Assembly: GCA_903859705.1 (NCBI GenBank)
Contig: CAIONQ010000162.1
Location: 1 to 64,000 of the forward strand
Length of the DNA: 64,000 nucleotides
Direction of reading: 5' to 3'
From: an uncultured Chthonomonas sp.
Lineage (GTDB): Bacteria; Armatimonadota; Chthonomonadetes; Chthonomonadales; Chthonomonadaceae
Both the position numbers and the translations under genes were made by a program. Below the pieces are notes generated by a model. The model saw nothing but the letters and a program-made list of their open reading frames with translations. It did not search any database and was not told the origin of the DNA. Below are positions 1-64,000 of the stretch, piece by piece. How positions within the stretch are numbered: the first letter of the stretch is position 1; every line of letters starts with the position of its first letter.

Positions 1-100
1 AGCATTGGAACAGCTCCCAAAATCTACGTCTCCAAGATATGGTAAGATTCGATTCTAATGCGTTTGGTACCTTCGTGTGGGAGAGTTTTTCATCAGGCTT

Positions 101-457
101 CTAAGGTTTCCAGAAGTACAGCTCGTTGCCATCCATGTCCGCAATAACAACGGTTGGCCTGCCCCACTGGACAGTGGCCGTTTCGATGTTATTGCTTGCA
201 AGATGATCGTGGAACGCTTGTACCTGCTCTTCATCAAGCCCTATAAACACGCGCCCAGTGCCAACTCTGTGCGTTGTGGTGTCATCTATCTGGTTTATTA
301 TCAGTTCGAATCCATGCCGACTAACCTGGCCAACAAATGGCCTCTCAGCCTCCTCGTGAACCCAATCACGAGAAAAACCAAGGGCGCTGGTATAAAACTC
401 GAGTGCGGCCCCGGCATTAGTAACAAAGAACACCGTTCGAGCATGTAAACTGTTCAT
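101..457 (-). CDS. VOC (glyoxalase/bleomycin-resistance fold) protein
   Basis: A 118-residue single-module vicinal-oxygen-chelate protein, probably cytosolic. The two beta-alpha-beta-beta-beta units expected of the fold can be followed. The N-terminal strand (residues 5-12) starts at a His in a usual metal-ligand position, and the C-terminus has the typical Gly-Asn-Glu-Leu-Tyr-Phe ending, with Glu112 in the second ligand position. VOC proteins act as isomerases, dioxygenases or antibiotic-binding proteins, and nothing here tells which. The length is normal for the family. A second VOC gene follows it on the same strand, but the two are too different to be a recent duplication. Confidence 0.8.
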   Translation of the reverse strand: MNSLHARTVFFVTNAGAALEFYTSALGFSRDWVHEEAERPFVGQVSRHGFELIINQIDDTTTHRVGTGRVFIGLDEEQVQAFHDHLASNNIETATVQWGRPTVVIADMDGNELYFWKP

Positions 458-539
458 TGTTTAGGTTCCTCAGAACTTGTTGTCATGTATGTGGGATAGC
501 AGACTATTTGCCCACATCTATCACCCATTTCTTTATAAC

Positions 540-920
540 TCACTCTCCGGCCGGTGGCTGCCATAACTCCACCTTGTTACCTTCAGGGTCCATTACCCAA
601 CCAAATATTCCATACTCTGATTCCTCGGGCTCTCCCACAACTTCACATCCTTCTTCGCGGAGCACAGCCAAGAGTCCGAAAAGATCTTCGACTCGGTAAT
701 TAACCATGAAGGAGGATGTGCTGGGAGCAAAATAGGCCCCATCGTTAACAGACCAGGCTGTAGTTCCGTTGGTTGGCGTGCCATCTTCATCTGCCCAGCG
801 GAATGCGGTTCCGCCCCAATTCTGAACATCTATACCCAGATGCGCCTTGTACCATGCACACAGCGCTGCAGGGTCTTTAGCGCTGATGAAGATTCCGCCG
901 ATGCCTGTAACTCGCCTCAT
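540..920 (-). CDS. VOC family protein
   Basis: A 126-residue vicinal-oxygen-chelate fold protein. The first strand (Gly-Ile-Gly-Gly-Ile-Phe-Ile-Ser) is followed by the family's Lys-Asp-Pro-Ala-Ala-Leu-Cys-Ala-Trp-Tyr helix, in which the substrate pocket forms. The C-terminal Asp-Pro-Glu-Gly-Asn-Lys-Val-Glu-Leu-Trp motif supplies a probable metal-ligand Glu at 118. This subgroup is often annotated as glyoxalase, but the substrate cannot be read from sequence. It lies on the minus strand, 82 bases upstream of the other VOC gene, so the two may be co-transcribed. Confidence 0.82.
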   Translation of the reverse strand: MRRVTGIGGIFISAKDPAALCAWYKAHLGIDVQNWGGTAFRWADEDGTPTNGTTAWSVNDGAYFAPSTSSFMVNYRVEDLFGLLAVLREEGCEVVGEPEESEYGIFGWVMDPEGNKVELWQPPAGE

Positions 921-991
921 GCTCTGCTCCTATACTTCAGATTTGGTAAAAAACACGTGTTGCTTTGGCATGTAATGCGATTGCCTACTGT

Positions 992-1471
992 TTAGAGGAA
1001 ATGTACCTCCAGATCGCCCCAGCAAGTTTGGAGGTAATCGATCTGGCTTTCGTGAGATTCCAGATGGAGTGCCGGGAGATTCAGGAAAAACGTAAACGGA
1101 GTTTGCGCATGAGGAGCATCGATTATTTTGCCGAACTCATCCAAGGAAACGTTATCCAGAGCAGCTATTGAACTATCTATTCCCTGCGAAAGCATTGCTA
1201 TGGCTTCATCTTTAGAATTTATGCTCATGATGTTTGAAGCCACTGTGGATTTCCACTGCTCCAGAGTACACGGCCAGTTCTTTTCCCGAATTACCCATGC
1301 AAACAATTCACTGTATCCAGCGCAATGTGCGGCAATCTGCAACGCACTTTTGGCCGTTGGGGTGGGGCTCCAGTCCAGTTTGTCGTCTGGCACAAAACTA
1401 AGCGTGTACAGAAAGCTCTTTAGGGCGTTTTGTGTACGTGTTTTAATTTCATCGATAGGGTTATCTGCCAT
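992..1471 (-). CDS. DinB-like four-helix-bundle protein
   Basis: About 159 residues of the DinB/YfiT-like superfamily, metal-binding four-helix bundles related to thiol-dependent S-transferases. The Asp-Asp-Lys-Leu-Asp-Trp-Ser-Pro segment, the following Ala-Ala-His helix and the C-terminal His-Leu-Glu-Ser-His-Glu-Ser-Gln motif give three His in the usual metal-site positions. A longer reading from an ATG at 1504 is possible. I prefer the ATG ending at 1471, because the family normally begins right before the Asp-Glu-Ile-Lys helix and a purine-rich GAGAGG lies upstream. The exact reaction is unknown. Confidence 0.75.
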   Translation of the reverse strand: MADNPIDEIKTRTQNALKSFLYTLSFVPDDKLDWSPTPTAKSALQIAAHCAGYSELFAWVIREKNWPCTLEQWKSTVASNIMSINSKDEAIAMLSQGIDSSIAALDNVSLDEFGKIIDAPHAQTPFTFFLNLPALHLESHESQIDYLQTCWGDLEVHFL

Positions 1472-1871
1472 GGATTGCGCCTGCCTCTCTAAACCAGTAG
1501 TCATAAGTTGTGGTACTTAACAACCTATAGATAATGTACCTGTTGTGTTGGTTTGGCTCAGCTTACGGGCTTAGATATAATGAGGTCAGCAATAGGAGTG
1601 TGTAGAAGTACTGGCCCCGGCCGAAAATTGAACGCGGGGATATGCCTCATTGCGTTGCAGGTCGAAAGCCTAAGCCGAAACTTTTAAATGGCTCTCAAGG
1701 CCAGGTGCCACATCAAACCTAAAGGAACCGATTGGCGGGAGAAGGCCTCTATAGGTAGTTCAAGGCTGAGTTCAACGATCTGCCTTGAGCCAAGTTTCCC
1801 GCCTCGGGGCTGGTGCTCCGGGTGTCATAATCAGCGGACACCGATCACCCAAGCACTAAGCCATTCTTCGA
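1472..1871. other. intergenic stretch without a recognised gene
   Basis: About 400 bases between the DinB gene and the PD40 gene. Short open frames exist on both strands, but none has a ribosome site or family-like sequence. The first 33 bases may belong to the DinB gene if its upstream ATG is used. Confidence 0.4.
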
Positions 1872-3647
1872 TTATTTGCCCTCATTGGTCCAGGCAGGTG
1901 TGCCAGCTTCCCACTTATTGTCCGTTATCTGGCGTAACCCGGAGCCATCCGGGCGAACGATGAAGATCTGGCCGTACGGCTGCGGGGATTCGGATAGGGC
2001 ATGCTCATCCTTGAAACCCATTCGCGCGCTTGAAAACACGATCCAATCTCCGGTTGGAGACCAGGAACAATGCGAGTCGCCCGATCTGTCGGTCAGGCGG
2101 TGAAGGCCACTTCCATCCGGCCGGATCAAGTACAGCTTGAACTCTTCATCGCTCTCTCTGTCACTGGAAAACGCGATCCAATCTGCTTTAGGCGACCACT
2201 GCGGAAAAGTGTCGCGCTGCCCTCCCGGATTAGTCAGATTTCTCCCCACTCCTGTTTGAATATCCCAAACCACGAGGTGAGCATCTTGCGAATATACGAT
2301 GCTTTTACCATCAGGGGACCATGTGGGAAACCCACTGTTTGTGTTTGCAACTCCAACGTACTGAACGTTTGTGCCATCTGCATTCATGATCCCAACTTGA
2401 CCAGAAGGATGCCCACCAGGGCGAAAGTACATTCCCTTTGAAAAAGCAATTTTGCTTCCATCTGGAGACCATACAGGAGAAAGCAACAGAGCATCAGTGA
2501 CTGTTAACAGCTCCTTACGGTTGGATCCATCTGGCTGCATCGCTACCAGGCTTTGCATGTTTGCTGATACAACCATCTTATCGCCCAGGGGAGATAGCGC
2601 CGGGAAGAAGCCGCCGCTTGCGAGGCGAGTGAGTTTGAAGTCTGCCTGAATGGAAAAACCAGGCAAGACCTCAAACTTATCTACTGGAGAGAGCCTGGCA
2701 AACACTACTGTCCGCCCGTCTGGAGTCCATGAAGGGGAACGGAGGTCTCCTGATGCTCCTTTGGTTACCTTGCCATCTTTCAAACGATAAAGCGATTTCG
2801 CTCGGTTCTCATCGGTTCCCAGATAAGCAATAGAGCCATCGGCAAGGGGCTGCGGCCAGTGGCGCACACCATCGCCCGTAGTTTGCTGGGTAAACGTTCC
2901 ATCCCCTACATTTACAGAAACAAGCTGTGTTTTGCCATTCACCATATCTCCAAATAAGGCAAATACGGCGCCGATTTCGGTGGTTTCATAGTAGAAGATA
3001 CGGTTTCCATCCGGAGACCACTGTGGTGACCCCGCGACGCCTCGGCCTCTGGTGATCCGACGCAGCCCCGACCCATCAGCACGAACTATGTAAACGCTAA
3101 GCGATTGAGTCTTCTCCCAACGCCCCGGCATATGCCCGGCGAAGCGCCCACCATCTGAACTGAATGCTAACCACTTGCCATCTGGCGACCAGGCCGGATG
3201 AAAGCCGCTTCCCGGTTCCTTGCTAAGGAGGTGGCACTTACGACTTTGGATATCCATCAACCAGACATGCGCATGCCCCAACTTGCGAGAGGACACGAAA
3301 GCCAGTGTTTTGCCATCCGGTGAGAGGGTACCCTGGTCATCAAATGCGGGGTTGTCAGTCAGCCGTTCCATGCCTGTGCCGTCCGGGTGAACACGGAAAA
3401 CATCTGCTGAACCATACCCTTCCGACGTGAACACCACCCACTTGCCATCATGGGAAAGAGATGGCGAGTAGTCCATGCCAGTTAACAGCAGGATGGGCTT
3501 CTCCTGAGTGCCATCGCCATTGGCTACAAACAGCTGAGAGTGCGTGGGACTGGCATCAACACTGAAGCAAATCTCATGCTTCGGTGCAGCTGAAACATCC
3601 GCTGTTGCCCGAAAGGCACAATATAAGAATAGGAAGGGAAGCAACAT
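1872..3647 (-). CDS. secreted TolB-like PD40 beta-propeller protein
   Basis: About 591 residues. The chosen ATG at 3647 begins a good signal peptide (hydrophobic run of Leu/Pro/Phe, cleavage near Ala-Asp-Val-Ser-Ala), whereas an in-frame start at 3692 would add 15 charged residues in front of it. The mature protein is a string of about ten PD40/WD40-like blades, each with a Trp-Ser-Pro-Asp-Gly-Lys-type turn followed by a Phe-Ser-Ser-type strand. These propellers resemble TolB and the propeller of prolyl oligopeptidases, but no hydrolase domain follows. It is probably periplasmic and ligand- or protein-binding. There is no Pal or TolA neighbour, so calling it TolB itself would be unsafe. Confidence 0.85.
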   Translation of the reverse strand: MLLPFLFLYCAFRATADVSAAPKHEICFSVDASPTHSQLFVANGDGTQEKPILLLTGMDYSPSLSHDGKWVVFTSEGYGSADVFRVHPDGTGMERLTDNPAFDDQGTLSPDGKTLAFVSSRKLGHAHVWLMDIQSRKCHLLSKEPGSGFHPAWSPDGKWLAFSSDGGRFAGHMPGRWEKTQSLSVYIVRADGSGLRRITRGRGVAGSPQWSPDGNRIFYYETTEIGAVFALFGDMVNGKTQLVSVNVGDGTFTQQTTGDGVRHWPQPLADGSIAYLGTDENRAKSLYRLKDGKVTKGASGDLRSPSWTPDGRTVVFARLSPVDKFEVLPGFSIQADFKLTRLASGGFFPALSPLGDKMVVSANMQSLVAMQPDGSNRKELLTVTDALLLSPVWSPDGSKIAFSKGMYFRPGGHPSGQVGIMNADGTNVQYVGVANTNSGFPTWSPDGKSIVYSQDAHLVVWDIQTGVGRNLTNPGGQRDTFPQWSPKADWIAFSSDRESDEEFKLYLIRPDGSGLHRLTDRSGDSHCSWSPTGDWIVFSSARMGFKDEHALSESPQPYGQIFIVRPDGSGLRQITDNKWEAGTPAWTNEGK

Positions 3648-4069
3648 AGTTTGGGGTTGTCTCCGGACGAGATACTGTGGTTGGAAAACCAATACCGTTG
3701 AATCCCGCGCTGCGTAACAGTGAGGATCTATCTGAAGTTGTACTCAGGATGTGCCCGGAGATAACTCAGAAACCGCAATCAAATCGGTTGGGTTTCGCAG
3801 AATGGGAGCGCGTTGCCAGCACGCTTAATCTAATCAGTCGAGCCTGGCGAACCGTTGTGTAATTCAACCAAACCACCCATTGATCCTGCATGGAAGGACG
3901 GCGTCTGTGGCACACCGCCTCAGGCGCACAAACAGAAGAAAACGCGAAAGTATCTGCAAGTCAATGTTCGGCGAAGCAGGTATGCAGGAGGCGAATGCCC
4001 TTGTAAGAAGCGCTGCGCGCTTGATTACAGCTGCTTAGCGCTTATCCGTGCGATACCAGATTTGCTCAA
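3648..4069. other. gene-free spacer
   Basis: About 420 bases. Short frames on the plus strand (for example 3855-4082) show no family resemblance or ribosome site. Lying next to a truncated gene, this may be decayed coding DNA. Confidence 0.4.
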
Positions 4070-4522
4070 TCACATGTATTGATCCATGAATTCTAAAGTA
4101 ATGTCTCGCAATCCAATAGGAAGCCTTTCAAGTGTGGCCTCCGCCATTGTGGCTGGAGTACCGCCATAGAATGCTTCGGCGATGCCCCCCGCGATGCATG
4201 CCATCGTATCGGCATCGCCACCGAGTGAGATGGCATTGCGGATTGCGCTTTCATAGCAGTCTGAGTCCAGGAGCGCGATAATCGACTGAGGGACAGACCC
4301 CTGACATGAGACATCGAAAGGGTAGGTTGGGCGAATGACCTCGACGGTGCTGTTCAGCGCATATTCAAACTTCTCGCTGATGTAGCTGCGTATCTGGTGC
4401 TTTGTTGCACCGGTGCGGGCAAGATAGATGGCTGCAGCCGTTGCCTGTGCACCTGCGATGCCATGCGGGTGATTATGGGTTACAACTGCGCTTGCTCGAG
4501 CCGCTGCCGAGACACTCCTGCA
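4070..4522 (-). pseudogene. C-terminal remnant of an ADP-ribosylglycohydrolase (DraG family)
   Basis: An uninterrupted minus-strand frame of 150 codons without a credible start. It contains the classic DraG-family signatures: Val-Thr-His-Asn-His-Pro-x-Gly, then Gly-Ala-Gln-Ala-Thr-Ala-Ala-Ala-Ile, then Ser-Cys-Gln-Gly-Ser-Val-Pro, and the C-terminal Leu-Gly-Gly-Asp-Ala-Asp-Thr metal-binding motif followed by Gly-Gly-Ile-Ala-Glu-Ala-Phe-Tyr-Gly-Gly. The family is about 260 residues long. The N-terminal half is missing, and two consecutive stops (TAA, TAG) close the frame just upstream. The MFS gene ends 108 bases further on, so the front was deleted rather than frameshifted. When intact, these enzymes remove ADP-ribose from proteins or small molecules. 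Confidence 0.85.
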
Positions 4523-4629
4523 CTATTAACGCAACAAGCACGGTTATGCCTGCAAGTTTAGGTGGATAGCTCAGATCAAAGGGCGATTGCCCTGTTACCT
4601 CATGCCGAATCGGCAATCTCAGCAAGTAC

Positions 4630-5913
4630 CTACTTATTAACCTCGAGGTTCTCCTCACCGTCCGCTGTTGAGATAATATGCTTCGGAATAAGCTGGATGC
4701 ACGGCAGTATCGCCATATACACTGTAGTAGTGGCTATAACGCAATAGAGAAAGCCATAGGGCTTGCCGGCGCTATAGATCCACGTGCCGAGAATGTCGCC
4801 ACCCCGGCTAGACAGTGCGAATACACCATCGACCATCATCATTAGCGAACCCTGAAGGCCCGGAGGGCATGATCGCATTGCCAGATCGATGTACGCAGCA
4901 TTGGCTATTCCCCCCATAAGCCCTATGGGGATGGCTAGTAGCTCAGCACCCCTGCTGGAATGGACGAATGCGAGCGGGATCACCTGTGGAACGGCGACGA
5001 TCGTTCCCCACAACAGCAGCTTCTTCAGTGGGTATCTCTTGCATAGATAGCCATATAACAAGAATGTAGGTATGAAACTGAAAAAGAATATGGCCTGGAA
5101 ATTCGCATAGATAGCGTCAGAACAGTGAAGCTCGTTCGTGAGATAGAACTGCAGCGGGGTATTCATTCCAGGAGCGAAATTCCACAAGAAACAGATCAAG
5201 ACTGCCGGATAGATAGCCCGGTGTTTTATCAGCCGAACGATATCGCCACGCAGTGTTGTGCCTTGCGCGCGCGGATTTTCGTACGTCCCTTTGTATACAG
5301 CCTTTGGTTTCCATAAACCGATAAATCCCAACGATAAGCAAAGCGCTGCCATCAGGAGGAAGATCTGATGGGCTGTGAGGTGTTCCGTTACATAGCCCGA
5401 TCCCCACGCCGCTGCTACCGCGGGTAACGACAACACCACATTCCAGACTGTAGACAGTCTGCCGGACATGAGTTTCTCCTCGCCTACCAGCGCAATGAGC
5501 GCCTGATAGGCGGAAGCGACCAGCCGGAACGCCAGGATAGCGGAGAGGATGCCGGTATAGAGTGTGGGCAGAGTAAGCTTGCTGAAAGCCAGCCATACGA
5601 ATACAGCAGCTGTTACCGGTGAGAAGATTAAGAAGTAGCCTCTATCCCGCATTCGGAACGGATTCCATGTGTCTCGAATAAAGCCAAAAATGAAGGCAAC
5701 AAAGACAGGTACCGCCGTGATAAATCGAAATCTCGCAACAGCTTCAGGGCTTGCATGGAGCTGGTTCTTGAGCATAAAGGATGTCGCGATGTCGACCAAC
5801 GCCCCGCCAGGCGTCGCGATATACAAGAACAGAGTGAGTGCGCCAAAATAGAGATAAATCTGCGTGTTGTCTGACCGGTGAGCCGCCTCAGCTTGATTAT
5901 CTGTTGTAGTCAT
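4630..5913 (-). CDS. MFS transporter, possibly BT1 (folate/pteridine)-like
   Basis: A 427-residue inner-membrane protein with roughly twelve hydrophobic segments, typical major-facilitator length and no signal peptide. The second half has features reminiscent of the BT1 branch: a Tyr-x-Cys-Lys-Arg-Tyr-Pro loop, then an Ala-Tyr-x-Asp-Leu-Ala-Met helix and a Gly-Ser-Leu-Met-Met-Met-Val-Asp-Gly segment. BT1 proteins carry folates or pteridines. This assignment rests on pattern memory and is tentative. Its neighbours are relics of an ADP-ribosylglycohydrolase and a TPR protein, so context does not help. Confidence 0.75.
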   Translation of the reverse strand: MTTTDNQAEAAHRSDNTQIYLYFGALTLFLYIATPGGALVDIATSFMLKNQLHASPEAVARFRFITAVPVFVAFIFGFIRDTWNPFRMRDRGYFLIFSPVTAAVFVWLAFSKLTLPTLYTGILSAILAFRLVASAYQALIALVGEEKLMSGRLSTVWNVVLSLPAVAAAWGSGYVTEHLTAHQIFLLMAALCLSLGFIGLWKPKAVYKGTYENPRAQGTTLRGDIVRLIKHRAIYPAVLICFLWNFAPGMNTPLQFYLTNELHCSDAIYANFQAIFFFSFIPTFLLYGYLCKRYPLKKLLLWGTIVAVPQVIPLAFVHSSRGAELLAIPIGLMGGIANAAYIDLAMRSCPPGLQGSLMMMVDGVFALSSRGGDILGTWIYSAGKPYGFLYCVIATTTVYMAILPCIQLIPKHIISTADGEENLEVNK

Positions 5914-6202
5914 CTATGCTCCTGATATGTCCGCTTAATTCATAGTACTGGAGAGTGCACTAATGGCAGTATTGGTTCCGGCCCAAGACAGCGTCGCCGG
6001 CAACACGCTTGTCGGAGGTCTGCTGATAGCACCTCACCGTAACCAGGCGCACCTCGAACCGGTAATGAGCGTCACCTTGTAGAAGCTTAAAGGCTGTGGG
6101 CGGATCGTTCTTTTACCCTTCAGACTGATGAGATATGGCGACCATCAACTCCAGAAATTCTACGGTTGCCCACGCATTCGCGGCCAAAGGCGATATCCGG
6201 GC
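5914..6202. other. gene-free region upstream of the MFS gene
   Basis: No supportable gene. It presumably holds the promoter of the MFS transporter and possibly the badly decayed 3' part of the TPR relic described next. Confidence 0.35.
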
Positions 6203-6430
6203 TTATTCAAACCAGAACGAATGCAGCAACGCGATACTGTGGTCGAACCGCTTCTAAGCCTGTGGGTTTTTTGCCGTGATGGGAATGGAGATGTCGCCGA
6301 TGCCCTTCATGAGGCAGGGGCGAGTGCTCATTCCAGAGTCGAAAGCCGAACCATGCGCTGAGTGACCAGATGTGTCTTCTGCTACCGCAAGCGACGGTAC
6401 AAGTAGCAGCATAGGAAGCAACAGCCGCGA
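6203..6430 (-). pseudogene. 5' remnant of a secreted TPR-family protein with two nonsense codons
   Basis: From an ATG at 6412 the minus strand encodes a signal peptide (Met-Leu-Leu-Leu-Val-Pro-Ser-Leu-Ala-Val-Ala) and a lead-in ending in Pro-Ile-Thr-Ala-Lys-Asn-Pro-Gln-Ala. It then meets TAG at 6254-6256, reads on through Phe-Asp-His-Ser-Ile-Ala-Leu-Leu-His-Ser-Phe-Trp-Phe-Glu, and stops again at TAA 6203-6205. This is the characteristic opening of a family of secreted TPR proteins, in which the two stops would be Gln and Glu (single-base changes from CAG and GAA). Beyond the second stop the similarity fades. The gene is dead unless stops are suppressed, for which there is no sign. Confidence 0.7.
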
Positions 6431-6433
6431 CTA

Positions 6434-7072
6434 GTGGCTTGCAAAAGTGGCATTGAAGTTTAATGCTCCATATCGCTCGCGATTGAAGTAGTGTATGAGA
6501 CCATTGTACAGCTGGAGCGTCGGTGTAACCGTCGGTGAAAATAGAGTAAGTACATCGGTGCGCGAGGAAAGTAACGAGAAATTGACACCGATAGGACCTT
6601 GTGTATGCTTGGCAGGATAGACGGTACCCTCCACACCAGTTACCATTCGCCTGTTCGGCCCCTTTGAGATCTAAGTTGACGTGCGTATCCTGCCTGCCGG
6701 CGCCTCCCGGAAAGAGCATTGGCTGCACGGTCGAGTGGAACAGGCTTGCCTCTAACCTCTGGCCCGATGGCAGGCGCTCACGGGTGCAACTGAGAAATTC
6801 ACTCTACGACCTACGCCAGACAATGATATCGCAAAGATCGCGACTTTTCTCTCACGGTGCATACCAATCAAGTCTGTAATGGCTGCAATCTGGCATGCCA
6901 GCATTGTTCAATTCAGGAATACCTGATCGTCCCTGCCGCGCTGAGCGAGGCGTAGGAAGAGCGGCGGGCTCCCGTGCTGCATCCTCATTCATCAATCGGC
7001 GTACGGAGAGCACCAGGTTATGTGCCCAGTTACGCTACGATTATTGATTTCTCAAAGTACCTGTAAAGCGAA
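6434..7072 (-). pseudogene. unidentified decayed coding sequence
   Basis: The minus strand carries protein-like stretches that jump frames. About 6660-6800 reads Arg-Leu-Pro-Ser-Gly-Gln-Arg-Leu-Glu-Ala-Ser-Leu-Phe-His-Ser, then continues in another frame at 6431-6646 (Val-Thr-Gly-Val-Glu-Gly-Thr-Val-Tyr-Pro-Ala). In-frame stops lie upstream. No ribosome site precedes either frame, and I do not recognise the family. The likely reading is a frameshifted gene relic; random open frames remain possible. Confidence 0.3.
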
Positions 7073-7104
7073 GAAGGCCGTGCAGATTTCTCTGCACGGC
7101 CTTC
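7073..7104 (-). terminator. intrinsic terminator after the initiator tRNA
   Basis: A perfect 14-bp inverted repeat (arm GAAGGCCGTGCAGA, 4-base loop) lies 3 bases beyond the tRNA 3' end in the minus-strand direction, followed by a pyrimidine-rich TTCGCTTT. It probably ends the tRNA transcript. Confidence 0.7.
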
Positions 7105-7107
7105 AAT

Positions 7108-7184
<77 letters not shown>

Positions 7185-7389
7185 TCATCTTGCATACGTA
7201 ATGTACCTCAGTCGGGGCGGATTGTCAAGAAAAAAGACTGCACCATCCAGATTGCCAGAACCACGTGTAAGCTCGCAAAGCAACCTTAAACGTGCTCAAC
7301 CATGCAATTGCAGAGCGCCTCAGGATATTTACCCGTGCGTACCGAACCTTCTTGCATAGCACTTTACCGCCGGTAACAAGGTATTAACG

Positions 7390-9690
7390 ATGTCTGTTTC
7401 TTGCATCCTCTCTGCCCTTATCTCAGCCGCTGCGTTTGCTGTCTCTTTCCCTGCAATCGCACAATCGCGCCTGCCTGCTGCTGACCTTAACCCGCACCTC
7501 ACCGCCCCGATATCTACCTGGGACGAAGCCCTGCCGCTGGGCTGCGGATCCATGGGAATGCTGATGTGGGGCGAGGGCAACACGCTGCGCCTTTCGATGG
7601 ATCGAGGGGACCTATGGGATGAGCGGCCTTCTAAGCGGTTTACGGAGGTAAAGAGCAGGTTCACTTACAAAGAGATGCAGCGGATGGCAGCAACGGGAGC
7701 GAAGGCGGAGTTTGATGACGTATTCGACTCCAATTACGATTACGATGGCCCCCCCACAAAGCTGCCTGCCGGACGAGTGGAGATTACGTTGCAGAGTGGG
7801 GGCAACCTCAAGGCATTTGACCTAAACCTTGGCCATGCTGAGGCTGTGGCTTCCCTGGATGCAGGCGGCGAATGCCGGGGGTTTACCGATGCAAATTCTG
7901 TTGCGCACCCGGTAGCGATGCTCCGGCTATCTGGTACAAAAATCGGTTCTGTACTGCTAAAGTCTCCAGAGTCTGTTCAAAAGCTCGGCTATCCTGCGCC
8001 TACCTCCGGTGGCAGTGGCAATGAGCGCTGGTTTGAGCAGCAGGCGGCTGATGGGTTCTCATATGCAATCGCCGTGGTGTGGCGGGAGCGTAACGACAGT
8101 TCAGAGGCGGCAATTGCTGTAACTGCTCACCATTCAGAGAGCGGTGTAGCAGAAACTGCACACCAGGAGGCATTGCGTATCTGCCGGTCTGCCCTTACTG
8201 CTGGGTATGCACACCTAGTTGCTGCCCACAAAAAGTGGTGGGCGCAGTTCTGGCAGCGGTCTGCAATTCAGATCCCCGACCGGCGCATCGCACAGCAGTA
8301 CGCTTTTGTGCGGTATCTGGCGGGGGCAGCATCACGCCCTGGTGCGCCGCCAATGCCACTTCAGGGAGTGTGGTCGGCCGATGCAGGCACTCTGCCACCC
8401 TGGAAGGGCGACTACCACAACGACCTCAATACGCAGATGACCTACATTGCGTACCGCACATCTGGAGACTTTGAAGAAGGACGCTGCTTTCTGGATTACC
8501 TGTGGGACCGCATGCCTGTGTTCCGTGCATTTGCCCACAGTTTCTTCAATGCCCCGGGAGCAGCAGTGCCAGGTGTGATGAGCCTTGCAGGAAATCCACT
8601 TGGCGGATGGGGTATGTATAGCTGCTCGCCCACTATGGGTGCCTGGAATGCGCATCTGTTTTATCTCCACTGGAGGCATACCGCAGACACGCGGTTTTTA
8701 AAAGAGAGAGCCTACCCATTCTGCAGTGAAATAGGTACCTGTATTAACGCACTGCTAAAGCCAGATGCCAGTGGAACAATGGTGTTGCCACTCTCTTCCT
8801 CGCCAGAGATCTTCGATAATCGGCTCAAAGCGTTTCTCAAACCGAATACGAATTACGATCTGGCGTGCATGCGCATGCTGTTTCTATCTCTGGAAGAGAT
8901 GGCAAACAAACTTGGTAAACATGCCGAAGCGTCAGATTGGCAGCATGTTGCCGCTGCAATTGGCAACTTTCACAAACGGCCGGATGGCACCCTACTTTTG
9001 GATGAAACCACGCCCCTGCCAGAGAGCCATCGGCACCTGTCAAATTTGATGGCGCTGCATCCGTTTAACCTTATTACAGTGGAGAGTGGGGACTCGGACG
9101 TGCTCGCCATCGATCAGAGCCTGAAGGATTGGCAATCCAAAGGCACCAGCCTTTGGTGCGGTTATAGCTTTAGCTGGATGGCATGTATGCGTGCCAGGGT
9201 GGGGGATGCCGAGGCAGCATTTCATAACCTGGATATTTATGCCCGTGCGTTTGTGCTGCGCAATGGCTTTCATGCCAACGGAGATCAAACAAAATCGGGC
9301 TACAGCACTTTCACATATCGGCCGTTTACCCTGGAGGGTAACTTCCTTGCGATGGAGGCAGTACATGAAATGCTGCTACAGAGCTGGAGCCCGAGCCCCG
9401 GGGCAGGAGAGTGGGGAACTATCCGCATATTCCCGGCTATGCCTGCTGCATGGAAGGATGCCTCATTTCAAGATTTACGCGCAGAAGGTGGACACCTTAT
9501 TAGTGCGGAGCGTAGAGGTGGTATTTGCCGGATGGTCCGGATTACTGCAGGTAATGACGGGGAGATCCACCTGCGAGACCCGTTTGGTGGCAAAGCGGCT
9601 ACCTGGAACAGAACGGATATTGTTAGAAATGGCGAAGAGTTAGTAGTGGCGCTTAGGAAAGGTGAGGTACTTCACGGAAGTGCCGATTGA
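7390..9690 (+). CDS. secreted glycoside hydrolase family 95-like protein
   Basis: A 766-residue protein with a signal peptide (cleavage near Ala-Ile-Ala-Gln, about residue 25). The N-terminal beta-sandwich opens with a GH95-type Leu-Pro-Leu-Gly-Cys-Gly-Ser-Met-Gly motif. The central (alpha/alpha)6 barrel has Leu-Gln-Gly-Val-Trp and Trp-Lys-Gly-Asp-Tyr-His-Asn-Asp-Leu-Asn-Thr-Gln-Met, the counterpart of the GH95 catalytic region. The C-terminus has the usual Arg-Pro-Phe-Thr-Leu-Glu-Gly-Asn block and beta domain. GH95 enzymes remove fucose or galactose from glycans, probably in the periplasm here. The substrate is not deducible. The gene is monocistronic, and its length is normal for GH95. Confidence 0.82.
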   Translation: MSVSCILSALISAAAFAVSFPAIAQSRLPAADLNPHLTAPISTWDEALPLGCGSMGMLMWGEGNTLRLSMDRGDLWDERPSKRFTEVKSRFTYKEMQRMAATGAKAEFDDVFDSNYDYDGPPTKLPAGRVEITLQSGGNLKAFDLNLGHAEAVASLDAGGECRGFTDANSVAHPVAMLRLSGTKIGSVLLKSPESVQKLGYPAPTSGGSGNERWFEQQAADGFSYAIAVVWRERNDSSEAAIAVTAHHSESGVAETAHQEALRICRSALTAGYAHLVAAHKKWWAQFWQRSAIQIPDRRIAQQYAFVRYLAGAASRPGAPPMPLQGVWSADAGTLPPWKGDYHNDLNTQMTYIAYRTSGDFEEGRCFLDYLWDRMPVFRAFAHSFFNAPGAAVPGVMSLAGNPLGGWGMYSCSPTMGAWNAHLFYLHWRHTADTRFLKERAYPFCSEIGTCINALLKPDASGTMVLPLSSSPEIFDNRLKAFLKPNTNYDLACMRMLFLSLEEMANKLGKHAEASDWQHVAAAIGNFHKRPDGTLLLDETTPLPESHRHLSNLMALHPFNLITVESGDSDVLAIDQSLKDWQSKGTSLWCGYSFSWMACMRARVGDAEAAFHNLDIYARAFVLRNGFHANGDQTKSGYSTFTYRPFTLEGNFLAMEAVHEMLLQSWSPSPGAGEWGTIRIFPAMPAAWKDASFQDLRAEGGHLISAERRGGICRMVRITAGNDGEIHLRDPFGGKAATWNRTDIVRNGEELVVALRKGEVLHGSAD

Positions 9691-9803
9691 TTGTAAGCCA
9701 TTGTACATCAACATCCAAACAGCTGTTGAACACATCGAAACCATGAGTTTCAGCCACCTCAGGTAAGCGCAAGCAAGAGGTACTATGGTTATCTAAGTAC
9801 TAA

Positions 9804-9835
9804 ATGCCGGACAGCGTTATTGTTGCCCGGCTTTT
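9804..9835 (+). terminator. probable terminator after the GH95-like gene
   Basis: GCCGG and CCGGC arms (with an extendable ACA/TGT pairing inside) are followed directly by TTTT. It lies between convergent genes, and the plus-strand orientation fits best. Confidence 0.5.
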
Positions 9836-9864
9836 AGCATTCTATATCGGCCGGTTTTGCCAGA

Positions 9865-11331
9865 CTATTGGCCCTGGCCGAGAGCATAGCCCGGAACACC
9901 ATCGAATACGCAAAGGTTTTCTGATTTGATGAAATCCAACCCAAGATCATGGATTGTATCCAGCAGTATTACGATTTGTTTGTGTGTAATCGTGCCGCCT
10001 TCCTTCGCTGCCATAAATCGGCAACGCCAATGATCCGTACAAATGGTTTCAGGTAAGCCAGATGGCCATACTTTAACTCCCCGATTTGTGATCATAACGA
10101 GTGCCATGCCAAGTTCATTTGCCGCTTCTTCGCTCATTGTGCACAGCATCGCACCAAGGCAATCCGGGCTGCGTGTACTATCGTGCAGAAACACGTCCAC
10201 TCCAACCAACTGTTTTTCAGCAACGTGCCGAGTATTGGCCTGGCTTGTACTTACTGATGGCGGTGCTGCGTTTGCGTAGTTAACTGCCTGAAGTATCTGT
10301 GGCCGCTCGCCGAGCCGGGCAATAACTGCTGCGGCAAACTCACGTGTTCCCTGTGCCAGTTTATTTTCGAGGTGTTCCTGCGCCCCCATGTCATATGTTC
10401 TTGTTCCCTGTTCGACAGCGGTAAGCCAGGCATTGTGGACGCGCTCGGCAACATCCGCCTGGCCGATGTGATTGAGCATCATCACCGCTGCGAGCAATAG
10501 ACCAGAAGGATTTGCTATGTTCTTGCCTGCAATATCCGGGGCCGAACCGTGAATAGCCTCGAACATCGCACCATGTTCTCCAATATTTGCAGAGGCTGCC
10601 AGGCCAACAGAACCTGCGATCTGTGCCGCCACATCGGATAGGATGTCTCCGTAGAGGTTAGGCATTACCAGCACATCGAATCGTTCTGGGGTATCGGCAA
10701 GCCGTGCGGCACCTATGTCTACAATCCAATGTTCGTTCTGAATATCCGGGTACTCTGCCGAGATTTCATCGAACACCTTATGAAATAGGCCATCCGTAAG
10801 CTTCATGATGTTGTCTTTGGTGAAGCACGAAACTTTCTTACGGCCATAAGCCCGTGCGTACTCAAACGCATATCTGACAATTTTTTCGCATCCTGGCCTC
10901 GTGATTAGCTTCAGGCATTGCATCACATCATCCGTTTGGCGGTGCTCAATGCCTGCATACAGGTCTTCCTCATTCTCACGAACGATCACCAGATCCATAG
11001 CCGGGTGGCGAGTAGGTACAAATGGTGCATACGCGGTACATGGGCGCACATTTGCGTATAGGCCAAGTGACTTTCGTATGGTAACGTTGAGGCTCTTCAA
11101 CCCACCGCCCTGCGGGGTGGTAATTGGTGCTTTCAAAAATACGCGCGTTCGGCGCAGAGACTCCCATGCTTCAGGTTCTATACCGGCGCTCACTCCGCGC
11201 TCATAAACGGATTTGCCAATTTGAATGGTCTCTATCTCAAGTCTTGCATCTGCAGCTTTGAGGATTTGCAGCACGGCTACCATAATTTCCGGCCCAATGC
11301 CATCTCCCATTGCAACTGTAATGGCCGTCAT
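9865..11331 (-). CDS. icd: NADP-type isocitrate dehydrogenase, Thermus/Rickettsia-like long form
   Basis: A 488-residue decarboxylating dehydrogenase of the isocitrate/isopropylmalate family (isocitrate to 2-oxoglutarate, TCA cycle). Visible features are the N-terminal Gly-Asp-Gly-Ile-Gly-Pro-Glu, the substrate loop Ser-Leu-Asn-Val-Thr-Ile-Arg-Lys, the metal-binding Tyr-Gly-Asp-Ile-Leu-Ser-Asp and the coenzyme-loop His-Gly-Ser-Ala-Pro-Asp-Ile-Ala-Gly-Lys. About 140 extra C-terminal residues match the extension of the Thermus-type enzyme and exclude leuB. Cofactor choice is inferred from that subtype. AGGAG precedes the ATG. It is divergent from a winged-helix gene, across a spacer with repeated motifs. 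Confidence 0.88.
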   Translation of the reverse strand: MTAITVAMGDGIGPEIMVAVLQILKAADARLEIETIQIGKSVYERGVSAGIEPEAWESLRRTRVFLKAPITTPQGGGLKSLNVTIRKSLGLYANVRPCTAYAPFVPTRHPAMDLVIVRENEEDLYAGIEHRQTDDVMQCLKLITRPGCEKIVRYAFEYARAYGRKKVSCFTKDNIMKLTDGLFHKVFDEISAEYPDIQNEHWIVDIGAARLADTPERFDVLVMPNLYGDILSDVAAQIAGSVGLAASANIGEHGAMFEAIHGSAPDIAGKNIANPSGLLLAAVMMLNHIGQADVAERVHNAWLTAVEQGTRTYDMGAQEHLENKLAQGTREFAAAVIARLGERPQILQAVNYANAAPPSVSTSQANTRHVAEKQLVGVDVFLHDSTRSPDCLGAMLCTMSEEAANELGMALVMITNRGVKVWPSGLPETICTDHWRCRFMAAKEGGTITHKQIVILLDTIHDLGLDFIKSENLCVFDGVPGYALGQGQ

Positions 11332-11382
11332 ATAATCACTCCTTTGATGAGTTTAGCTTCGATTGATGTATAATATTCAAGT

Positions 11383-11441
11383 CGCGAATATATTACCATG
11401 AATATTGTTTCATGCAATGCAATACGCGAAAATATTGTCAT
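11383..11441. promoter_or_regulatory. candidate operator array between icd and the winged-helix gene
   Basis: Two direct repeats, CGCGAATATATTACCAT (11383-11399) and CGCGAAAATATTGTCAT (11425-11441), match at 14 of 17 positions and start 42 bases apart, close to four helical turns. Between them is a perfect inverted repeat, CATGAATATTGTTTCATG (11397-11414). The AT-rich spacer presumably contains both divergent promoters. The regulator acting here is inferred to be the adjacent winged-helix protein. Confidence 0.45.
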
Positions 11442-11459
11442 ATATTTAAGGAGGCCACG

Positions 11460-11765
11460 ATGGCATCCACTCAAACCGCAGTTTCTGCCGGAGCTGGCTG
11501 GACCTTTTTAACCAATCATTCCCATGTAATCATCTGCCTCTGGCAGGATCCTACGATGCGCCTTCGAGATATTGCGCTGCGTGTGGGAATTACGGAGCGA
11601 GCAGTGCAGCGAATTGTTGCCGACATGGAAGAGGCCGGCGTGCTTACACGGGCCAGGGAAGGGCGGCGCAACACTTACGAAATTCATGCGGAACTGCCGC
11701 TGCGACATGAGCTTGAGTCGCACCGCTCCGTAAAGGATTTGCTTGAACTTGCAGGCGGCAAGTAG
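11460..11765 (+). CDS. small winged-helix (MarR-like) transcriptional regulator
   Basis: A 101-residue DNA-binding protein. The start is the ATG at 11460, 6 bases after a strong AAGGAGG; an in-frame upstream start at 11412 would lack any ribosome site. Residues about 30-80 form a winged helix-turn-helix: Met-Arg-Leu-Arg-Asp-Ile-Ala, then Thr-Glu-Arg-Ala-Val-Gln-Arg-Ile-Val as recognition helix, then a wing Gly-Arg-Arg-Asn-Thr-Tyr. There is no ligand or metal domain. It is divergent from icd and followed 17 bases later by a LysR gene, so it may be autoregulatory and may control icd. Confidence 0.8.
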   Translation: MASTQTAVSAGAGWTFLTNHSHVIICLWQDPTMRLRDIALRVGITERAVQRIVADMEEAGVLTRAREGRRNTYEIHAELPLRHELESHRSVKDLLELAGGK

Positions 11766-11782
11766 AATATGGAACTAACCGG

Positions 11783-12676
11783 ATGGAGCTAAGAGAGTTA
11801 GCAGCCTTTGTGAGCGTGTGTGAGCACCGTAGTTTCACCCGGGCAGCAGAAGAGCTGTGCCTTAGCCAACCCGCTGTTACACGGCAGATAGCTTCTTTAG
11901 AGACAGACTTACGGACCCGCCTTTTTGACAGAATGGGGCGTGATGTTCAATTAACTTCATCTGGCCTGGCGATGCAGCGCTACGCCAAGGAGATGCTACG
12001 CCTCGCCAGCGAAGCCAGGCGAGCCGTTGGGGATGTGGTTAGCGGTGAGGCAGGGAGGCTTGCAGTGGGTGCCAACAGCACCACGGCAACCTATTTGCTG
12101 CCGCGCGTGCTAAGGGAATTTCGGGAGAAGTACCCGGGAGTAGAACTCGCAGTACATACTGGAGTTTCCTCTCAGGTGGCCGAGATGGTTACTGCGAACA
12201 GTGTTGACCTGGGGATAGTAACCGGCCACGCACCACAAGAGGGATTGATTGCGGCTCCCCTTACTGAATACGAGATTGTTGCAGTTGCTTTTCCGGAGCA
12301 TCCGCTTGCAAATGCTGCAGCGCCAGTACATACAAATCAGCTATCTGGCTGTCCCCTCATCCTGATGGAGGAGGGAACTAATCTGCGGCGTTATGTAGAT
12401 CGATTGCTTTCGACGGCAGGCGTTGAAGAACGTGTATCCGTAACGATGGAATTGGATAATGTTGAGGCCATCAAGAAGATGATAGAGGCTCGCCTCGGGA
12501 TTTCTTTACTTCCACTTATTTCTGTAGAGGCCGAGGTGGAAACTGGCCGATTAGTGGCCATTCCCCTTGCAGATATGCCGGCTGCCAGCAGACGCATCAG
12601 TGCCATATACCGCCAGGATAAATATATTACCGCTGCTATTCGGGCATTTCTGGATCTGCTTGCCGTTCGCCTGTGA
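11783..12676 (+). CDS. LysR-family transcriptional regulator
   Basis: A 297-residue protein with the canonical LysR N-terminal helix-turn-helix (residues 1-60; Arg-Ser-Phe-Thr-Arg-Ala-Ala-Glu-Glu-Leu and Gln-Pro-Ala-Val-Thr-Arg-Gln). A periplasmic-binding-protein-like effector domain follows (about 90-295), with Val-Asp-Leu-Gly-Ile-Val in the usual place. The length is standard. The effector domain resembles CysB/CysL/CbbR-type regulators only in a general way. It starts 17 bases after the winged-helix gene and precedes hemL, with a LysR-type T-N11-A palindrome in between. Confidence 0.9.
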   Translation: MELRELAAFVSVCEHRSFTRAAEELCLSQPAVTRQIASLETDLRTRLFDRMGRDVQLTSSGLAMQRYAKEMLRLASEARRAVGDVVSGEAGRLAVGANSTTATYLLPRVLREFREKYPGVELAVHTGVSSQVAEMVTANSVDLGIVTGHAPQEGLIAAPLTEYEIVAVAFPEHPLANAAAPVHTNQLSGCPLILMEEGTNLRRYVDRLLSTAGVEERVSVTMELDNVEAIKKMIEARLGISLLPLISVEAEVETGRLVAIPLADMPAASRRISAIYRQDKYITAAIRAFLDLLAVRL

Positions 12677-12767
12677 TTGGGTCGCACGGTACAATTCTCC
12701 ATTCCGAATGCCAACTGGTTGCCTGCAACAAGGGAACCGGTGGCTGAGTGCTTAATATGATATTACG

Positions 12768-12783
12768 ATTGCTGTATTGCAAT
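12768..12783. promoter_or_regulatory. candidate LysR-type binding box upstream of hemL
   Basis: ATTGCTGTATTGCAAT has perfect 5-base arms around a 6-base centre and satisfies the T-N11-A rule for LysR regulators. It lies 20 bases before the hemL start, between the lysR gene and hemL. Confidence 0.4.
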
Positions 12784-12803
12784 AGAACTATGAGGTGTAT
12801 GAC

Positions 12804-14093
12804 GTGAGCAGAGAGCATTCCCGAGAGCTATTTGAGCGCGCCTGTAAGGTAATACCCGGTGGTGTTAACTCGCCGGTGCGTGCGTTTCGCTCAGTTGGCG
12901 GTGACCCGCTGTTTATAAAGGCAGGGCAGGGAGCCGAGCTGATTGATGCCGATAACAACCATTACCTTGATTGCATTGGATCCTGGGGACCACTGATCCT
13001 GGGACATGCATACCCGGCGATTATTGGAGCAATAAGCGAACAGCTGTCCAGCGGAACCACGTACGGTGCACCAACTGAGCTTGAAGTACACCTTGCTGAG
13101 GCCATTGTTGCCGCTGTACCGTCTATAGAAAAAGTAAGAATGGTGTCCTCTGGAACCGAAGCAACCATGTCTGCAATTAGAGTTGCACGTGGCTTTACAG
13201 GGCGTTCTAAGATACTGAAGTTTGAGGGCTGTTATCATGGCCATGCAGATTTCTTGCTTGCCAAAGCCGGCTCTGGTGTGGCGACACTGGGACTGCCGGA
13301 GTGCGCAGGCGTGCCAGCCAGCATTACCGCAGACACGATTACGTTGCCGTACAACGATGTGGAGGCCGTAAGTGAACTGTTTGCTGCAGAAGGGGATTCT
13401 ATCGCCTGTATTATTCTTGAGCCGGTTGTTGGGAACATGGGATGCGTGCCACCTCTGCCCGGCTACCTGCAGGTGCTTCGAGACATAACAGCTGCACATG
13501 GAGCGTTGCTCATATTTGATGAAGTGATGACGGGCTTTCGCCTGGCGTATGGCGGTGCTCAGGAGCGCTTCGGCATAACTCCAGACCTTACATGCCTGGG
13601 CAAAGTTGTAGGTGGCGGCATGCCTCTGGGAGCCTACGGAGGTAGGGCCGATATTATGGATGCGGTTGCTCCGGTAGGGCCAGTGTATCAAGCCGGCACA
13701 CTATCCGGAAATCCTGTTGCGGTTACTGCGGGGATTGCCATGCTTACCGAACTATTGGAGCGTAAGCAAGAGATATACCCATACCTGGAGGATCTTGGCG
13801 CAAAGCTTAGCGCCGGCCTGCAGGCGGCTGCTAAAAAGGCAGGGCGCAACGTACTGGTAAACCAGTTGGGATCTATGATTACAGTTTTCTTTACTGATCT
13901 GGATACAGTTACTAACTATGCCGATGCAAAGGCAAGCGATACCGCAGCGTTCGGGATGTGGTTTCGTAAGATGCTTGATCAAGGCATCTATTGGCCGCCA
14001 AGTCAGTTTGAAGCGGCTTTCCTTTCTGCAGTAATGACGGAAGAAGATATCGATAGAATTGTTGCGGCAGCGGAGGTGGCGTTCAACGCGTAG
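12804..14093 (+). CDS. hemL: glutamate-1-semialdehyde 2,1-aminomutase
   Basis: About 429 residues, a PLP-dependent class-III aminotransferase-fold enzyme. It converts glutamate-1-semialdehyde to 5-aminolevulinate in the C5 route to haem and other tetrapyrroles. Diagnostic features are [10 protein letters not shown] near the N-terminus, Ser-Ser-Gly-Thr-Glu-Ala for phosphate binding, Phe-Asp-Glu-Val-Met-Thr-Gly-Phe-Arg, and the PLP lysine in Leu-Gly-Lys-Val-Val-Gly-Gly-Gly. I place the start at GTG 12804, 8 bases after TGAGG; a GTG at 12795 overlaps that ribosome site. Other haem genes are not adjacent. Confidence 0.95.
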
Positions 14094-14102
14094 GGAGGAA
14101 GC

Positions 14103-14621
14103 ATGAGCCAACAAACAAGTTTTACCACGCGGAGATCTATAAGGCCGGGCAGCTTTGCACTCATTCGGGCTGTGATCCTGAATGGGCTCGGTGCATTCTT
14201 GTTTCTTCGCATAGCGCTTGCTATATTCGGGATAGAAGAGATCATTCCTGAGGCGGCAGCGCGTATGGGGCACTCAGAAATGAGTGTGCACTGGTACATC
14301 GCTGGCACCCTTACGCCTGGTGCAGCCGTTTGTTTTGGTGCCCTGTGGTTCTGGCTCATCTTAACCGGGAGAACCGAACGCGGTATCTCCTGGGGCTCTG
14401 CGGTTCTCTATGGCGTATTTATCGGGCTGTTTGATGTGCCATTTGCGTTCATGATTGAGGGCTTCCGGCTGGGATTCGGATTTCTGGGGCTTTTGCTTGG
14501 CCTGGCTATAGTGTTTCTCATTCCAAGCCTAACCGTGTGCATGAGCCTGTTTGGGATTGCATTCGGGCTGGCTAACGGCGCTTCTGCAAACAAGTGGATC
14601 CATGAGAAATACCTGAAGTAA
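14103..14621 (+). CDS. unknown integral membrane protein
   Basis: 172 residues with four predicted membrane helices: about residues 18-42, 65-90, 98-118 and 125-155, the last one Gly/Leu-rich. The start sits 6 bases after GGAGG, and the gene begins 9 bases after hemL, so it is co-transcribed with it. I recognise no family. A charged N-terminus before the first helix predicts a cytosolic N-terminus. A role linked to haem is only suggested by position. Confidence 0.7.
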   Translation: MSQQTSFTTRRSIRPGSFALIRAVILNGLGAFLFLRIALAIFGIEEIIPEAAARMGHSEMSVHWYIAGTLTPGAAVCFGALWFWLILTGRTERGISWGSAVLYGVFIGLFDVPFAFMIEGFRLGFGFLGLLLGLAIVFLIPSLTVCMSLFGIAFGLANGASANKWIHEKYLK

Positions 14622-14647
14622 CCTCGAAAATACTGCAGAACAAATAA

Positions 14648-14678
14648 CGGCCTGCCGGTTCGCTGAACCGGCAGGCCG
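14648..14678. terminator. bidirectional terminator between hemL operon and M14 peptidase
   Basis: A perfect 14-bp hairpin (arm CGGCCTGCCGGTTC, 3-base loop) lies between convergent genes. Flanking AAATAA on the left and TTCTT on the right suit both directions. Confidence 0.75.
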
Positions 14679-14697
14679 AATTCTTGATACGTGGAAA

Positions 14698-16383
14698 CTA
14701 CAGTGTTACCGATGTGCGCACTACACCAGCTCGATCGTGCCGAACTGTTATATTAACCGTATCACCCGGCTTGCCAGTAACAATCCACTCAATTTTTGCT
14801 CGCTCGGTGGAAGTGTCTGCTGTCCAGCCATAGGGAACTGGGCCACGGTAGCATCGGCCTTCCAGTTGACCGGCCTCTATGCGTGACTTGCCACTCTGGA
14901 GGGCAGCACCAGCTGGCAGTTCGATCTCAGCAATCACTTCGCGGGAAGTTTTTCGTTCCAATGCCTTGCGAGACACATAGGTTGGCAGCCAGCCTGTGTT
15001 ATCTACCAGAACACGGATCTTGTACGCACCTTCACCAAGCGGGATCGATTCGGCCGAAGCCAGCTTCAGCTCTGGAGATATGAGTGCATGGAAGATAGCC
15101 CAGTCAGAAAGCGGAGCAATCTCCTTTTCCAGCAGATGCGGGGGTGGGTTTCGGAAGCAGTATTGAACATCCCATCCACCAATCTCGATATCGCCAAGCT
15201 GTTCGTGGTGGAAGGGCTTCCAATCAATATACCCTTCACCTTTCAGTACATCATCAGACCATTTGAGCATCTTCAAATCATCGTCAAACGGGTGCTCTCG
15301 TCCCCACTCAATGGGCTTGAAATCTGTGATGCCTGCCTGCCGTTGTGGGCACCATATCTCAACAGTCCAACCGTACATACCCAGGTGCTCATATAGCCAG
15401 TCATCAAAAACGCCGGTAATGACCTCCTTGGGATGGTACTTAAAGTCGTGGAAGACGCTGATGGCAGGATAACCGGTAATTTCGGTACCCTTTTTGCCGA
15501 TCGCCTTGTAGGTCCACAAATCTTCAGCAGGCATCGCTTCGTCAGGCTGGGTGCCATAGGGGCGCAGTAGAACGCCGCTAAATGTGTGGAACGTAAGCCC
15601 GCCGGTGATATTCGGGCGCTCGGAAATGAACTTTATAAGAGCATATGCCTCTGGCTCGGATCCAGGAAACGGGCCAGCCCCATATTGCTCGTTTTCCTGG
15701 CGCCAATGTGCCGGGAAGTTCCGGTTAAGATCCAGGCCCTCTTTTGTTGGGCGCATAGAGTAGGTTATGCCATCCCAGTCCGTCAGTAGGCCCTCTGGCA
15801 GTATTCTGTAATACTGGCCTCCCTGCTCTGTGGGATCCCGTCGAACCATCAGGCGAGGCTCTGCATCGCTAATTTTCCAGGGGCCATTAGCATCTTTAAT
15901 TCGCATGCTCAGAATGCGTTTGTCTCCATCCACATCTGCTGGTTCCAGTCCATCCAGAGGTTCTTCGTCAAATGGATATGGGCGCGTACTGCTTCGAATA
16001 TATCGCGGCTTATCGCTGAAGTAGAGCTCAGCGCCATCGGGATTAACACGCGGAACAATGTAAAAAGCACGGGTATCCAGAACACGAGTAACTTCTGGAT
16101 CATTTCCGTGCCCATTAACTAGCTTGTTTAGCAGGTAAAGCATGGCAGAAGATGCAGAAACTTCGGTTGCATGTATGTTCGCGTCGCACCAAAATGCAGG
16201 CTTATCTGAGGCCGGGCCAGTTACCGAATTTGTTGCGGTTACCAGCCAGATATCTCGGCCCTCAAAACTCTTGCCAATGCTTGTTTTCACAAGTAGGTGC
16301 GGTGCTTCAGCTACCAGAGCATCAATGTGCTCCGTAAGCTCAGCAAATGGGTAATACTTATCAAAGCGCAGCTGATCAGTCAA
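14698..16383 (-). CDS. M14-family zinc carboxypeptidase
   Basis: A 561-residue metallopeptidase. The carboxypeptidase A-type zinc site is visible: His-Ala-Thr-Glu at about residues 71-74 (HxxE) and His in Thr-Phe-His-Thr-Phe-Ser-Gly further on. A substrate-binding Asn-Arg-Asn segment appears in Gly-Leu-Asp-Leu-Asn-Arg-Asn-Phe-Pro, and the catalytic Glu is probably in Trp-Thr-Val-Glu-Ile-Trp. The last about 130 residues look like a beta-sandwich extension. No signal peptide is apparent, so it may act on peptides in the cytosol. It follows the membrane protein gene at 16400 by 16 bases. Confidence 0.87.
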   Translation of the reverse strand: MTDQLRFDKYYPFAELTEHIDALVAEAPHLLVKTSIGKSFEGRDIWLVTATNSVTGPASDKPAFWCDANIHATEVSASSAMLYLLNKLVNGHGNDPEVTRVLDTRAFYIVPRVNPDGAELYFSDKPRYIRSSTRPYPFDEEPLDGLEPADVDGDKRILSMRIKDANGPWKISDAEPRLMVRRDPTEQGGQYYRILPEGLLTDWDGITYSMRPTKEGLDLNRNFPAHWRQENEQYGAGPFPGSEPEAYALIKFISERPNITGGLTFHTFSGVLLRPYGTQPDEAMPAEDLWTYKAIGKKGTEITGYPAISVFHDFKYHPKEVITGVFDDWLYEHLGMYGWTVEIWCPQRQAGITDFKPIEWGREHPFDDDLKMLKWSDDVLKGEGYIDWKPFHHEQLGDIEIGGWDVQYCFRNPPPHLLEKEIAPLSDWAIFHALISPELKLASAESIPLGEGAYKIRVLVDNTGWLPTYVSRKALERKTSREVIAEIELPAGAALQSGKSRIEAGQLEGRCYRGPVPYGWTADTSTERAKIEWIVTGKPGDTVNITVRHDRAGVVRTSVTL

Positions 16384-16399
16384 CGCTGTATCCTCTCAA

Positions 16400-17224
16400 T
16401 CAGTCAGAATTCAGTTCACCGAAATTCGAAGTGGAATCAGTAATAGCCGAATCCGCAGCATTAACATCTTCGATTTCGATGGTGGTATCCGTACCAGCGT
16501 CTATATCGTTGTTGGCTACGCCAGGATCTGCATCTTCGGCAACTATATCATAATCGTCTTCTTCATAAGGAAGCATGTCATCTGGCAAAACCACTCGTGA
16601 TTTCTCTGTTCGCCAGACAATGAGCCAGCCCACTGCCAGTACAAGGAAGATGCCACCACCAGCCCCAAGGAATACGGCCGCGCTCTTGTGCGATGGCGCA
16701 ACGTACTCTTCAATAATAATTGTTTGTGTGTTAATGCTCTTGCCGAGGGCCTCTCGCACTGGCTCAGGAAGGTCACCTGGCTGGCGAACCATTCCCTGAA
16801 CCATCCGTGGCGCACGCTCAGCCCTTGTTTGTGAGGCACTTCCGGCTGCAAGTTGACGCACGGCTGTAAGCAGATCGGGATCTTTAGTGAGAACCATGAT
16901 ATCTGCCGCAGAAGGATCTTTCGGCGATCGATGTAGAGGAACGTACACTTCACGCGCCCGGCGCAGTACTTCAGCTTCCCGGGTAGCTACCTTGTTTTCT
17001 GGATGCAGGGATGCAGGGCCATACGCGGCCTCGCCAGCATCTATCCATCCGTCGTCTATTCTGTACCAGCCTCTGAGTGGGCGTTCCGCAGAGAACTTTT
17101 CATATGTAATGCGCTCTGGTGCAGGATAGATGTTGGCTTCATCCCACATTTGATCGCCAGTTACGCACAACCTGGCCGCTACAATGAAGAGCAGAATTGT
17201 TATTATTACGCCAATAAGACGCAT
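16400..17224 (-). CDS. unknown bitopic membrane protein with acidic tail
   Basis: 274 residues. An N-terminal hydrophobic segment (residues 4-20, signal peptide or anchor) is followed by a Pro/Arg-rich extracytoplasmic region, a second membrane helix near residues 180-203, and a cytosolic tail of about 60 residues very rich in Asp and Glu. I recognise no family. Downstream on the same strand is the M14 carboxypeptidase, so they probably form an operon; whether this protein anchors or feeds the peptidase is speculation. Confidence 0.7.
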   Translation of the reverse strand: MRLIGVIITILLFIVAARLCVTGDQMWDEANIYPAPERITYEKFSAERPLRGWYRIDDGWIDAGEAAYGPASLHPENKVATREAEVLRRAREVYVPLHRSPKDPSAADIMVLTKDPDLLTAVRQLAAGSASQTRAERAPRMVQGMVRQPGDLPEPVREALGKSINTQTIIIEEYVAPSHKSAAVFLGAGGGIFLVLAVGWLIVWRTEKSRVVLPDDMLPYEEDDYDIVAEDADPGVANNDIDAGTDTTIEIEDVNAADSAITDSTSNFGELNSD

Positions 17225-18012
17225 GCAAGAGCTCCAGATAAATGGGGAAGGGTAGGGTTAGTGTGCCTGACAGTGACAGAGGTATGCCTACCGTCATGAG
17301 TTGTAGAGAATGTTTCCGCATCATTATCCCTGACTCCTGCCATGCTGGTTGACAGACGGGCGTTCAAACCAGATAGTTTAATTGCCAGTTATCAAAGGTG
17401 GATTCTATAAGAATCATCAGTAATGCACGCGGCAGGCGGATTGGTGCAGGGAAAACACGTATGTGTGATAGATAATACTTGCGAAGCTTATAAATTGCAT
17501 CCCACATTCAAATCTGGTAGAATTAGTCCAGACGAATGGATGTTTCGCCAACAGTTTTGTGTACACCATGTTGTGTGCATATACAAAAGCTTGAGCGCCC
17601 ACTCTGTAGCATCGGCAAACGGTGAGTTTTTGCCTGATCCAGAGCTTCCGGACGCGTTCTTTACCGATGTAGATACCGTGCGGCCTGAACCCGGTCGCTG
17701 GTGCAATTTCACAAAGCGTGCCCGCATTGGACGGGATATGGCATGCAGACGTAACAGCTCCGACCTGTTCTGTTCGAACAGCGAATTCGGGGATTATGTG
17801 CAGCCCACTATTCAAGAGCCTCATTATTGAGGCGTACTCCATGCCTGCACGTTGTGCACAAAATGGCAGTTGCCTTTATGGCAGTTTGCTACGAGATGCA
17901 CACAAAAGTGAAGATAGTTCGATGCATGGTGCAAAGTTGATTCGCCTACTCCTTTTTTTAGGGGTGGTGAGCGCTATTAGCCCGCGCATTGTACGCTAGC
18001 ACCAGTTTGAGC
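17225..18012. other. long gap without a recognised gene; candidate transcription unit
   Basis: Almost 800 bases with no family-like protein on either strand. Two promoter-like pairs point rightward (17349-17411), and a strong hairpin terminator lies at 18013-18061, so a plus-strand transcript of about 600 nt is plausible. A 135-codon plus-strand frame (17423-17830) starts just after the second promoter but is Cys- and His-rich in an atypical way and has no ribosome site. An overlapping 141-codon minus-strand frame is equally unconvincing. I found no RNase P, tmRNA or SRP RNA signature. Confidence 0.4.
17382..17411 (+). promoter_or_regulatory. promoter-like element in the 17.2-18.0 kb gap
   Basis: TTGCCA and TATAAG are separated by 18 bases. 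A second pair just upstream, TTGACA (17349-17354) and GATAGT (17372-17377), is separated by 17. Both face the terminator hairpin at 18013. Confidence 0.35.
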
Positions 18013-18061
18013 AATGGGGCACAGCTGCCGGTAATCCGGCGTATAGCTGTGCCCCATTTTG
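18013..18061 (+). terminator. strong plus-strand terminator with nested hairpin
   Basis: A 14-bp stem (arm AATGGGGCACAGCT, 18013-18026, with its complement 18045-18058) encloses a smaller GCCGG-TAAT-CCGGC hairpin and runs straight into TTTT. The U-tract is only on the plus strand, so it ends a rightward transcript from the preceding gap. Confidence 0.65.
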
Positions 18062-18116
18062 TGTTACCGGAAAAGGCAACACGGGACGCAGAATTCTGTA
18101 GGCAGCAAAGGGCCTG

Positions 18117-18812
18117 ATGGGCAAGTACTTTTTTTACTACACCAAAGCGGAGTCTGTAAGATGGCTGGGGCACCTTGATATTCTGCGTGCATTTGAGCGC
18201 GCCTTAAGACGCACAGATCTGCGGGTTTCATTTACGCAGGGCTTTAATCCGCGTATACGGATAAATTTTGCCTCGCCGCTTGGTACTGGGATTACCGGTG
18301 ATGCAGAGCCTGCGGTTATTGAACTGGAAGATGCGATGGTACCCGCCGAGGTTGAAGCAGCCTTAAACGCGGTGCTGCCGCCTGGAATTCAGATACATGG
18401 GTGTGAGGATATTCCAGATGCGGGCCGCAGAGATCTGCTAAACAGCTTTGACCGAGCGGAATACCAATTTACCTGTGCATCGCCGGAGTTATTTTCGGAG
18501 GAGAGCTGCAAAAGCGCAGTAGTAGAAATGCTGAGCAGAGACGACATACCGGTTGTGCGCGAACGTGAAGGGCGCACACGCACTGTGAACGTAAGGCCTT
18601 ACCTGCAGGAGCTTGAATTCCAGAACCTGGAACCAGGCAACTGCAGAACTGTATGGCGCGCAATCGTTGGTATCGGCGAAAGCGGCAACGTGCGCCCATC
18701 AGAAATAGCAGATGCCCTCGGAACGCATCTGCCCGGACTAAAACTGAGGCGAGCTCACCGGCTCGGCCTCAGAAAAAGCGTGGAGACAGTCTCCACGTCA
18801 GAAAGCAATTGA
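18117..18812 (+). CDS. DUF2344 / TIGR03936 radical-SAM-associated protein
   Basis: 231 residues of the family that accompanies, or is fused to, TIGR03960 radical SAM proteins. The opening Tyr-Thr-Lys-x-Glu-x-Val-Arg-Trp-Leu-Gly-His-Leu-Asp and the following Phe-x-Gln-Gly-Phe-Asn-Pro-Arg are the family hallmarks. The molecular role is not established; linkage to RNase E/G suggests RNA or ribosome maturation. It precedes the RNase gene by 36 bases. The radical SAM partner usually found directly upstream is absent from this window. Confidence 0.9.
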   Translation: MGKYFFYYTKAESVRWLGHLDILRAFERALRRTDLRVSFTQGFNPRIRINFASPLGTGITGDAEPAVIELEDAMVPAEVEAALNAVLPPGIQIHGCEDIPDAGRRDLLNSFDRAEYQFTCASPELFSEESCKSAVVEMLSRDDIPVVREREGRTRTVNVRPYLQELEFQNLEPGNCRTVWRAIVGIGESGNVRPSEIADALGTHLPGLKLRRAHRLGLRKSVETVSTSESN

Positions 18813-18848
18813 CCTTTCTATCAGACGATTTGGAGGGAGGTGGCCTGA

Positions 18849-20993
18849 TTGCCTAATAAAGAGATTATCGTGAATGTTGGCGAGCGCGAAACGCGCATCG
18901 CCGTCACGGAAGATGGCAAACTGGTAGAACTGCACATCGAGCGCTCAGAGCGCGTGGTGGGCAGCATCTACAAGTGCCGCGTAGCCAATGTGCTGCAAGG
19001 TATGGATGCAGCATTTGTGGATGTTGGGCTGGAACGTAACGCATTTCTTTACGTTGGGGATGTATTGCCAACTGGTGATGATACGTCCGCAGCACCCCCT
19101 GTTATTGTGCCAACGCCAGAACCAAGGCGTGGGCACGACAGAAGGATCCGATCGGACAGGCGTGGTGGTAGGCCAGCAGACTTGCCGGCTGAAAGCTCTG
19201 CAGAACCGGTTGATGCATCGGTTGGTGAACTTCTTTCACAGCCAATTTCAGAAACCAGCGATGAAGAACGATATGCCATCCAGGATATCGGTGTTGAAAG
19301 TGAATTGGCGGCAGAGGCAGCGGATGCGCTACTGGATACCATTAGCGCAACCGATGATGAATTGGACGATGTTGAAACCGTTGAAATCGGTACATCAGCT
19401 ATTTCTGATATTACGTTGATTTCAGAGGGCGACCTGGATGATGATTCAGACCTGGCCGCCGACGAAGCCGATGAAACGGAGACCAGCGAAGGCGGGAAGC
19501 CCAGGACTGCCCCTCGTAAGAACATCCGGCGTTCTGCCCTCAGGCAGCAACGGATTAAGGACGTTCTAAAGGTTGGCCAAGAACTGCTTGTTCAGGTTAT
19601 AAAAGGCCCCCGTAGTACTAAGGGAGCCCGCGTTTCTACACGCATTTCTCTACCTGGCAGATACCTTGTATTGATGCCCGAAGCAGATAACCTTGGTGTT
19701 TCTCGGAAGATTGAAGATTCTCGGGAACGAGACCGCCTGAAGAAAATTGGGGAGCGACTGCGCGAACCAGGATTTGGGCTGATTATTCGCACAGAGGCCG
19801 AAGAACAGACAGAGCAAGAGTTGCGGCAGGATAGAGATTTTCTGCTTCAAACCTGGCGAGAAATCCAGGAGAAATCTCGCAAAGTGCGCGCACCGTATCT
19901 CGTTCAAAGCGACCTTACGTTGCTTTACAAAACGATACGCGATGTTTTTGGTTCCGATGTAAGCAAGCTGGTGATTGACGACCCGGCAGAATATGAAAAA
20001 GCGAATGATCTGCTAGACCGTATCTCTCCGAAGCTTAAAGGGCGAATCCATCTTTATGATGGTATACAGCCAATCTTCGATCACTATAAGCTCGAAGAAG
20101 AGATGTCTCGCCTGCTTAAGCGCAAAGTGTTGATGAAATCTGGTGGGTCGCTGGTTATCGATGAAACAGAAGCGCTTACGGTTATCGATGTAAACACCAG
20201 TAAGTTTACGGGTGGCAGTAGCCTTGCTGAAACCATCGTGAAAACTAACCTCGATGCGGCAAATGAGATTGCGCGCCAGTTACGCCTGCGAGACATTGGC
20301 GGAATTATTGTAATCGACTTCATCGATATGAATAATGCACGCGATAAACAGTCCGTAGTGAAGGCGCTGGAAACGGCACTCAAGCGCGATAGGTCCCGAA
20401 CAAAGATCTCTGCAATTAGCCAACTTGGCCTTGTAGAGATGACGCGCAAGCGCACCGGAGAGACGCTATCTGGCTTCCTTACTGACGAATGCCCATACTG
20501 TAATGGGCGTGGCCACCTGCCATCTGCCGAAAGCGTTAGCCTGTTGGTTGAGCGTGATCTGAGGCGTACTGTGAACTCTACGCAGAATGCACGTCGCGAA
20601 GCGTTTATGATTACGTGCCATCCGGATGTTGCTGAGCTTCTCATTGGGGCAGACGGCACCACGGTTGCGGAGCTGGAACAGAACCTGCAGCGCGCAGTAT
20701 ATGTGCGGGCCGTGGCGGATGCACATGTAGAGAAGTACCACATTGATCCCGGAGAGATTGCAGACTTCGATAAGCAGAGACTGAGCTATCGGCGCTCACA
20801 GGTTGTGGAGTGCCGCATCGCTCGCTCGCTACTGAAAGAAGCTGGTAAGGCAATTGGCTGGGCAGACGGTTACATGCTGGATCTGGATGACGGCAGCCGT
20901 TTTGTTGGGCAGATGGCCAAGGTGAAAATTGTGGATGTACGCCGCTCGTTTGCCATGGGCCAGCTAATCCCGGGCACTAACCGGCAATCCTAA
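18849..20993 (+). CDS. rng: RNase E/G family endoribonuclease
   Basis: 714 residues; TTG start preceded by GGAGG. Order of parts: an N-terminal start of the S1 domain (about 1-80), a long acidic low-complexity insert (about 80-225), the rest of the S1 domain, the RNase H-like and DNase I-like catalytic region with metal-site Asp residues in Val-Ile-Asp-Val-Asn-Thr and Ile-Asp-Phe-Ile-Asp-Met, the zinc-link Cys-Pro-Tyr-Cys-Asn-Gly-Arg-Gly, and a C-terminal TRAM-like domain. It cleaves single-stranded RNA in mRNA decay and rRNA maturation. The long C-terminal scaffold of enteric RNase E is absent. Confidence 0.92.
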   Translation: MPNKEIIVNVGERETRIAVTEDGKLVELHIERSERVVGSIYKCRVANVLQGMDAAFVDVGLERNAFLYVGDVLPTGDDTSAAPPVIVPTPEPRRGHDRRIRSDRRGGRPADLPAESSAEPVDASVGELLSQPISETSDEERYAIQDIGVESELAAEAADALLDTISATDDELDDVETVEIGTSAISDITLISEGDLDDDSDLAADEADETETSEGGKPRTAPRKNIRRSALRQQRIKDVLKVGQELLVQVIKGPRSTKGARVSTRISLPGRYLVLMPEADNLGVSRKIEDSRERDRLKKIGERLREPGFGLIIRTEAEEQTEQELRQDRDFLLQTWREIQEKSRKVRAPYLVQSDLTLLYKTIRDVFGSDVSKLVIDDPAEYEKANDLLDRISPKLKGRIHLYDGIQPIFDHYKLEEEMSRLLKRKVLMKSGGSLVIDETEALTVIDVNTSKFTGGSSLAETIVKTNLDAANEIARQLRLRDIGGIIVIDFIDMNNARDKQSVVKALETALKRDRSRTKISAISQLGLVEMTRKRTGETLSGFLTDECPYCNGRGHLPSAESVSLLVERDLRRTVNSTQNARREAFMITCHPDVAELLIGADGTTVAELEQNLQRAVYVRAVADAHVEKYHIDPGEIADFDKQRLSYRRSQVVECRIARSLLKEAGKAIGWADGYMLDLDDGSRFVGQMAKVKIVDVRRSFAMGQLIPGTNRQS

Positions 20994-21028
20994 TAAAGCT
21001 GCCGATATCTACGGAGTGCTAAACAATA

Positions 21029-21064
21029 ATCGGCCCCCGCTGAAGTAGTTCTGCGGGGGCCGAT
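21029..21064. terminator. bidirectional terminator between rng and cysK
   Basis: A perfect 12-bp stem (ATCGGCCCCCGC and complement) with a 12-base loop lies between two convergent genes. AT-rich flanks occur on both sides. Confidence 0.7.
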
Positions 21065-21092
21065 ATTGCATTGCATCTGGTTGCCGGCCTTA

Positions 21093-22034
21093 TTACGGCT
21101 GATCGGCATATATGCTATACGTAGGCGTAGAGAGGTAGCGCTCACCGGTGGATGGGATAATAACCACTATGAGCTTACCGGCTGCCTCCGGCCTGGCGGC
21201 CACTTGCAGGGCTGCCCACACGGCTGCACCGCTGGAAATACCTGCGAATACGCCTTCTTCTTTTGCGAGGCGGCGCGCAGTTTCCATTGCATCAGATGCT
21301 TCTACCTTGATTACTTCATCATAGATGTGCGTGTTAAGGTTATTTGGAATAAAACCGGCACCAATGCCCTGGATTGGGTGTGGGCCCTTTGGTAGGCCAC
21401 TGAGCACAGCAGAAGCTGCTGGCTCTACTGCCACAACTTTGAAACCTGGCTTGCGGCTTTTCAGCACCTCTCCAATACCGGTGATTGTGCCGCCAGTGCC
21501 GACGCCAGCAACCAGGTAATCGGCCGTACCTTCGGTATCTCGCCATATTTCTTCGGCGGTAGTCTTACGGTGTATTTCCGGATTTGCGGGATTGTTAAAC
21601 TGCTGCGGAATGTAGTACTTGCCTGGTTCTTCTGCGGAAATCTCTTCAGCTTTTTGAATTGCGCCAGGCATGCCTGCTGGCCCAGGAGTAAGTACAAGCT
21701 CAGCACCCAGCGCACGCAACAGGGAGCGGCGCTCCTGGGACATCGTTTCTGGCATAACAAGTTTGCACTTGTATCCACGTGCAGCACAGGCAAATGCAAG
21801 TGCAATTCCAGTGTTGCCAGATGTAGGCTCAAGAACTGTAATATCGGGGCCCAGGAGGCCGGCTTCCTCGGCGGCATTGATCATCGCCACGCCGATTCGA
21901 TCTTTCACACTGGAGAGAGGGTTGAAATACTCCAGCTTCAAAACTATGGTTGCCTCGGAGCCTGCAGATAGCCGATTGAGGCGAACAAGCGGTGTATTGC
22001 CAATGAGCTCTGTTACATTCGCTGCGATCTTCAT
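21093..22034 (-). CDS. cysK: cysteine synthase A (O-acetylserine sulfhydrylase)
   Basis: 313 residues from the ATG at 22034, 8 bases after AGGAG; a 20-codon upstream extension lacks a ribosome site. This PLP enzyme makes cysteine from O-acetylserine and sulfide. It shows Ile-Gly-Asn-Thr-Pro-Leu-Val, the PLP lysine in Ser-Ser-Val-Lys-Asp-Arg, the substrate loop Thr-Ser-Gly-Asn-Thr-Gly and the phosphate-binding Gly-Thr-Gly-Gly-Thr. It is the second gene after an Rrf2-type regulator, which points to sulfur or cysteine control. Confidence 0.95.
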
Positions 22035-22127
22035 GAATTGTCTCCTGATCTCCGGTGTCCTGAATACACGGGCACTTGGAGGAAGTATGGCCATTACGGC
22101 GCATACACAGTAAGTAACGATAGGGTG

Positions 22128-22583
22128 TCAGATCCCGGGCATATAGCTTAGAGAGTCATCCAGTTCCACTTTGCGATTCACCAGATCTGCGACGGTGGTG
22201 GACGCGAGGCGTGAGCTAATGAGCCCCTCTATCTGCTCTTCAAAATCCCTGACTATCCAGGTAACGCCGGGAGCATTAAGATCCGGTGGTTCTTCCTCGC
22301 TAAAGCTTGAAAATAACCTGTCGGTTCGTAGAACGGCTCTTACTATATCCGCGATTGTAATTTTGTCTGCGGGGCGAGCAAGGTTGTAGCCTCCACCGGC
22401 TCCACGCACGCTGCGGATTAGGCCGGCACCTTTGAGTGCTGCCAGGATTTGATCGAGATACGGGCCTGGGATACCCTGGCGTACCGCGATTTCCCGGCTC
22501 TGGCATGCATCGTGTGATGGTTGCATTGCCAGGTCTATCGCTGCGCAGATTGCGTATCGTAGCTTGGAGTTGAAGAAGCTCAC
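22128..22583 (-). CDS. Rrf2-family transcriptional regulator (CymR/IscR-like)
   Basis: 151 residues, GTG start. The N-terminal winged helix has Lys-Leu-Arg-Tyr-Ala and Gln-Ile-Leu-Ala-Ala-Leu-Lys-Gly-Ala-Gly-Leu, and the wing Ser-Val-Arg-Gly-Ala-Gly-Gly-Gly-Tyr. The three clustered cysteines that hold the Fe-S cluster of IscR are missing from the region after residue 85, so it is unlikely to sense iron-sulfur status directly. With cysK as the next gene, the closest functional analogy is CymR, the cysteine-metabolism repressor that uses CysK as co-repressor in Bacillus. Confidence 0.88.
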   Translation of the reverse strand: MSFFNSKLRYAICAAIDLAMQPSHDACQSREIAVRQGIPGPYLDQILAALKGAGLIRSVRGAGGGYNLARPADKITIADIVRAVLRTDRLFSSFSEEEPPDLNAPGVTWIVRDFEEQIEGLISSRLASTTVADLVNRKVELDDSLSYMPGI

Positions 22584-22768
22584 GTGATACCTCTATAGGA
22601 TGTAGCACACGCTTGAAAGTGCGCTGCCGTCACAATTACCGTTTAGCTGCCATTTTCCATAGAATTGGCAACAGCTACGGAGGGAGAAATGGGTAATTCT
22701 TCAACAGGCACAGTGGTCTAACCACATTAAACCTGACTAAACCAGTATACTTAATCAAGCTTTCGGTG

Positions 22769-24316
22769 TCAAGGCCTGTTTGTAGCTGCTTTTGCTCTGT
22801 TCCACATCTCGTCAAGCTGATCGATATTCAGGGAGTTTAGTTCCACTCCACGGCTTGTCGCTTCAGCCTCCATGTGTTGGAAACGAGTTTTAAATCGCTT
22901 AAGCATTGTACGGAGGGATTCCTCGGGATCTATTTTTCTCCACCGAGCAACCTGCACCATTGTGAAGATAAGGTCCCCGAGTTCCGCCGAAATTCTTTCA
23001 TTATCAGGCGAATCGCAAAGTAGCTCGTTTCGCAGTTCAGCAAGCTCTTCGTCGATCTTATCCAGAACACCAGAAATAGATCCCCACTCAAAGCCCACTT
23101 TAACGGCGCGTTTACTCAGTTCCATTGCGGCCATGAGGGCAGGTAGGCCAGCAGGAATACCATCCAATACAGAATTCCTACGCCTAACAGAGTCGTCTTT
23201 CTTCTCGGCCTTCTTAATCTGTTCCCAGTTTCTAAGTACTTCGTCACTATCGGCAACGGAGATTTCCCCAAAAACATGTGGGTGGCGCCGTACAAGTTTA
23301 GTCACGATGCTATTGACCACATCTTCGATGTTGAAATCGCCGATTTCTGTGGCTAGCTGAGCGTGAAAGACAACCTGTAGAAGTACATCCCCGAGCTCTT
23401 CGCAAAGCAGATCGGGATCATCCGCATCGATTGCTTCTATCGCTTCATAGGTCTCTTCAATAAAGTATTTCCGAAGGGAAGCAGAAGTCTGCTCTCGGTC
23501 CCAGGGGCATCCGTCTGGTGCTCTAAGGCGTGCCATAAGGCCGACGAGCTCTGGGAAACGAGGTCGTCGCAAATCGGGCGGTAATGCGGGAACAAATACG
23601 GTTGTAAGGTAATCTACGGCTTCGCGATCTAGCTTGAAAAGTGGGATGGTTTTAACATCCTCTTTCCCTTCCACGCCAGCCCATCTCACCAGCGATACTT
23701 CCCAATCGTCTGGATAGTCCTGCATCAATGCAAGCTTAGTATGTGAGGCACTTGCTGTATCGAACACCTGATACAGCATCAGGCTCCGGGCTGTGTCAGG
23801 CCGACCTGATACGCGGCGGCCAACGCGATCCAGTGTGTCTGCCTCAGGCAAGGTGAGTGCGTCGCGCACATCACAACCATCGCCAAGATCTGCCTGCACG
23901 GCCGTCAAAACCGCTTCTACAAAGCTACCAGAAGAAATGATCTTTACAGGTATTCCAGCAACGCCTGCTTCCGCACGGATAATGCGTACCGTTTCTTCAG
24001 CAAATAGGGGATGCCCTGGCACCGCAAATGTTACCGGAAAAGCAACCGTAACGCCTTGCTTTGCGGCCGAGAGCACTGCATCTGCAATGGTTCTGTAGAC
24101 AGAAGCAAAATCAGGAGAAGTCTCATAAATGTTATCGAAGGTTGCATACTGCAGACCTTCAGCATTGAGGGCATCTACTACGGGGTGGCGGGCAGTGCGC
24201 AGGAACAAACGACCTGTGCCAGCCGCATGCTGTACAGATGCGGTGTGGAGGGCAGCCCTGGCCCCGAGAGATAGTGTTGAAACGTCTCCGGGACCAAGGC
24301 CGACTATCGTGATCAC
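22769..24316 (-). CDS. mazG: tetrapyrrole-methylase-like/MazG fusion, NTP pyrophosphohydrolase
   Basis: 515 residues in YabN-like architecture. The N-terminal domain (1-220) has the Gly-Leu-Gly-Pro-Gly-Asp start of SAM-dependent tetrapyrrole methylases. The C-terminal MazG part (about 260-510) has Cys-Pro-Trp-Asp-Arg-Glu-Gln-Thr and Glu-Glu-Thr-Tyr-Glu plus Glu-Glu-Leu-Gly-Asp metal-binding motifs, repeated in the second half as Glu-Leu-Gly-Asp. MazG hydrolyses (d)NTPs to monophosphates in nucleotide-pool cleaning. The GTG start overlaps the stop of the SurA-like gene (GTGA), so translation is coupled. Confidence 0.93.
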   Translation of the reverse strand: MITIVGLGPGDVSTLSLGARAALHTASVQHAAGTGRLFLRTARHPVVDALNAEGLQYATFDNIYETSPDFASVYRTIADAVLSAAKQGVTVAFPVTFAVPGHPLFAEETVRIIRAEAGVAGIPVKIISSGSFVEAVLTAVQADLGDGCDVRDALTLPEADTLDRVGRRVSGRPDTARSLMLYQVFDTASASHTKLALMQDYPDDWEVSLVRWAGVEGKEDVKTIPLFKLDREAVDYLTTVFVPALPPDLRRPRFPELVGLMARLRAPDGCPWDREQTSASLRKYFIEETYEAIEAIDADDPDLLCEELGDVLLQVVFHAQLATEIGDFNIEDVVNSIVTKLVRRHPHVFGEISVADSDEVLRNWEQIKKAEKKDDSVRRRNSVLDGIPAGLPALMAAMELSKRAVKVGFEWGSISGVLDKIDEELAELRNELLCDSPDNERISAELGDLIFTMVQVARWRKIDPEESLRTMLKRFKTRFQHMEAEATSRGVELNSLNIDQLDEMWNRAKAATNRP

Positions 24317-25461
24317 GGTTTTCCACCGGGCATTGCGCCGCCAGGGGCTCCACCCGTTGGCGGTGCTTCACCCTGAGTGGCTCCGCCGGGTGCTGGGCCG
24401 CCCGGTGCAACACCGCCCGGTGCTCCGCCCGGTGCGCCAGCACCAACATTAGCAGACGCTGCGCTACGCTTTGCGCTTGGTATAATTACATTGTTGAGGA
24501 GCGGTTTGTACTTCTCAATCTGGATGTCGATTTTGGCTTTGTCAGTGTAATCGGCAACGCGCTGAGCGGCATGCTGGCTCCATTGTGGGAATTTCTTTTC
24601 AAGGGCCATCTGTATTAGTTGCGACTTAATCTCAGCTATAGTTGGAGTTTTTGCCGCCTCTTTGTTCACGAGTTGGGCAACCATGAACTTGGGACTGGGA
24701 GTGGCTCCCGGCTGGTTTGGATCATTTATCGTGAACTCAACAGGTTCCGGCGTAAAGTCGTTACCCTTTAAAGTATCAAGTACTGCCGTAACCTTGGGGG
24801 GGAGTTGCTTCTGTGCCAGCACCGTGGTTCGCCCTACTTGAGCAGCACTCTCAGCTGGTATATTGATTGCGGTTGCAGCCGTTTTAAAGCTTCCGGTCTT
24901 CTTTAAATTATCCAGAAAGTTCTTAGCTGTGGTGAGATCTGGCAGAGTTACAAAGCGTATCGTGTACAGAGCCGGATAGTCCAGAGAATTCTGGGTTTTC
25001 AGCTCATCGTACATCGCCTGTATCTCTTTATCATCGGGGGTAGCCCCATCTGTGCCGATCGCCAGCAATTCCAAACGGCTTTTTACTGAGTTCATCAGGT
25101 CTTCCTCGGTCATCTCGCCGCCTTTAATGCGGTTAACCATGTCCGGGAACATTCTCATCACCTGAGCTACATAGGATTTCAGTGCCTCATCCGTTGGTGT
25201 GTACTTAACGGGTGGTTCTTTGGCACACTGGTCTATAATGCTCGCCTGAACCAGGTTCAGCATTGTAACGCCACCGGCATCCAGGTTAAGTTCCTGAGGG
25301 AAGTTACCAGCCCTAACGTGCATCAGCTTCGCGTTAAAATCTGCTTCTGTAATCGAAACATCATTGACTTTCGCGACAATCTTTTCCTGATGGCAGCCAG
25401 CCAGCAGCGGAAGCGCAGCGGAGGCCAACACGGCAAGCCTCAGGCCATTGCGGGTTTGCAT
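24313..25461 (-). CDS. SurA/PrsA-like periplasmic lipoprotein, PPIase-type
   Basis: About 382 residues. The signal peptide ends in a lipobox, Leu-Leu-Ala-Gly-Cys (Cys at about 22), so it is membrane-anchored. A SurA N-terminal-like domain (Val-Asn-Asp-Val-Ser-Ile-Thr-Glu-Ala-Asp-Phe) is followed by a parvulin-type core region with Tyr-Thr-Ile-Arg-Phe-Val and the long helix of the PPIC fold, then a basic helical return. The last about 50 residues are Gly/Pro/Ala repeats. It probably chaperones exported proteins. The ATG at 25461 is preferred to a TTG one codon earlier. It is coupled to mazG downstream. Confidence 0.85.
   Translation of the reverse strand: MQTRNGLRLAVLASAALPLLAGCHQEKIVAKVNDVSITEADFNAKLMHVRAGNFPQELNLDAGGVTMLNLVQASIIDQCAKEPPVKYTPTDEALKSYVAQVMRMFPDMVNRIKGGEMTEEDLMNSVKSRLELLAIGTDGATPDDKEIQAMYDELKTQNSLDYPALYTIRFVTLPDLTTAKNFLDNLKKTGSFKTAATAINIPAESAAQVGRTTVLAQKQLPPKVTAVLDTLKGNDFTPEPVEFTINDPNQPGATPSPKFMVAQLVNKEAAKTPTIAEIKSQLIQMALEKKFPQWSQHAAQRVADYTDKAKIDIQIEKYKPLLNNVIIPSAKRSAASANVGAGAPGGAPGGVAPGGPAPGGATQGEAPPTGGAPGGAMPGGKP
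24325..24450. repeat. Gly/Pro/Ala-rich coding repeat
   Basis: Short near-repeats of a GCACCGGGCGGAG-like unit encode the Gly-Pro-Gly-Ala tail of the SurA-like lipoprotein. This is low-complexity coding DNA, not a mobile repeat. Confidence 0.6.
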
Positions 25462-25757
25462 CAACTCTTCGATCTCTCCTTCGAGGCCGGCCCTGCCGGA
25501 ATTCTCGTGAAATGTGTGTAATGGTCCGGCCGCTTCGTCTAACTGGAACCATAAATAAGGAGCCAGAAGGCAACGTACTTACCGAATCGAAACATCGCCA
25601 ATAACGTATTATGACAGATAAAGCCTTAGCATGCAGAGTGCGCAAGGCATCAAGTAGGTGCAGAAACGGTATCCTGAATCCAGCGTGCTATCCAGTTGCA
25701 TGTGCCATCTATACGGATTGTATGCACCGATTTGTTGCCGCGGTAGCAACTATTTGG

Positions 25758-27257
25758 CTATTGGCGCACAGACTCCAGATATGTATAGAGCGCAATGTAG
25801 TCACGAGCAGACCTCTTCCACGAAAAATCTTGCTCCATTGCTCGGCAACTGAGGGTTGTGCGGTTAGCTGGAGATTGCATTTGCTCAACAGCGCGTTCGA
25901 TGCAGTGGGTAAGGGCTTCTCCACTGTATTCGTCAAACACAAAACCACAGCCAGTTCCATCCGAATAAGAGAAATCAACTACCGTGTCTGCAAGTCCGCC
26001 CGTCGCCCTAACTATCGGCAGGGTTCCGTAGCGCATAGCTATCATCTGCCCAAGCCCACACGGTTCAAAGCGTGATGGCATTAGGAATAAATCGGCACCG
26101 GCATATATGCGTTGAGCAAGAGCCGCATCGTAGCCAATTGTAACGGAAACACGAGATGGGTACCGTGCTTGTAGCGAGAGCAAGAACTGCTCGTATCGAG
26201 TTTCACCCTGGCCTAGTAGAGCCAGTTGTACTGGCATCTCCAGTATTCGCTCCGCTTCAGCCTCAACCAGGTCAAATCCCTTTTGCTCGGCAAACCTTGT
26301 AACCATACCAATTATTGGGCGATCGGAACTAATTTGTAGACAGAGCTCTCTCTGAAGTGCCTCTCTGCACACCAGTTTACCGCCTGGCAAACGTGCCGAG
26401 TAGGGGGCAACAAGCAATTTATCCATTTCCGGATTGAATATATCTGTATCTATGCCGTTCAGAATGCCGCTGAGCTTACCTTCTGACATGAGCTTACGTA
26501 GCAAGCCATCGAGCCCGCACCCGTACTCCGGTGTAAGAATTTCTTTACAGTATCCTGGGCTCACGGTGTTTACATGATCGGAAAAATTTAGGGCTGCTTT
26601 CATAAAAGTCCAGCGGCCGTAAAACTCAACGCCATCTATCCCGTAGTAATCTTGTGATAGCCCGGTGCAGGCAAACTTATCCGCTGGGAAATCACCCTGG
26701 TAGGCAAGGTTATGAATGGTAAAAAGCGATGCTGGCTTGCACCATGTGGGAACTTCGGTGGAGCGCTGCTGAAGCAATAGTGGTATGAGGCCTGTATGCC
26801 AATCGTTGCAGTGAACGATGTCTGGTGTCCAGCCAGGGGAATACTCAGTTAGCCAGGCCAACGCTGCACGGCAGAAAAATGCATATGGCTCCGGTTCCAG
26901 AGCGTAGATGTGCGCACTATCTGTTGCCGATGAAAACCACGGTTTTCGGCCCTTAGCACCAGTGGCATCTTCTACGAGGTACAGTGGGATTGCATCATCA
27001 TGACCAGGCGAGGCAGGGATAACGGAGGAGAGAATACGTGCTGGGCTTTGCCCTGTTGACGCTGATGGAATAGATGCCTGAGAACGAACTGTATCACTGC
27101 CAAGCATCTCGAGTACCATAGGATACGCGGGAATCATCACCCGCACATCTACACCCAAAGCTTTGAGGGCTTTCGGCAATGAACCCGCAACATCAGCCAA
27201 CCCGCCAGCTTTGGCGTAGGGGGCAAGTTCTGCAGAAATCAGAAGCACTTTCATCAT
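25758..27257 (-). CDS. glgA: glycogen synthase (ADP-glucose type)
   Basis: 499 residues, GT5 family, GT-B fold. It transfers glucose from ADP-glucose to growing alpha-1,4-glucan. The N-terminal Lys-Ala-Gly-Gly-Leu-Ala-Asp-Val motif binds ADP-glucose, His-Asn-Leu-Ala-Tyr-Gln-Gly and Asn-Gly-Ile-Asp are typical, and the C-terminal Glu-Pro-Cys-Gly-Leu-Gln/Gly signature and Thr-Gly-Gly-Leu-Ala-Asp-Thr-Val lie in the nucleotide-binding half. Two ATG codons stand in tandem; the second (27254) is equally possible. No other glg gene is nearby. The preceding about 300 bases (25462-25757) hold nothing recognisable. Confidence 0.95.
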   Translation of the reverse strand: MMKVLLISAELAPYAKAGGLADVAGSLPKALKALGVDVRVMIPAYPMVLEMLGSDTVRSQASIPSASTGQSPARILSSVIPASPGHDDAIPLYLVEDATGAKGRKPWFSSATDSAHIYALEPEPYAFFCRAALAWLTEYSPGWTPDIVHCNDWHTGLIPLLLQQRSTEVPTWCKPASLFTIHNLAYQGDFPADKFACTGLSQDYYGIDGVEFYGRWTFMKAALNFSDHVNTVSPGYCKEILTPEYGCGLDGLLRKLMSEGKLSGILNGIDTDIFNPEMDKLLVAPYSARLPGGKLVCREALQRELCLQISSDRPIIGMVTRFAEQKGFDLVEAEAERILEMPVQLALLGQGETRYEQFLLSLQARYPSRVSVTIGYDAALAQRIYAGADLFLMPSRFEPCGLGQMIAMRYGTLPIVRATGGLADTVVDFSYSDGTGCGFVFDEYSGEALTHCIERAVEQMQSPANRTTLSCRAMEQDFSWKRSARDYIALYTYLESVRQ

Positions 27258-27415
27258 CGTACCGACGATCTGCTGCCAGCACTAGCTGGCCATTCAATAC
27301 ATGCGAGCTTTTTGGGCGCTATTTTGAAGGCAGGCAGCGTATTCAACTCGGGAGTATAGCACAATCCACAGTAACGTGCAGTTGGAGTTTGCAGCACAAA
27401 GCACTCGTTTTCTGC

Positions 27416-27445
27416 TTGACACGCCTTCTACAGGCGGCCTATAAT
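27416..27445 (+). promoter_or_regulatory. near-consensus sigma-70 promoter of the PBP1A gene
   Basis: TTGACA (27416-27421) and TATAAT (27440-27445) are separated by 18 bases. The ATG of the PBP gene begins at 27454, only 8 bases after the -10 box, at about the expected transcription start. Confidence 0.8.
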
Positions 27446-27453
27446 GACACACC

Positions 27454-29910
27454 ATGACTAACCGCTCCACACGCTCGAAAGAGCCCGTCCGAGCCTCGTC
27501 GGGATCTCGTCGTAGACGGCCAGACCGGCAAGGATCGAGCCTGAAGAAGCGATTCAGGACGATCTTCGCTCTGGCGCTTCTCGCTACCGAGATTGTGGTT
27601 GCCCTTGCGTTTGTTGCGTTTTTAACATTTTTCTATCGGTTCTCCAGAGATCTGCCGCGCCCAGAGCTAATTGAAGATAGCAAAGGCCCAACTGCTACCT
27701 CGATATGGTCGCAGGATGGGGTTATGCTTGGACGGCTGGATGTTGAGAACCGACAACCTATTACGCTCGATAAGGTGCCGAAGGTACTACAGGATGCAAC
27801 CATTGCTATAGAAGATCACCGGTTTTATGAGCACCAGGGCGTAGATATGCTGGGAATTGCGCGCGCAGCCTGGGTGGATCTTCGCGGTGGAGCTACCCGC
27901 CAGGGTGCAAGTACTCTTACACAGCAACTTGTACGAAACGTAAGCTCATTTGGGGTTTCACGGGAAAAGAACGTTAGCCGTAAGGTCCGTGAGATGCTTA
28001 CAGCTGTGCGGTTGGAGCAGTACTACACCAAAAAAGAGATACTCCAGCTCTACCTTAACAATGCATACTACGGAGCTGGCTCCTATGGTATTGAGGCTGC
28101 GGCTCAAACCTATTATGGTAAACCCGCTGCAAAGTTAGATCTTGCCGAGGCGGCACTGCTTGCTGGCATTCCTCAGCGCCCACGCAGCTACACGCCATAC
28201 GAGCATAAAAAAGATGCGCTAAAGCGGCGTGATGAAGTGCTCCTTGCCATGCAGAAGTGGGGCTACATCACTCCACAGCAGTGTGAAGCGGCGAGGGCAG
28301 AGAAAACAAAGATCATTCCCCCGCCTAAGCGTAAAGATTACGAGTTCAAAGCACCGTACTTTACACGATATGTACTTCGAGAAATGATTAAGAAGTACGG
28401 AAGAGATTTTGTTGAGTCTGGCGTTCGTATTGACACTACCTTGGACTATAAAATGCAGCAGTCTGGCGAGAAGTCTCTTGCAGCAGGAATCGAGAGAAAC
28501 AAGCGACTTGGGGCGAATGACGGCTGCCTGGTTTCACTGGATCCGGCCACGGGATACATTCGTGCAATGGTGGGCGGCACAGATTTTAACAAATCGCAGT
28601 ACAACATTGTTACTCAGGGCAAACGGCAGCCAGGATCCACATTCAAGATTTTCGACTACGGAGCAGCTTTTGAAACGGAAAACTACTCGCTTAAAGATGG
28701 ATTTGTAGACAAACCTGTGCCGTATCCCGGTGATCCGAAGCATCGCTCAGTTCATAACGAGTACGATGAATCCAGCGGCCGTTGGACCAATTTCAAAGAT
28801 GCTATCAAGTACTCTAAGAACACGATAGCCGTGCAGCTGGCACAAGAAGTTGGGATGCAGAACATCAACGAACTGGCACACAAAATGGGGATAACCACAG
28901 AATTATCGCCCTATTTGCCGACCGCGATCGGTGCCTCGGCGGTTCGTCCGATGGATCTGTGCTCTGCTTACAGTATCTTGCCCAACCACGGAAATCGATG
29001 CGTGCCAATTTGTGTAACTCGGATTACTAATGTAGCGGGGGAACTGGTAGATCCGCAGGACTTCATTCCACATGTTCAGCAGAACATTTTGAAGCCCTCT
29101 ACGGTGCAACAGCTGGATGAAGCGTTTTTGGCGGTGTGTATTGGCGGTACAGGCGTACCTGCCCGTGGCAACCAACAGAATGGCATCATTGAAAATGCAC
29201 ATGGCAAAACTGGTACCACGGATGAGTTCCGCGATGTATGGTTTGCGGGGTATACACCGGAGCTTACCACAGTGGTGTGGGTTGGAAGTGTATCGCGGGA
29301 TGCAAAGGGACGCGTCTCATACAAGTCCATGCATGGAGCAACAGGCGGACACACGTGTGGTTTAATCTGGCACGATTTTATGGTGGATGCCATTCCGCTA
29401 CAGCGTAGCTTCCAGACGGCGAATCCGGGGCTTGCAGACCCGGATAATCTTGCGACGGAGAATGCAACGCACAGCACCGTAAAGCGCGATAATAAGAAGA
29501 CTACGAGAACTACTACTACTCCGCAGACTTCCCCAGATCCCAACGCTGTCGATCCTAACAACCCGGATGGAAACATTCCGGCTGAACCTGGCGCAACCGA
29601 GCCAGGAAGTGCAGGAACTACTGTGCCCGATGGTGCAGATACAGGAACTAAGCCTGTTCAGCCAGGAACTGCTCCCGGTGTTCCAGCACCTGCTCCTATA
29701 GTGGGCCGAACCCCGGCCTCACCACCAGTACAGGCCAACACGCGTCCTCAGGATGAAGAGATGATCACCGTTAAGGTGTGCACAGACACCGGCGACCTGG
29801 TTAATGGAAACTGGTGCCCGTCATACACGCTGAGCAGAGTAACTCGTGCGGCTGCAGTTCGGATGCATCGCTGCAAGATCCACCGCGCCCCACCAGGCGA
29901 GAAGGAGTAG
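27454..29910 (+). CDS. class A penicillin-binding protein (PBP1A type)
   Basis: 818 residues, bifunctional peptidoglycan synthase. Basic cytosolic N-terminus, one membrane helix (about 37-62), GT51 glycosyltransferase with Glu-Asp-His-Arg-Phe-Tyr-Glu-His and Gln-Gly-Ala-Ser-Thr-Leu-Thr-Gln-Gln. Transpeptidase with Ser-Thr-Phe-Lys (active-site SxxK), Ser-Lys-Asn and Lys-Thr-Gly-Thr-Thr. After residue about 660 comes a Thr/Pro/Gly-rich linker and a short C-terminal module with three or four Cys, possibly disulfide-bonded. It is followed after 6 bases by ftsE. No ribosome site can be placed, because the promoter abuts the start codon. Confidence 0.94.
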   Translation: MTNRSTRSKEPVRASSGSRRRRPDRQGSSLKKRFRTIFALALLATEIVVALAFVAFLTFFYRFSRDLPRPELIEDSKGPTATSIWSQDGVMLGRLDVENRQPITLDKVPKVLQDATIAIEDHRFYEHQGVDMLGIARAAWVDLRGGATRQGASTLTQQLVRNVSSFGVSREKNVSRKVREMLTAVRLEQYYTKKEILQLYLNNAYYGAGSYGIEAAAQTYYGKPAAKLDLAEAALLAGIPQRPRSYTPYEHKKDALKRRDEVLLAMQKWGYITPQQCEAARAEKTKIIPPPKRKDYEFKAPYFTRYVLREMIKKYGRDFVESGVRIDTTLDYKMQQSGEKSLAAGIERNKRLGANDGCLVSLDPATGYIRAMVGGTDFNKSQYNIVTQGKRQPGSTFKIFDYGAAFETENYSLKDGFVDKPVPYPGDPKHRSVHNEYDESSGRWTNFKDAIKYSKNTIAVQLAQEVGMQNINELAHKMGITTELSPYLPTAIGASAVRPMDLCSAYSILPNHGNRCVPICVTRITNVAGELVDPQDFIPHVQQNILKPSTVQQLDEAFLAVCIGGTGVPARGNQQNGIIENAHGKTGTTDEFRDVWFAGYTPELTTVVWVGSVSRDAKGRVSYKSMHGATGGHTCGLIWHDFMVDAIPLQRSFQTANPGLADPDNLATENATHSTVKRDNKKTTRTTTTPQTSPDPNAVDPNNPDGNIPAEPGATEPGSAGTTVPDGADTGTKPVQPGTAPGVPAPAPIVGRTPASPPVQANTRPQDEEMITVKVCTDTGDLVNGNWCPSYTLSRVTRAAAVRMHRCKIHRAPPGEKE

Positions 29911-29916
29911 CCGCAG

Positions 29917-30636
29917 TTGGCGATGATCGATATTAAACGCGCCTCGGTGCGATACCAGGGCGGCGTTACTGCGCTGGATTGCGTGGATTTATGTGTTCGG
30001 GCAGGCGAATTCGTTTTTGTTGTTGGCCCAACCGGAGCCGGCAAATCTACTTTGCTCAAATTGCTATACCGGGGTGAGGCGGCAACCGAAGGATATGTAT
30101 CTGTTGCAGGAAGTGATCTGAGCACAATTTCATCTGCAGATATCCCGCTGTTTCGGCGCAAGCTCGGAATTGTTTTTCAGGATTATGGCTTGTTGCCGAA
30201 CAAGACGGTGTGGGAGAACATTGCGTTTGCACTGCGTGTTACAGGTGCTGGCAGAACGGAAACACGTGCGCGTGTACATGCTGCACTTGAAATGGTAGGC
30301 ATGACCCACCGCCCCGATGCTACCCCCTCACAGATATCTGGTGGCGAACAGCAGCGTGTAGCCATTGCGCGCGCCATTGTAAACGATCCGCCACTATTGA
30401 TTGCCGATGAACCTACGGGCAATTTGGATCCGGACACATCAATGGGAATTGTGCAACTACTTAACTACATCAACGAGCGGGGCACAACGGTGATTGTAGC
30501 CACGCATGATTCGATGATCGTGAATATGATGCAGAAGCGGGTAGTGGCAGTAGTTGCCGGCAAAATTGCCAGGGATGAGATGCGGGGTGATTATGGCTTC
30601 GAACGGTCATCCGGCTACACAGGAGCCGGCGACTGA
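29917..30636 (+). CDS. ftsE: cell-division ABC ATPase FtsE
   Basis: 239 residues. Walker A Gly-Pro-Thr-Gly-Ala-Gly-Lys-Ser, Q-loop, signature Ile-Ser-Gly-Gly-Glu-Gln-Gln and Walker B Leu-Leu-Ile-Ala-Asp-Glu-Pro are all present, with the FtsE-typical Gly-Asn-Leu-Asp-Pro-Asp. With FtsX it forms an ATP-driven gate that activates septal murein hydrolases. Start is TTG 29917, 10 bases after AGGAG, or possibly the ATG two codons later. Its stop overlaps the ftsX start (TGATG arrangement), so the two are coupled. Confidence 0.95.
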
Positions 30637-31529
30637 TGCGACCATCAAGCATACTATTTCTTCTTCAAGAAGGCTATCTCAATATAAGGCGTAACGGCCT
30701 GATGTCGATTGCCGCATTGGGAACCGTTGCAGTTACGCTCACAATACTCGGTGCTTCGTTATGGTCTGTATTCAGAATCAATGAGATTGCACAACAGCAG
30801 CCTCAGACGTTTAATGAGATCGATGTGTTTATGCGGCCCGAACTGCTTCGGGACGATGCTCTTGATCTAAAGGAGCGCCTAACTGCAGTGCCGCATGTTG
30901 GTGTTGTAACGTTTGTATCCAAGGAGCAAGCATGGAAAGATCTTACATCTGAGGAGAAGACGCTCACGGAGGCGATGCCTGAGGATCCGCTGCCCGATTC
31001 GTATCGAATTGAAACTACGGAAGCCAGGTACGTTAGCGAGATAGCTAAAGCGCTTCGAGATAAGGCAAAATACCCGGAAATTGAGCACGTAACCGATGCT
31101 GGCGCAGAAGTACGAATGATGCTTGCTTTTGCTCGATTGATAAAGGTTATAGGATATGGCGTGGCTGCTGCCCTATTTATAGCAACTATGTTCATTGTTT
31201 ATAACACAATTCGGTTGACTGTGTTTGCACGTCGGCGCGAAATCCGGATTATGCAATTGGTAGGGGCAACCTCCTGGTTTATACGCATTCCACTATTGAT
31301 AGAAGGGCTGTTTCACGGCGTTGCCGGTGCCACGGTGGCCACATTCATTGTGCTTCTTGGTGCCAGGCAAGTTGCAGGATTTGTAGATCAGATACATTCT
31401 CCGCTTATACCTGATGTGCCAAGCCAGGCGTCGCCATTCACGATCTCCCTTTTGTTAATTTTTATCGGCGCTTTTGTCGGGCTAGCCGGCAGCCATATGT
31501 CCATTCGAAAGTATCTGAAGCAGATATAA
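30636..31529 (+). CDS. ftsX: cell-division permease-like protein FtsX
   Basis: 297 residues. An N-terminal membrane helix (about 25-47) is followed by an extracytoplasmic domain of about 120 residues with the family-like Val-Ser-Lys-Glu-Gln-Ala-Trp, then three membrane helices near 165-190, 215-245 and 270-290. FtsX couples ATP hydrolysis by FtsE to an outside amidase activator. Directly overlapping ftsE upstream and the EnvC-like gene downstream (TAATG) fixes the identity. Confidence 0.95.
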   Translation: MRPSSILFLLQEGYLNIRRNGLMSIAALGTVAVTLTILGASLWSVFRINEIAQQQPQTFNEIDVFMRPELLRDDALDLKERLTAVPHVGVVTFVSKEQAWKDLTSEEKTLTEAMPEDPLPDSYRIETTEARYVSEIAKALRDKAKYPEIEHVTDAGAEVRMMLAFARLIKVIGYGVAAALFIATMFIVYNTIRLTVFARRREIRIMQLVGATSWFIRIPLLIEGLFHGVAGATVATFIVLLGARQVAGFVDQIHSPLIPDVPSQASPFTISLLLIFIGAFVGLAGSHMSIRKYLKQI

Positions 31530-32818
31530 TGCGCCGCTTCCTGCCACTGCTGCTCTCCATATCACTGCTCTTTGCCGCAGAAATATTCCCCCTACAGCAC
31601 ACTGCCGCCCAGCGGCACAAAGGCTCTGGTAAGGGGCAAACTAAGAAGGGCAATTCTCACGCGCCATCTGCAGATGAGGCGCGTGCTGCCGCGGCTCGTC
31701 AGGAGCAGATCCGCAAACATCTTGAAGATGTACGGAAGCACATGCACGATGTGCGTGTTAAGATCAAAACTGTAAAAAGGCAAGAAGCTCAGATTACTGA
31801 AACAATTGATGTAGTGCAGGGGCGGATAGACACAACGCGGGCAACGCTTAAACGCATCAACCGGCGGCTAACAGACCTATCCAACAGGCATGTACAGGCT
31901 GTGGCCAGGCTATCTCGCACGCAAGACCACCTTGCGCAGCGTAGACGTCTCCTGGCGGGCAGGCTGCGCGAAAACTATGAGCGCCGGCGAACAACGTATG
32001 CAGAGGTATTGATTCAGTCCCAATCGGTTCATCAATTGTTATCTCGTGGTTACTATGTTCAGAAGATTGTTCATTCCGATGCATCGCTGGTAAAGGGCAT
32101 TAAGGATGATGTTCGCATCATCGAACATGATAAGAAGCAGCTGGAACTGCAGGCCGCGGAACAGCGAGACCTCGCCTCTGAATATGAAGAGAAAAAGGCT
32201 AGCTTTGCGCAGGACCTGAGCAAGAAGCAGACACTGCTTGCGAGCGTTCAGGAAGTTCGGGAAGAAGCGCAGGACGAGCTTGACGAGTTGGAGAGCGAAT
32301 CGAATGCGATGACAAATCGCATAAGGGCGCTATCCGAGGTGCTACGGCAAAGGCAGGAAGCGCTCAGGCGTGAAGCTGCTGCGCACAAGAACGGTGGTCA
32401 CTCCGGAGGCAACTCAACCCCCGAGGCGTTGCCTACTGTATTTCATGGGCATTTCATCAAACCGTGCCCTGGCAGAATTACCTCAACCTTTGGCATGCGG
32501 TACCACCCAGTTCTGCATGTGCGCAAGTTGCATACCGGGGTAGATTTTGGGGCACCCCACGGCACGCCAATTCATGCAGCGGCGAGCGGCGTGGTGTTAA
32601 TAGCCGGTTACACCCGTGGGTATGGCAACTGCGTGATTATCGATCACGGCGGCGGTATAAGCACTCTGTATGGCCACTGTTCATCGCTGGGTGTAAGCGA
32701 AGGCCAATCTGTTAAGCAGGGCCAGGTAATTGGGCGTGTTGGAGCTACCGGATACGCTACAGGGCCGCATCTGCACTGGGAAGTGCGCAGAAATGGAACC
32801 CCTGTTCGGCCAATGTAA
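31529..32818 (+). CDS. EnvC-like murein hydrolase activator, M23 (LytM) domain
   Basis: 429 residues. Signal peptide (to about Ala-28), basic linker, about 230 residues of coiled coil (heptad-rich Glu/Lys/Arg/Leu) and a C-terminal LytM domain. The zinc-site residues of true M23 peptidases appear intact: His and Asp in His-Thr-Gly-Val-Asp-Phe, and His-Leu-His-Trp. Enteric EnvC has lost these and only activates amidases, so this protein may itself cut peptidoglycan. It is the third gene of the ftsE-ftsX unit, overlapping ftsX by one base. Confidence 0.92.
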   Translation: MRRFLPLLLSISLLFAAEIFPLQHTAAQRHKGSGKGQTKKGNSHAPSADEARAAAARQEQIRKHLEDVRKHMHDVRVKIKTVKRQEAQITETIDVVQGRIDTTRATLKRINRRLTDLSNRHVQAVARLSRTQDHLAQRRRLLAGRLRENYERRRTTYAEVLIQSQSVHQLLSRGYYVQKIVHSDASLVKGIKDDVRIIEHDKKQLELQAAEQRDLASEYEEKKASFAQDLSKKQTLLASVQEVREEAQDELDELESESNAMTNRIRALSEVLRQRQEALRREAAAHKNGGHSGGNSTPEALPTVFHGHFIKPCPGRITSTFGMRYHPVLHVRKLHTGVDFGAPHGTPIHAAASGVVLIAGYTRGYGNCVIIDHGGGISTLYGHCSSLGVSEGQSVKQGQVIGRVGATGYATGPHLHWEVRRNGTPVRPM

Positions 32819-32823
32819 TTTTG

Positions 32824-34488
32824 TCAGTTGTGTGATGGAGGTTTTGTTTGAGAGCAGCCAACGAAGCGCAAGGTACCTGCTGATACTTTTGTTCGGGATA
32901 TTTGTGGTTCTCGGCAGTATCGTATGTCAACATCGCCTGTCACTTCGCAGTCCTGCATCCGGAACCCTGATATCACTGGCTCCGTTGGAACCCTGGGTGA
33001 ACCATCCGGTCCAGGCATCAGGGAAGTGATAGCTACCGCAATTGTTGCGTTTCCACGCCCGCAGCTTAGTTTGCAACCTGAAATTACGGAATTCTGTGGC
33101 AAGGGCCCTTCGGTAGCGTCTCCATAAAGCCAGATTAGTGCGTGCACCGTACAGTCAAACAGAGTTACACCGCTCTGAAACCGGCAACTGTTGTTTATAG
33201 TGCAGTGTTTCAGTACGGTGTTGGGATTCCCTGCAGATGCATTCCAGAGGGTATCTCCAGAACTTACGGCCACGTCTGCATTTAGTGTAATCTGAAGCGA
33301 AGGCGCTGGTTTATCTGGCCCGTCGTCAGGCAGCGGTGCCAGGCTCTTAACTGCGGTTGCTGTAACTATGGGCAGCAACTTCCCGGCCGTTGCACTGAAT
33401 ATCCCAAGCTTATCCCCGGTGCAAATTGGGACGTAACCAAGTGGGAAATTCTGGTGTACTTGCAAAGTAGTTACTTTCCCTATGCGCGATACCGAGTTCA
33501 CCCTGGATGAGTGCGTTGCAATATTGAATGCATCGTCATTCATTCCATCCAGAATGCAATTGTTCCACGTTAGTTTTGCTCTGCAACCCTTTACGTGAAA
33601 ACCATCCCGCCATGTGGAGGTGAACCTTGTAGTTCCGGGGCGAGGTCGGATATTGAACGATTGGAATAAACAATTGCCCGCACACCGTGCGACGTTCACA
33701 CCGAACAATGGCCCAGACCACAGTTCGATGTGATCAAAAGAAATATCAGTATCATCCTCAACTACAAAAACTGGGCTTGCTCCGTGGCCATTCATTTTAT
33801 GTGCAATACCTCGAACCGGGAGGCAAATTCGAGAAGCTCCCTTCTTAAGGCTTGAGTAAGCAGTAAAGGGCTGAGACGCGTACACGCGTACTTGCCTGGA
33901 TGCTGTGGCTCCGCCGTCTCCAGCATTTTGAACATCTCGAATGAACAGATGTGCAGAAACTGGTGCCGTGCCGTTGTCCGGATACACCATCCCAAAGTAG
34001 GCCTGCTCACGGTCACCTGTAGGTCCGCCAGGGTCAATCGGCGGAAATTCGGGGGATAACTGTGCTTCTATCCAGCCCTGTTGTGCACTGAAATTAGTAA
34101 CAACGCCTTCGGCAAACGGCAATGGATCAAAATCTACCTTCAGCTTTCTTATCTGAATCCGTACACAATTTGTGAGATGTAAGAACCTGGTTGCAGGAGC
34201 TAATAAGAACAGACTGTTACCGCCGTTAATCGTTAAGTCTTTACGCTTATCTAATCGTAGAAGCCACGTATCGGCAGCCGTGGTTACACGGTAGGTGTGG
34301 CTTGGCTCGAACACCAGCTCGGACCCGGGTTCTGCGGACGAAAGCGCATTGCATGCCCGCTGGATTGCCGGACCATCGTCTTGCTTTCCGTTGCCAACCG
34401 CACCAAAGTCTTTAGCATGTAATATCCGTGCATGCGCAGGCTCACATAACAGAACCAAAAGCGTAGCCACGATCCAGAGCCGTTTCAT
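32824..34488 (-). CDS. secreted right-handed parallel beta-helix protein
   Basis: About 554 residues from ATG 34488. The signal peptide is near perfect (cleavage after Ala-His-Ala). The mature part begins with the pectate-lyase-superfamily opening Lys-Asp-Phe-Gly-Ala-Val-Gly-Asn-Gly-Lys-Gln-Asp-Asp and continues as a long beta-helix with Asp-Gly-Phe-His-Val and Asp-Asp-Ala-Phe-Asn turns, as in polysaccharide lyases and GH28/GH110-like enzymes. The substrate is unknown. Its ATG overlaps the stop of the molybdopterin enzyme gene (ATGA), so it is the last gene of a coupled trio. It ends 6 bases from the convergent EnvC gene. Confidence 0.83.
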   Translation of the reverse strand: MKRLWIVATLLVLLCEPAHARILHAKDFGAVGNGKQDDGPAIQRACNALSSAEPGSELVFEPSHTYRVTTAADTWLLRLDKRKDLTINGGNSLFLLAPATRFLHLTNCVRIQIRKLKVDFDPLPFAEGVVTNFSAQQGWIEAQLSPEFPPIDPGGPTGDREQAYFGMVYPDNGTAPVSAHLFIRDVQNAGDGGATASRQVRVYASQPFTAYSSLKKGASRICLPVRGIAHKMNGHGASPVFVVEDDTDISFDHIELWSGPLFGVNVARCAGNCLFQSFNIRPRPGTTRFTSTWRDGFHVKGCRAKLTWNNCILDGMNDDAFNIATHSSRVNSVSRIGKVTTLQVHQNFPLGYVPICTGDKLGIFSATAGKLLPIVTATAVKSLAPLPDDGPDKPAPSLQITLNADVAVSSGDTLWNASAGNPNTVLKHCTINNSCRFQSGVTLFDCTVHALIWLYGDATEGPLPQNSVISGCKLSCGRGNATIAVAITSLMPGPDGSPRVPTEPVISGFRMQDCEVTGDVDIRYCREPQISRTKVSAGTLRFVGCSQTKPPSHN

Positions 34489-35342
34489 AGCCCGGCATAC
34501 CAATCGTATCCACGTTCAGCCCAGAAGTCTTTTGGGCGTTCCCTGGTAAACCGTATCAGGCCAATGCGCTTTATGCACTTCACTCCGTACTTAATGGGAA
34601 TTGCCAGGCGAACTGGCGCCCCATGTTCGGTTGTTAGTGGTTTTCCATTCATTTCATAACAGAGCAGTGTCTGTGCATGAAGGGCACTCTCCATATCGAG
34701 GCCAACATAGTACGAGCCATCCGGAGTTTCCATGGCCACATATGGCATAAGATCATTTTGCCTCTTGTATATTTCAGGCTCTGCCCCAGATATTGTTGCC
34801 GGGCCAAGCGCCACAATCAGGTCTCGCAGGCGAGCACCCTTCCACTGTACTACTGCACTCCAACCTTCAATGCACTTGTGCTCGGTAACAATTGTATATG
34901 GCTTTAACCCTTTGATATGGCTGATTGTGATTTCTACAGCGGGTTCATCGCCATCCTGTGGTACGGCTTGCGACATATTGTGTAAACCACGCACCAGTAT
35001 CTTGTGTGAGCTTTCGTCAATCTCACCATCCAGCCCATACCCACCATTCGTTTTAAGCTCTACCGCAGTACTCGCCGCAAACTGTGGCGACATTCGGTCT
35101 TCACGATAGATGCCTCTGGCTGCCTTTTCGTTTAGCTTCAATACCATCCGAAGTTGGCCAGGTATACCGTCGCTCTCAGCAATAGGCGATGTTGCAGAGC
35201 GGTGTATTGTAAACCACGATAAGCCGATGGCACCTGCAGACCACAAAATGGATCTGCGGGTAAGGGTGCGCATCCGCGCTTCTGCGGCTGCTCCGCTTTC
35301 AAGCGGCCTGTCGTCAGGGGAGGGCCAATCAGGGGTAGTCAT
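34485..35342 (-). CDS. molybdopterin-dependent oxidoreductase, sulfite-oxidase/MsrP fold
   Basis: 285 residues. A twin-Arg signal (Thr-Arg-Arg-Ser-Ile-Leu, then a hydrophobic stretch near residues 30-47) indicates folded export or membrane anchoring. The molybdenum-ligand Cys lies in Glu-His-Lys-Cys-Ile-Glu-Gly-Trp, and the C-terminal Gly-Ala-Pro-Val-Arg-Leu and Tyr-Gly-Val-Lys-Cys-Ile-Lys motif is typical of YedY/MsrP proteins. MsrP reduces oxidised methionine in periplasmic proteins. That substrate is plausible here, because a b-type cytochrome gene precedes it with ATGA overlap, as MsrQ does. Confidence 0.87.
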   Translation of the reverse strand: MTTPDWPSPDDRPLESGAAAEARMRTLTRRSILWSAGAIGLSWFTIHRSATSPIAESDGIPGQLRMVLKLNEKAARGIYREDRMSPQFAASTAVELKTNGGYGLDGEIDESSHKILVRGLHNMSQAVPQDGDEPAVEITISHIKGLKPYTIVTEHKCIEGWSAVVQWKGARLRDLIVALGPATISGAEPEIYKRQNDLMPYVAMETPDGSYYVGLDMESALHAQTLLCYEMNGKPLTTEHGAPVRLAIPIKYGVKCIKRIGLIRFTRERPKDFWAERGYDWYAGL

Positions 35343-36040
35343 TACTCTTGTCCCTCCGTTGCAGCCAAAGTCTCGTCAGCAATTAGCTCATATCCGGTGA
35401 TCATTGCACGGAAATTATTCCATCCCGCTCGAATTACCTGGAGTATGTGTATTACAAAAAACGCACAGTAACCCATAGTTAACCAGAAGTGGATAAACCT
35501 GCATACCTGGTAGCCGCCAAGCAGAGATGTAAGCCATGCAAATTGGGCCGGTTTATAGATTGCGATCCCTGTTAAAAGGGAACCAAATCCCATAGTTACT
35601 ACGGATGTATATGCAATCTGCTGTGCGCCGTTAAATTTGCGTTTTGGAAGCCGTTGCTTGCGGATCTTGAGGTCGTGAAGAACTACCTGTAACGCTTCAT
35701 TAAGCGTCTGCCTGCCGGGCAGCAAGTATCGCCACTCGCCACTGATAGCCGTATATAGAACATATAAGGCACCATTAACGGCAAACAGCCACATGAAACT
35801 GAAATGCCAGCCCATTCCTAAAGCCAGACGACCATGAAACTTGCCATCATCGCCTTTTTCTACGATGTGCATTGCCTGATAAAAGCTTTGAGGAAACAGT
35901 TTGTGGCTACCTACGAAGTAGACATCGCTGGCCCAATATATAAGCAGGCCACTCCAGATCATCATGAACAAAACCGGGAAGTTTATCCAGTGAAACCAGC
36001 GTATAGCCAGTGGATGTTTCTTATGCAAGCTGCCTGGCAT
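35342..36040 (-). CDS. b-type cytochrome membrane subunit
   Basis: 232 residues with four to five membrane helices. Haem-ligand His are visible in Arg-Trp-Phe-His-Trp-Ile-Asn near the N-terminus, in Lys-Phe-His-Gly-Arg and Gly-Trp-His-Phe-Ser in the middle, and in Phe-Ile-His-Phe-Trp and Phe-Val-Ile-His-Ile near the end. This is the Ni-Fe-hydrogenase/formate-dehydrogenase cytochrome b561-like group rather than MsrQ itself. It probably passes quinol electrons to the molybdopterin enzyme encoded next, with which its stop overlaps. Confidence 0.85.
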   Translation of the reverse strand: MPGSLHKKHPLAIRWFHWINFPVLFMMIWSGLLIYWASDVYFVGSHKLFPQSFYQAMHIVEKGDDGKFHGRLALGMGWHFSFMWLFAVNGALYVLYTAISGEWRYLLPGRQTLNEALQVVLHDLKIRKQRLPKRKFNGAQQIAYTSVVTMGFGSLLTGIAIYKPAQFAWLTSLLGGYQVCRFIHFWLTMGYCAFFVIHILQVIRAGWNNFRAMITGYELIADETLAATEGQE

Positions 36041-36207
36041 TTATGCCTCCGAATGCTGTTTCAAATCTTGCGATAGAAAGTGTGCCGCCTCACGATACAT
36101 ACGGATGCAACTGCGCAGTTCGGCATCCTTCTGGTATCATGTTGCGTAACATACATTCCCACAAGAGAATATACAGCAAGAATTATGGAAAAGTTAGGCC
36201 CAAAAGT

Positions 36208-38208
36208 ATGAGTGATAACAGGAAGCACAGTGCTCGTGGCGCAGGCAAAGGCGCCAGCGCAAATCCGCGCCTCGAATTCAGGCCACAAGCGGGAGCGCTG
36301 AGCCTATATGTAGATGGTAAACACGCTGCCAGCCTTGCGGTTCCCGCAAAGGCGGAAACCGATGCGCCATTGCGCATTTTCAGCCTTCCGCACCTGTGCT
36401 GGCTTCCGGATGGCGAACTTGATACAGAACAACTAGCCGAACTCGTCAGCGGTGCCGCCGAAACGGGTTCGGCACTGATTATGCTGGAAGTTTGCATGGA
36501 TGCCCCCGCCTGGTGGTTAAAGGAGAACCCACGAGAGCTCGCTGTAGCGGCCAGGGGTGGTTCCATTGCACAGGCATCTTTTGCATCCAGCAAGTGGCGA
36601 AAAGAGGCAGGAGCCGCTCTGCGGCGACTGTTGCTTGAGCTTGCGAGCGGTGTGATGCGAGATCGGATTGTTGCCGTAACCTTACTTGGTGGCGATAAGG
36701 GCACATTTGGCAGCATTGATTCTCATTCGCTACCCGATACCTCTGAATGTATGCGAGAAGCGTTCCGCAGATACGCTTCTGTTAAGTACAGACGCAACGA
36801 GGGGTTGTTACGGAAGGCATGGTTTGATTCTCGCGCGGAGTTTCTACGGATAACGTGCCCGGATGAGGCTGTACGTGGCAAAAGTGATCTTGGGATATTC
36901 CGAAATCCTCACCGCGCAAGGCGCCTTCTAGACTTCTATGAAGTCCTCAATGAAGAACAGAACGAATCAATCCTGACCTTCGCAAGCATCGTGCGTGAAG
37001 CCAGCGGTGGGTTATGCAGGGTGGGTGTGCGATCTGCAGCCTTCCGCGATGTATCTTCCAGAGCAGAGTACGGTAGGGCAACCTGCGCAAATCTGCTAGA
37101 TTCGGATTTGATAGATTACTTTGTAGAGGCACGCTCTACTACAAGTTTTGAGGTGTTCTGCCCGCCTGCTGGCAGTGTAACATTGGCCGGCAAATACAGA
37201 TTTATCGATACCAGGGCCCAGGCTGGTTCAGATGTAAGTGCGGCGTTGCACGCATCCGCTGAGGGCGTTGGAGTTATTGCTGGTGGGGCTGGTGCGAAAG
37301 CGGCGTTTACGCTGCTTAAAACTCAGCTTGCCGGGCGAAGTGGTAAGAAAGCTGGGCCCGATGTTGCGTTGGTTCTGGATCCTGCGGCTGCCCAGATCGC
37401 TGTGCGCAGGCCAGATTGCGCCGATTTGTCCGCGTTGGTTTTGGATCAGATCGATGCAATAGCCGCCAGTGGCACTGCGATTCAGGTTTACGCTCTTTCA
37501 GATGTTTACCGCTCTACTTTCCCAACCCACAAAGTAGTGTTTCTGCCAAATACCTGGTACCTTTCGGAGCCCGAGCACCGGAGCATTGACGCACGGTTCA
37601 AACGATCAGAACAAACAATTGTATGGTTTTGGGCTTCCGGGCTCGCAGGGGAAGATGCGGTTACTTCAGATCTCGGAACACGATGTTGTGGCCAGAAGCT
37701 AAGGCTTGAACTGGGCTCGGCAAGCCTTAGAACTCGCATCGCATCTGCAACGGATCCGATAGTGTGGGGCCGGCATCAAGGTGAAAAGATTGGTAGTGAA
37801 TTGCCTGTGGCACCTATCATTACCGTTTCGGATAAAGGCTCCATTCGGCTTGGTGCTAACGGCGATAACAAAACCACATTCTCTACCCGGAGGTATCCAA
37901 CCTGGACAAGTATCGTAACTGGGACCCTTCCAACGCCACCGGATATTATCCGCAATATCCTGCGGTCTGCAGGTTGCCACCAGTTTGCCCCGGCCCTTGG
38001 CTTCGGCGATGTTCTGACTGCAGATGCACGCAGCATCGCATATACCAGCAGAGTTGGCGGGCAGTATACTCTGTTTTTGCCAGGTACGTTTGATGTGACT
38101 GAAGTTACATCCGGTAAAAAGATGGGGCAGGGTGTAACGGAGTTTGGGATTGAAGTAATGCCTGGTCAGGCGCTTGCTTTTGAGCTCAAGCCAGTTACTC
38201 GAACCTGA
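36208..38208 (+). CDS. GH42-like (beta-galactosidase-fold) protein with an eroded active site
   Basis: About 666 residues from ATG 36208; the frame is open 66 codons further up but without protein-like sequence. The TIM-barrel part has Pro-Ala-Trp-Trp, then Phe-Ala-Ser-Ser-Lys-Trp-Arg, and Phe-Arg-Arg-Tyr-Ala-Ser-Val-Lys-Tyr, as in large beta-galactosidase-like proteins of Planctomycetes and Armatimonadota. A Rossmann-like trimerisation-type domain and a beta domain follow. Where relatives have an acidic Gly-Gly-x-Thr-Gly-Glu-Trp, this one reads Gly-Gly-Asp-Lys-Gly-Thr-Phe. No signal peptide. It may bind rather than cut sugar. Confidence 0.65.
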   Translation: MSDNRKHSARGAGKGASANPRLEFRPQAGALSLYVDGKHAASLAVPAKAETDAPLRIFSLPHLCWLPDGELDTEQLAELVSGAAETGSALIMLEVCMDAPAWWLKENPRELAVAARGGSIAQASFASSKWRKEAGAALRRLLLELASGVMRDRIVAVTLLGGDKGTFGSIDSHSLPDTSECMREAFRRYASVKYRRNEGLLRKAWFDSRAEFLRITCPDEAVRGKSDLGIFRNPHRARRLLDFYEVLNEEQNESILTFASIVREASGGLCRVGVRSAAFRDVSSRAEYGRATCANLLDSDLIDYFVEARSTTSFEVFCPPAGSVTLAGKYRFIDTRAQAGSDVSAALHASAEGVGVIAGGAGAKAAFTLLKTQLAGRSGKKAGPDVALVLDPAAAQIAVRRPDCADLSALVLDQIDAIAASGTAIQVYALSDVYRSTFPTHKVVFLPNTWYLSEPEHRSIDARFKRSEQTIVWFWASGLAGEDAVTSDLGTRCCGQKLRLELGSASLRTRIASATDPIVWGRHQGEKIGSELPVAPIITVSDKGSIRLGANGDNKTTFSTRRYPTWTSIVTGTLPTPPDIIRNILRSAGCHQFAPALGFGDVLTADARSIAYTSRVGGQYTLFLPGTFDVTEVTSGKKMGQGVTEFGIEVMPGQALAFELKPVTRT

Positions 38209-38228
38209 TATAAGCTAACTTGATACTA

Positions 38229-38270
38229 AAACGGCTACAGGTTTACTATTAACCTGTAGCCGTTTTTTTT
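38229..38270 (+). terminator. strong terminator of the GH42-like gene
   Basis: The arm AACGGCTACAGGTT and its complement enclose a 7-base loop and are followed by eight T. The reverse strand has matching A/T flanks, so it may also serve the convergent folE. Confidence 0.9.
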
Positions 38271-38285
38271 GTGCGAGATCGGGTG

Positions 38286-38849
38286 TTATCGAGATCCGCG
38301 GCTAATCAAACCCAGGAACTCGGCACGGGTGGCACGGTCAGTGCGGAAAACACCCAGTACATGGCTAGTAACCATATCACTGCACTGCTTTTCTACCCCT
38401 CTTGCCATCATGCATAGGTGCTTACCTTCAACCACTACAGCAACCCCTTTTGGCTGCAGCACTTCCTGAATCGCATCTGCAATCTGGTGGGTCATTCGCT
38501 CCTGCACCTGAAGTCTACGGGCAAACATGTCCGCTATTCGTGCCAGTTTGGATAGACCAATGATTTTGCCATCAGGAATGTATGCAATGTTCACATGCCC
38601 ATAAAATGGGAACAGATGGTGCTCACACATCGAGAAGAACTCAATGTCGCGAACAATCACCATATCATCCGACTCCTCATGGAAGATAGCGTCGTTAACA
38701 ACCTCTTCCAGGTTCTGGGTGTAGCCAGAAGTAACAAACTTGAGCGCCTCTGCAGCGCGGTGCGGCGTCTTTATCAGACCTTCGCGCTCAGGATCCTCAC
38801 CTACGTTCTGTAGGAGCGCAGTATAGAGCTTTTCAAGCTCAGCGGGCAT
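38286..38849 (-). CDS. folE: GTP cyclohydrolase I
   Basis: 187 residues. It converts GTP to 7,8-dihydroneopterin triphosphate, the entry to folate, biopterin or queuosine pathways. Zinc ligands are visible in Met-Cys-Glu-His-His-Leu and later Cys-Met-Met-Ala-Arg-Gly, and the GTP-binding Gly-Leu-Ser-Lys and Gln-Glu-Arg-Met-Thr are intact. The N-terminus is short, as in bacterial type IA enzymes. It lies 5 bases after the tandem PTPS gene and is the last gene of a long minus-strand train. Confidence 0.96.
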
Positions 38850-38854
38850 CTATG

Positions 38855-39778
38855 TTAATCCTTCCCAGAGTACTCGAACACGTTGCGGGCTGTTTCACGG
38901 ATTACCACCTTACTAAGGTGTGCCGTGCCAGGGATGTGGTTTTTCAGGCGCTCCCAGATAACGTATGTCAGGAGTTCTGAGGAAGGTATAACATCTGCAA
39001 ACTCTGGTATATCCAGGTTTAGATGTCTGTGGTCGTAACGATCCACAACCTCTCGATGCACCACTTCATCCAGGGCATTTTGATCCACCAGTGTCCCGGT
39101 AACTGGATCTATCTCCCCACCCACGCTCACTTCGAGTATATAGTTATGTCCGTGTCCGTTATCGTAGTTGCATTTACCAAATAGCGTTCGGTTCTCTTCA
39201 TCAGAAAGAATGCTACTGTGCAGCCTGTGCGATGCAGAAAACTCATATGCACGCGTAACGACGACACTGACAGAGCGATTATCAGAAGTCATTAGGCTCC
39301 ATTCTGCAAAGCATGTTGGCGTTTCCTCAAGTCGTAGCCCCGTGAGCTCTGCGTTTGGGGGAAACTTGCACTGCAGTCTGTTATGGATATGTGTCACAAG
39401 TGTGGCACATGATACGGGCTTGCCCTGCATTGGCCCCAAAGGGCCATTTAATAGGCGGCCTTCCATGGCCTCTACAACTTCACGGCGTACAATGCGATCG
39501 ATGTCTTTGATATTCACAACGATCCCAGTTGCAGTATCCACATAACCCGTAACACTTACGTCCAACGTGTAATTGTGGCCAGAAGTTTCCAAATCTTTAG
39601 GATTTTCGAATTCTGTATTGTTTTTGTCTATATTCGGTTCAGTTTCGTTCCCAGTGTAGAGAAACGCAGCACTGAAGTTTACGGTGCGAGTCATGCAGAT
39701 TACCGGCGTTGGGTAACCGGCACCGCAGTGTTCTGGAAGCAACATATCCGAGCTATTGTTTTGGTGTATGGTTGTCAT
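38855..39778 (-). CDS. tandem 6-pyruvoyl-tetrahydropterin synthase/QueD-like protein
   Basis: 307 residues holding two PTPS/QueD folds in one chain, where the family normally has 120-150. The C-terminal copy (about 170-305) is complete: first zinc His in Phe-Ser-Ala-Ser-His-Arg-Leu, catalytic Cys in Gly-Lys-Cys-Asn, then His-Gly-His-Asn-Tyr. The N-terminal copy (about 28-160) has Phe-Ser-Ala-Ala-Phe, lacking the His, no Cys, and only Ser-Gly-His-Asn-Tyr, so it is probably inactive and structural. The ATG overlaps the stop of the permease gene; folE follows. The product may be pyruvoyl- or carboxy-tetrahydropterin. Confidence 0.85.
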   Translation of the reverse strand: MTTIHQNNSSDMLLPEHCGAGYPTPVICMTRTVNFSAAFLYTGNETEPNIDKNNTEFENPKDLETSGHNYTLDVSVTGYVDTATGIVVNIKDIDRIVRREVVEAMEGRLLNGPLGPMQGKPVSCATLVTHIHNRLQCKFPPNAELTGLRLEETPTCFAEWSLMTSDNRSVSVVVTRAYEFSASHRLHSSILSDEENRTLFGKCNYDNGHGHNYILEVSVGGEIDPVTGTLVDQNALDEVVHREVVDRYDHRHLNLDIPEFADVIPSSELLTYVIWERLKNHIPGTAHLSKVVIRETARNVFEYSGKD

Positions 39779-40650
39779 CGTTTTACGTAGGGAATACCCA
39801 GGGCCGCAGGAGCCTTGCTGCTGTGTGATCCTGAGAGCAGTATGATGAGAGTGATGACATAGGGTACCGCAAGCAGTATATCGTGCGGAATGTGAAGCCC
39901 CATTGCTTGCCCTTGAATTTCAAGTTCTTCTGATATGCCAAAAACAAGTGCGGCCGCGAGGCAACCTGGAGCAGACCATCTGCCTGCAGTGACGATGGCA
40001 AGCGCAATGAAGCCTCTACCAGCAGACATACCCTCCTGAAAGGTGGGTACGTCTCCCACACTCAGGCAAGCACCAGCAATTCCCGCCATTACGCCCCCGA
40101 ACAGTACCGCCACGGTACGCAGATTAAGCACGCTAATGCCACTGGAATCGGCTGCGGCCGGTTGCTCACCAGCTGCCCGAATCATGAGGCCAGAGCGTGT
40201 TCTGTTTAAGAGCCACCATGCCGCCGGTACCATCGTGAGTGCAAGGGGCGTAAGAATAGTCTGGTTGGCAAACAGGTGCGGCAGCGCTTCTACGGAGACA
40301 AAAGTACTCTGAGCGCCAAACACTGCCCGGCTTACAGTGCCGGTTAATCCCAGAGTCAACAGGTTTATAACCACGCCCACAACAACCTGGTTAGCAGCAA
40401 GGCGCACTGCGAATAGCGCAAAAAGCAGTGCAACCGCTCCAGCCGCTATTGCGGCACATACAACACCAATCAAAGGATTGTGCGTGTTGAGCGTGCCAAG
40501 AACTGCCGCGAGAGCTCCTGTTAGTATTAGCCCTTCCAGGCCTACATTTACCACGCCAGATCTCTGAACAACAAGTTCACCAATGCTCGCGAGTAAAAGG
40601 GGGGCCGCCATAGTAATCGAACCTTCGATGGCTGCTGAAAGGATGCTCAT
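39775..40650 (-). CDS. ABC transporter permease, nucleoside (NupQ/YufQ) type
   Basis: 291 residues with about eight to nine membrane helices, in the BPD-transp-2 family. The Gly-Glu-Leu-Val-Val-Gln-Arg-Ser-Gly-Val-x-Asn-Val-Gly-Leu-Glu-Gly motif near the N-terminus is diagnostic for the second permease of BMP-dependent nucleoside importers. Both ends overlap neighbours by 4 bases (NupP-like upstream, PTPS downstream), showing tight coupling. Confidence 0.9.
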   Translation of the reverse strand: MSILSAAIEGSITMAAPLLLASIGELVVQRSGVVNVGLEGLILTGALAAVLGTLNTHNPLIGVVCAAIAAGAVALLFALFAVRLAANQVVVGVVINLLTLGLTGTVSRAVFGAQSTFVSVEALPHLFANQTILTPLALTMVPAAWWLLNRTRSGLMIRAAGEQPAAADSSGISVLNLRTVAVLFGGVMAGIAGACLSVGDVPTFQEGMSAGRGFIALAIVTAGRWSAPGCLAAALVFGISEELEIQGQAMGLHIPHDILLAVPYVITLIILLSGSHSSKAPAALGIPYVKR

Positions 40651-41753
40651 GATGCCTCCGTTTCAGAGCGTTGCCGAAATGCGCGAATTCCGACCACCGC
40701 CAGTACAGCCGCTGCCTGAACTACATAAATCACCACGGATGATACGCCAGTATTCTGTTCAAGATTTCTGCACCCCTGGGTTAAGCCAGCGAAGAATAGG
40801 CTTGTAACAAATGCTCCCGCAGGATGTAGGCCGCCGAGCAAAGCCGCAGGAATGGCAGTAAAACCAGTATTCCCAGAAAAGCTTGCTGCCGAGAGGCTTC
40901 CTGTAGCGCTGCCAAGCAGTTGAATCACGCCTCCCAGTGCTGCTACACCACCCGATAGGGCCATCGCGGATATCTTTAGCCGATCTGCTGGATAATGTGC
41001 AGTGCGCGCTGCTTCGTCATTTGCACCGAGAACCCGCAACTGAAAGCCAGCTGAAGTGCGAAACATGTAGATATACACCAGAGGGCACACAAATAAGGCG
41101 AGCAGCACACCTGCATGTAGAGATGTTTGAATATGATCCGACCATGCTGATGGTATTAGCCGTGCAAACAGAATTCCATCTGGCAAGCTATCGCTCTCTG
41201 TTCGATACGCACCACGCGCTCGTAGTGGCCCCAGAACCAGCCAGCTAACAATGTGCAATGCCGTGTAATTAAGCATGATAGTGCTGATTACTTCTTGCAC
41301 GCCGCGTTTTACACGCATCAAGCCGGCCAACGCACCCCAGGCGGCACCCGCTGCAACGCCGGTTACCAGCATCATAAACGTAATGAGTGGTGCCGGTATG
41401 GGGGCAGCGCTGGCAATTCGCGCCGTTGCCGTTGCGGCGAGCGCTCCCATCAATATCTGCCCCTGTGCCCCAATGCTAAATAGACCGGCACGCCACGCTA
41501 TACACACACTGAGGGCAGCAAGCATTAACGGTGCCATCTCCACCAGAGTGGACGAAATAGCGTATAGGTGGCCCTCGTCTGCACTCCCAACGGCTCCCAC
41601 CCACAATTGCTTGAGGGCCATGGGTACCGGAATGCGAAGCATTGCAAATGTAACTGCCAGCAACACAATAAGGCCGGCAGAGTACGCTGCGGCCAGCGCA
41701 ATAATGCGCACTGGTGCCGGAACAGGGCGGCGAGTTCGTGCCTCAGTTTGCAT
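40647..41753 (-). CDS. ABC transporter permease, nucleoside (NupP/YufP) type
   Basis: 368 residues from ATG 41753, overlapping the ATPase gene by 11 bases; a longer frame to 41888 runs inside the ATPase gene and is rejected. About nine membrane helices. The cytosolic-loop stretch Leu-Phe-Ser-Ile-Gly-Ala-Gln-Gly-Gln and the Gly-Gly-Leu-His-Pro-Ala-Gly-Ala segment are typical of the first permease of BMP-type purine-nucleoside importers. Confidence 0.9.
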   Translation of the reverse strand: MQTEARTRRPVPAPVRIIALAAAYSAGLIVLLAVTFAMLRIPVPMALKQLWVGAVGSADEGHLYAISSTLVEMAPLMLAALSVCIAWRAGLFSIGAQGQILMGALAATATARIASAAPIPAPLITFMMLVTGVAAGAAWGALAGLMRVKRGVQEVISTIMLNYTALHIVSWLVLGPLRARGAYRTESDSLPDGILFARLIPSAWSDHIQTSLHAGVLLALFVCPLVYIYMFRTSAGFQLRVLGANDEAARTAHYPADRLKISAMALSGGVAALGGVIQLLGSATGSLSAASFSGNTGFTAIPAALLGGLHPAGAFVTSLFFAGLTQGCRNLEQNTGVSSVVIYVVQAAAVLAVVGIRAFRQRSETEAS

Positions 41754-43326
41754 CGCTACTCTCCCGTTTACCCGCAACACCTCCGAGCAAAAGGCCCAGC
41801 TCAGATGATCGTGTTTTGCCAGCTGTGTAGGGTAAAAGGGTACCTCCGGCAAGTATGGATGTATGATCTGAGATAGCGGCAAGCTCATCCAAATCCGTAG
41901 ATATTACGACCACTGCTGCGCCTCGTGCTCTGGCTGCAATCAACTGTTCGTGAACAAAGCGCGCGGCTCCAATATCGAGACCACGGGTTGGATTTACCGC
42001 TACCAGAAAGTCTGGATCGCCAAGTAGTGCCCGTGCAACAACTATTTTCTGTTGGTTGCCACCAGATAGTGCTGATGCCGGCGCCTTTGCGGAAGAGGTG
42101 CGGATATCAAACTTATCAATTAAGTCTGCGCTAAGTTCCAGCAACGATCGGACCTTCAGAAATGGGCCGCGCTTGTACTCTTGTAAGAGGGCCGCATCAA
42201 ATAGGAGGTTGTCAGATACCGACATACTAACTGCGAGGCCAGCTCTGCGTCTATCCTGCGGGATATATCCCGTTCGTTTTGCGTTAATTGTGAGGCTGCC
42301 GGCAGAAACCTTACGCAAGCCTACAAGTGCCTCAGCAAGTTCTGTTTGGCCGTTGCCATCTACTCCACCAATACCAAAAATCTCACCGGCCTTTGCTTGA
42401 AGCTGCAGTCCGTGGATAGCCGTCTCTCCGCGGTTTCCCAGCACTGTAATATTGTCAGCATCGCAAATAAGTTCAGGCGGAGGGCACTGGGAACTATTTT
42501 CGAGATCTGCGCTAAATGGTCTGGAAGCCACTTCGGCTGCGTCACCTACCATCCAGGATGCAAGCTCCACGGCGGTTACGTGTTGCGTATGTGCTTCAGC
42601 TATTCTTTCACCACGCCTTAGCACTGTAACTCTACTGGATACTGCGAGGATTTCTGAAAGCTTGTGTGCAATCAGCACAATAGCTTTGCCTCTATCTGCG
42701 AGCTTTCTTAGCACTTCAAACAGTTCGGAGATCTCGTCTCCTATCAACACAGCCGTAGGTTCATCAAATATCAACACGTCGGCATCAGTAGCCAGAGCTT
42801 TAACAATCTCGATGCGCTGCTGCTCACCAACAGACAAAGACGAAACACGAGCATGGGGGTCCATTTTCCAACCGAGATCCGCCGCACAGGAGAGCGCTGA
42901 ACCTGCTTCGCGCAGAGGGCTGTAATTCAAGCACTTACTGATGCCGGAGGAGGGTGGGCAGGGGATATCGAGTGCCAGGTTTTCTGCAACTGTAAGTGCA
43001 GGGGCCAGGGCAAAATGCTGGTGTACCATGGCTATGCCAAGCCGGCGCGATATAGCCGGAGATGTTATTCGTGCCGTATAGCCGTTAATTTCTATCGTAC
43101 CGGCGTCCGGAGCCGTGAGGCCCGTTAGAACATGCATCAGGGTAGACTTGCCGGCGCCATTTTCACCCAAAAGTGCGTGTATCTCGCCACGGCAAACGCT
43201 GAAGTCTACATTGTTGAGGGCGCGATTTGCACCAAAATTCTTGGTAATGCCCTGCATACGCACCGCCGGAATATCGGCAGTGCGTATGTCACCTGTGATG
43301 CCAGGATTACCGTGGGCAACATTCAC
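41743..43326 (-). CDS. double-ABC ATPase of a nucleoside importer (NupO/YufO type)
   Basis: 527 residues with two ABC domains, as in RbsA/MglA relatives. Domain 1 has Walker A Gly-Glu-Asn-Gly-Ala-Gly-Lys-Ser, signature Leu-Ser-Val-Gly-Glu-Gln-Gln and Walker B Leu-Ile-Phe-Asp-Glu-Pro. Domain 2 has the degenerate Walker A Val-Asp-Gly-Asn-Gly-Gln-Thr normal for this family and signature Leu-Ser-Gly-Gly-Asn-Gln-Gln. The Glu after the second Walker B is replaced (Ala-Val-Asn-Pro). GTG start, touching the stop of the substrate-binding protein gene. Confidence 0.92.
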   Translation of the reverse strand: MNVAHGNPGITGDIRTADIPAVRMQGITKNFGANRALNNVDFSVCRGEIHALLGENGAGKSTLMHVLTGLTAPDAGTIEINGYTARITSPAISRRLGIAMVHQHFALAPALTVAENLALDIPCPPSSGISKCLNYSPLREAGSALSCAADLGWKMDPHARVSSLSVGEQQRIEIVKALATDADVLIFDEPTAVLIGDEISELFEVLRKLADRGKAIVLIAHKLSEILAVSSRVTVLRRGERIAEAHTQHVTAVELASWMVGDAAEVASRPFSADLENSSQCPPPELICDADNITVLGNRGETAIHGLQLQAKAGEIFGIGGVDGNGQTELAEALVGLRKVSAGSLTINAKRTGYIPQDRRRAGLAVSMSVSDNLLFDAALLQEYKRGPFLKVRSLLELSADLIDKFDIRTSSAKAPASALSGGNQQKIVVARALLGDPDFLVAVNPTRGLDIGAARFVHEQLIAARARGAAVVVISTDLDELAAISDHTSILAGGTLLPYTAGKTRSSELGLLLGGVAGKRESSDAN

Positions 43327-44456
43327 TACTGCTTTTCCTTAAGCACGTCGATCGACCCATCGATGATGCTCTTGCGAGTAGATTCGATGTCTGAAAGTAA
43401 CTGAACAGAAATCTTGCTTTTGAGCGCAGGGTTCACAATAAAGTCGATAACGCCATCCTTCATGCCGAAGGGAGTGTCATTCGCCTTAAGTGTGCCGGCT
43501 TTTGCCTGCTTTGCAATCGCTACGAACGCCTTATCCGTATAGATGGGCGCGCTGGCAACAACCACATCAGGTGCCACTGCATTTTGGTCGCCATTGGTTC
43601 CTAGCGCCCAGGCTGCGCCCATGTGCGATTTGTTGAACTCTTGCACTGCAGTGAATACGCCCTTAGCTGCTGAATCAACATCCTGCATGATCACATCTGC
43701 ACCCTGGTTCAGTAGAGCCAGAGCCTGCTGCTTCGCTTTGTTTGCGTCATCCCAATCACCCGTGTATGTGGGGGGGATCACTTCTATTTTAGGATTGATT
43801 ACCTTTGCGCCACGCTCAAATGCCGCGAAAATGCGCTCTAGCGGCGCTTCCTTGGTAGCTCCTACGCATCCAATTTTGCCAGTTTTTGATAGCCCGGCGG
43901 CTAGCATACCTTCCAGATATGCTCCATCCTCAAGGCGGAAGATAATGGGCATTGTATTCTTGCCCACTTTGCTTCCCGAGGATATCACGAACATCGTATT
44001 CGGAAAGTTGCTCTCGATCTTGAGTGCTGCGGCCTCATATTCAGTCCCGTGACCGAAAACCAGATTGAACTTCTTCGCAGCAAAGTCTTCAAGGCTTTTC
44101 GCCTGGCTGGTTGCATCTTTCTGGTTGTCTACAGACTTAACATCTTCTTCAGGTACTGCAAGTTCTGTCTTGATTGCCTCAAGTGCCTTGGCTGCTGAGC
44201 TGTTCCATCCATTATCACTGCGCGGGCCAGACATTACGAGAGCAACACGAAGTTTCGAAGGTGCAGATCCCGAATCGCCGGTTGCATTCGCCGCCGGCGG
44301 AGTAGCCCCCGGGGATTTAATACCATCGGTTTTTTCGCCGCTGTTACGGCCGCAACCCGCGAAAGCAATAGAAAGCAGTGTTGCGGCAGCAAAAATCGTT
44401 GCTGTACAAAGTGCACCCGGGCGATGACGCCGTGGGGATTGGTCAGAAAGATACAT
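43326..44456 (-). CDS. BMP-family nucleoside-binding lipoprotein
   Basis: 376 residues from ATG 44456, preceded by AGGAG. Signal peptide with lipobox Ala-Phe-Ala-Gly-Cys, a Gly/Ala/Thr-rich linker, then a type-I periplasmic binding fold: Val-Ala-Leu-Val-Met-Ser-Gly-Pro, Asp-Asn-Gly-Trp-Asn, and Gly-His-Gly-Thr-Glu-Tyr. PnrA/Med-type proteins bind purine nucleosides and deliver them to permeases such as those encoded downstream. An adenosine-deaminase-like gene lies 74 bases upstream, supporting a purine ligand. Confidence 0.9.
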   Translation of the reverse strand: MYLSDQSPRRHRPGALCTATIFAAATLLSIAFAGCGRNSGEKTDGIKSPGATPPAANATGDSGSAPSKLRVALVMSGPRSDNGWNSSAAKALEAIKTELAVPEEDVKSVDNQKDATSQAKSLEDFAAKKFNLVFGHGTEYEAAALKIESNFPNTMFVISSGSKVGKNTMPIIFRLEDGAYLEGMLAAGLSKTGKIGCVGATKEAPLERIFAAFERGAKVINPKIEVIPPTYTGDWDDANKAKQQALALLNQGADVIMQDVDSAAKGVFTAVQEFNKSHMGAAWALGTNGDQNAVAPDVVVASAPIYTDKAFVAIAKQAKAGTLKANDTPFGMKDGVIDFIVNPALKSKISVQLLSDIESTRKSIIDGSIDVLKEKQ

Positions 44457-44530
44457 CCTATTTATTCTCCTGGCGGATTGAAGTTCGGTAATGAATGAAC
44501 GTATGTATTTAGCGACGTTACTGCAGAAAT

Positions 44531-45598
44531 TCATGCATTAACATGCTCAGGATCTGCCATTCTGTGCAGTATCCTTTCCGGTGAACCTTGATGGGGCCAG
44601 GAAAATGCGTGACGGAATGCCGCTTCCTGACACCTTCTAAGCTGTTCAAAATCGATGATATCTTGCGTTAGCAGATTCTCGAACTCAAATGGAAGCCGTA
44701 CGTTGTGTAATCCGGGATTGTCGGTACAGATCGCGGTATCCACACCAGCACGGTTACATAAATCGAAAACGGTTCGCAGAGCAGAGAGATCTGTAAGTGT
44801 GCCAGTTTTCAGATAGCTGGTTGGGCAAATCTCAAGGCATTGGCCTCGTTCTGCCAATTGTGGCAAAAGATCTGGCCGATGCAATGGAATTTGAATGCCA
44901 TGCCCAATTCGGTTGAGGTATGGCAGCAGTTCCGGGTGAAATCCGTTCGTGGTTTCGAACAGGTGGCAGGTGGTCTTTAACCCGCGCTCCTGCGCGCCCC
45001 GAAAAAGTTGCACCAGCTCACCCATCCTGTTTTTATACAGCGTGTCAGGGCCAGCTAGGTCCACACCACATACCAACTCTGGCTCTGTAACAGCGAGGTC
45101 GATAACTGCCTGATTAACCTCGGCTGGCAACCGGCTGTGCATGCAGAGTATTTGCCGCAGGCGCAGTGGGTATTCTGGCTGGTGGGCTGCGCCACCGATT
45201 ATACGAACAATTGTGCGCATCTGTTCGATCCGCTGCGAAATACTAAGAGATGGATCGGTGCGATAAAATGGCGAGTACCGAAGCTCCAGGTACAAGATTC
45301 CTTCGAAAACGCACGCACCACGAACAAGCTTCGAAACGAAGTACTCCAGAGTTTCTATTCGCTGGACTTCTTCTACAAGCGTGTGGAGTTCCAGAAACTC
45401 GGTTAGCGAGGCGCGAGGGAGGGTTACAAACTCTTCGAAGGACTCGTAATCTGGATATTTCACTGCAAGCGGATGTCCGGCCCGCACAAGAAATCGCCAG
45501 AATACGCGCGGTACAATCGCGCCTCCAAGATGTCGATGCAATTCCGCGTGTAGGGGCAACTGGTAGCCTCTTGCTTTGTTAGGCCGCTGCCGCCGCAC
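44531..45598 (-). CDS. adenosine-deaminase-like metal-dependent hydrolase
   Basis: 355 residues, amidohydrolase TIM barrel, GTG start. Zinc ligands are present: His-Arg-His at 21-23, a His-Leu-Phe-Glu where adenosine deaminases have His-Ala-Gly-Glu, and Cys-Thr-Asp-Asn-Pro where they have Thr-Asp-Asp-Pro. The purine-contact Asp of His-Leu-Asp-Gly is Gly here, and the second Asp of Asp-Asp is Asn. It is probably a nucleoside or nucleobase deaminase with altered specificity, working on what the adjacent ABC transporter brings in. Deaminated futalosine is another candidate substrate. Confidence 0.75.
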   Translation of the reverse strand: MRRQRPNKARGYQLPLHAELHRHLGGAIVPRVFWRFLVRAGHPLAVKYPDYESFEEFVTLPRASLTEFLELHTLVEEVQRIETLEYFVSKLVRGACVFEGILYLELRYSPFYRTDPSLSISQRIEQMRTIVRIIGGAAHQPEYPLRLRQILCMHSRLPAEVNQAVIDLAVTEPELVCGVDLAGPDTLYKNRMGELVQLFRGAQERGLKTTCHLFETTNGFHPELLPYLNRIGHGIQIPLHRPDLLPQLAERGQCLEICPTSYLKTGTLTDLSALRTVFDLCNRAGVDTAICTDNPGLHNVRLPFEFENLLTQDIIDFEQLRRCQEAAFRHAFSWPHQGSPERILHRMADPEHVNA

Positions 45599-45655
45599 CG
45601 TACAGTGAACGGAACTGAGCTGAGCCTAATTTACCTATCTGAATGTGGTTATTGA

Positions 45656-46390
45656 TCAGTTTACCTGATCGTCATCCGCACAGCTATCGGGGGACAATTT
45701 GGCACCTGGAGTGGCTTGACTGTCAGCTTCAGGGTCCGTTAAAGAATCTCCTGGTGAGAAGGGCGCAAGTTCTGCTGTTCGTCTGCCATCGGTGATCTGG
45801 TCAGCAGGAACCGGTGGTGGAGCTTCGAGGTCGAGCTCTGGCAGCTGACTTAGATCCGTAATGCCAAAGTAGTGAAGGAAATCATCGGTAGTTTTGTAGA
45901 GCATTGGGCGGCCAATAGCCGCTTTTCGGCCAGCTTCAGCTATCAGGCGGCGGTCCAAAAGGGTTTTTAAAACACCATCGGAAGAAACTCCACGAACGGC
46001 TTCGATCTCGGGTGATGTAACCGGCTGGCGATAGGCGATAATAGCAAGAGTTTCCAGTGCAGCACGGCTCAATCTACTGGTTCCGCGGGATAAAAGCCTG
46101 CCGATGGCCTCCGCATGCTCTGGGCGTGTTGAAAGCTGCCAGCCTCCCGCAATCTGGAGTACCTGCAGGCCAGAGCCGTCTCTGGTTAGCCTCTTCTGGA
46201 GAAACGATAGGGCCTGAACAGTATCTTCGTGCGGAATGTGTGCCGCCCGAGATAAGTCTTCAAGCGTTAAGGGTTCTGCAGCCGCAAAAAGTAAGCACTC
46301 AATTGTGGCCGCAGCGGATACTGGAGTAACCACTTGCCCACCGGATTGTTCTTGTATATCCATTTCGATCCCTGCGCTAGTATTTGTCAT
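45656..46390 (-). CDS. scpB: segregation and condensation protein B
   Basis: 244 residues, two winged-helix domains (about 25-180) that clamp ScpA in the SMC condensin. The Glu-Thr-Leu-Ala-Ile-Ile-Ala-Tyr-Arg-Gln-Pro and Ile-Glu-x-Val-Arg-Gly-Val motif is the family signature, followed by Leu-x-x-Arg-x-Leu-Ile. The C-terminal about 60 residues are an acidic, Pro-rich tail. The ATG overlaps the end of scpA by 4 bases. Confidence 0.95.
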   Translation of the reverse strand: MTNTSAGIEMDIQEQSGGQVVTPVSAAATIECLLFAAAEPLTLEDLSRAAHIPHEDTVQALSFLQKRLTRDGSGLQVLQIAGGWQLSTRPEHAEAIGRLLSRGTSRLSRAALETLAIIAYRQPVTSPEIEAVRGVSSDGVLKTLLDRRLIAEAGRKAAIGRPMLYKTTDDFLHYFGITDLSQLPELDLEAPPPVPADQITDGRRTAELAPFSPGDSLTDPEADSQATPGAKLSPDSCADDDQVN

Positions 46391-47211
46391 GTCTGTTCAG
46401 GCAGTTCAGCTGTTTCAGATTGTGGTGGGGCAATATCTATCTGAACCGCATAAAGTGTAATGGGCTCGAGCGGGCCCAGTTGTTCTGCTCGAACGCGTCC
46501 AGAGCGTAATAGCTCGAGCAAAGCCAAGAAAGTGATAACGAGATCATATCTTGGGCAAGGGAGTTCAAAGAGTGATTCAAAGCTCAGCCCTGCTTCGCCG
46601 GCTGCCGCAGTACGCCGAGCCACTTCTGCCATTTTTAGTTTTAGCGATAGCCTTCTGCGTGGTACAACCGATGTAACGGGCTTTTCATCAAGGCCCGAAG
46701 CGTTTAGAACTCGATGTAACGCTGCCAATAACTGATTAACGGAGGCTTCACCTTCCGGTACAGGCAAAATGTAGTCGTCTGGAGTTGCTGCTGCGCCTCG
46801 GAAAAAGATTTGCCGGCGAAGCTCTTCCCACGTGCGCAATGTTTCAATAGAGCCCTGGTACTGTTGGTACTCAACAAGCCGCGCAACCAGTTCAGCTCGC
46901 GGATCCTCAGGTTCATCCTCACCCGGAGCTGGAGGAGGCAATGGAAGCAGCATTCTAGACTTAATTTCAATGAGTGTGGCTGCAATCACAAGGTACTCGC
47001 CTGCAATTGTGAGGTCTAATTCCTCCAGAAACTCCATATACGCAAGATACTGGCGGGTAATCTCTGCAATCGGAATATCGTAGATATCTACCTGGTTGGC
47101 CCTAATAAGGTGAAGCAGGAGATCGAGCGGCCCTTCAAACGCAGGCGTAACGAAGTGCGGAGGGCTGCTATGCGCAGATGGCGAGCTGGTAACCGGGGAA
47201 TGGGGCTGCAT
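46387..47211 (-). CDS. scpA: segregation and condensation protein A
   Basis: About 274 residues; kleisin of the SMC-ScpAB condensin that organises the chromosome. Phe-Glu-Gly-Pro-Leu-Asp-Leu-Leu-Leu-His-Leu-Ile opens the N-terminal domain, and Ala-Ala-Thr-Leu-Ile-Glu-Ile-Lys-Ser-Arg-Met-Leu-Leu-Pro follows. The C-terminal winged helix binds SMC. I use ATG 47211 because the -10 box at 47223-47228 puts the transcript start between it and a GTG at 47220. No ribosome site is present, so the mRNA would be almost leaderless. smc is not in this window. Confidence 0.93.
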   Translation of the reverse strand: MQPHSPVTSSPSAHSSPPHFVTPAFEGPLDLLLHLIRANQVDIYDIPIAEITRQYLAYMEFLEELDLTIAGEYLVIAATLIEIKSRMLLPLPPPAPGEDEPEDPRAELVARLVEYQQYQGSIETLRTWEELRRQIFFRGAAATPDDYILPVPEGEASVNQLLAALHRVLNASGLDEKPVTSVVPRRRLSLKLKMAEVARRTAAAGEAGLSFESLFELPCPRYDLVITFLALLELLRSGRVRAEQLGPLEPITLYAVQIDIAPPQSETAELPEQT

Positions 47212-47222
47212 GGTTGCCACTG

Positions 47223-47251
47223 ATAATACCGTTCTGGCGAGACACTGTCAA
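47223..47251 (-). promoter_or_regulatory. near-consensus sigma-70 promoter of scpA
   Basis: On the minus strand TTGACA (47246-47251) and TATTAT (47223-47228) are separated by exactly 17 bases. The expected start of transcription is within about 5 bases of the scpA ATG. Confidence 0.75.
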
Positions 47252-47312
47252 CGCATTAGCAACTTAGATACAGCACAGTGGCTGAGACACAGGCTGTTCC
47301 TCAATGGGTTTA

Positions 47313-47342
47313 TTGTCAGTGAGCGGTGGTTTGTGCTATAAT
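47313..47342 (+). promoter_or_regulatory. sigma-70 promoter of efp
   Basis: TTGTCA (47313-47318) and TATAAT (47337-47342), spacer 18. It gives a leader of about 63 bases before the efp GTG. Confidence 0.7.
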
Positions 47343-47350
47343 TCGCCGTC

Positions 47351-47394
47351 AATTTGTCTTACAAATTTCGATTATGGCCCGAACAAAGCGGGCC
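47351..47394 (+). promoter_or_regulatory. two hairpins in the efp 5' leader
   Basis: AATTTGT-CTT-ACAAATT (47351-47367) and GGCCCG-AACAAAG-CGGGCC (47376-47394) are both perfect stems in the predicted leader. The second ends 5 bases before the GGAGG ribosome site. Confidence 0.4.
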
Positions 47395-47411
47395 AATCTG
47401 GAGGTGTGCGC

Positions 47412-47978
47412 GTGCCAAAGATTGATACCGCCGACTTTAAGAATGGTCTCTCATTTCTGCTGGACGGCGAGATCTTCACCATTGTTTGGTTTCAGCATCA
47501 CAAGCCCGGCAAGGGCGGCGCAGTTATGCGATCGAAGCTGAAGAACCTCCGAACCGGTGGTGTGATCGACAAGACGTTTAATGCAGGTGAAAAATTTGAG
47601 CAAGCGATCCTGGATCGCCATCCAATGCAATATCTGTACAACCAGGACGGTGAATATGTTCTGATGAACCCGGAAACCTTTGACCAGGTATCTATATCGG
47701 CTGCCGACTTTGGTGATACTCTCAAATACCTCAAGGATGGCATGGAAGTACAAGTCATTGAGCACGATGAGAAGATTCTTGGCGCAGAAGTAGCTACTTT
47801 CGTTGAGCTGGAAGTTGTGCAGACAGACCCTGCTTTCAAGGGCGATACGGCATCTGGCGGAGGCAAGCCTGCTACGTTGGAAACGGGTGCTGTTATTAAC
47901 GTTCCATTTTTTGTAAATGTTGGGGACAAAGTAAAGGTTGACACGCGTACGGATAGCTATCTCGAACGTGTTAAGTAG
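47412..47978 (+). CDS. efp: translation elongation factor P
   Basis: 188 residues from GTG 47412, 7 bases after GGAGG; an upstream in-frame start at 47304 would include the promoter. EF-P relieves ribosomes stalled on polyproline. The three OB-like domains fit, and the modified loop reads His-His-Lys-Pro-Gly-Lys-Gly-Gly-Ala, giving a conserved Lys at the tip as in the beta-lysylated or unmodified types. The C-terminal Val-Asp-Thr-Arg-Thr-x-Ser-Tyr-Leu-Glu-Arg-Val is standard. No efp-modifying enzyme is nearby. Confidence 0.97.
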   Translation: MPKIDTADFKNGLSFLLDGEIFTIVWFQHHKPGKGGAVMRSKLKNLRTGGVIDKTFNAGEKFEQAILDRHPMQYLYNQDGEYVLMNPETFDQVSISAADFGDTLKYLKDGMEVQVIEHDEKILGAEVATFVELEVVQTDPAFKGDTASGGGKPATLETGAVINVPFFVNVGDKVKVDTRTDSYLERVK

Positions 47979-48078
47979 GGCAGTGCTTTGTCGCTGAACC
48001 TGCGCTCTGGTGAATTATGGGCAGGCGTTTGAGTCTGCCCTTTCGGCAAAGTTGTTTCACCAGGCAGAAGGAGATCCA

Positions 48079-49287
48079 TTGCGAATCAGACAGTCGAACG
48101 AAGGTCTATCCGGCATCATCTCCGAACAAGCCGAAGACCTGATAAAGAAAATTTTTCAGCTGGCCCTTGCAGCCAGTTTGATTTTGTTCGTCTACCTGAT
48201 GTATGGTCTCTTCTCGGGAGACCTCGCAGATGTCGCTGGCAAACCAGATGCTGCAAAGCATGCTCTGGCTGTGGTGGCACAGATATCCAATTATCTTAAT
48301 CTTGCACTTGTAATCACGCTTGTAACCAGCATTTTGCTCTATTACGATGAGAGTGTTTATGGCTTTAGTTTGCTTGGTATAGCAGCTTTCCTCGCATATG
48401 GGCTTCAGTTTTCAATAGACCTTCTGTTTGCTTCTGAGGCTCCAAGGTTAACCTCTGGGGCAGCATCGAAGTCACTTCTGCATGAAGTTTGGCTAATGGC
48501 AATGATGATCGGAGCTCCCGGTATCATCATGGTTGTGCGCTCGATGTTTGTCCGGATACTTGAGGGGCGACAGGGTGAGGACCTTACAGCCGTTCAATAT
48601 GGTAAAGGAGTTGCCCGCGAAGATGACGTGCCAAAGGCGGCAATTCCGATCCTTGCGAAGTGCTGGCAACTGCCATTTTGCCGTGCCGGTATCCGTAAGA
48701 ACTGCCCAATTTTTCTGGCCAAAACGCGTTGCTGGAAAGAGCGCGTTGGCTGTATGTGCGAAGAGAACATCATAATGCTGGCGATGGGCGGAACCGAGGC
48801 CCAGACGCCAGTCAACATGACAAAAGAGATGGGGTTTGTAGCCATTGGCGATATATTGGCCAAGAACAACGAGGACAAACGAGCCTCAATACAAACCAGG
48901 CCAGGGCCACATGGTGTGCGCATTCCAGTTAATCCGCACATTACACACGAGCAGCAGAAGTATCGATGTAACAACTGCATTATTTACAACGAGCATCAGC
49001 GGCTTAAGTATAGTTTCTTCTCTGTGCCGGTAACCTTGTGTGTTCCAGTTGTGGTATTCTGGCAGTTTGATGCGGTGCGTGCTCTGCTTACAACTGTGCT
49101 TCAGGGCATAGATAAGCTGGTTGCTCACCTGTCAATTTCGGGGAATGGGGGAGTTTCTCTGGACCTCTCCCGGCAGATTGCCGGAAGTTTGCCCATTGAA
49201 ACCATTCTGATCATCTGCCTGGTACTTGTGCTGATGACCTGGGCCCAACGGCTACTTGAGTACTGCATCTTCACAATCAAGATTTAG
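48079..49287 (+). CDS. unknown membrane protein with a two-CW-like cysteine cluster
   Basis: 402 residues from TTG 48079, 6 bases after AAGGAG; a GTG at 48010 lacks a ribosome site. Membrane helices are near residues 20-45, 65-90, 95-125, 140-155, 310-330 and 370-395. The cytosolic loop between them holds Cys195-Trp, Cys201, Cys209-Pro, Cys218-Trp, Cys225 and Cys227, then Cys297 and Cys300 (Cys-Asn-Asn-Cys). The spacing resembles the two-CW zinc or Fe-S-type motif. I recognise no full-length family. It lies between efp and accB, overlapping no other reading; accB starts 22 bases after it. Confidence 0.75.
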   Translation: MRIRQSNEGLSGIISEQAEDLIKKIFQLALAASLILFVYLMYGLFSGDLADVAGKPDAAKHALAVVAQISNYLNLALVITLVTSILLYYDESVYGFSLLGIAAFLAYGLQFSIDLLFASEAPRLTSGAASKSLLHEVWLMAMMIGAPGIIMVVRSMFVRILEGRQGEDLTAVQYGKGVAREDDVPKAAIPILAKCWQLPFCRAGIRKNCPIFLAKTRCWKERVGCMCEENIIMLAMGGTEAQTPVNMTKEMGFVAIGDILAKNNEDKRASIQTRPGPHGVRIPVNPHITHEQQKYRCNNCIIYNEHQRLKYSFFSVPVTLCVPVVVFWQFDAVRALLTTVLQGIDKLVAHLSISGNGGVSLDLSRQIAGSLPIETILIICLVLVLMTWAQRLLEYCIFTIKI

Positions 49288-49309
49288 AATTCAGGACGAT
49301 AACCAATAC

Positions 49310-49756
49310 ATGGATAACACTGAGATGGAACAGCTTGTAGCGCTGTTCAAACAGTCTCGAGTACGCGAGCTAACGCTGAAACAAGGCGTAGCTCGGATTA
49401 CGCTCAAGCAAACAGTGCCAGGTGCAGCATCGGAAATCGGTGGAGAACTGGTTCCTTATTCTGCCGAATCAGCACTTTTTGATACGTTCGCTTCTGGTTA
49501 CGAGGCGGAGTTTGCATCGGCAATAGAAAAATCAGTGGAAGTTACATCACCGCTTGTGGGTGTGTTTCACCATACGCGGCCACTGGTTGGCCTTGGTGCA
49601 AAGGTTTCCGAGGGCCAGGTAATCGCAGTTATTGAGGCGATGAAGCTGAATACTGAAGTTACAGCCCCGGTAGCCGGTGTTATAACCGATGTGCTGATTG
49701 AAGATGGTATGCCTGCTGAGTACGGACAGCCCTTGTTCATGCTCAAGTGTGAGTAG
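49310..49756 (+). CDS. accB: biotin carboxyl carrier protein of acetyl-CoA carboxylase
   Basis: 148 residues from ATG 49310. The biotinyl domain occupies about residues 75-148 and carries the biotin-acceptor Lys in Glu-Ala-Met-Lys-Leu-Asn, flanked by the expected Pro-Leu-Val-Gly-Val and Gly-Gln-Pro-Leu-Phe. An upstream frame from 49256 would overlap the membrane protein gene and is not needed. It carries CO2 between biotin carboxylase and the carboxyltransferase in the first step of fatty-acid synthesis. Between it and accC sits a prepilin gene. Confidence 0.95.
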   Translation: MDNTEMEQLVALFKQSRVRELTLKQGVARITLKQTVPGAASEIGGELVPYSAESALFDTFASGYEAEFASAIEKSVEVTSPLVGVFHHTRPLVGLGAKVSEGQVIAVIEAMKLNTEVTAPVAGVITDVLIEDGMPAEYGQPLFMLKCE

Positions 49757-49778
49757 TGCGCGAAACTCGGAGGTATGT

Positions 49779-50177
49779 ATGCTCCCGGAACGGATACAAT
49801 CTGCAGCAAGGCCAACGCGTGGCGGCTTCTCACTGATAGAAATACTGGTAGTGTGTGTGCTTCTGGTTAGCTTAAGTGCAGGCATGTACAGTTTTTATGC
49901 CGGCAAAAGTAAGCCCGGACCAAATGGCGAAAAGACTGCCAGAACCCCAATGGAGAGGGCGCACGATCCTGAGTGCATAAATCAACTTAGCCAGTTGAGA
50001 CAGGCACTTCAGATGGCTCAAACCAATAGCGAAAACGGCAAATACCCGCAGCAGCTTACGGATATCCACGGAGTACCGCAAACATTCTTTTCGTGCCCCG
50101 AGGGGCATCAGGCCTATGCGTACGACCCCGAAACAGGGCAGGTGCACTGCACCACATCGGGTCACGGAAAATACTGA
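49779..50177 (+). CDS. prepilin-like (type II secretion/type IV pilin) protein
   Basis: 132 residues from ATG 49779, right after CGGAGG; a longer frame from 49698 overlaps accB. The type IV prepilin signal is clear: a charged leader, Gly-Phe-Ser-Leu-Ile-Glu cleavage motif and about 20 hydrophobic residues. The globular part has two Cys pairs, Cys-Ile-Asn-Gln-Leu and Phe-Ser-Cys-Pro-Glu-Gly-His, and looks like a short GspG-type pseudopilin or competence-type minor pilin. Its position inside the acc locus, 22 bases after accB, suggests co-transcription. Confidence 0.87.
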   Translation: MLPERIQSAARPTRGGFSLIEILVVCVLLVSLSAGMYSFYAGKSKPGPNGEKTARTPMERAHDPECINQLSQLRQALQMAQTNSENGKYPQQLTDIHGVPQTFFSCPEGHQAYAYDPETGQVHCTTSGHGKY

Positions 50178-50325
50178 TATTCTGTTCGTAACAGCGACTT
50201 TTGTTGCGGACTTACGCTAATCCCGCACTCCTGCTTCTCTCCGGTTAATTCCCTCGCCTAGCAATTTGGGAGCCAATGCGCCCTGCGTTTGAGGTGCCGG
50301 ACAGGATTGCCCTCAGAAGGAATAG

Positions 50326-51699
50326 ATGTTTAAAAAGATACTGATTGCCAACCGTGGTGAGATCGCAGTACGCATAATTCGTGCGTGCCGTGAAATGAAG
50401 ATCAAAACGGTGGCTGTGTACTCCACCGCGGATGCCGAATCACTGCATGTTCAGATGGCCGATGAGGCCGTTTGTATTGGCCCCCCAGCACCTAAGGATA
50501 GCTATCTGCATGCACCCAATATTATCTCTGCGGCGCATATTACAGGGGCAGAAGCCGTGCATCCCGGAATTGGGTTCCTTTCGGAGCGTCCCTCATTTGC
50601 AGAGGCCTGTGAAGCCTGCGGCCTGAAGTTTATCGGCCCATCTGCTGCATCGATGGAGCGCATGGGAGACAAATCGGCGGCCCGAGAAACTATGTCAAAA
50701 GCAGGTGTACCCGTTATCCCGGGGTCGGCAGGTGCTATCGCCACAGAGCAAGATGCCCTCAGGTTTGCTCAGAAAACAGGGTACCCGCTGCTTATCAAGG
50801 CATCGCTGGGAGGCGGTGGCCGAGGTATTCGGCTTGTTCAGAACGATGAAGAGTTGCCCCGCCAGTTAGAGCTGGCGCGCGCCGAAGGGTTAACGGCATT
50901 CGGAAGCCCGGAGGTTTATCTCGAGAAGTTTGTTGAAGAGCCCCGCCACATCGAAGTTCAGATCATTGCCGATGAGCATGGCCATGTTGTGCACCTGGGA
51001 GAGCGTGATTGCTCAATTCAGAACCTGCGCCATCAAAAGCTGGTGGAAGAAGCTCCTGCCGCACAACTAACCCAAACTCAGCGCAACCGGATAGGCGATG
51101 CGGCAGTGAGGGCCGCGCGGGCTATAGGCTACTCTAACGCTGGCACTGTTGAGTTTTTGGTAGATGCGCGTGGCGATTTCTATTTCCTGGAAATGAACAA
51201 GCGCCTTCAAGTGGAACACTGCATAACAGAGCAGGTAACGGGCATCGATCTGGTTAAGACGCAGATTATGGTAGCTGCCGGGGAAAAGCTTCCGTTTGTA
51301 CAAAAAGAAGTGCGGTGGGATGGCCATGCCATTGAATGCCGCATCAATGCGGAAGATCCGGAACGCAACTTTGCGCCAAGTGCGGGCCGCATTGAGCATG
51401 TTGTATTGCCAGGCGGATTTGGTGTTCGGGTTGACACACATATTCAGCCAGGGTTTGTTGTTTCGCCATACTACGACCCAATGGTGGCCAAAATCATTGT
51501 CTGGGATAAAACTCGTGCTGGCGCAATCAGCCGCATGAACCGATGCCTGCAAGAGACAGTGATCACTGGCATAAAAACAAACATCCAATTCCAGCAGAAG
51601 ATCATCAACAATGCTTTCTACCGACGTGGCGAGCTAACTACTGACTTCCTGCAGCGCAGAATTCTAAACGGCGCAGATGTGCCCGTAGTTGCGGGTTAA
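50326..51699 (+). CDS. accC: biotin carboxylase subunit of acetyl-CoA carboxylase
   Basis: 457 residues, ATG preceded by AGAAGGAA. ATP-grasp enzyme that carboxylates biotin on AccB. The opening Ile-Leu-Ile-Ala-Asn-Arg-Gly-Glu-Ile-Ala, Gly-Gly-Gly-Gly-Arg-Gly-Ile for ATP binding, His-Glu-Val/Ile-Gln and Phe-Leu-Glu-Met-Asn-x-Arg-Leu-Gln-Val-Glu-His are all there. One note: the usual Met-Asn-Thr-Arg reads Met-Asn-Lys-Arg. It is separated from accB by the prepilin gene and a spacer of about 150 bases. Confidence 0.97.
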   Translation: MFKKILIANRGEIAVRIIRACREMKIKTVAVYSTADAESLHVQMADEAVCIGPPAPKDSYLHAPNIISAAHITGAEAVHPGIGFLSERPSFAEACEACGLKFIGPSAASMERMGDKSAARETMSKAGVPVIPGSAGAIATEQDALRFAQKTGYPLLIKASLGGGGRGIRLVQNDEELPRQLELARAEGLTAFGSPEVYLEKFVEEPRHIEVQIIADEHGHVVHLGERDCSIQNLRHQKLVEEAPAAQLTQTQRNRIGDAAVRAARAIGYSNAGTVEFLVDARGDFYFLEMNKRLQVEHCITEQVTGIDLVKTQIMVAAGEKLPFVQKEVRWDGHAIECRINAEDPERNFAPSAGRIEHVVLPGGFGVRVDTHIQPGFVVSPYYDPMVAKIIVWDKTRAGAISRMNRCLQETVITGIKTNIQFQQKIINNAFYRRGELTTDFLQRRILNGADVPVVAG

Positions 51700-51761
51700 A
51701 ATCAGTCTGGCGTTCAAACATCATAGGCAGTAAGAAACACAGGAACTCAAGGAGAACCGAC

Positions 51762-53054
51762 GTGATTCGTAGATTGGTAGCGGGCCTGTTGCCCGCAATT
51801 GGCGCACTGCTGGCGCTATCTCCGCTGGCAGCCTCCGCTGCAGACAAAGGGTTTTACCTTAAGCCAGGCGACCGGGTTGTGTTTTACGGCGACAGCATTA
51901 CCGATCAGCGCCTGTATACAACGTATATAGAGTCTTATTGTGTATCGCGCTTCCCAGGAGCTCACTTTACGTTCGTACATAGCGGATGGGGTGGTGACCG
52001 TGTAACGGGTGGCGGTGGCGGTAACATCACCACTCGAATTAACCGAGATATACTGGCATACAAACCCACTGTTGTCACAATCTGTCTGGGCATGAATGAT
52101 GGCTCCTATCGCTCTTTCGACCAGGGAATTTTTAATACGTACGTAACTGGTTTTCGCCATATTATCGAGAGGCTCAAGAAAGAGCTTCCTGGCGTCAGAA
52201 TTACGTTACTTACAGCTCCAGCATACGATGATGTTACTCGTACAGCTAACTTCCCTGGTGGATACAATGCCACGCTGGTTGCTTATGGTGAAGCTGTAAG
52301 AGGGCTGGCAAAAGAGTACGGCCTTACCGTAGCAGATACCAATGCACCGCTGGTTGCCGCCCTGGCGCGCGCTCATACGGAAGACGCGCCTGCTTCTGCA
52401 AAGATAATTGGAGACAGAGTGCATCCCGGACCGGGTGGCCATGTTGTTATGGCTGCCGCAGTGCTTAAAGCCTGGAACGCACCTGCAGAAGTGGCGTCCA
52501 TCAACGTGGACGCAGCGGCGCGCCGCATATCTGGATCAAAAACCACGTTGTCAAACTTTTCTGTAAAGGATGGCGTGATTAGCTTTACCGAAAAGGACGC
52601 GGCTTTGCCGTGGCCACTTGATCGTGACCCGGACCGCAACCCGGATACCACACTTGTGCTACATAGCACAGATATCGAGCAAGTATTGAACCGCTATACG
52701 CTGAAGGCAAGCGGCCTCTCTGCCGAGCGGTATTCTGTGAAGATAGATGGTATGGATTGTGGTGTGTTTGGCAAACAGGAGCTGGCAGCGGGCATCGATC
52801 TTGCCGCCTTGCCTGCATCCCCGGTATCTGGAGCTGCAAACAAGGTACTCGCTTTAACCCGTAAGCACAACGATTTGCACTTCCGCAGATGGCGACAGGT
52901 ACAGATTACTCGAACATCAGACGGGCTAAATCCGTCCGCTGATGTGAAGGCTCAGATGGATAGCCTGGATGCAGAGGATGCAGCTGCTGTTGTAGAACAA
53001 ACCGCAGCTACAGTTGTGGCCGCACACAGGGTTGTTATAGCGCCAGCGCCGTAG
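51762..53054 (+). CDS. secreted SGNH/GDSL hydrolase
   Basis: 430 residues, GTG start after AAGGAG. Signal peptide to about Ala-27. SGNH catalytic blocks: block I Tyr-Gly-Asp-Ser-Ile-Thr-Asp, block II Gly in Trp-Gly-Gly-Asp, block III Gly-Met-Asn-Asp, block V Asp-Arg-Val-His-Pro. This is a complete Ser-Asp-His esterase of the rhamnogalacturonan- or carbohydrate-esterase type. The C-terminal about 180 residues form an extra beta-rich domain. It probably deacetylates glycans or acts as lipase in the periplasm. It is followed by a hairpin terminator. Confidence 0.9.
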   Translation: MIRRLVAGLLPAIGALLALSPLAASAADKGFYLKPGDRVVFYGDSITDQRLYTTYIESYCVSRFPGAHFTFVHSGWGGDRVTGGGGGNITTRINRDILAYKPTVVTICLGMNDGSYRSFDQGIFNTYVTGFRHIIERLKKELPGVRITLLTAPAYDDVTRTANFPGGYNATLVAYGEAVRGLAKEYGLTVADTNAPLVAALARAHTEDAPASAKIIGDRVHPGPGGHVVMAAAVLKAWNAPAEVASINVDAAARRISGSKTTLSNFSVKDGVISFTEKDAALPWPLDRDPDRNPDTTLVLHSTDIEQVLNRYTLKASGLSAERYSVKIDGMDCGVFGKQELAAGIDLAALPASPVSGAANKVLALTRKHNDLHFRRWRQVQITRTSDGLNPSADVKAQMDSLDAEDAAAVVEQTAATVVAAHRVVIAPAP

Positions 53055-53083
53055 TGCATGGTTGCAATTGACATTGCTGTACG

Positions 53084-53114
53084 GCCCGGGCGCTTCCAAT
53101 GAAGAAGCCCGGGC
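53084..53114 (+). terminator. terminator after the SGNH hydrolase gene
   Basis: A GCCCGGGC inverted repeat with a smaller CTTC-CAAT-GAAG hairpin nested inside. The T-tract is poor, so termination may be partial. Confidence 0.5.
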
Positions 53115-53295
53115 TGTTGGCATTCATAGATTTCATATCGGTACAAACATGCCTGTTACATTCGTAACAGTAAGTATGGGGCCAACAGCCCGGAATACTT
53201 GAAACGCACCGAGTTCGGTTACGTCAACATATTGTGGCCGGGGCAGCAATCGTGGTTGTCTGCGGCCGATAGCTTGCGTGAAAGGGTCTCCACCT

Positions 53296-54819
53296 ATGTT
53301 TCGGAATCTCTGTTCTGGCGTAACAGCCATAACAGCGGCAGCCATCCTCGTGGCATCCGCGAATGCGGGCGCACAGGAGGGTGGGCAGAAGTCAAAGGGT
53401 CAACGCGTTGTTGGCAAATTGCCCGCCGCTGGTGAGCTTACTCCTGCACAACGTGCTTATGGCCTTCCTCAAAACCCGATTGTGGGCGGGCCAGTTGATG
53501 CAGACGTTACCAAGCCGCTCACTCTTGAACGTGCCGTGTCAATCGGGCTTGCATACCAGAACTCCATTGCTATATCCAAGACGGCGGTGGATCAGGCTTC
53601 TGCCAGGTTAACACAGGCAAAATCCAGCTACTATCCGCAAGTTACTCCCAGTTACTCGTATAGCTCGGCCCTAACGCCAAGCAAGGTCTATTCGTATGAT
53701 CCAGTAACAGGCTTGCCGCTTTCAAGGCTCGCGAACCGGTCCACAACCTCTAACGCACAATCAAGCAGTATCGTAGTAAAGCAGTTAATTTACGATATGG
53801 GCCTGCGTGAAGCCAGTGTTGCACAAAGCCGCCGAAACGTTTTTGCCGCTGAATATGGCCTTGCCAATCAGCGCCAGTTAGTTATTCTGCAGGTTAGCCA
53901 GGATTACTACAATCTGCTCCGAAATCGGGAGCTGATTAAAGAGGATGAGAAGAGTGTAGAACGCTACCGCACTACTCTTGATATAATCACCACGCAGGCA
54001 AATGTTGGGACCGCAGCTAAATCTGATATTTTTCAGGCTAAGGCAGATCTTGCAAACGCAGAAGTAACCTTGCTTCAGGATAAGAGCAACTACAAGGTAG
54101 CGGAAGCAACACTCAAGAATGCCATGGGAATTGCCTCCATTGCTCCTCTTGCTCTTCCAGAGCTCACTTTGCCCGCACCAAAAGCTGCCGCAGATACTAC
54201 CCAGTTAACAGCATACATTGCCGCTGCCTACGCAAACCGGTTGGACTCACGCCAGCAGCAGGAGAACGTAAACGCATCTGGCTATGCCTTGAAACTGGCA
54301 AAAATCCAGAGTGGGTTTGCTGTAGATGCGAGCATTCAAGAAGGCTACGCTGGCAACCCTGTTTCTGGTGAAGAACGGCTGTTCTCAGTATCTGTATCTT
54401 ATCCGTTGTTTGATGGAGGCAATGCAAAGGCTGCAGTAAGAGCCAGCGCAGCTGCTTTAGAAGAGCAGAAGCGCTCCCTGGATCAAGTTCAGCAGAGCAT
54501 TCTTCTGGATGTTGAACAGTCTTATCAAGTACGCGAAATTGCTCGCCAGCGCGTAGTTGCTTCTCAGGTAGCGCTTGATGCCGGTGAAGAGAATCTTAAA
54601 GTTGTACGCGCTAAAGAACTCAATCAGCTTGCTGGCCTACCAGATGTTATTGCTGCTGAGCGCCAGCGCGACGCAGCAGGCGTATCCCTGGTAGAAGCTA
54701 CCTATGATTACTACGTGGCTACGGCAGCACTTCAGCGCTCCATTGGAGTGAACGATCCCTGGTACCAGGCACGCGTTCCAGGAGCAAAATCGATAGTTCG
54801 TACCGTTGTGGAGCCCTGA
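53296..54819 (+). CDS. TolC-family outer-membrane channel protein
   Basis: 507 residues from ATG 53296 (AAAGGG 10 bases upstream; a GTG at 53278 would add six residues). Signal peptide to about Ala-24. Two repeated coiled-coil/beta units of the OEP family: Leu-Glu-Arg-Ala-Val-Ser-Ile-Gly-Leu at the start of the first and Glu-Glu-Gln-Lys-Arg-Ser-Leu-Asp-Gln in the second half, with Ser-Tyr-Pro-Leu-Phe-Asp-Gly-Gly before the second barrel strand. It forms the outer-membrane tunnel of a tripartite exporter or secretion system. The next gene is an exporter-type ATPase. Confidence 0.93.
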
Positions 54820-54820
54820 T

Positions 54821-55588
54821 ATGTCTGAAGTGCTGGTAGAAACATCGGATCTCTACAAGATCTACAAGATGGGAGACCAGGAAGTAAATGCCCTCAGGGG
54901 TGTGTCTGTCTCCATACGGCGAGCTGAATTCGTTGCCATTATGGGGCCATCCGGTAGTGGCAAATCTACTTTCATGAATCTCATCGGCTGTCTGGATAAG
55001 CCCACCCGTGGGTCATACAGGCTCGATGGGGTAGAGGTCGCTCGGCTTACGGATAATCAGCTGGCTGAAATTCGAAATCAGAAGATTGGGTTTGTTTTTC
55101 AAACCTTCCATCTGCTGCCCAGAACATCAGCTCTGCGAAACGTAGAATTGCCCATGCTATACAGTGCCAATGCAAAAGACAGAGAGGCTGTGGCTCGCCG
55201 CTGCCTTGAAGTTGTTGGGTTGGGCGATCGAGTTAATCACAAGCCCAATGAGCTATCTGGTGGGCAGCAACAGCGTGTGGCGATAGCCCGCGCGTTGGTG
55301 AATGACCCGCCAATGCTGTTTGGAGACGAACCTACTGGTAATCTGGATACCCGCACAGGTGAAGAGATTATGCAGATCTTTCAGGATCTGAATAATCAGG
55401 GCAAAACTGTAGTTATCGTCACCCATGAACAGGATATTGCAGAGCATGCTCAGCGTATTATCCGTTTCAAAGATGGTAAGCTGGTTTCTGATACTCACGT
55501 GGCCAATCGCAGGAATGCAGCAGACGAGCTGATAAAGCTCAATGCCATACATGAAGCAGAAGAACAGGGCAACGTATACGCAGCGTAA
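54821..55588 (+). CDS. MacB/LolD-type ABC ATPase
   Basis: 255 residues from ATG 54821, one base after the TolC stop. Walker A Gly-Pro-Ser-Gly-Ser-Gly-Lys-Ser, signature Leu-Ser-Gly-Gly-Gln-Gln-Gln and Walker B Leu-Phe-Gly-Asp-Glu-Pro. The [11 protein letters not shown] opening is that of the MacB/LolD mechanotransmission group. The expected MacB-type permease and MacA-type adaptor are not next to it, so it must work with subunits encoded elsewhere. Confidence 0.92.
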
Positions 55589-55612
55589 TCTGGAAAGAGG
55601 GGAGCTACCGGA

Positions 55613-55807
55613 ATGAACAGCAAGCTACTTACGGGAGGCGTTCGACTGTTTGTTCTTGTTCTTCTCTGTGCGTGGATTGTAAATCTGCCAGAACCAGAAG
55701 CAGATAGCATCCTGCATTTCCGCAACGCCGGTGTGGTGCTTGGTGCCATCGTCCTTGGTGGTAAAATCCTATACGATACGTTTTTCAACCTACGGCGCAT
55801 CCTATAA
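55613..55807 (+). CDS. small two-helix membrane protein
   Basis: 64 residues, ATG 6 bases after GGAGCTACC. Two hydrophobic segments (about 8-24 and 40-55) with a short acidic loop (Pro-Glu-Pro-Glu-Ala-Asp) and a basic Arg-Arg end. Its position 24 bases after the ATPase gene and before a strong terminator suggests it is the last gene of the tolC unit. I do not recognise it. Confidence 0.6.
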   Translation: MNSKLLTGGVRLFVLVLLCAWIVNLPEPEADSILHFRNAGVVLGAIVLGGKILYDTFFNLRRIL

Positions 55808-55833
55808 TCTGCATCTCAACGATACGCGACAAC

Positions 55834-55880
55834 AATGAAAACGGGCGAGATCCATTATCTGGATCTCGCCCGTTTTCATT
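55834..55880. terminator. bidirectional terminator between tolC unit and argG
   Basis: A perfect 21-bp inverted repeat with a 5-base loop. The central arm is ACGGGCGAGATCCA, and each end is T-rich in its own direction (CGTTTTCATT). It serves both convergent units. Confidence 0.92.
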
Positions 55881-55905
55881 GCAGGTACTGGTAAATATCT
55901 AACGG

Positions 55906-57276
<1,371 letters not shown>

Positions 57277-57429
57277 TCATTGCGCTTATCCACCAGATTC
57301 CGTTATGCCTCAGTCGAAATTCAGGCCAGGCCACAGTATTTCTGGGACCTGGCCGAAAGTCTCATGCCATTCACGCACGTCAGCTCATCTATTGACTGCT
57401 TACATCTTGCCAATATGGGCTGTGGAATA

Positions 57430-57756
57430 CTATTCAGTTTCTTTTTCAAGCAGATTAGGAATTGTGCTCAAACTATCCAGTTGCCGGTGGAACTCACGCA
57501 TCTCATCCACAGTGATGGTCCCCAGTTTGGTGAACCGACCACGCTCGTTATCAGATACATCGTTGCCGATATCCTGAAGCAGAGCATCTTCCCATTCATC
57601 TTGCTTTACAAAATGTTCGCCCAGCTTTTTGCAGCGAGAACAGCGGTACTTAATGTAAACATAACTCGGACCGAGTTGTTTGACATAGTATCCCTGTTGC
57701 ATGACATCGCGCTTCAAAATTCGCTGACCACAATGGCATTTCAAACTGGTCTTCAT
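57430..57756 (-). CDS. small zinc-ribbon protein of unknown function
   Basis: 108 residues from ATG 57756, 10 bases after GGAGG. The N-terminal module has Lys-Cys-His-Cys-Gly-Gln-Arg and then Arg-Cys-Ser-Arg-Cys-Lys-Lys, two CxC/CxxC knuckles that should hold one zinc. Aromatic and basic residues between (Tyr-Tyr-Val-Lys, Tyr-Ile-Lys-Tyr) hint at nucleic-acid contact. The C-terminal half is acidic and helical. It lies between the dGTPase gene and argG. No family recognised. Confidence 0.75.
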   Translation of the reverse strand: MKTSLKCHCGQRILKRDVMQQGYYVKQLGPSYVYIKYRCSRCKKLGEHFVKQDEWEDALLQDIGNDVSDNERGRFTKLGTITVDEMREFHRQLDSLSTIPNLLEKETE

Positions 57757-58012
57757 TCCGTTAAACCTCCGCGCCGGCGCGGTTGCTACGTTACTCGTGA
57801 GCAATCGCTTATCGGCCCCGCCACGGAACAAATTGGGCGTTTTCGTGAGGAAATCCCCGTACGGATTTTCCTTCTACAGATGCGTTATTATACCATACAC
57901 ACTGATATTGGCAAGGAAACCAACCACCAGTGGTGCGCTGGCAAGCAAGGATCTGAGCCTGAGCATCGCTGCCGCGCATTCGTTGCAGTATAGAGTGCAT
58001 TGCAGCGCTAAC

Positions 58013-59116
58013 CTATGGCAGTACCCGCAAACCTTTGGGAACAAAGTGTTTGTCGAAACTTGCAACTGCATATCGGTCGGTCATGCCTGCAATGTAATCG
58101 CATACTTTCTGCGCCCGTTCCTCTACATCAAGAGCATCCAAACCTCTGGCACCATTCATCCGTTCGGGCTGCTCCATGTAGATTCGGAAGAGCGCCCGAA
58201 TCACATGTTGTGCCTTACGAAGATCTTGATTGCCTGTACTGGCATTCCAATAAACCTTCTCAAACATGAACTCTTTGAGGCGATCTACAGCGCTTTGGAT
58301 CACTTCAGACATTTCAACAGTTGGCTTGCCATCGCTTGTGTCTACTATGTCTATTACCATGCGGGAAATACGATCGGAGTGAGATCTGCCGAGGAGCGCA
58401 AGTTCTGCTGCAGGGATTTCGCTGGGGTGGAGAACACCCGCCCGTATCGCATCATCGATATCATGATTGATATAGGCAACACGATCCGCGAGGCGTACCG
58501 ATTGCCCTTCGAGAGTTGAGGCTCTTACAGATGAAGTATCAGAGAGATCTGCGCGGCCCTTACTATGGTGAGCAATGCCATCGCGCACTTCCCAGGTAAG
58601 ATTGAGGCCAGGGCGACGCTCGTCTCCTCGATCTTCCAGGTACGTTTCGCTTGTACCACGTTCCAGTAGCTCTACAACGCGTAAGCTCTGGTCGTAGTGC
58701 CGAAAAGCAGCAGCGGGTACAAACTCGCGATAGGCTTCATCGAGCGCCTCTTCTCCCGCATGCCCGAATGGGGGATGTCCAAGATCGTGCGCCAGCGCAA
58801 TTGCCTCAGTAAGATCCTCATTCAGGCGCAGTGCTCTTGATATTGTTCTCGCGATCTGTGAAACTTCAAGAGTGTGTGTTAGCCGCGTGCGGAAGTGATC
58901 TTCCTCTGGATCGATGAACACCTGCGTCTTATGCTTCAGGCGCCGGAAGGCCTTGGAGTGCAGAATACGGTCTCTATCGCGCTGAAAGGCCGTTCGTACC
59001 GGGTCTGGCTCTTCCGGGTATTCTCTCCCGGCAGTCTCGGCGGCTTTTGCTGCCCACGGTGCCAGCGCCTCAAGTTCCCACTGCTCCTGTCGCTCTCTCG
59101 GGGATATACCACTCAC
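58013..59116 (-). CDS. dgt: deoxyguanosine triphosphate triphosphohydrolase
   Basis: 367 residues, HD superfamily, 'dgt type 2' length. Releases tripolyphosphate from dGTP or other dNTPs. The metal site is visible: His-Thr-Leu-Glu-Val, Leu-Ala-His-Asp-Leu-Gly-His-Pro-Pro-Phe-Gly-His, and a later Asp in Tyr-Ile-Asn-His-Asp-Ile-Asp-Asp. The opening Arg-Thr-Ala-Phe-Gln-Arg-Asp-Arg-Asp-Arg-Ile and Lys-Ala-Phe-Arg-Arg-Leu is characteristic. Confidence 0.95.
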   Translation of the reverse strand: MSGISPRERQEQWELEALAPWAAKAAETAGREYPEEPDPVRTAFQRDRDRILHSKAFRRLKHKTQVFIDPEEDHFRTRLTHTLEVSQIARTISRALRLNEDLTEAIALAHDLGHPPFGHAGEEALDEAYREFVPAAAFRHYDQSLRVVELLERGTSETYLEDRGDERRPGLNLTWEVRDGIAHHSKGRADLSDTSSVRASTLEGQSVRLADRVAYINHDIDDAIRAGVLHPSEIPAAELALLGRSHSDRISRMVIDIVDTSDGKPTVEMSEVIQSAVDRLKEFMFEKVYWNASTGNQDLRKAQHVIRALFRIYMEQPERMNGARGLDALDVEERAQKVCDYIAGMTDRYAVASFDKHFVPKGLRVLP

Positions 59117-59173
59117 TTGCGTAATCCTCTCAACCTTGGAACGTCAGCCTCGTGGGCACACCTCAGCAATTGA

Positions 59174-59668
59174 TCAGCGGTAGTTTGAGAACTCTGGATC
59201 AAAGGTCAGGTCTTCTATGCCTTTGATCAGGCGCTGAACCAACTGAAGAGCGTCTTTATCTTTTGATGTGATCCGTAGCTGATCACCCTGGATCTGAGCA
59301 TTGGCTTTAATGCCCGCTGCCTTTATATCCCGGACGATTCGCTTTCCCTCTTCAACCGGAACGCCTTGCTTAAGCGTAATGGTTTGGCGAGCCGAGCCTT
59401 TTGTGCCTTGCTCGATCTTGCCATATTCCAGTGCTTTCAGCGAAACGTTGCGCTTAGATAGTTTGCTTCGCAGAACGTCCATCGCCATGCTGAGTCGGAA
59501 CTCATCGTCGGACGTAACTTTGATAGACTCTTCGTCGAGGTCAAACGCAGTTATCGATTGCCGAAAATCATAGCGGCCGGCAATCTCTTTTTCTGCCTGA
59601 TCGATGGCGTTCTTAACTTCTGTAATGTCTACGCGAGACACTACATCGAAAGAAAATTCGGATGCCAT
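59174..59668 (-). CDS. YajQ-family protein (cyclic-di-GMP/nucleotide-binding)
   Basis: 164 residues, two ferredoxin-like folds. The start Ser-Phe-Asp-Val-Val-Ser, then Tyr-Asp-Phe-Arg, and C-terminal Asp-x-Leu-Arg-Ile-Thr-Ser-Lys-Asp-Lys-Asp-Asp/Ala-Leu are family signatures. In Xanthomonas a member binds cyclic-di-GMP and acts with a LysR regulator; other members bind RNA or nucleotides. GGAGAATAAACAACT precedes the ATG. It starts 6 bases after parB ends. Confidence 0.95.
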   Translation of the reverse strand: MASEFSFDVVSRVDITEVKNAIDQAEKEIAGRYDFRQSITAFDLDEESIKVTSDDEFRLSMAMDVLRSKLSKRNVSLKALEYGKIEQGTKGSARQTITLKQGVPVEEGKRIVRDIKAAGIKANAQIQGDQLRITSKDKDALQLVQRLIKGIEDLTFDPEFSNYR

Positions 59669-59674
59669 AGTTGT

Positions 59675-60580
59675 TTATTCTCCAAGATGCTCGCGGCAGT
59701 TGCTTAGAAGTCCCTGAACCGCGACGGCAAGCGAAGTGAGTGCGTCTTCAACCTGGCGCAACTCCGGGTGGCTCATACGGCTAACATCAATGCCTGCGAG
59801 CGATGGCAGAAAATCGAGCACGCGCTGCGCATGTGCGGAGTGCCGAACCTCGTGTGATTCCGGTTGATTGAGGAACTCTGCCGAGGGATCATATGCATCC
59901 TGAAAGAATGATGCAAGGTGATCTGTAGGGCTGCTGAGAATATCATCTGCCTGCTCGGGCTTCTTCTTCAGTGCCTTTACCAGATTGCCAGTTTCTTCAC
60001 TGCTCAGCTTATCGTTGCGAATACGATCAACAACAGCGTTCTGTAGATCGGGCGCTTCGTTCAGCTGCTTCAAGAACCGGGCGTGCTTCTCGGTAATCTG
60101 GCCATCCGATGGGCGATTAGGGCTGGATACAATAGCCTCACCGATATCCTCTGGCAATGCTAGCAGATCCAGTAAATAACCAACAGTGCGCTCTGATATG
60201 CCGAGGCGGCGCGCAATTTCACGGTTTGTCTGGATTAATGTTGACTTGACGTGGTCAATGGCTCTTGCCTTATCCAGCGGAGCAAGGTCCTCACGCTGAA
60301 GGTTTTCGATCAACTGCTCTGTAAGCAGTTCATCGGCACTGATCTGTTTTACGATGCATGGCACCTGCTCCAGGCCAGCCATGCGTGCCGCGCGCCATCG
60401 TCTCTCGCCGGTAACAATGCGATAGGCATCGTCCCCAATTGGCCGAACAGTGATAGGGTTTAGCATGCCATGCTGGCGGATGCTATCTGCCAAGCCCTGC
60501 AAAGCCTCTTCACTAAGGTGTTTGCGGGGCTGGTCGGGATCTTCTGAGATCCTGGTACGTTCAATTAGTCTCAAATCCAC
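59675..60580 (-). CDS. ParB/Spo0J-family CTPase, orphan
   Basis: 301 residues, GTG start after AAGGAGG. N-terminal ParB/Srx domain with Gln-Pro-Arg-Lys and the CTP-binding Gly-Glu-Arg-Arg-Trp-Arg-Ala box, then a helix-turn-helix (Glu-Ile-Ala-Arg-Arg-Leu-Gly-Ile-Ser-Glu-Arg-Thr-Val) for parS binding. The C-terminus is a long helical domain, not the short dimer domain of Spo0J. No parA neighbour and no obvious parS were seen, so the protein may be a Noc-like or regulatory ParB rather than the chromosomal partition factor. Confidence 0.9.
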   Translation of the reverse strand: MDLRLIERTRISEDPDQPRKHLSEEALQGLADSIRQHGMLNPITVRPIGDDAYRIVTGERRWRAARMAGLEQVPCIVKQISADELLTEQLIENLQREDLAPLDKARAIDHVKSTLIQTNREIARRLGISERTVGYLLDLLALPEDIGEAIVSSPNRPSDGQITEKHARFLKQLNEAPDLQNAVVDRIRNDKLSSEETGNLVKALKKKPEQADDILSSPTDHLASFFQDAYDPSAEFLNQPESHEVRHSAHAQRVLDFLPSLAGIDVSRMSHPELRQVEDALTSLAVAVQGLLSNCREHLGE

Positions 60581-60697
60581 GCCTTCTATGCCTCCTTACA
60601 GGCGGCCCGATAGGTCAGCAAAAGGAAGTTGTGGCCCGCAGCCTGAAGGGCGCAAGCCTGCAACATTATGTATTACCGACAGACGCATGTCAAGTAA

Positions 60698-60730
60698 AAA
60701 GGCCCGGGCAAACTTGCAGCCCAGGCCCTT
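60698..60730 (-). terminator. intrinsic terminator of the argDFH operon
   Basis: On the minus strand AAGGGCCTGGGC pairs with GCCCGGGCCTTT (two G-T wobbles) around a 9-base loop and runs on into TT, immediately after the argH stop. Confidence 0.8.
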
Positions 60731-60743
60731 ATTCACATGCCAG

Positions 60744-62129
60744 TTATGCGTTTAGGCGATCTTGTGCCAGCAGCCACTGCGCTCTCACTGCGGTGGGCGC
60801 TGTGCCCCCCTGTGATGTACGGGATGCAACACTGGACTCAACTGTTAGTGCCTTCACGGCCTCTGCTGCGGAGGCGGCGAGCCGGGGCTCACATGCAGCG
60901 AGAGACTCTGGCGTTAAATCCTCCAGGCCGATGCCCTGTTCTATACAAGTACGTACGATTTGCCCAACGATATCGTGTGCATCTCGGAATGTGTATCCCA
61001 CACGCACCAGGTGATCGGCGAGATCGGTTGCAGTTGAGAAATCGCCTCGCAGTGATTGCAGCATGCGTGCCCGGTTGAAGCTGGCTGTTTCGATTGTCTT
61101 CTTCATGGCAGGAAGCAAAAGCCCCAGCGTATCGATGGCATCGAACAGTGGCTCTTTGTCCTCCTGCATGTCTTTGTTATAAGCAAGTGGAAGGCCCTTC
61201 ATGAGGGTAAGCAGGGCAGTAAGGCCACCGAATACTCGTCCCGTTTTACCGCGCGCCAGCTCTGCCACATCCGGATTCTTCTTTTGCGGCATTATGCTGC
61301 TACCAGTAGTAACCGCATCATCCAGCGTTACAAACCGGAACTCGGGTGTATTCCACAGTATGATCTCTTCGGCGAGGCGTGATATGTGCATTGCAAGTAT
61401 GGAAGCAAATGCCATAAATTCTACAGCGAAGTCCCTATCGGCAACGGCATCGAGGCTGTTTTCTAAGACCTGCTCAAATCCGAGAGCTGCAGCTGTTTGT
61501 TTTCTGTTGATAGGGAAGCCTGTTCCTGCCAGAGCTCCCGCTCCCAGTGGTGATCGGTTCACTCTATGTCGCAGGTCGGCGAGGCGCTCTCGGTCTCTGT
61601 CAAGCATCCAGAAGTACGCAAGCAGGTGGTGAGCCAATACCACGGGCTGTGCATGCTGCAGATGCGTGCATCCTGGCAGTATGGTATCAAACTCGCCTTC
61701 GGCAAGCTTGAGCAAGGCAGCCTGCAGTGCCTTCAGTTCGGGTGCAATGCCATCTATAGCATCGCGCAAGTAAAGGCGTACATCGGTTGCGACCTGGTCG
61801 TTTCGGCTGCGCGCCGTATGCAGTTTGCCCGCAACCGCCCCAAGGCGTTCGCGCAGCAATCCTTCCACTGCTGTGTGCACGTCCTCGGCATCCATTGGCA
61901 GCAAAAGCGTTCCAGCATCAATGTCTGACTCCAGAGACTTTAAACCGGAAATCAGTGTATCGGCTTCCTCACGAGATACAATCCCGGTATCGCCAAGCAT
62001 ATCTGCATGGGCTATGCTTCCATGGATATCCTGGCGCCACATGCGGCTATCGAAGCTGATGGAGTTGTTGAGCCTCTCTATAAGCTCATCTGTGGCACCT
62101 TCAAATCGGCCACCCCATAATTTTCGCAC
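60744..62129 (-). CDS. argH: argininosuccinate lyase
   Basis: 461 residues from GTG 62129, 7 bases after AAGGGAG; the frame is open 16 codons upstream without a ribosome site. Splits argininosuccinate to arginine and fumarate. The signature Gly-Ser-Ser-Ile-Met-Pro-Gln-Lys-Lys-Asn-Pro (catalytic Ser loop) and His-Thr-Ala-x-Ser-Arg-Asn-Asp-Gln are intact. It opens Lys-Leu-Trp-Gly-Gly-Arg-Phe, as is standard. Last gene of argD-argF-argH. Confidence 0.96.
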   Translation of the reverse strand: MRKLWGGRFEGATDELIERLNNSISFDSRMWRQDIHGSIAHADMLGDTGIVSREEADTLISGLKSLESDIDAGTLLLPMDAEDVHTAVEGLLRERLGAVAGKLHTARSRNDQVATDVRLYLRDAIDGIAPELKALQAALLKLAEGEFDTILPGCTHLQHAQPVVLAHHLLAYFWMLDRDRERLADLRHRVNRSPLGAGALAGTGFPINRKQTAAALGFEQVLENSLDAVADRDFAVEFMAFASILAMHISRLAEEIILWNTPEFRFVTLDDAVTTGSSIMPQKKNPDVAELARGKTGRVFGGLTALLTLMKGLPLAYNKDMQEDKEPLFDAIDTLGLLLPAMKKTIETASFNRARMLQSLRGDFSTATDLADHLVRVGYTFRDAHDIVGQIVRTCIEQGIGLEDLTPESLAACEPRLAASAAEAVKALTVESSVASRTSQGGTAPTAVRAQWLLAQDRLNA

Positions 62130-62205
62130 GTGATACTCCCTTTCAATTTGGCGGCAGGGCGGGCTAATTGCCTTCACCCTGCCGGGCTGTGATAGCGAAT
62201 TAGGA

Positions 62206-63228
62206 TTAAAGTCCCAGGATCAGAGCGGCGATAGCCTTCTGGGTATGAAGCCGGTTTTCAGCTTGATCCAGGATTACTGTTCTGTGCAGTTGCATCGCCG
62301 AGGCGGTGATCTCTTCCCCAAGGTGCGCCGGAAGGCAGTGCATGGCAAATGCGCCAGGTGCGGCAGCTTGCAGTAGCTCTGGAGTAATGCAATACGGTGC
62401 GAACACCACTCTTCGAATGGCGCTCTCTTCTTCTTGCCCCATGCTGGTCCAAACATCGGTATAGATCGCATTGGCGTTCTGAACAGCTTCTTGAGGATCA
62501 GTAACAATGGTTACCACAGCCCCGGTTTTCTCTTCAGAAGCAATGCGCTGTGCTTCCGTTAAGAAGAACGGATCTGGCAGGTAGCCATCCGGGCAGGCGG
62601 CAGAGATATGCACACCGGTTCTGGCGCAGGCAATTAGAAGCGACTGTAGTACGTTATTGCCGTCTCCCACATACGCAAGCTTTGTGCCCTTAAGAGTGCC
62701 AAGCTGCTGTTGCATGGTAAGCAGATCTGCAAACATTTGCAGAGGGTGCTCTCGATCGCTAAGGGCATTTATCACCGGTACGGTAGCGTGGTAATCCAAT
62801 TCAACTACCGTACTGTGGGCAAACACACGTGCTGCGATAAGATCTACCCAGCGAGAGAGGGCACCGGCCACATCTTCCACGCTCTCCCGCTTTCCCATGC
62901 CAACATCGCCAGGGGCAAGATAGATGGATGCGCCGCCCAACTGCGCCATGCCTGCCTCAAAGCTGGTGCGCGTTCGGAGCGATGGCTTTTCAAAAAGCAG
63001 TCCCAATGTGCTGGGATAAGAGAACTTAACGGCATTGCAGCGCGCGTCGTGCACGATCTTTAGTGCTGCAGCAGTCTCCAGGCCGATTGCGATTTCTTCG
63101 GCCGAGACGGAAACCATATCCAGCAACGATCTGCCTCGCCACGGGTTAGTGGGGTTTGTGATGTGTTTAAGTGCGAGTGCGGCAGCATGTTCTGCCGCCT
63201 CTGGTAGTACATTCGTGTTGTTTGTCAT
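62206..63228 (-). CDS. argF: ornithine carbamoyltransferase
   Basis: 340 residues. Makes citrulline from ornithine and carbamoyl phosphate. The carbamoyl-phosphate site reads Lys-Pro-Ser-Leu-Arg-Thr-Arg (in place of the commoner Ser-Thr-Arg-Thr), His-Pro-Leu-Gln follows, and the ornithine-site His-Cys-Leu-Pro-Ala is near the C-terminus. An N-terminal extension of about 30 residues precedes the usual start of the domain. 50 bases separate it from argD. Confidence 0.94.
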   Translation of the reverse strand: MTNNTNVLPEAAEHAAALALKHITNPTNPWRGRSLLDMVSVSAEEIAIGLETAAALKIVHDARCNAVKFSYPSTLGLLFEKPSLRTRTSFEAGMAQLGGASIYLAPGDVGMGKRESVEDVAGALSRWVDLIAARVFAHSTVVELDYHATVPVINALSDREHPLQMFADLLTMQQQLGTLKGTKLAYVGDGNNVLQSLLIACARTGVHISAACPDGYLPDPFFLTEAQRIASEEKTGAVVTIVTDPQEAVQNANAIYTDVWTSMGQEEESAIRRVVFAPYCITPELLQAAAPGAFAMHCLPAHLGEEITASAMQLHRTVILDQAENRLHTQKAIAALILGL

Positions 63229-63278
63229 AGTAACTATCGTAATCTCTCAAAGAGCATCTCACGATGCAAAACAGGTAC

Positions 63279-64000
63279 CTATACGGCTTGCAGAGCGGCA
63301 GCAATTGCGGCCACAACTGTATCGCAATGCTCGGGTGTCACAGTTAATGGTGGAAGCAAGCGCAGAATGCTATCTCCCACAGCGTTGATGATTACCCCGT
63401 TTTTCAGAAGCTCTTTCATGAGTTCGCGTGCAACCGGCCTCCCAAGCTGAACACCAACCATCAGACCGTGGCCTCGCACTTCAGTAATGTCTCCGTTGCT
63501 GCTGCTTTGCAGGCCCTTTAGTGCATTCAGGAAGTACTCGCCCGTTGCGGATGCGTTCTCCATCAGCTGTTCATCAATTAGCACATCCAGGGTGGCGTGT
63601 GCAGCGGCACATGCCAGCGGTTGCCCGGCGAAGGTTGAGCCATGATCTCCGGGAACCAGCGTTAGTGCTGCCTCGCCTCTGGCAAGGCAGGCTCCCATTG
63701 GGAAGCCATCGGCGATGCCTTTTGCCATGGTAACGATGTCGCCCTGTATGCCAACATTCTGACTGGCAAGAAACGTTCCGGTTCGCCCCATTCCGCACTG
63801 GATTTCGTCGAGAATGAGCAGCACTTCTGCTTCATCGCAAAGAGCGCGCACACCGGCCAGAAACTCTGGGGTTGCGGGTTGAACGCCGCTTTCGCCCTGA
63901 ATTGGCTCTATCATCACGGCACAGGTTTTGTCTGAAATCAGTTCATCCAGCGCGGCAAGGTTATTGAGCGGGCAGTACTTGAATCCGGGTACCAGTGGCT
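63279..64000 (-). CDS. argD: acetylornithine aminotransferase, N-terminus outside the window
   Basis: At least 239 C-terminal residues; the frame runs open through the window edge, so the start lies beyond base 64000. Class-III PLP aminotransferase. Glu-Pro-Ile-Gln-Gly-Glu-Ser-Gly-Val, Asp-Glu-Ile-Gln-Cys-Gly-Met-Gly-Arg-Thr-Gly and the PLP-lysine segment Thr-Met-Ala-Lys-Gly-Ile-Ala-Asp-Gly are characteristic of ArgD. Immediately upstream of argF, it opens the argDFH unit. Confidence 0.93.
   Translation of the reverse strand, partial: PLVPGFKYCPLNNLAALDELISDKTCAVMIEPIQGESGVQPATPEFLAGVRALCDEAEVLLILDEIQCGMGRTGTFLASQNVGIQGDIVTMAKGIADGFPMGACLARGEAALTLVPGDHGSTFAGQPLACAAAHATLDVLIDEQLMENASATGEYFLNALKGLQSSSNGDITEVRGHGLMVGVQLGRPVARELMKELLKNGVIINAVGDSILRLLPPLTVTPEHCDTVVAAIAAALQAV

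Follow-up and report, generated by a model that had tools for sequence, protein, structure and literature searches.

Which role could a membrane protein with a conserved cluster of cysteines play between the genes of elongation factor P and the biotin carboxyl carrier protein? The question is raised by an open reading frame in a 64,000-nucleotide stretch of DNA from an uncultured Chthonomonas sp. (the whole stretch is called the window below, and the protein X). An initial annotation of the letters had seen in X a cysteine-rich loop resembling a two-CW metal site between membrane helices, and had proposed that the protein might sense redox or metal status for lipid synthesis or envelope growth.

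The gene and its surroundings

The following features, all on the plus strand, were recognized around X.

47412..47978 (+): efp, elongation factor P; start at GTG 47412 inferred by eye, longest ORF from 47304; Pfam
48068..48073 (+): ribosome-binding site AAGGAG, with 5-base spacing to a TTG start; read directly
48079..49287 (+): coding sequence of X, 402 amino acids, about six membrane segments and an eight-Cys central domain; ORF, orthologue alignment, profile survey, AlphaFold2
49310..49756 (+): accB, biotin carboxyl carrier protein; ORF and Pfam
49779..50177 (+): pilin-like protein carrying an N-terminal methylation motif; 21.6 bits with Pfam N_methyl, against a cut-off of 21.2
50326..51699 (+): accC, biotin carboxylase; ORF and Pfam

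By ORF reading the longest frame of X opens earlier, at the in-frame GTG 48010. Three Pfam EF-P domains were found in the product of the upstream gene, and the ATG of accB at 49310 follows the stop codon of X after 22 bases; the position assigned to X, between efp and accB and 22 bases before the latter, was thus confirmed by ORF reading and Pfam. The pilin-like gene between accB and accC encodes a CPEGH motif and a later C..GH motif, and a similar pilin-like gene occupies the accB-accC slot in many of the phylum's loci, whether or not X is present. The 64-kb window itself contains no PilT-like ORF.

Conservation of the cysteines and distribution of X

The cysteines of X fall into two groups, which together form the pattern CW-x4-C-x7-CP-x7-CW-x4-GC-x-C ... 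C-x-x-C.

48661..48759 (+): six-Cys core C195-W..C201..C209-P..C218-W..G-C225-x-C227, two-CW related; alignments, profiles
48967..48978 (+): C297-x-x-C300, followed by conserved I302, Y303, H306, Q307 and K310; alignments

All cysteines of the described cluster are present, and they are conserved far beyond chance in 58 orthologous ORFs (70 loci minus 12 shorter duplicates of the same places), whose identity to the X of the window ranges from 67% down to 17%. C195, C209, C218, C225 and C227 are Cys in 58/58 ORFs; C201 is Cys in 57/58, the exception (L059) having a displaced Cys; C297 and C300 are Cys in 57/58, with a gap in the remaining row (L029), which stops at a contig end. W219 is W in all 58 rows, and W196 is W in 55 and Y in three. 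The initial annotation would have been contradicted by poorly conserved cysteines, but the opposite was found: in alignment A1, which has 57 rows because the fragment L029 was left out, seven of the cysteines are invariant. They belong to ten invariant columns (C195, C209, C218, W219, G224, C225, C227, C297, C300 and K310); columns conserved to at least 90% are W196, C201, P210, I302, H306, Q307 and E394. The eight-Cys pattern was matched in 168 of 170 X loci (some genomes counted twice), the two others being the truncated L029 and L059, which has eight cysteines with one displaced.

A profile built from 57 orthologues detected X in 273 of 291 Armatimonadota genomes and in 187 of the 194 good ones (at least 90% complete, at most 5% contaminated); a single-sequence search recovered it from 59 of the 61 genomes of the phylum searched in this way. 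Seven of the 18 genomes that appeared to lack X also gave no efp, so in these the locus may be missing from the assembly. X is a real, hitherto unannotated membrane-protein family kept across almost the whole of the Armatimonadota. When genomes were scanned with X alone as the query, none of 79 stretches was confirmed; a second scan with the X alignment confirmed 119 of 126. The titles of 80 of the confirmed stretches were listed, and they named Armatimonadota, its classes or unnamed bacteria, with one archaeal exception; the patterns used for scanning were drawn from Armatimonadota sequences, and distant homologues elsewhere could escape them. The exception (L177) is an X whose contig bears the title 'Methanoregulaceae archaeon isolate SJ84'; the contig is probably mislabelled or part of a mixed bin. 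A tblastn search of plasmids with a relative of X gave no match.

In three loci long proline-rich N-terminal extensions or open frames precede X (L038 5679-6312, L039 5641-6337 and, on the minus strand, L031 5120-5729). By BLAST these frames were unalike, and they gave no indication of a domain fused to X. EF-P helps the translation of proline runs, and the proline-rich frame of L031 lies just downstream of efp.

Membrane segments and topology

Alignment-averaged hydropathy revealed six hydrophobic cores in X, four before the Cys loop and two after it, each of which coincides with a helix of the AlphaFold2 model.

48154..48207 (+): core 1, residues 26-43; AlphaFold2 helix 16-46
48289..48324 (+): core 2, residues 71-82; AlphaFold2 helix 56-87
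48376..48408 (+): core 3, residues 100-110; AlphaFold2 helix 92-116
48496..48537 (+): core 4, residues 140-153; AlphaFold2 helix 128-162
49030..49059 (+): core 5, residues 318-327; AlphaFold2 helix 301-328
49198..49251 (+): core 6, residues 374-391; AlphaFold2 helix 371-400

The model of the whole protein has a mean pLDDT of 85.8 and a pTM of 0.72, and the claim that helices bracket the Cys loop holds by both hydropathy and model. X would span the inner membrane about six times, and its two ends and large central domain would face the cytoplasm. The Cys loop was placed there because the stretch carrying it (residues 161-310) is basic, with an alignment average of 24.4 K+R against 13.4 D+E. The C-terminus, with a mean of 2.2 K+R against 1.1 D+E, likewise has the charge expected on the cytoplasmic side. 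The positive-inside signal is nevertheless mixed: the N-terminal stretch is neutral (1.6 K+R, 1.7 D+E), and the loop joining segments 2 and 3, also cytoplasmic under the proposed topology, is acidic (0.4 K+R, 2.0 D+E). In a Cys loop placed in the cytoplasm, metal coordination is the best explanation for eight conserved cysteines, as disulphides would be unusual there; these residues probably hold metal.

Searches for related families and folds

The profile search proposed in the initial annotation was run and related X to no characterised family: neither Pfam nor PADLOC gave a match up to E 1, nor did NCBIfam up to E 10. Scanning 57 members of the family gave scattered weak matches, none shared by more than three members among the families listed (25 of 26 in one scan, 25 of 47 in the other). 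No description of X was found in the literature, as judged by title and opening of the abstract among the matches listed. X is a membrane protein present in nearly every genome of a phylum, yet the libraries searched contain no model of its family and the literature found proposes no role for it.

Solved relatives sought by sequence were unconvincing, the best being claudin-19 with alignment A1 (E 0.2) and centromere protein S with alignment A3 (E 0.17). A fold search with the model of whole X returned nothing at E 0.001 or better. By VIA the best Z, 8.0 for residues 17-160, was obtained with a designed repeat and may reflect just a common helical arrangement. When the Cys domain of the orthologue L035 was modelled from 101 aligned loops, it gave a small helical domain (pLDDT 90.2, pTM 0.76), for which Foldseek returned only three PDB matches, all with E above 8, and VIA none at Z 2 among seven chains. 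A missing fold match does not prove that the loop has a new fold.

The cysteines could also serve electron transfer, with X as an iron-sulphur membrane protein that passes electrons to a membrane partner through one or two [4Fe-4S] clusters. Eight conserved cysteines are enough for two such clusters; the loop, however, has no ferredoxin-like CxxCxxC motif, no redox enzyme recurs among the neighbours scanned and, as weaker evidence, neither the sequence nor the fold searches led to a solved iron-sulphur protein. We consider this role improbable.

Relation to the two-CW domain

Two CW dipeptides, an intervening Cys and a distal C-x-x-C, which we take to define the two-CW domain (partly from reading its members), are all present in X. 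The NCBIfam model of this domain (NF045718, two_CW_domain; 80 positions, curated cut-off 35 bits) matches 21 of the 291 genomes of the phylum, 18 of them above the cut-off, and gives no match in the window's own genome. It did not match X up to E 10, nor was it among the 25 of 26 weakly matching families listed for the 57 members. A literature search for the phrase 'two-CW domain' found no paper.

Profiles made from the domain itself gave a different picture. When a profile of 23 two-CW domains from the phylum was run on 7819 ORFs, 30 two-CW proteins came first, followed mainly by X, which accounted for 65 of the other 103 matches (best E = 1.9e-4); the rest were mostly unrelated ORFs, one of them as high as E = 0.012. 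In the reverse search with an X-loop profile, two-CW proteins were the best matches outside the family (E from 0.0074), with chance ORFs intermixed from E = 0.083. X loops scored a mean of 14.0 bits with the 23-domain profile, against -1.1 bits for full shuffles, -1.3 bits for shuffles with the cysteines fixed and 4.4 bits for those with Cys and CW fixed. As the last value shows, the spacing of Cys and CW explains part of the signal but not all of it. A profile of the short form of the domain (13 rows) brought up X, whereas one of the long form (10 rows) had no X matches and gave the real loops -0.8 bits. The probability reported by hhalign for X against two-CW was 25-28%, in a comparison in which L085, one of the two-CW rows, had been trimmed at the wrong position.

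The resemblance claimed at the outset shows in profile matches above background in both directions, though not with the long-form profile and not as a match to NF045718. We read the loop as a remote relative of the two-CW domain, closest to the short form linked to helix-turn-helix domains (e.g. L085); X looks like a membrane-embedded variant of the two-CW kind rather than a member as NF045718 delimits it. Both have CW, C, C(P), CW, a further Cys and the final C-x-x-C, with an aromatic residue shortly after, and the CW-x4-C-x7-C segment is identical in X and the short form of L085. The differences are that X has C225-x-C227 where the two-CW domain has one Cys, that the stretch from the six-Cys core to CxxC is much more variable in X, and that the module of X is inserted between membrane helices, whereas the two-CW proteins scanned were kinase, PAS, helix-turn-helix or short stand-alone proteins. 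Two-CW hosts include a histidine kinase with GAF and HATPase domains (L075), a protein with a PAS domain (L072) and several of the helix-turn-helix type (L084, L085, L090), which indicates that the domain is able to act as an input module; the relationship ties X to a module recurring in sensors. Small proteins in which a short two-CW domain accompanies an XRE/MqsA-like helix-turn-helix were noted at L084, L085, L086, L089 and L090 (three of them scanned), and genomes G252 and G282 each gave several short two-CW matches.

Gene neighbourhood

The neighbourhood of X was surveyed in 60 loci, picked for coverage of families and not at random; spacings were counted to or from the first conserved residue and not between open frames. 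Mechanical gene calls are unreliable in GC-rich loci. An efp gene lay upstream on the same strand in 38 loci, and accB followed X in 28 of these, mostly with less than 100 bases to its first conserved residue. Three more loci had accB beside X without efp, and in ten, some of them at contig ends, neither efp, PilT nor accB adjoined X. The survey that the initial annotation had called for thus found accB after X in many loci, but the linkage is not constant, and accB/accC did not accompany X wherever it occurs.

The arrangement of efp, X and accB on one strand in 28/60 loci speaks for a role of X in sensing metal or redox state and adjusting acetyl-CoA carboxylase or fatty-acid synthesis. YqhY is encoded together with acc genes, and in Bacillus the spoIIIA genes lie between efp and accB. 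A precedent for control of the carboxylase is YqhY of Bacillus subtilis (Asp23 family), reported to control ACCase (PMC5437119); X differs from it in being a membrane Cys protein, and one with no Pfam match up to E 1. The SpoIIIA genes of B. subtilis share with X the efp-accB slot, and SpoIIIAA is reported to resemble type II/IV secretion ATPases (PMC2703783). X itself had no Pfam match (E up to 1) to relate it to SpoIIIA, and no SpoIIIA model was among the 25 of 47 weakly matching families listed for 57 members. A literature search found no paper naming efp, spoIIIA and accB together.

Three observations argue against a link to acetyl-CoA carboxylase. An efp search in 24 genomes, selected mainly for having X apart from efp, found the gene in 21; efp led directly into accB in 12 of these, and all 12 have X elsewhere. 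Genomes G239 (97% complete) and G225 (99% complete) lack X by profile, yet keep a contiguous efp-accB-pilin-accC. In the seven loci of family f14, X lies after efp and before a gene resembling RNA 3'-phosphate cyclase, not accB; the assignment was made by Pfam for one locus and by similarity for the rest. Since X persists whether or not it is linked to acc genes, acetyl-CoA carboxylase is an unlikely partner: the changing neighbours point away from lipid synthesis, a connection for which the proposed sensing role found no support, and we regard control of the carboxylase by X as improbable too. The f14 loci in which the cyclase-like gene directly follows X are L037, L042, L114, L115, L116, L117 and L120.

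When three labels for gene context were mapped on a tree of 60 X proteins, 7 changes were required, against a mean of 19.2 after shuffling; the labels were assigned by hand, and L044, with X at the end of its contig and no visible efp, was put in the efp group. So few changes mean that gene context has been inherited over long times with few moves. They also suit a quite different explanation, namely that X is a metal or redox membrane protein with a general part in envelope biogenesis, or an unrecognised transporter or enzyme, and that the gene order is inherited and meaningless. Its retention throughout the phylum whatever its neighbours and the absence of all the usual neighbours in 10/60 loci speak for this; the PilT genes described below, which in six families lie shortly before X and share its strand, an arrangement that often marks an operon, speak against it. 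We judge it a serious possibility that is somewhat short of probable.

PilT-type neighbours and possible function

PilT-like genes were found directly upstream of X on the same strand in 9 of the 60 loci, in two or three tandem copies, and the X proteins next to them come from six families (f7, f11, f12, f23, f26 and f43). The distance from the PilT stop codon to the first conserved residue of X was 5-115 bases in seven of the nine, 282 in L043 and 1111 in L039. All seven PilT-like neighbours tested scored 430-488 bits with TIGR01420 (cut-off 319). These PilT/PilU-family type IV pilus ATPases are neighbours of X and not its homologues, and can be considered only as possible partners. Their adjacency is suggestive, pointing to type IV pilus or secretion machinery as the best candidate partner.

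Only two of the 291 genomes lack PilT-family genes, which were found in 289 (at most six candidates were scored per genome), and owing to this near-ubiquity their co-occurrence with X says little. A joint loss of X and PilT copies was considered and not adopted. It is suggested by the X-less genomes G152, G153 and G239, with 1, 1 and 2 PilT-family matches, and weakly by X-less G225, which has three such genes against four in four other genomes of its family; it is contradicted by G000, G003 and G117, which carry X with just one or two. One genome is reported to have six PilT and 79 pseudopilin genes (PMC4072686); pilin-like genes are so numerous in the phylum that a pilin neighbour is weak evidence.

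Taken together, X may be a membrane-anchored, metal-binding two-CW-like module, perhaps an accessory of the pilus machinery, a reading that we put forward tentatively and at rather less than even chances; its metal-binding part is clearly more likely than its pilus part. The central domain would be a divergent two-CW relative in which the eight cysteines coordinate metal, most simply as two four-Cys sites with zinc or iron-sulphur, metal binding being what we infer from the conserved sequence. By analogy with two-CW relatives, which include input and regulatory modules, X may act as a membrane-anchored docking or sensing module. Its partner would be a type IV pilus or type II secretion-like machinery, especially the PilT/PilU-family motor ATPases, and not acetyl-CoA carboxylase; the choice of a pilus motor is speculative. 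In a more specific and rather unlikely version, X would be a type IV pilus component characteristic of the phylum, a platform in the membrane to which PilT-family motors dock through the cytoplasmic two-CW-like domain; this domain would be sensitive to metal or redox state and make pilus retraction depend on it. Were such docking true, X would represent a two-CW-type module built between membrane helices, for which no solved relative was found, and a true pilus link would mean lineage-specific control of the several PilT paralogues of Armatimonadota. The eight conserved cysteines make X directly testable, by its metal content and by Cys mutants.

Runs of three neighbouring PilT/PilU-family genes (in G008, G031, G043, G047, G054, G155, G170 and G246) are common in the phylum and also occur away from X.
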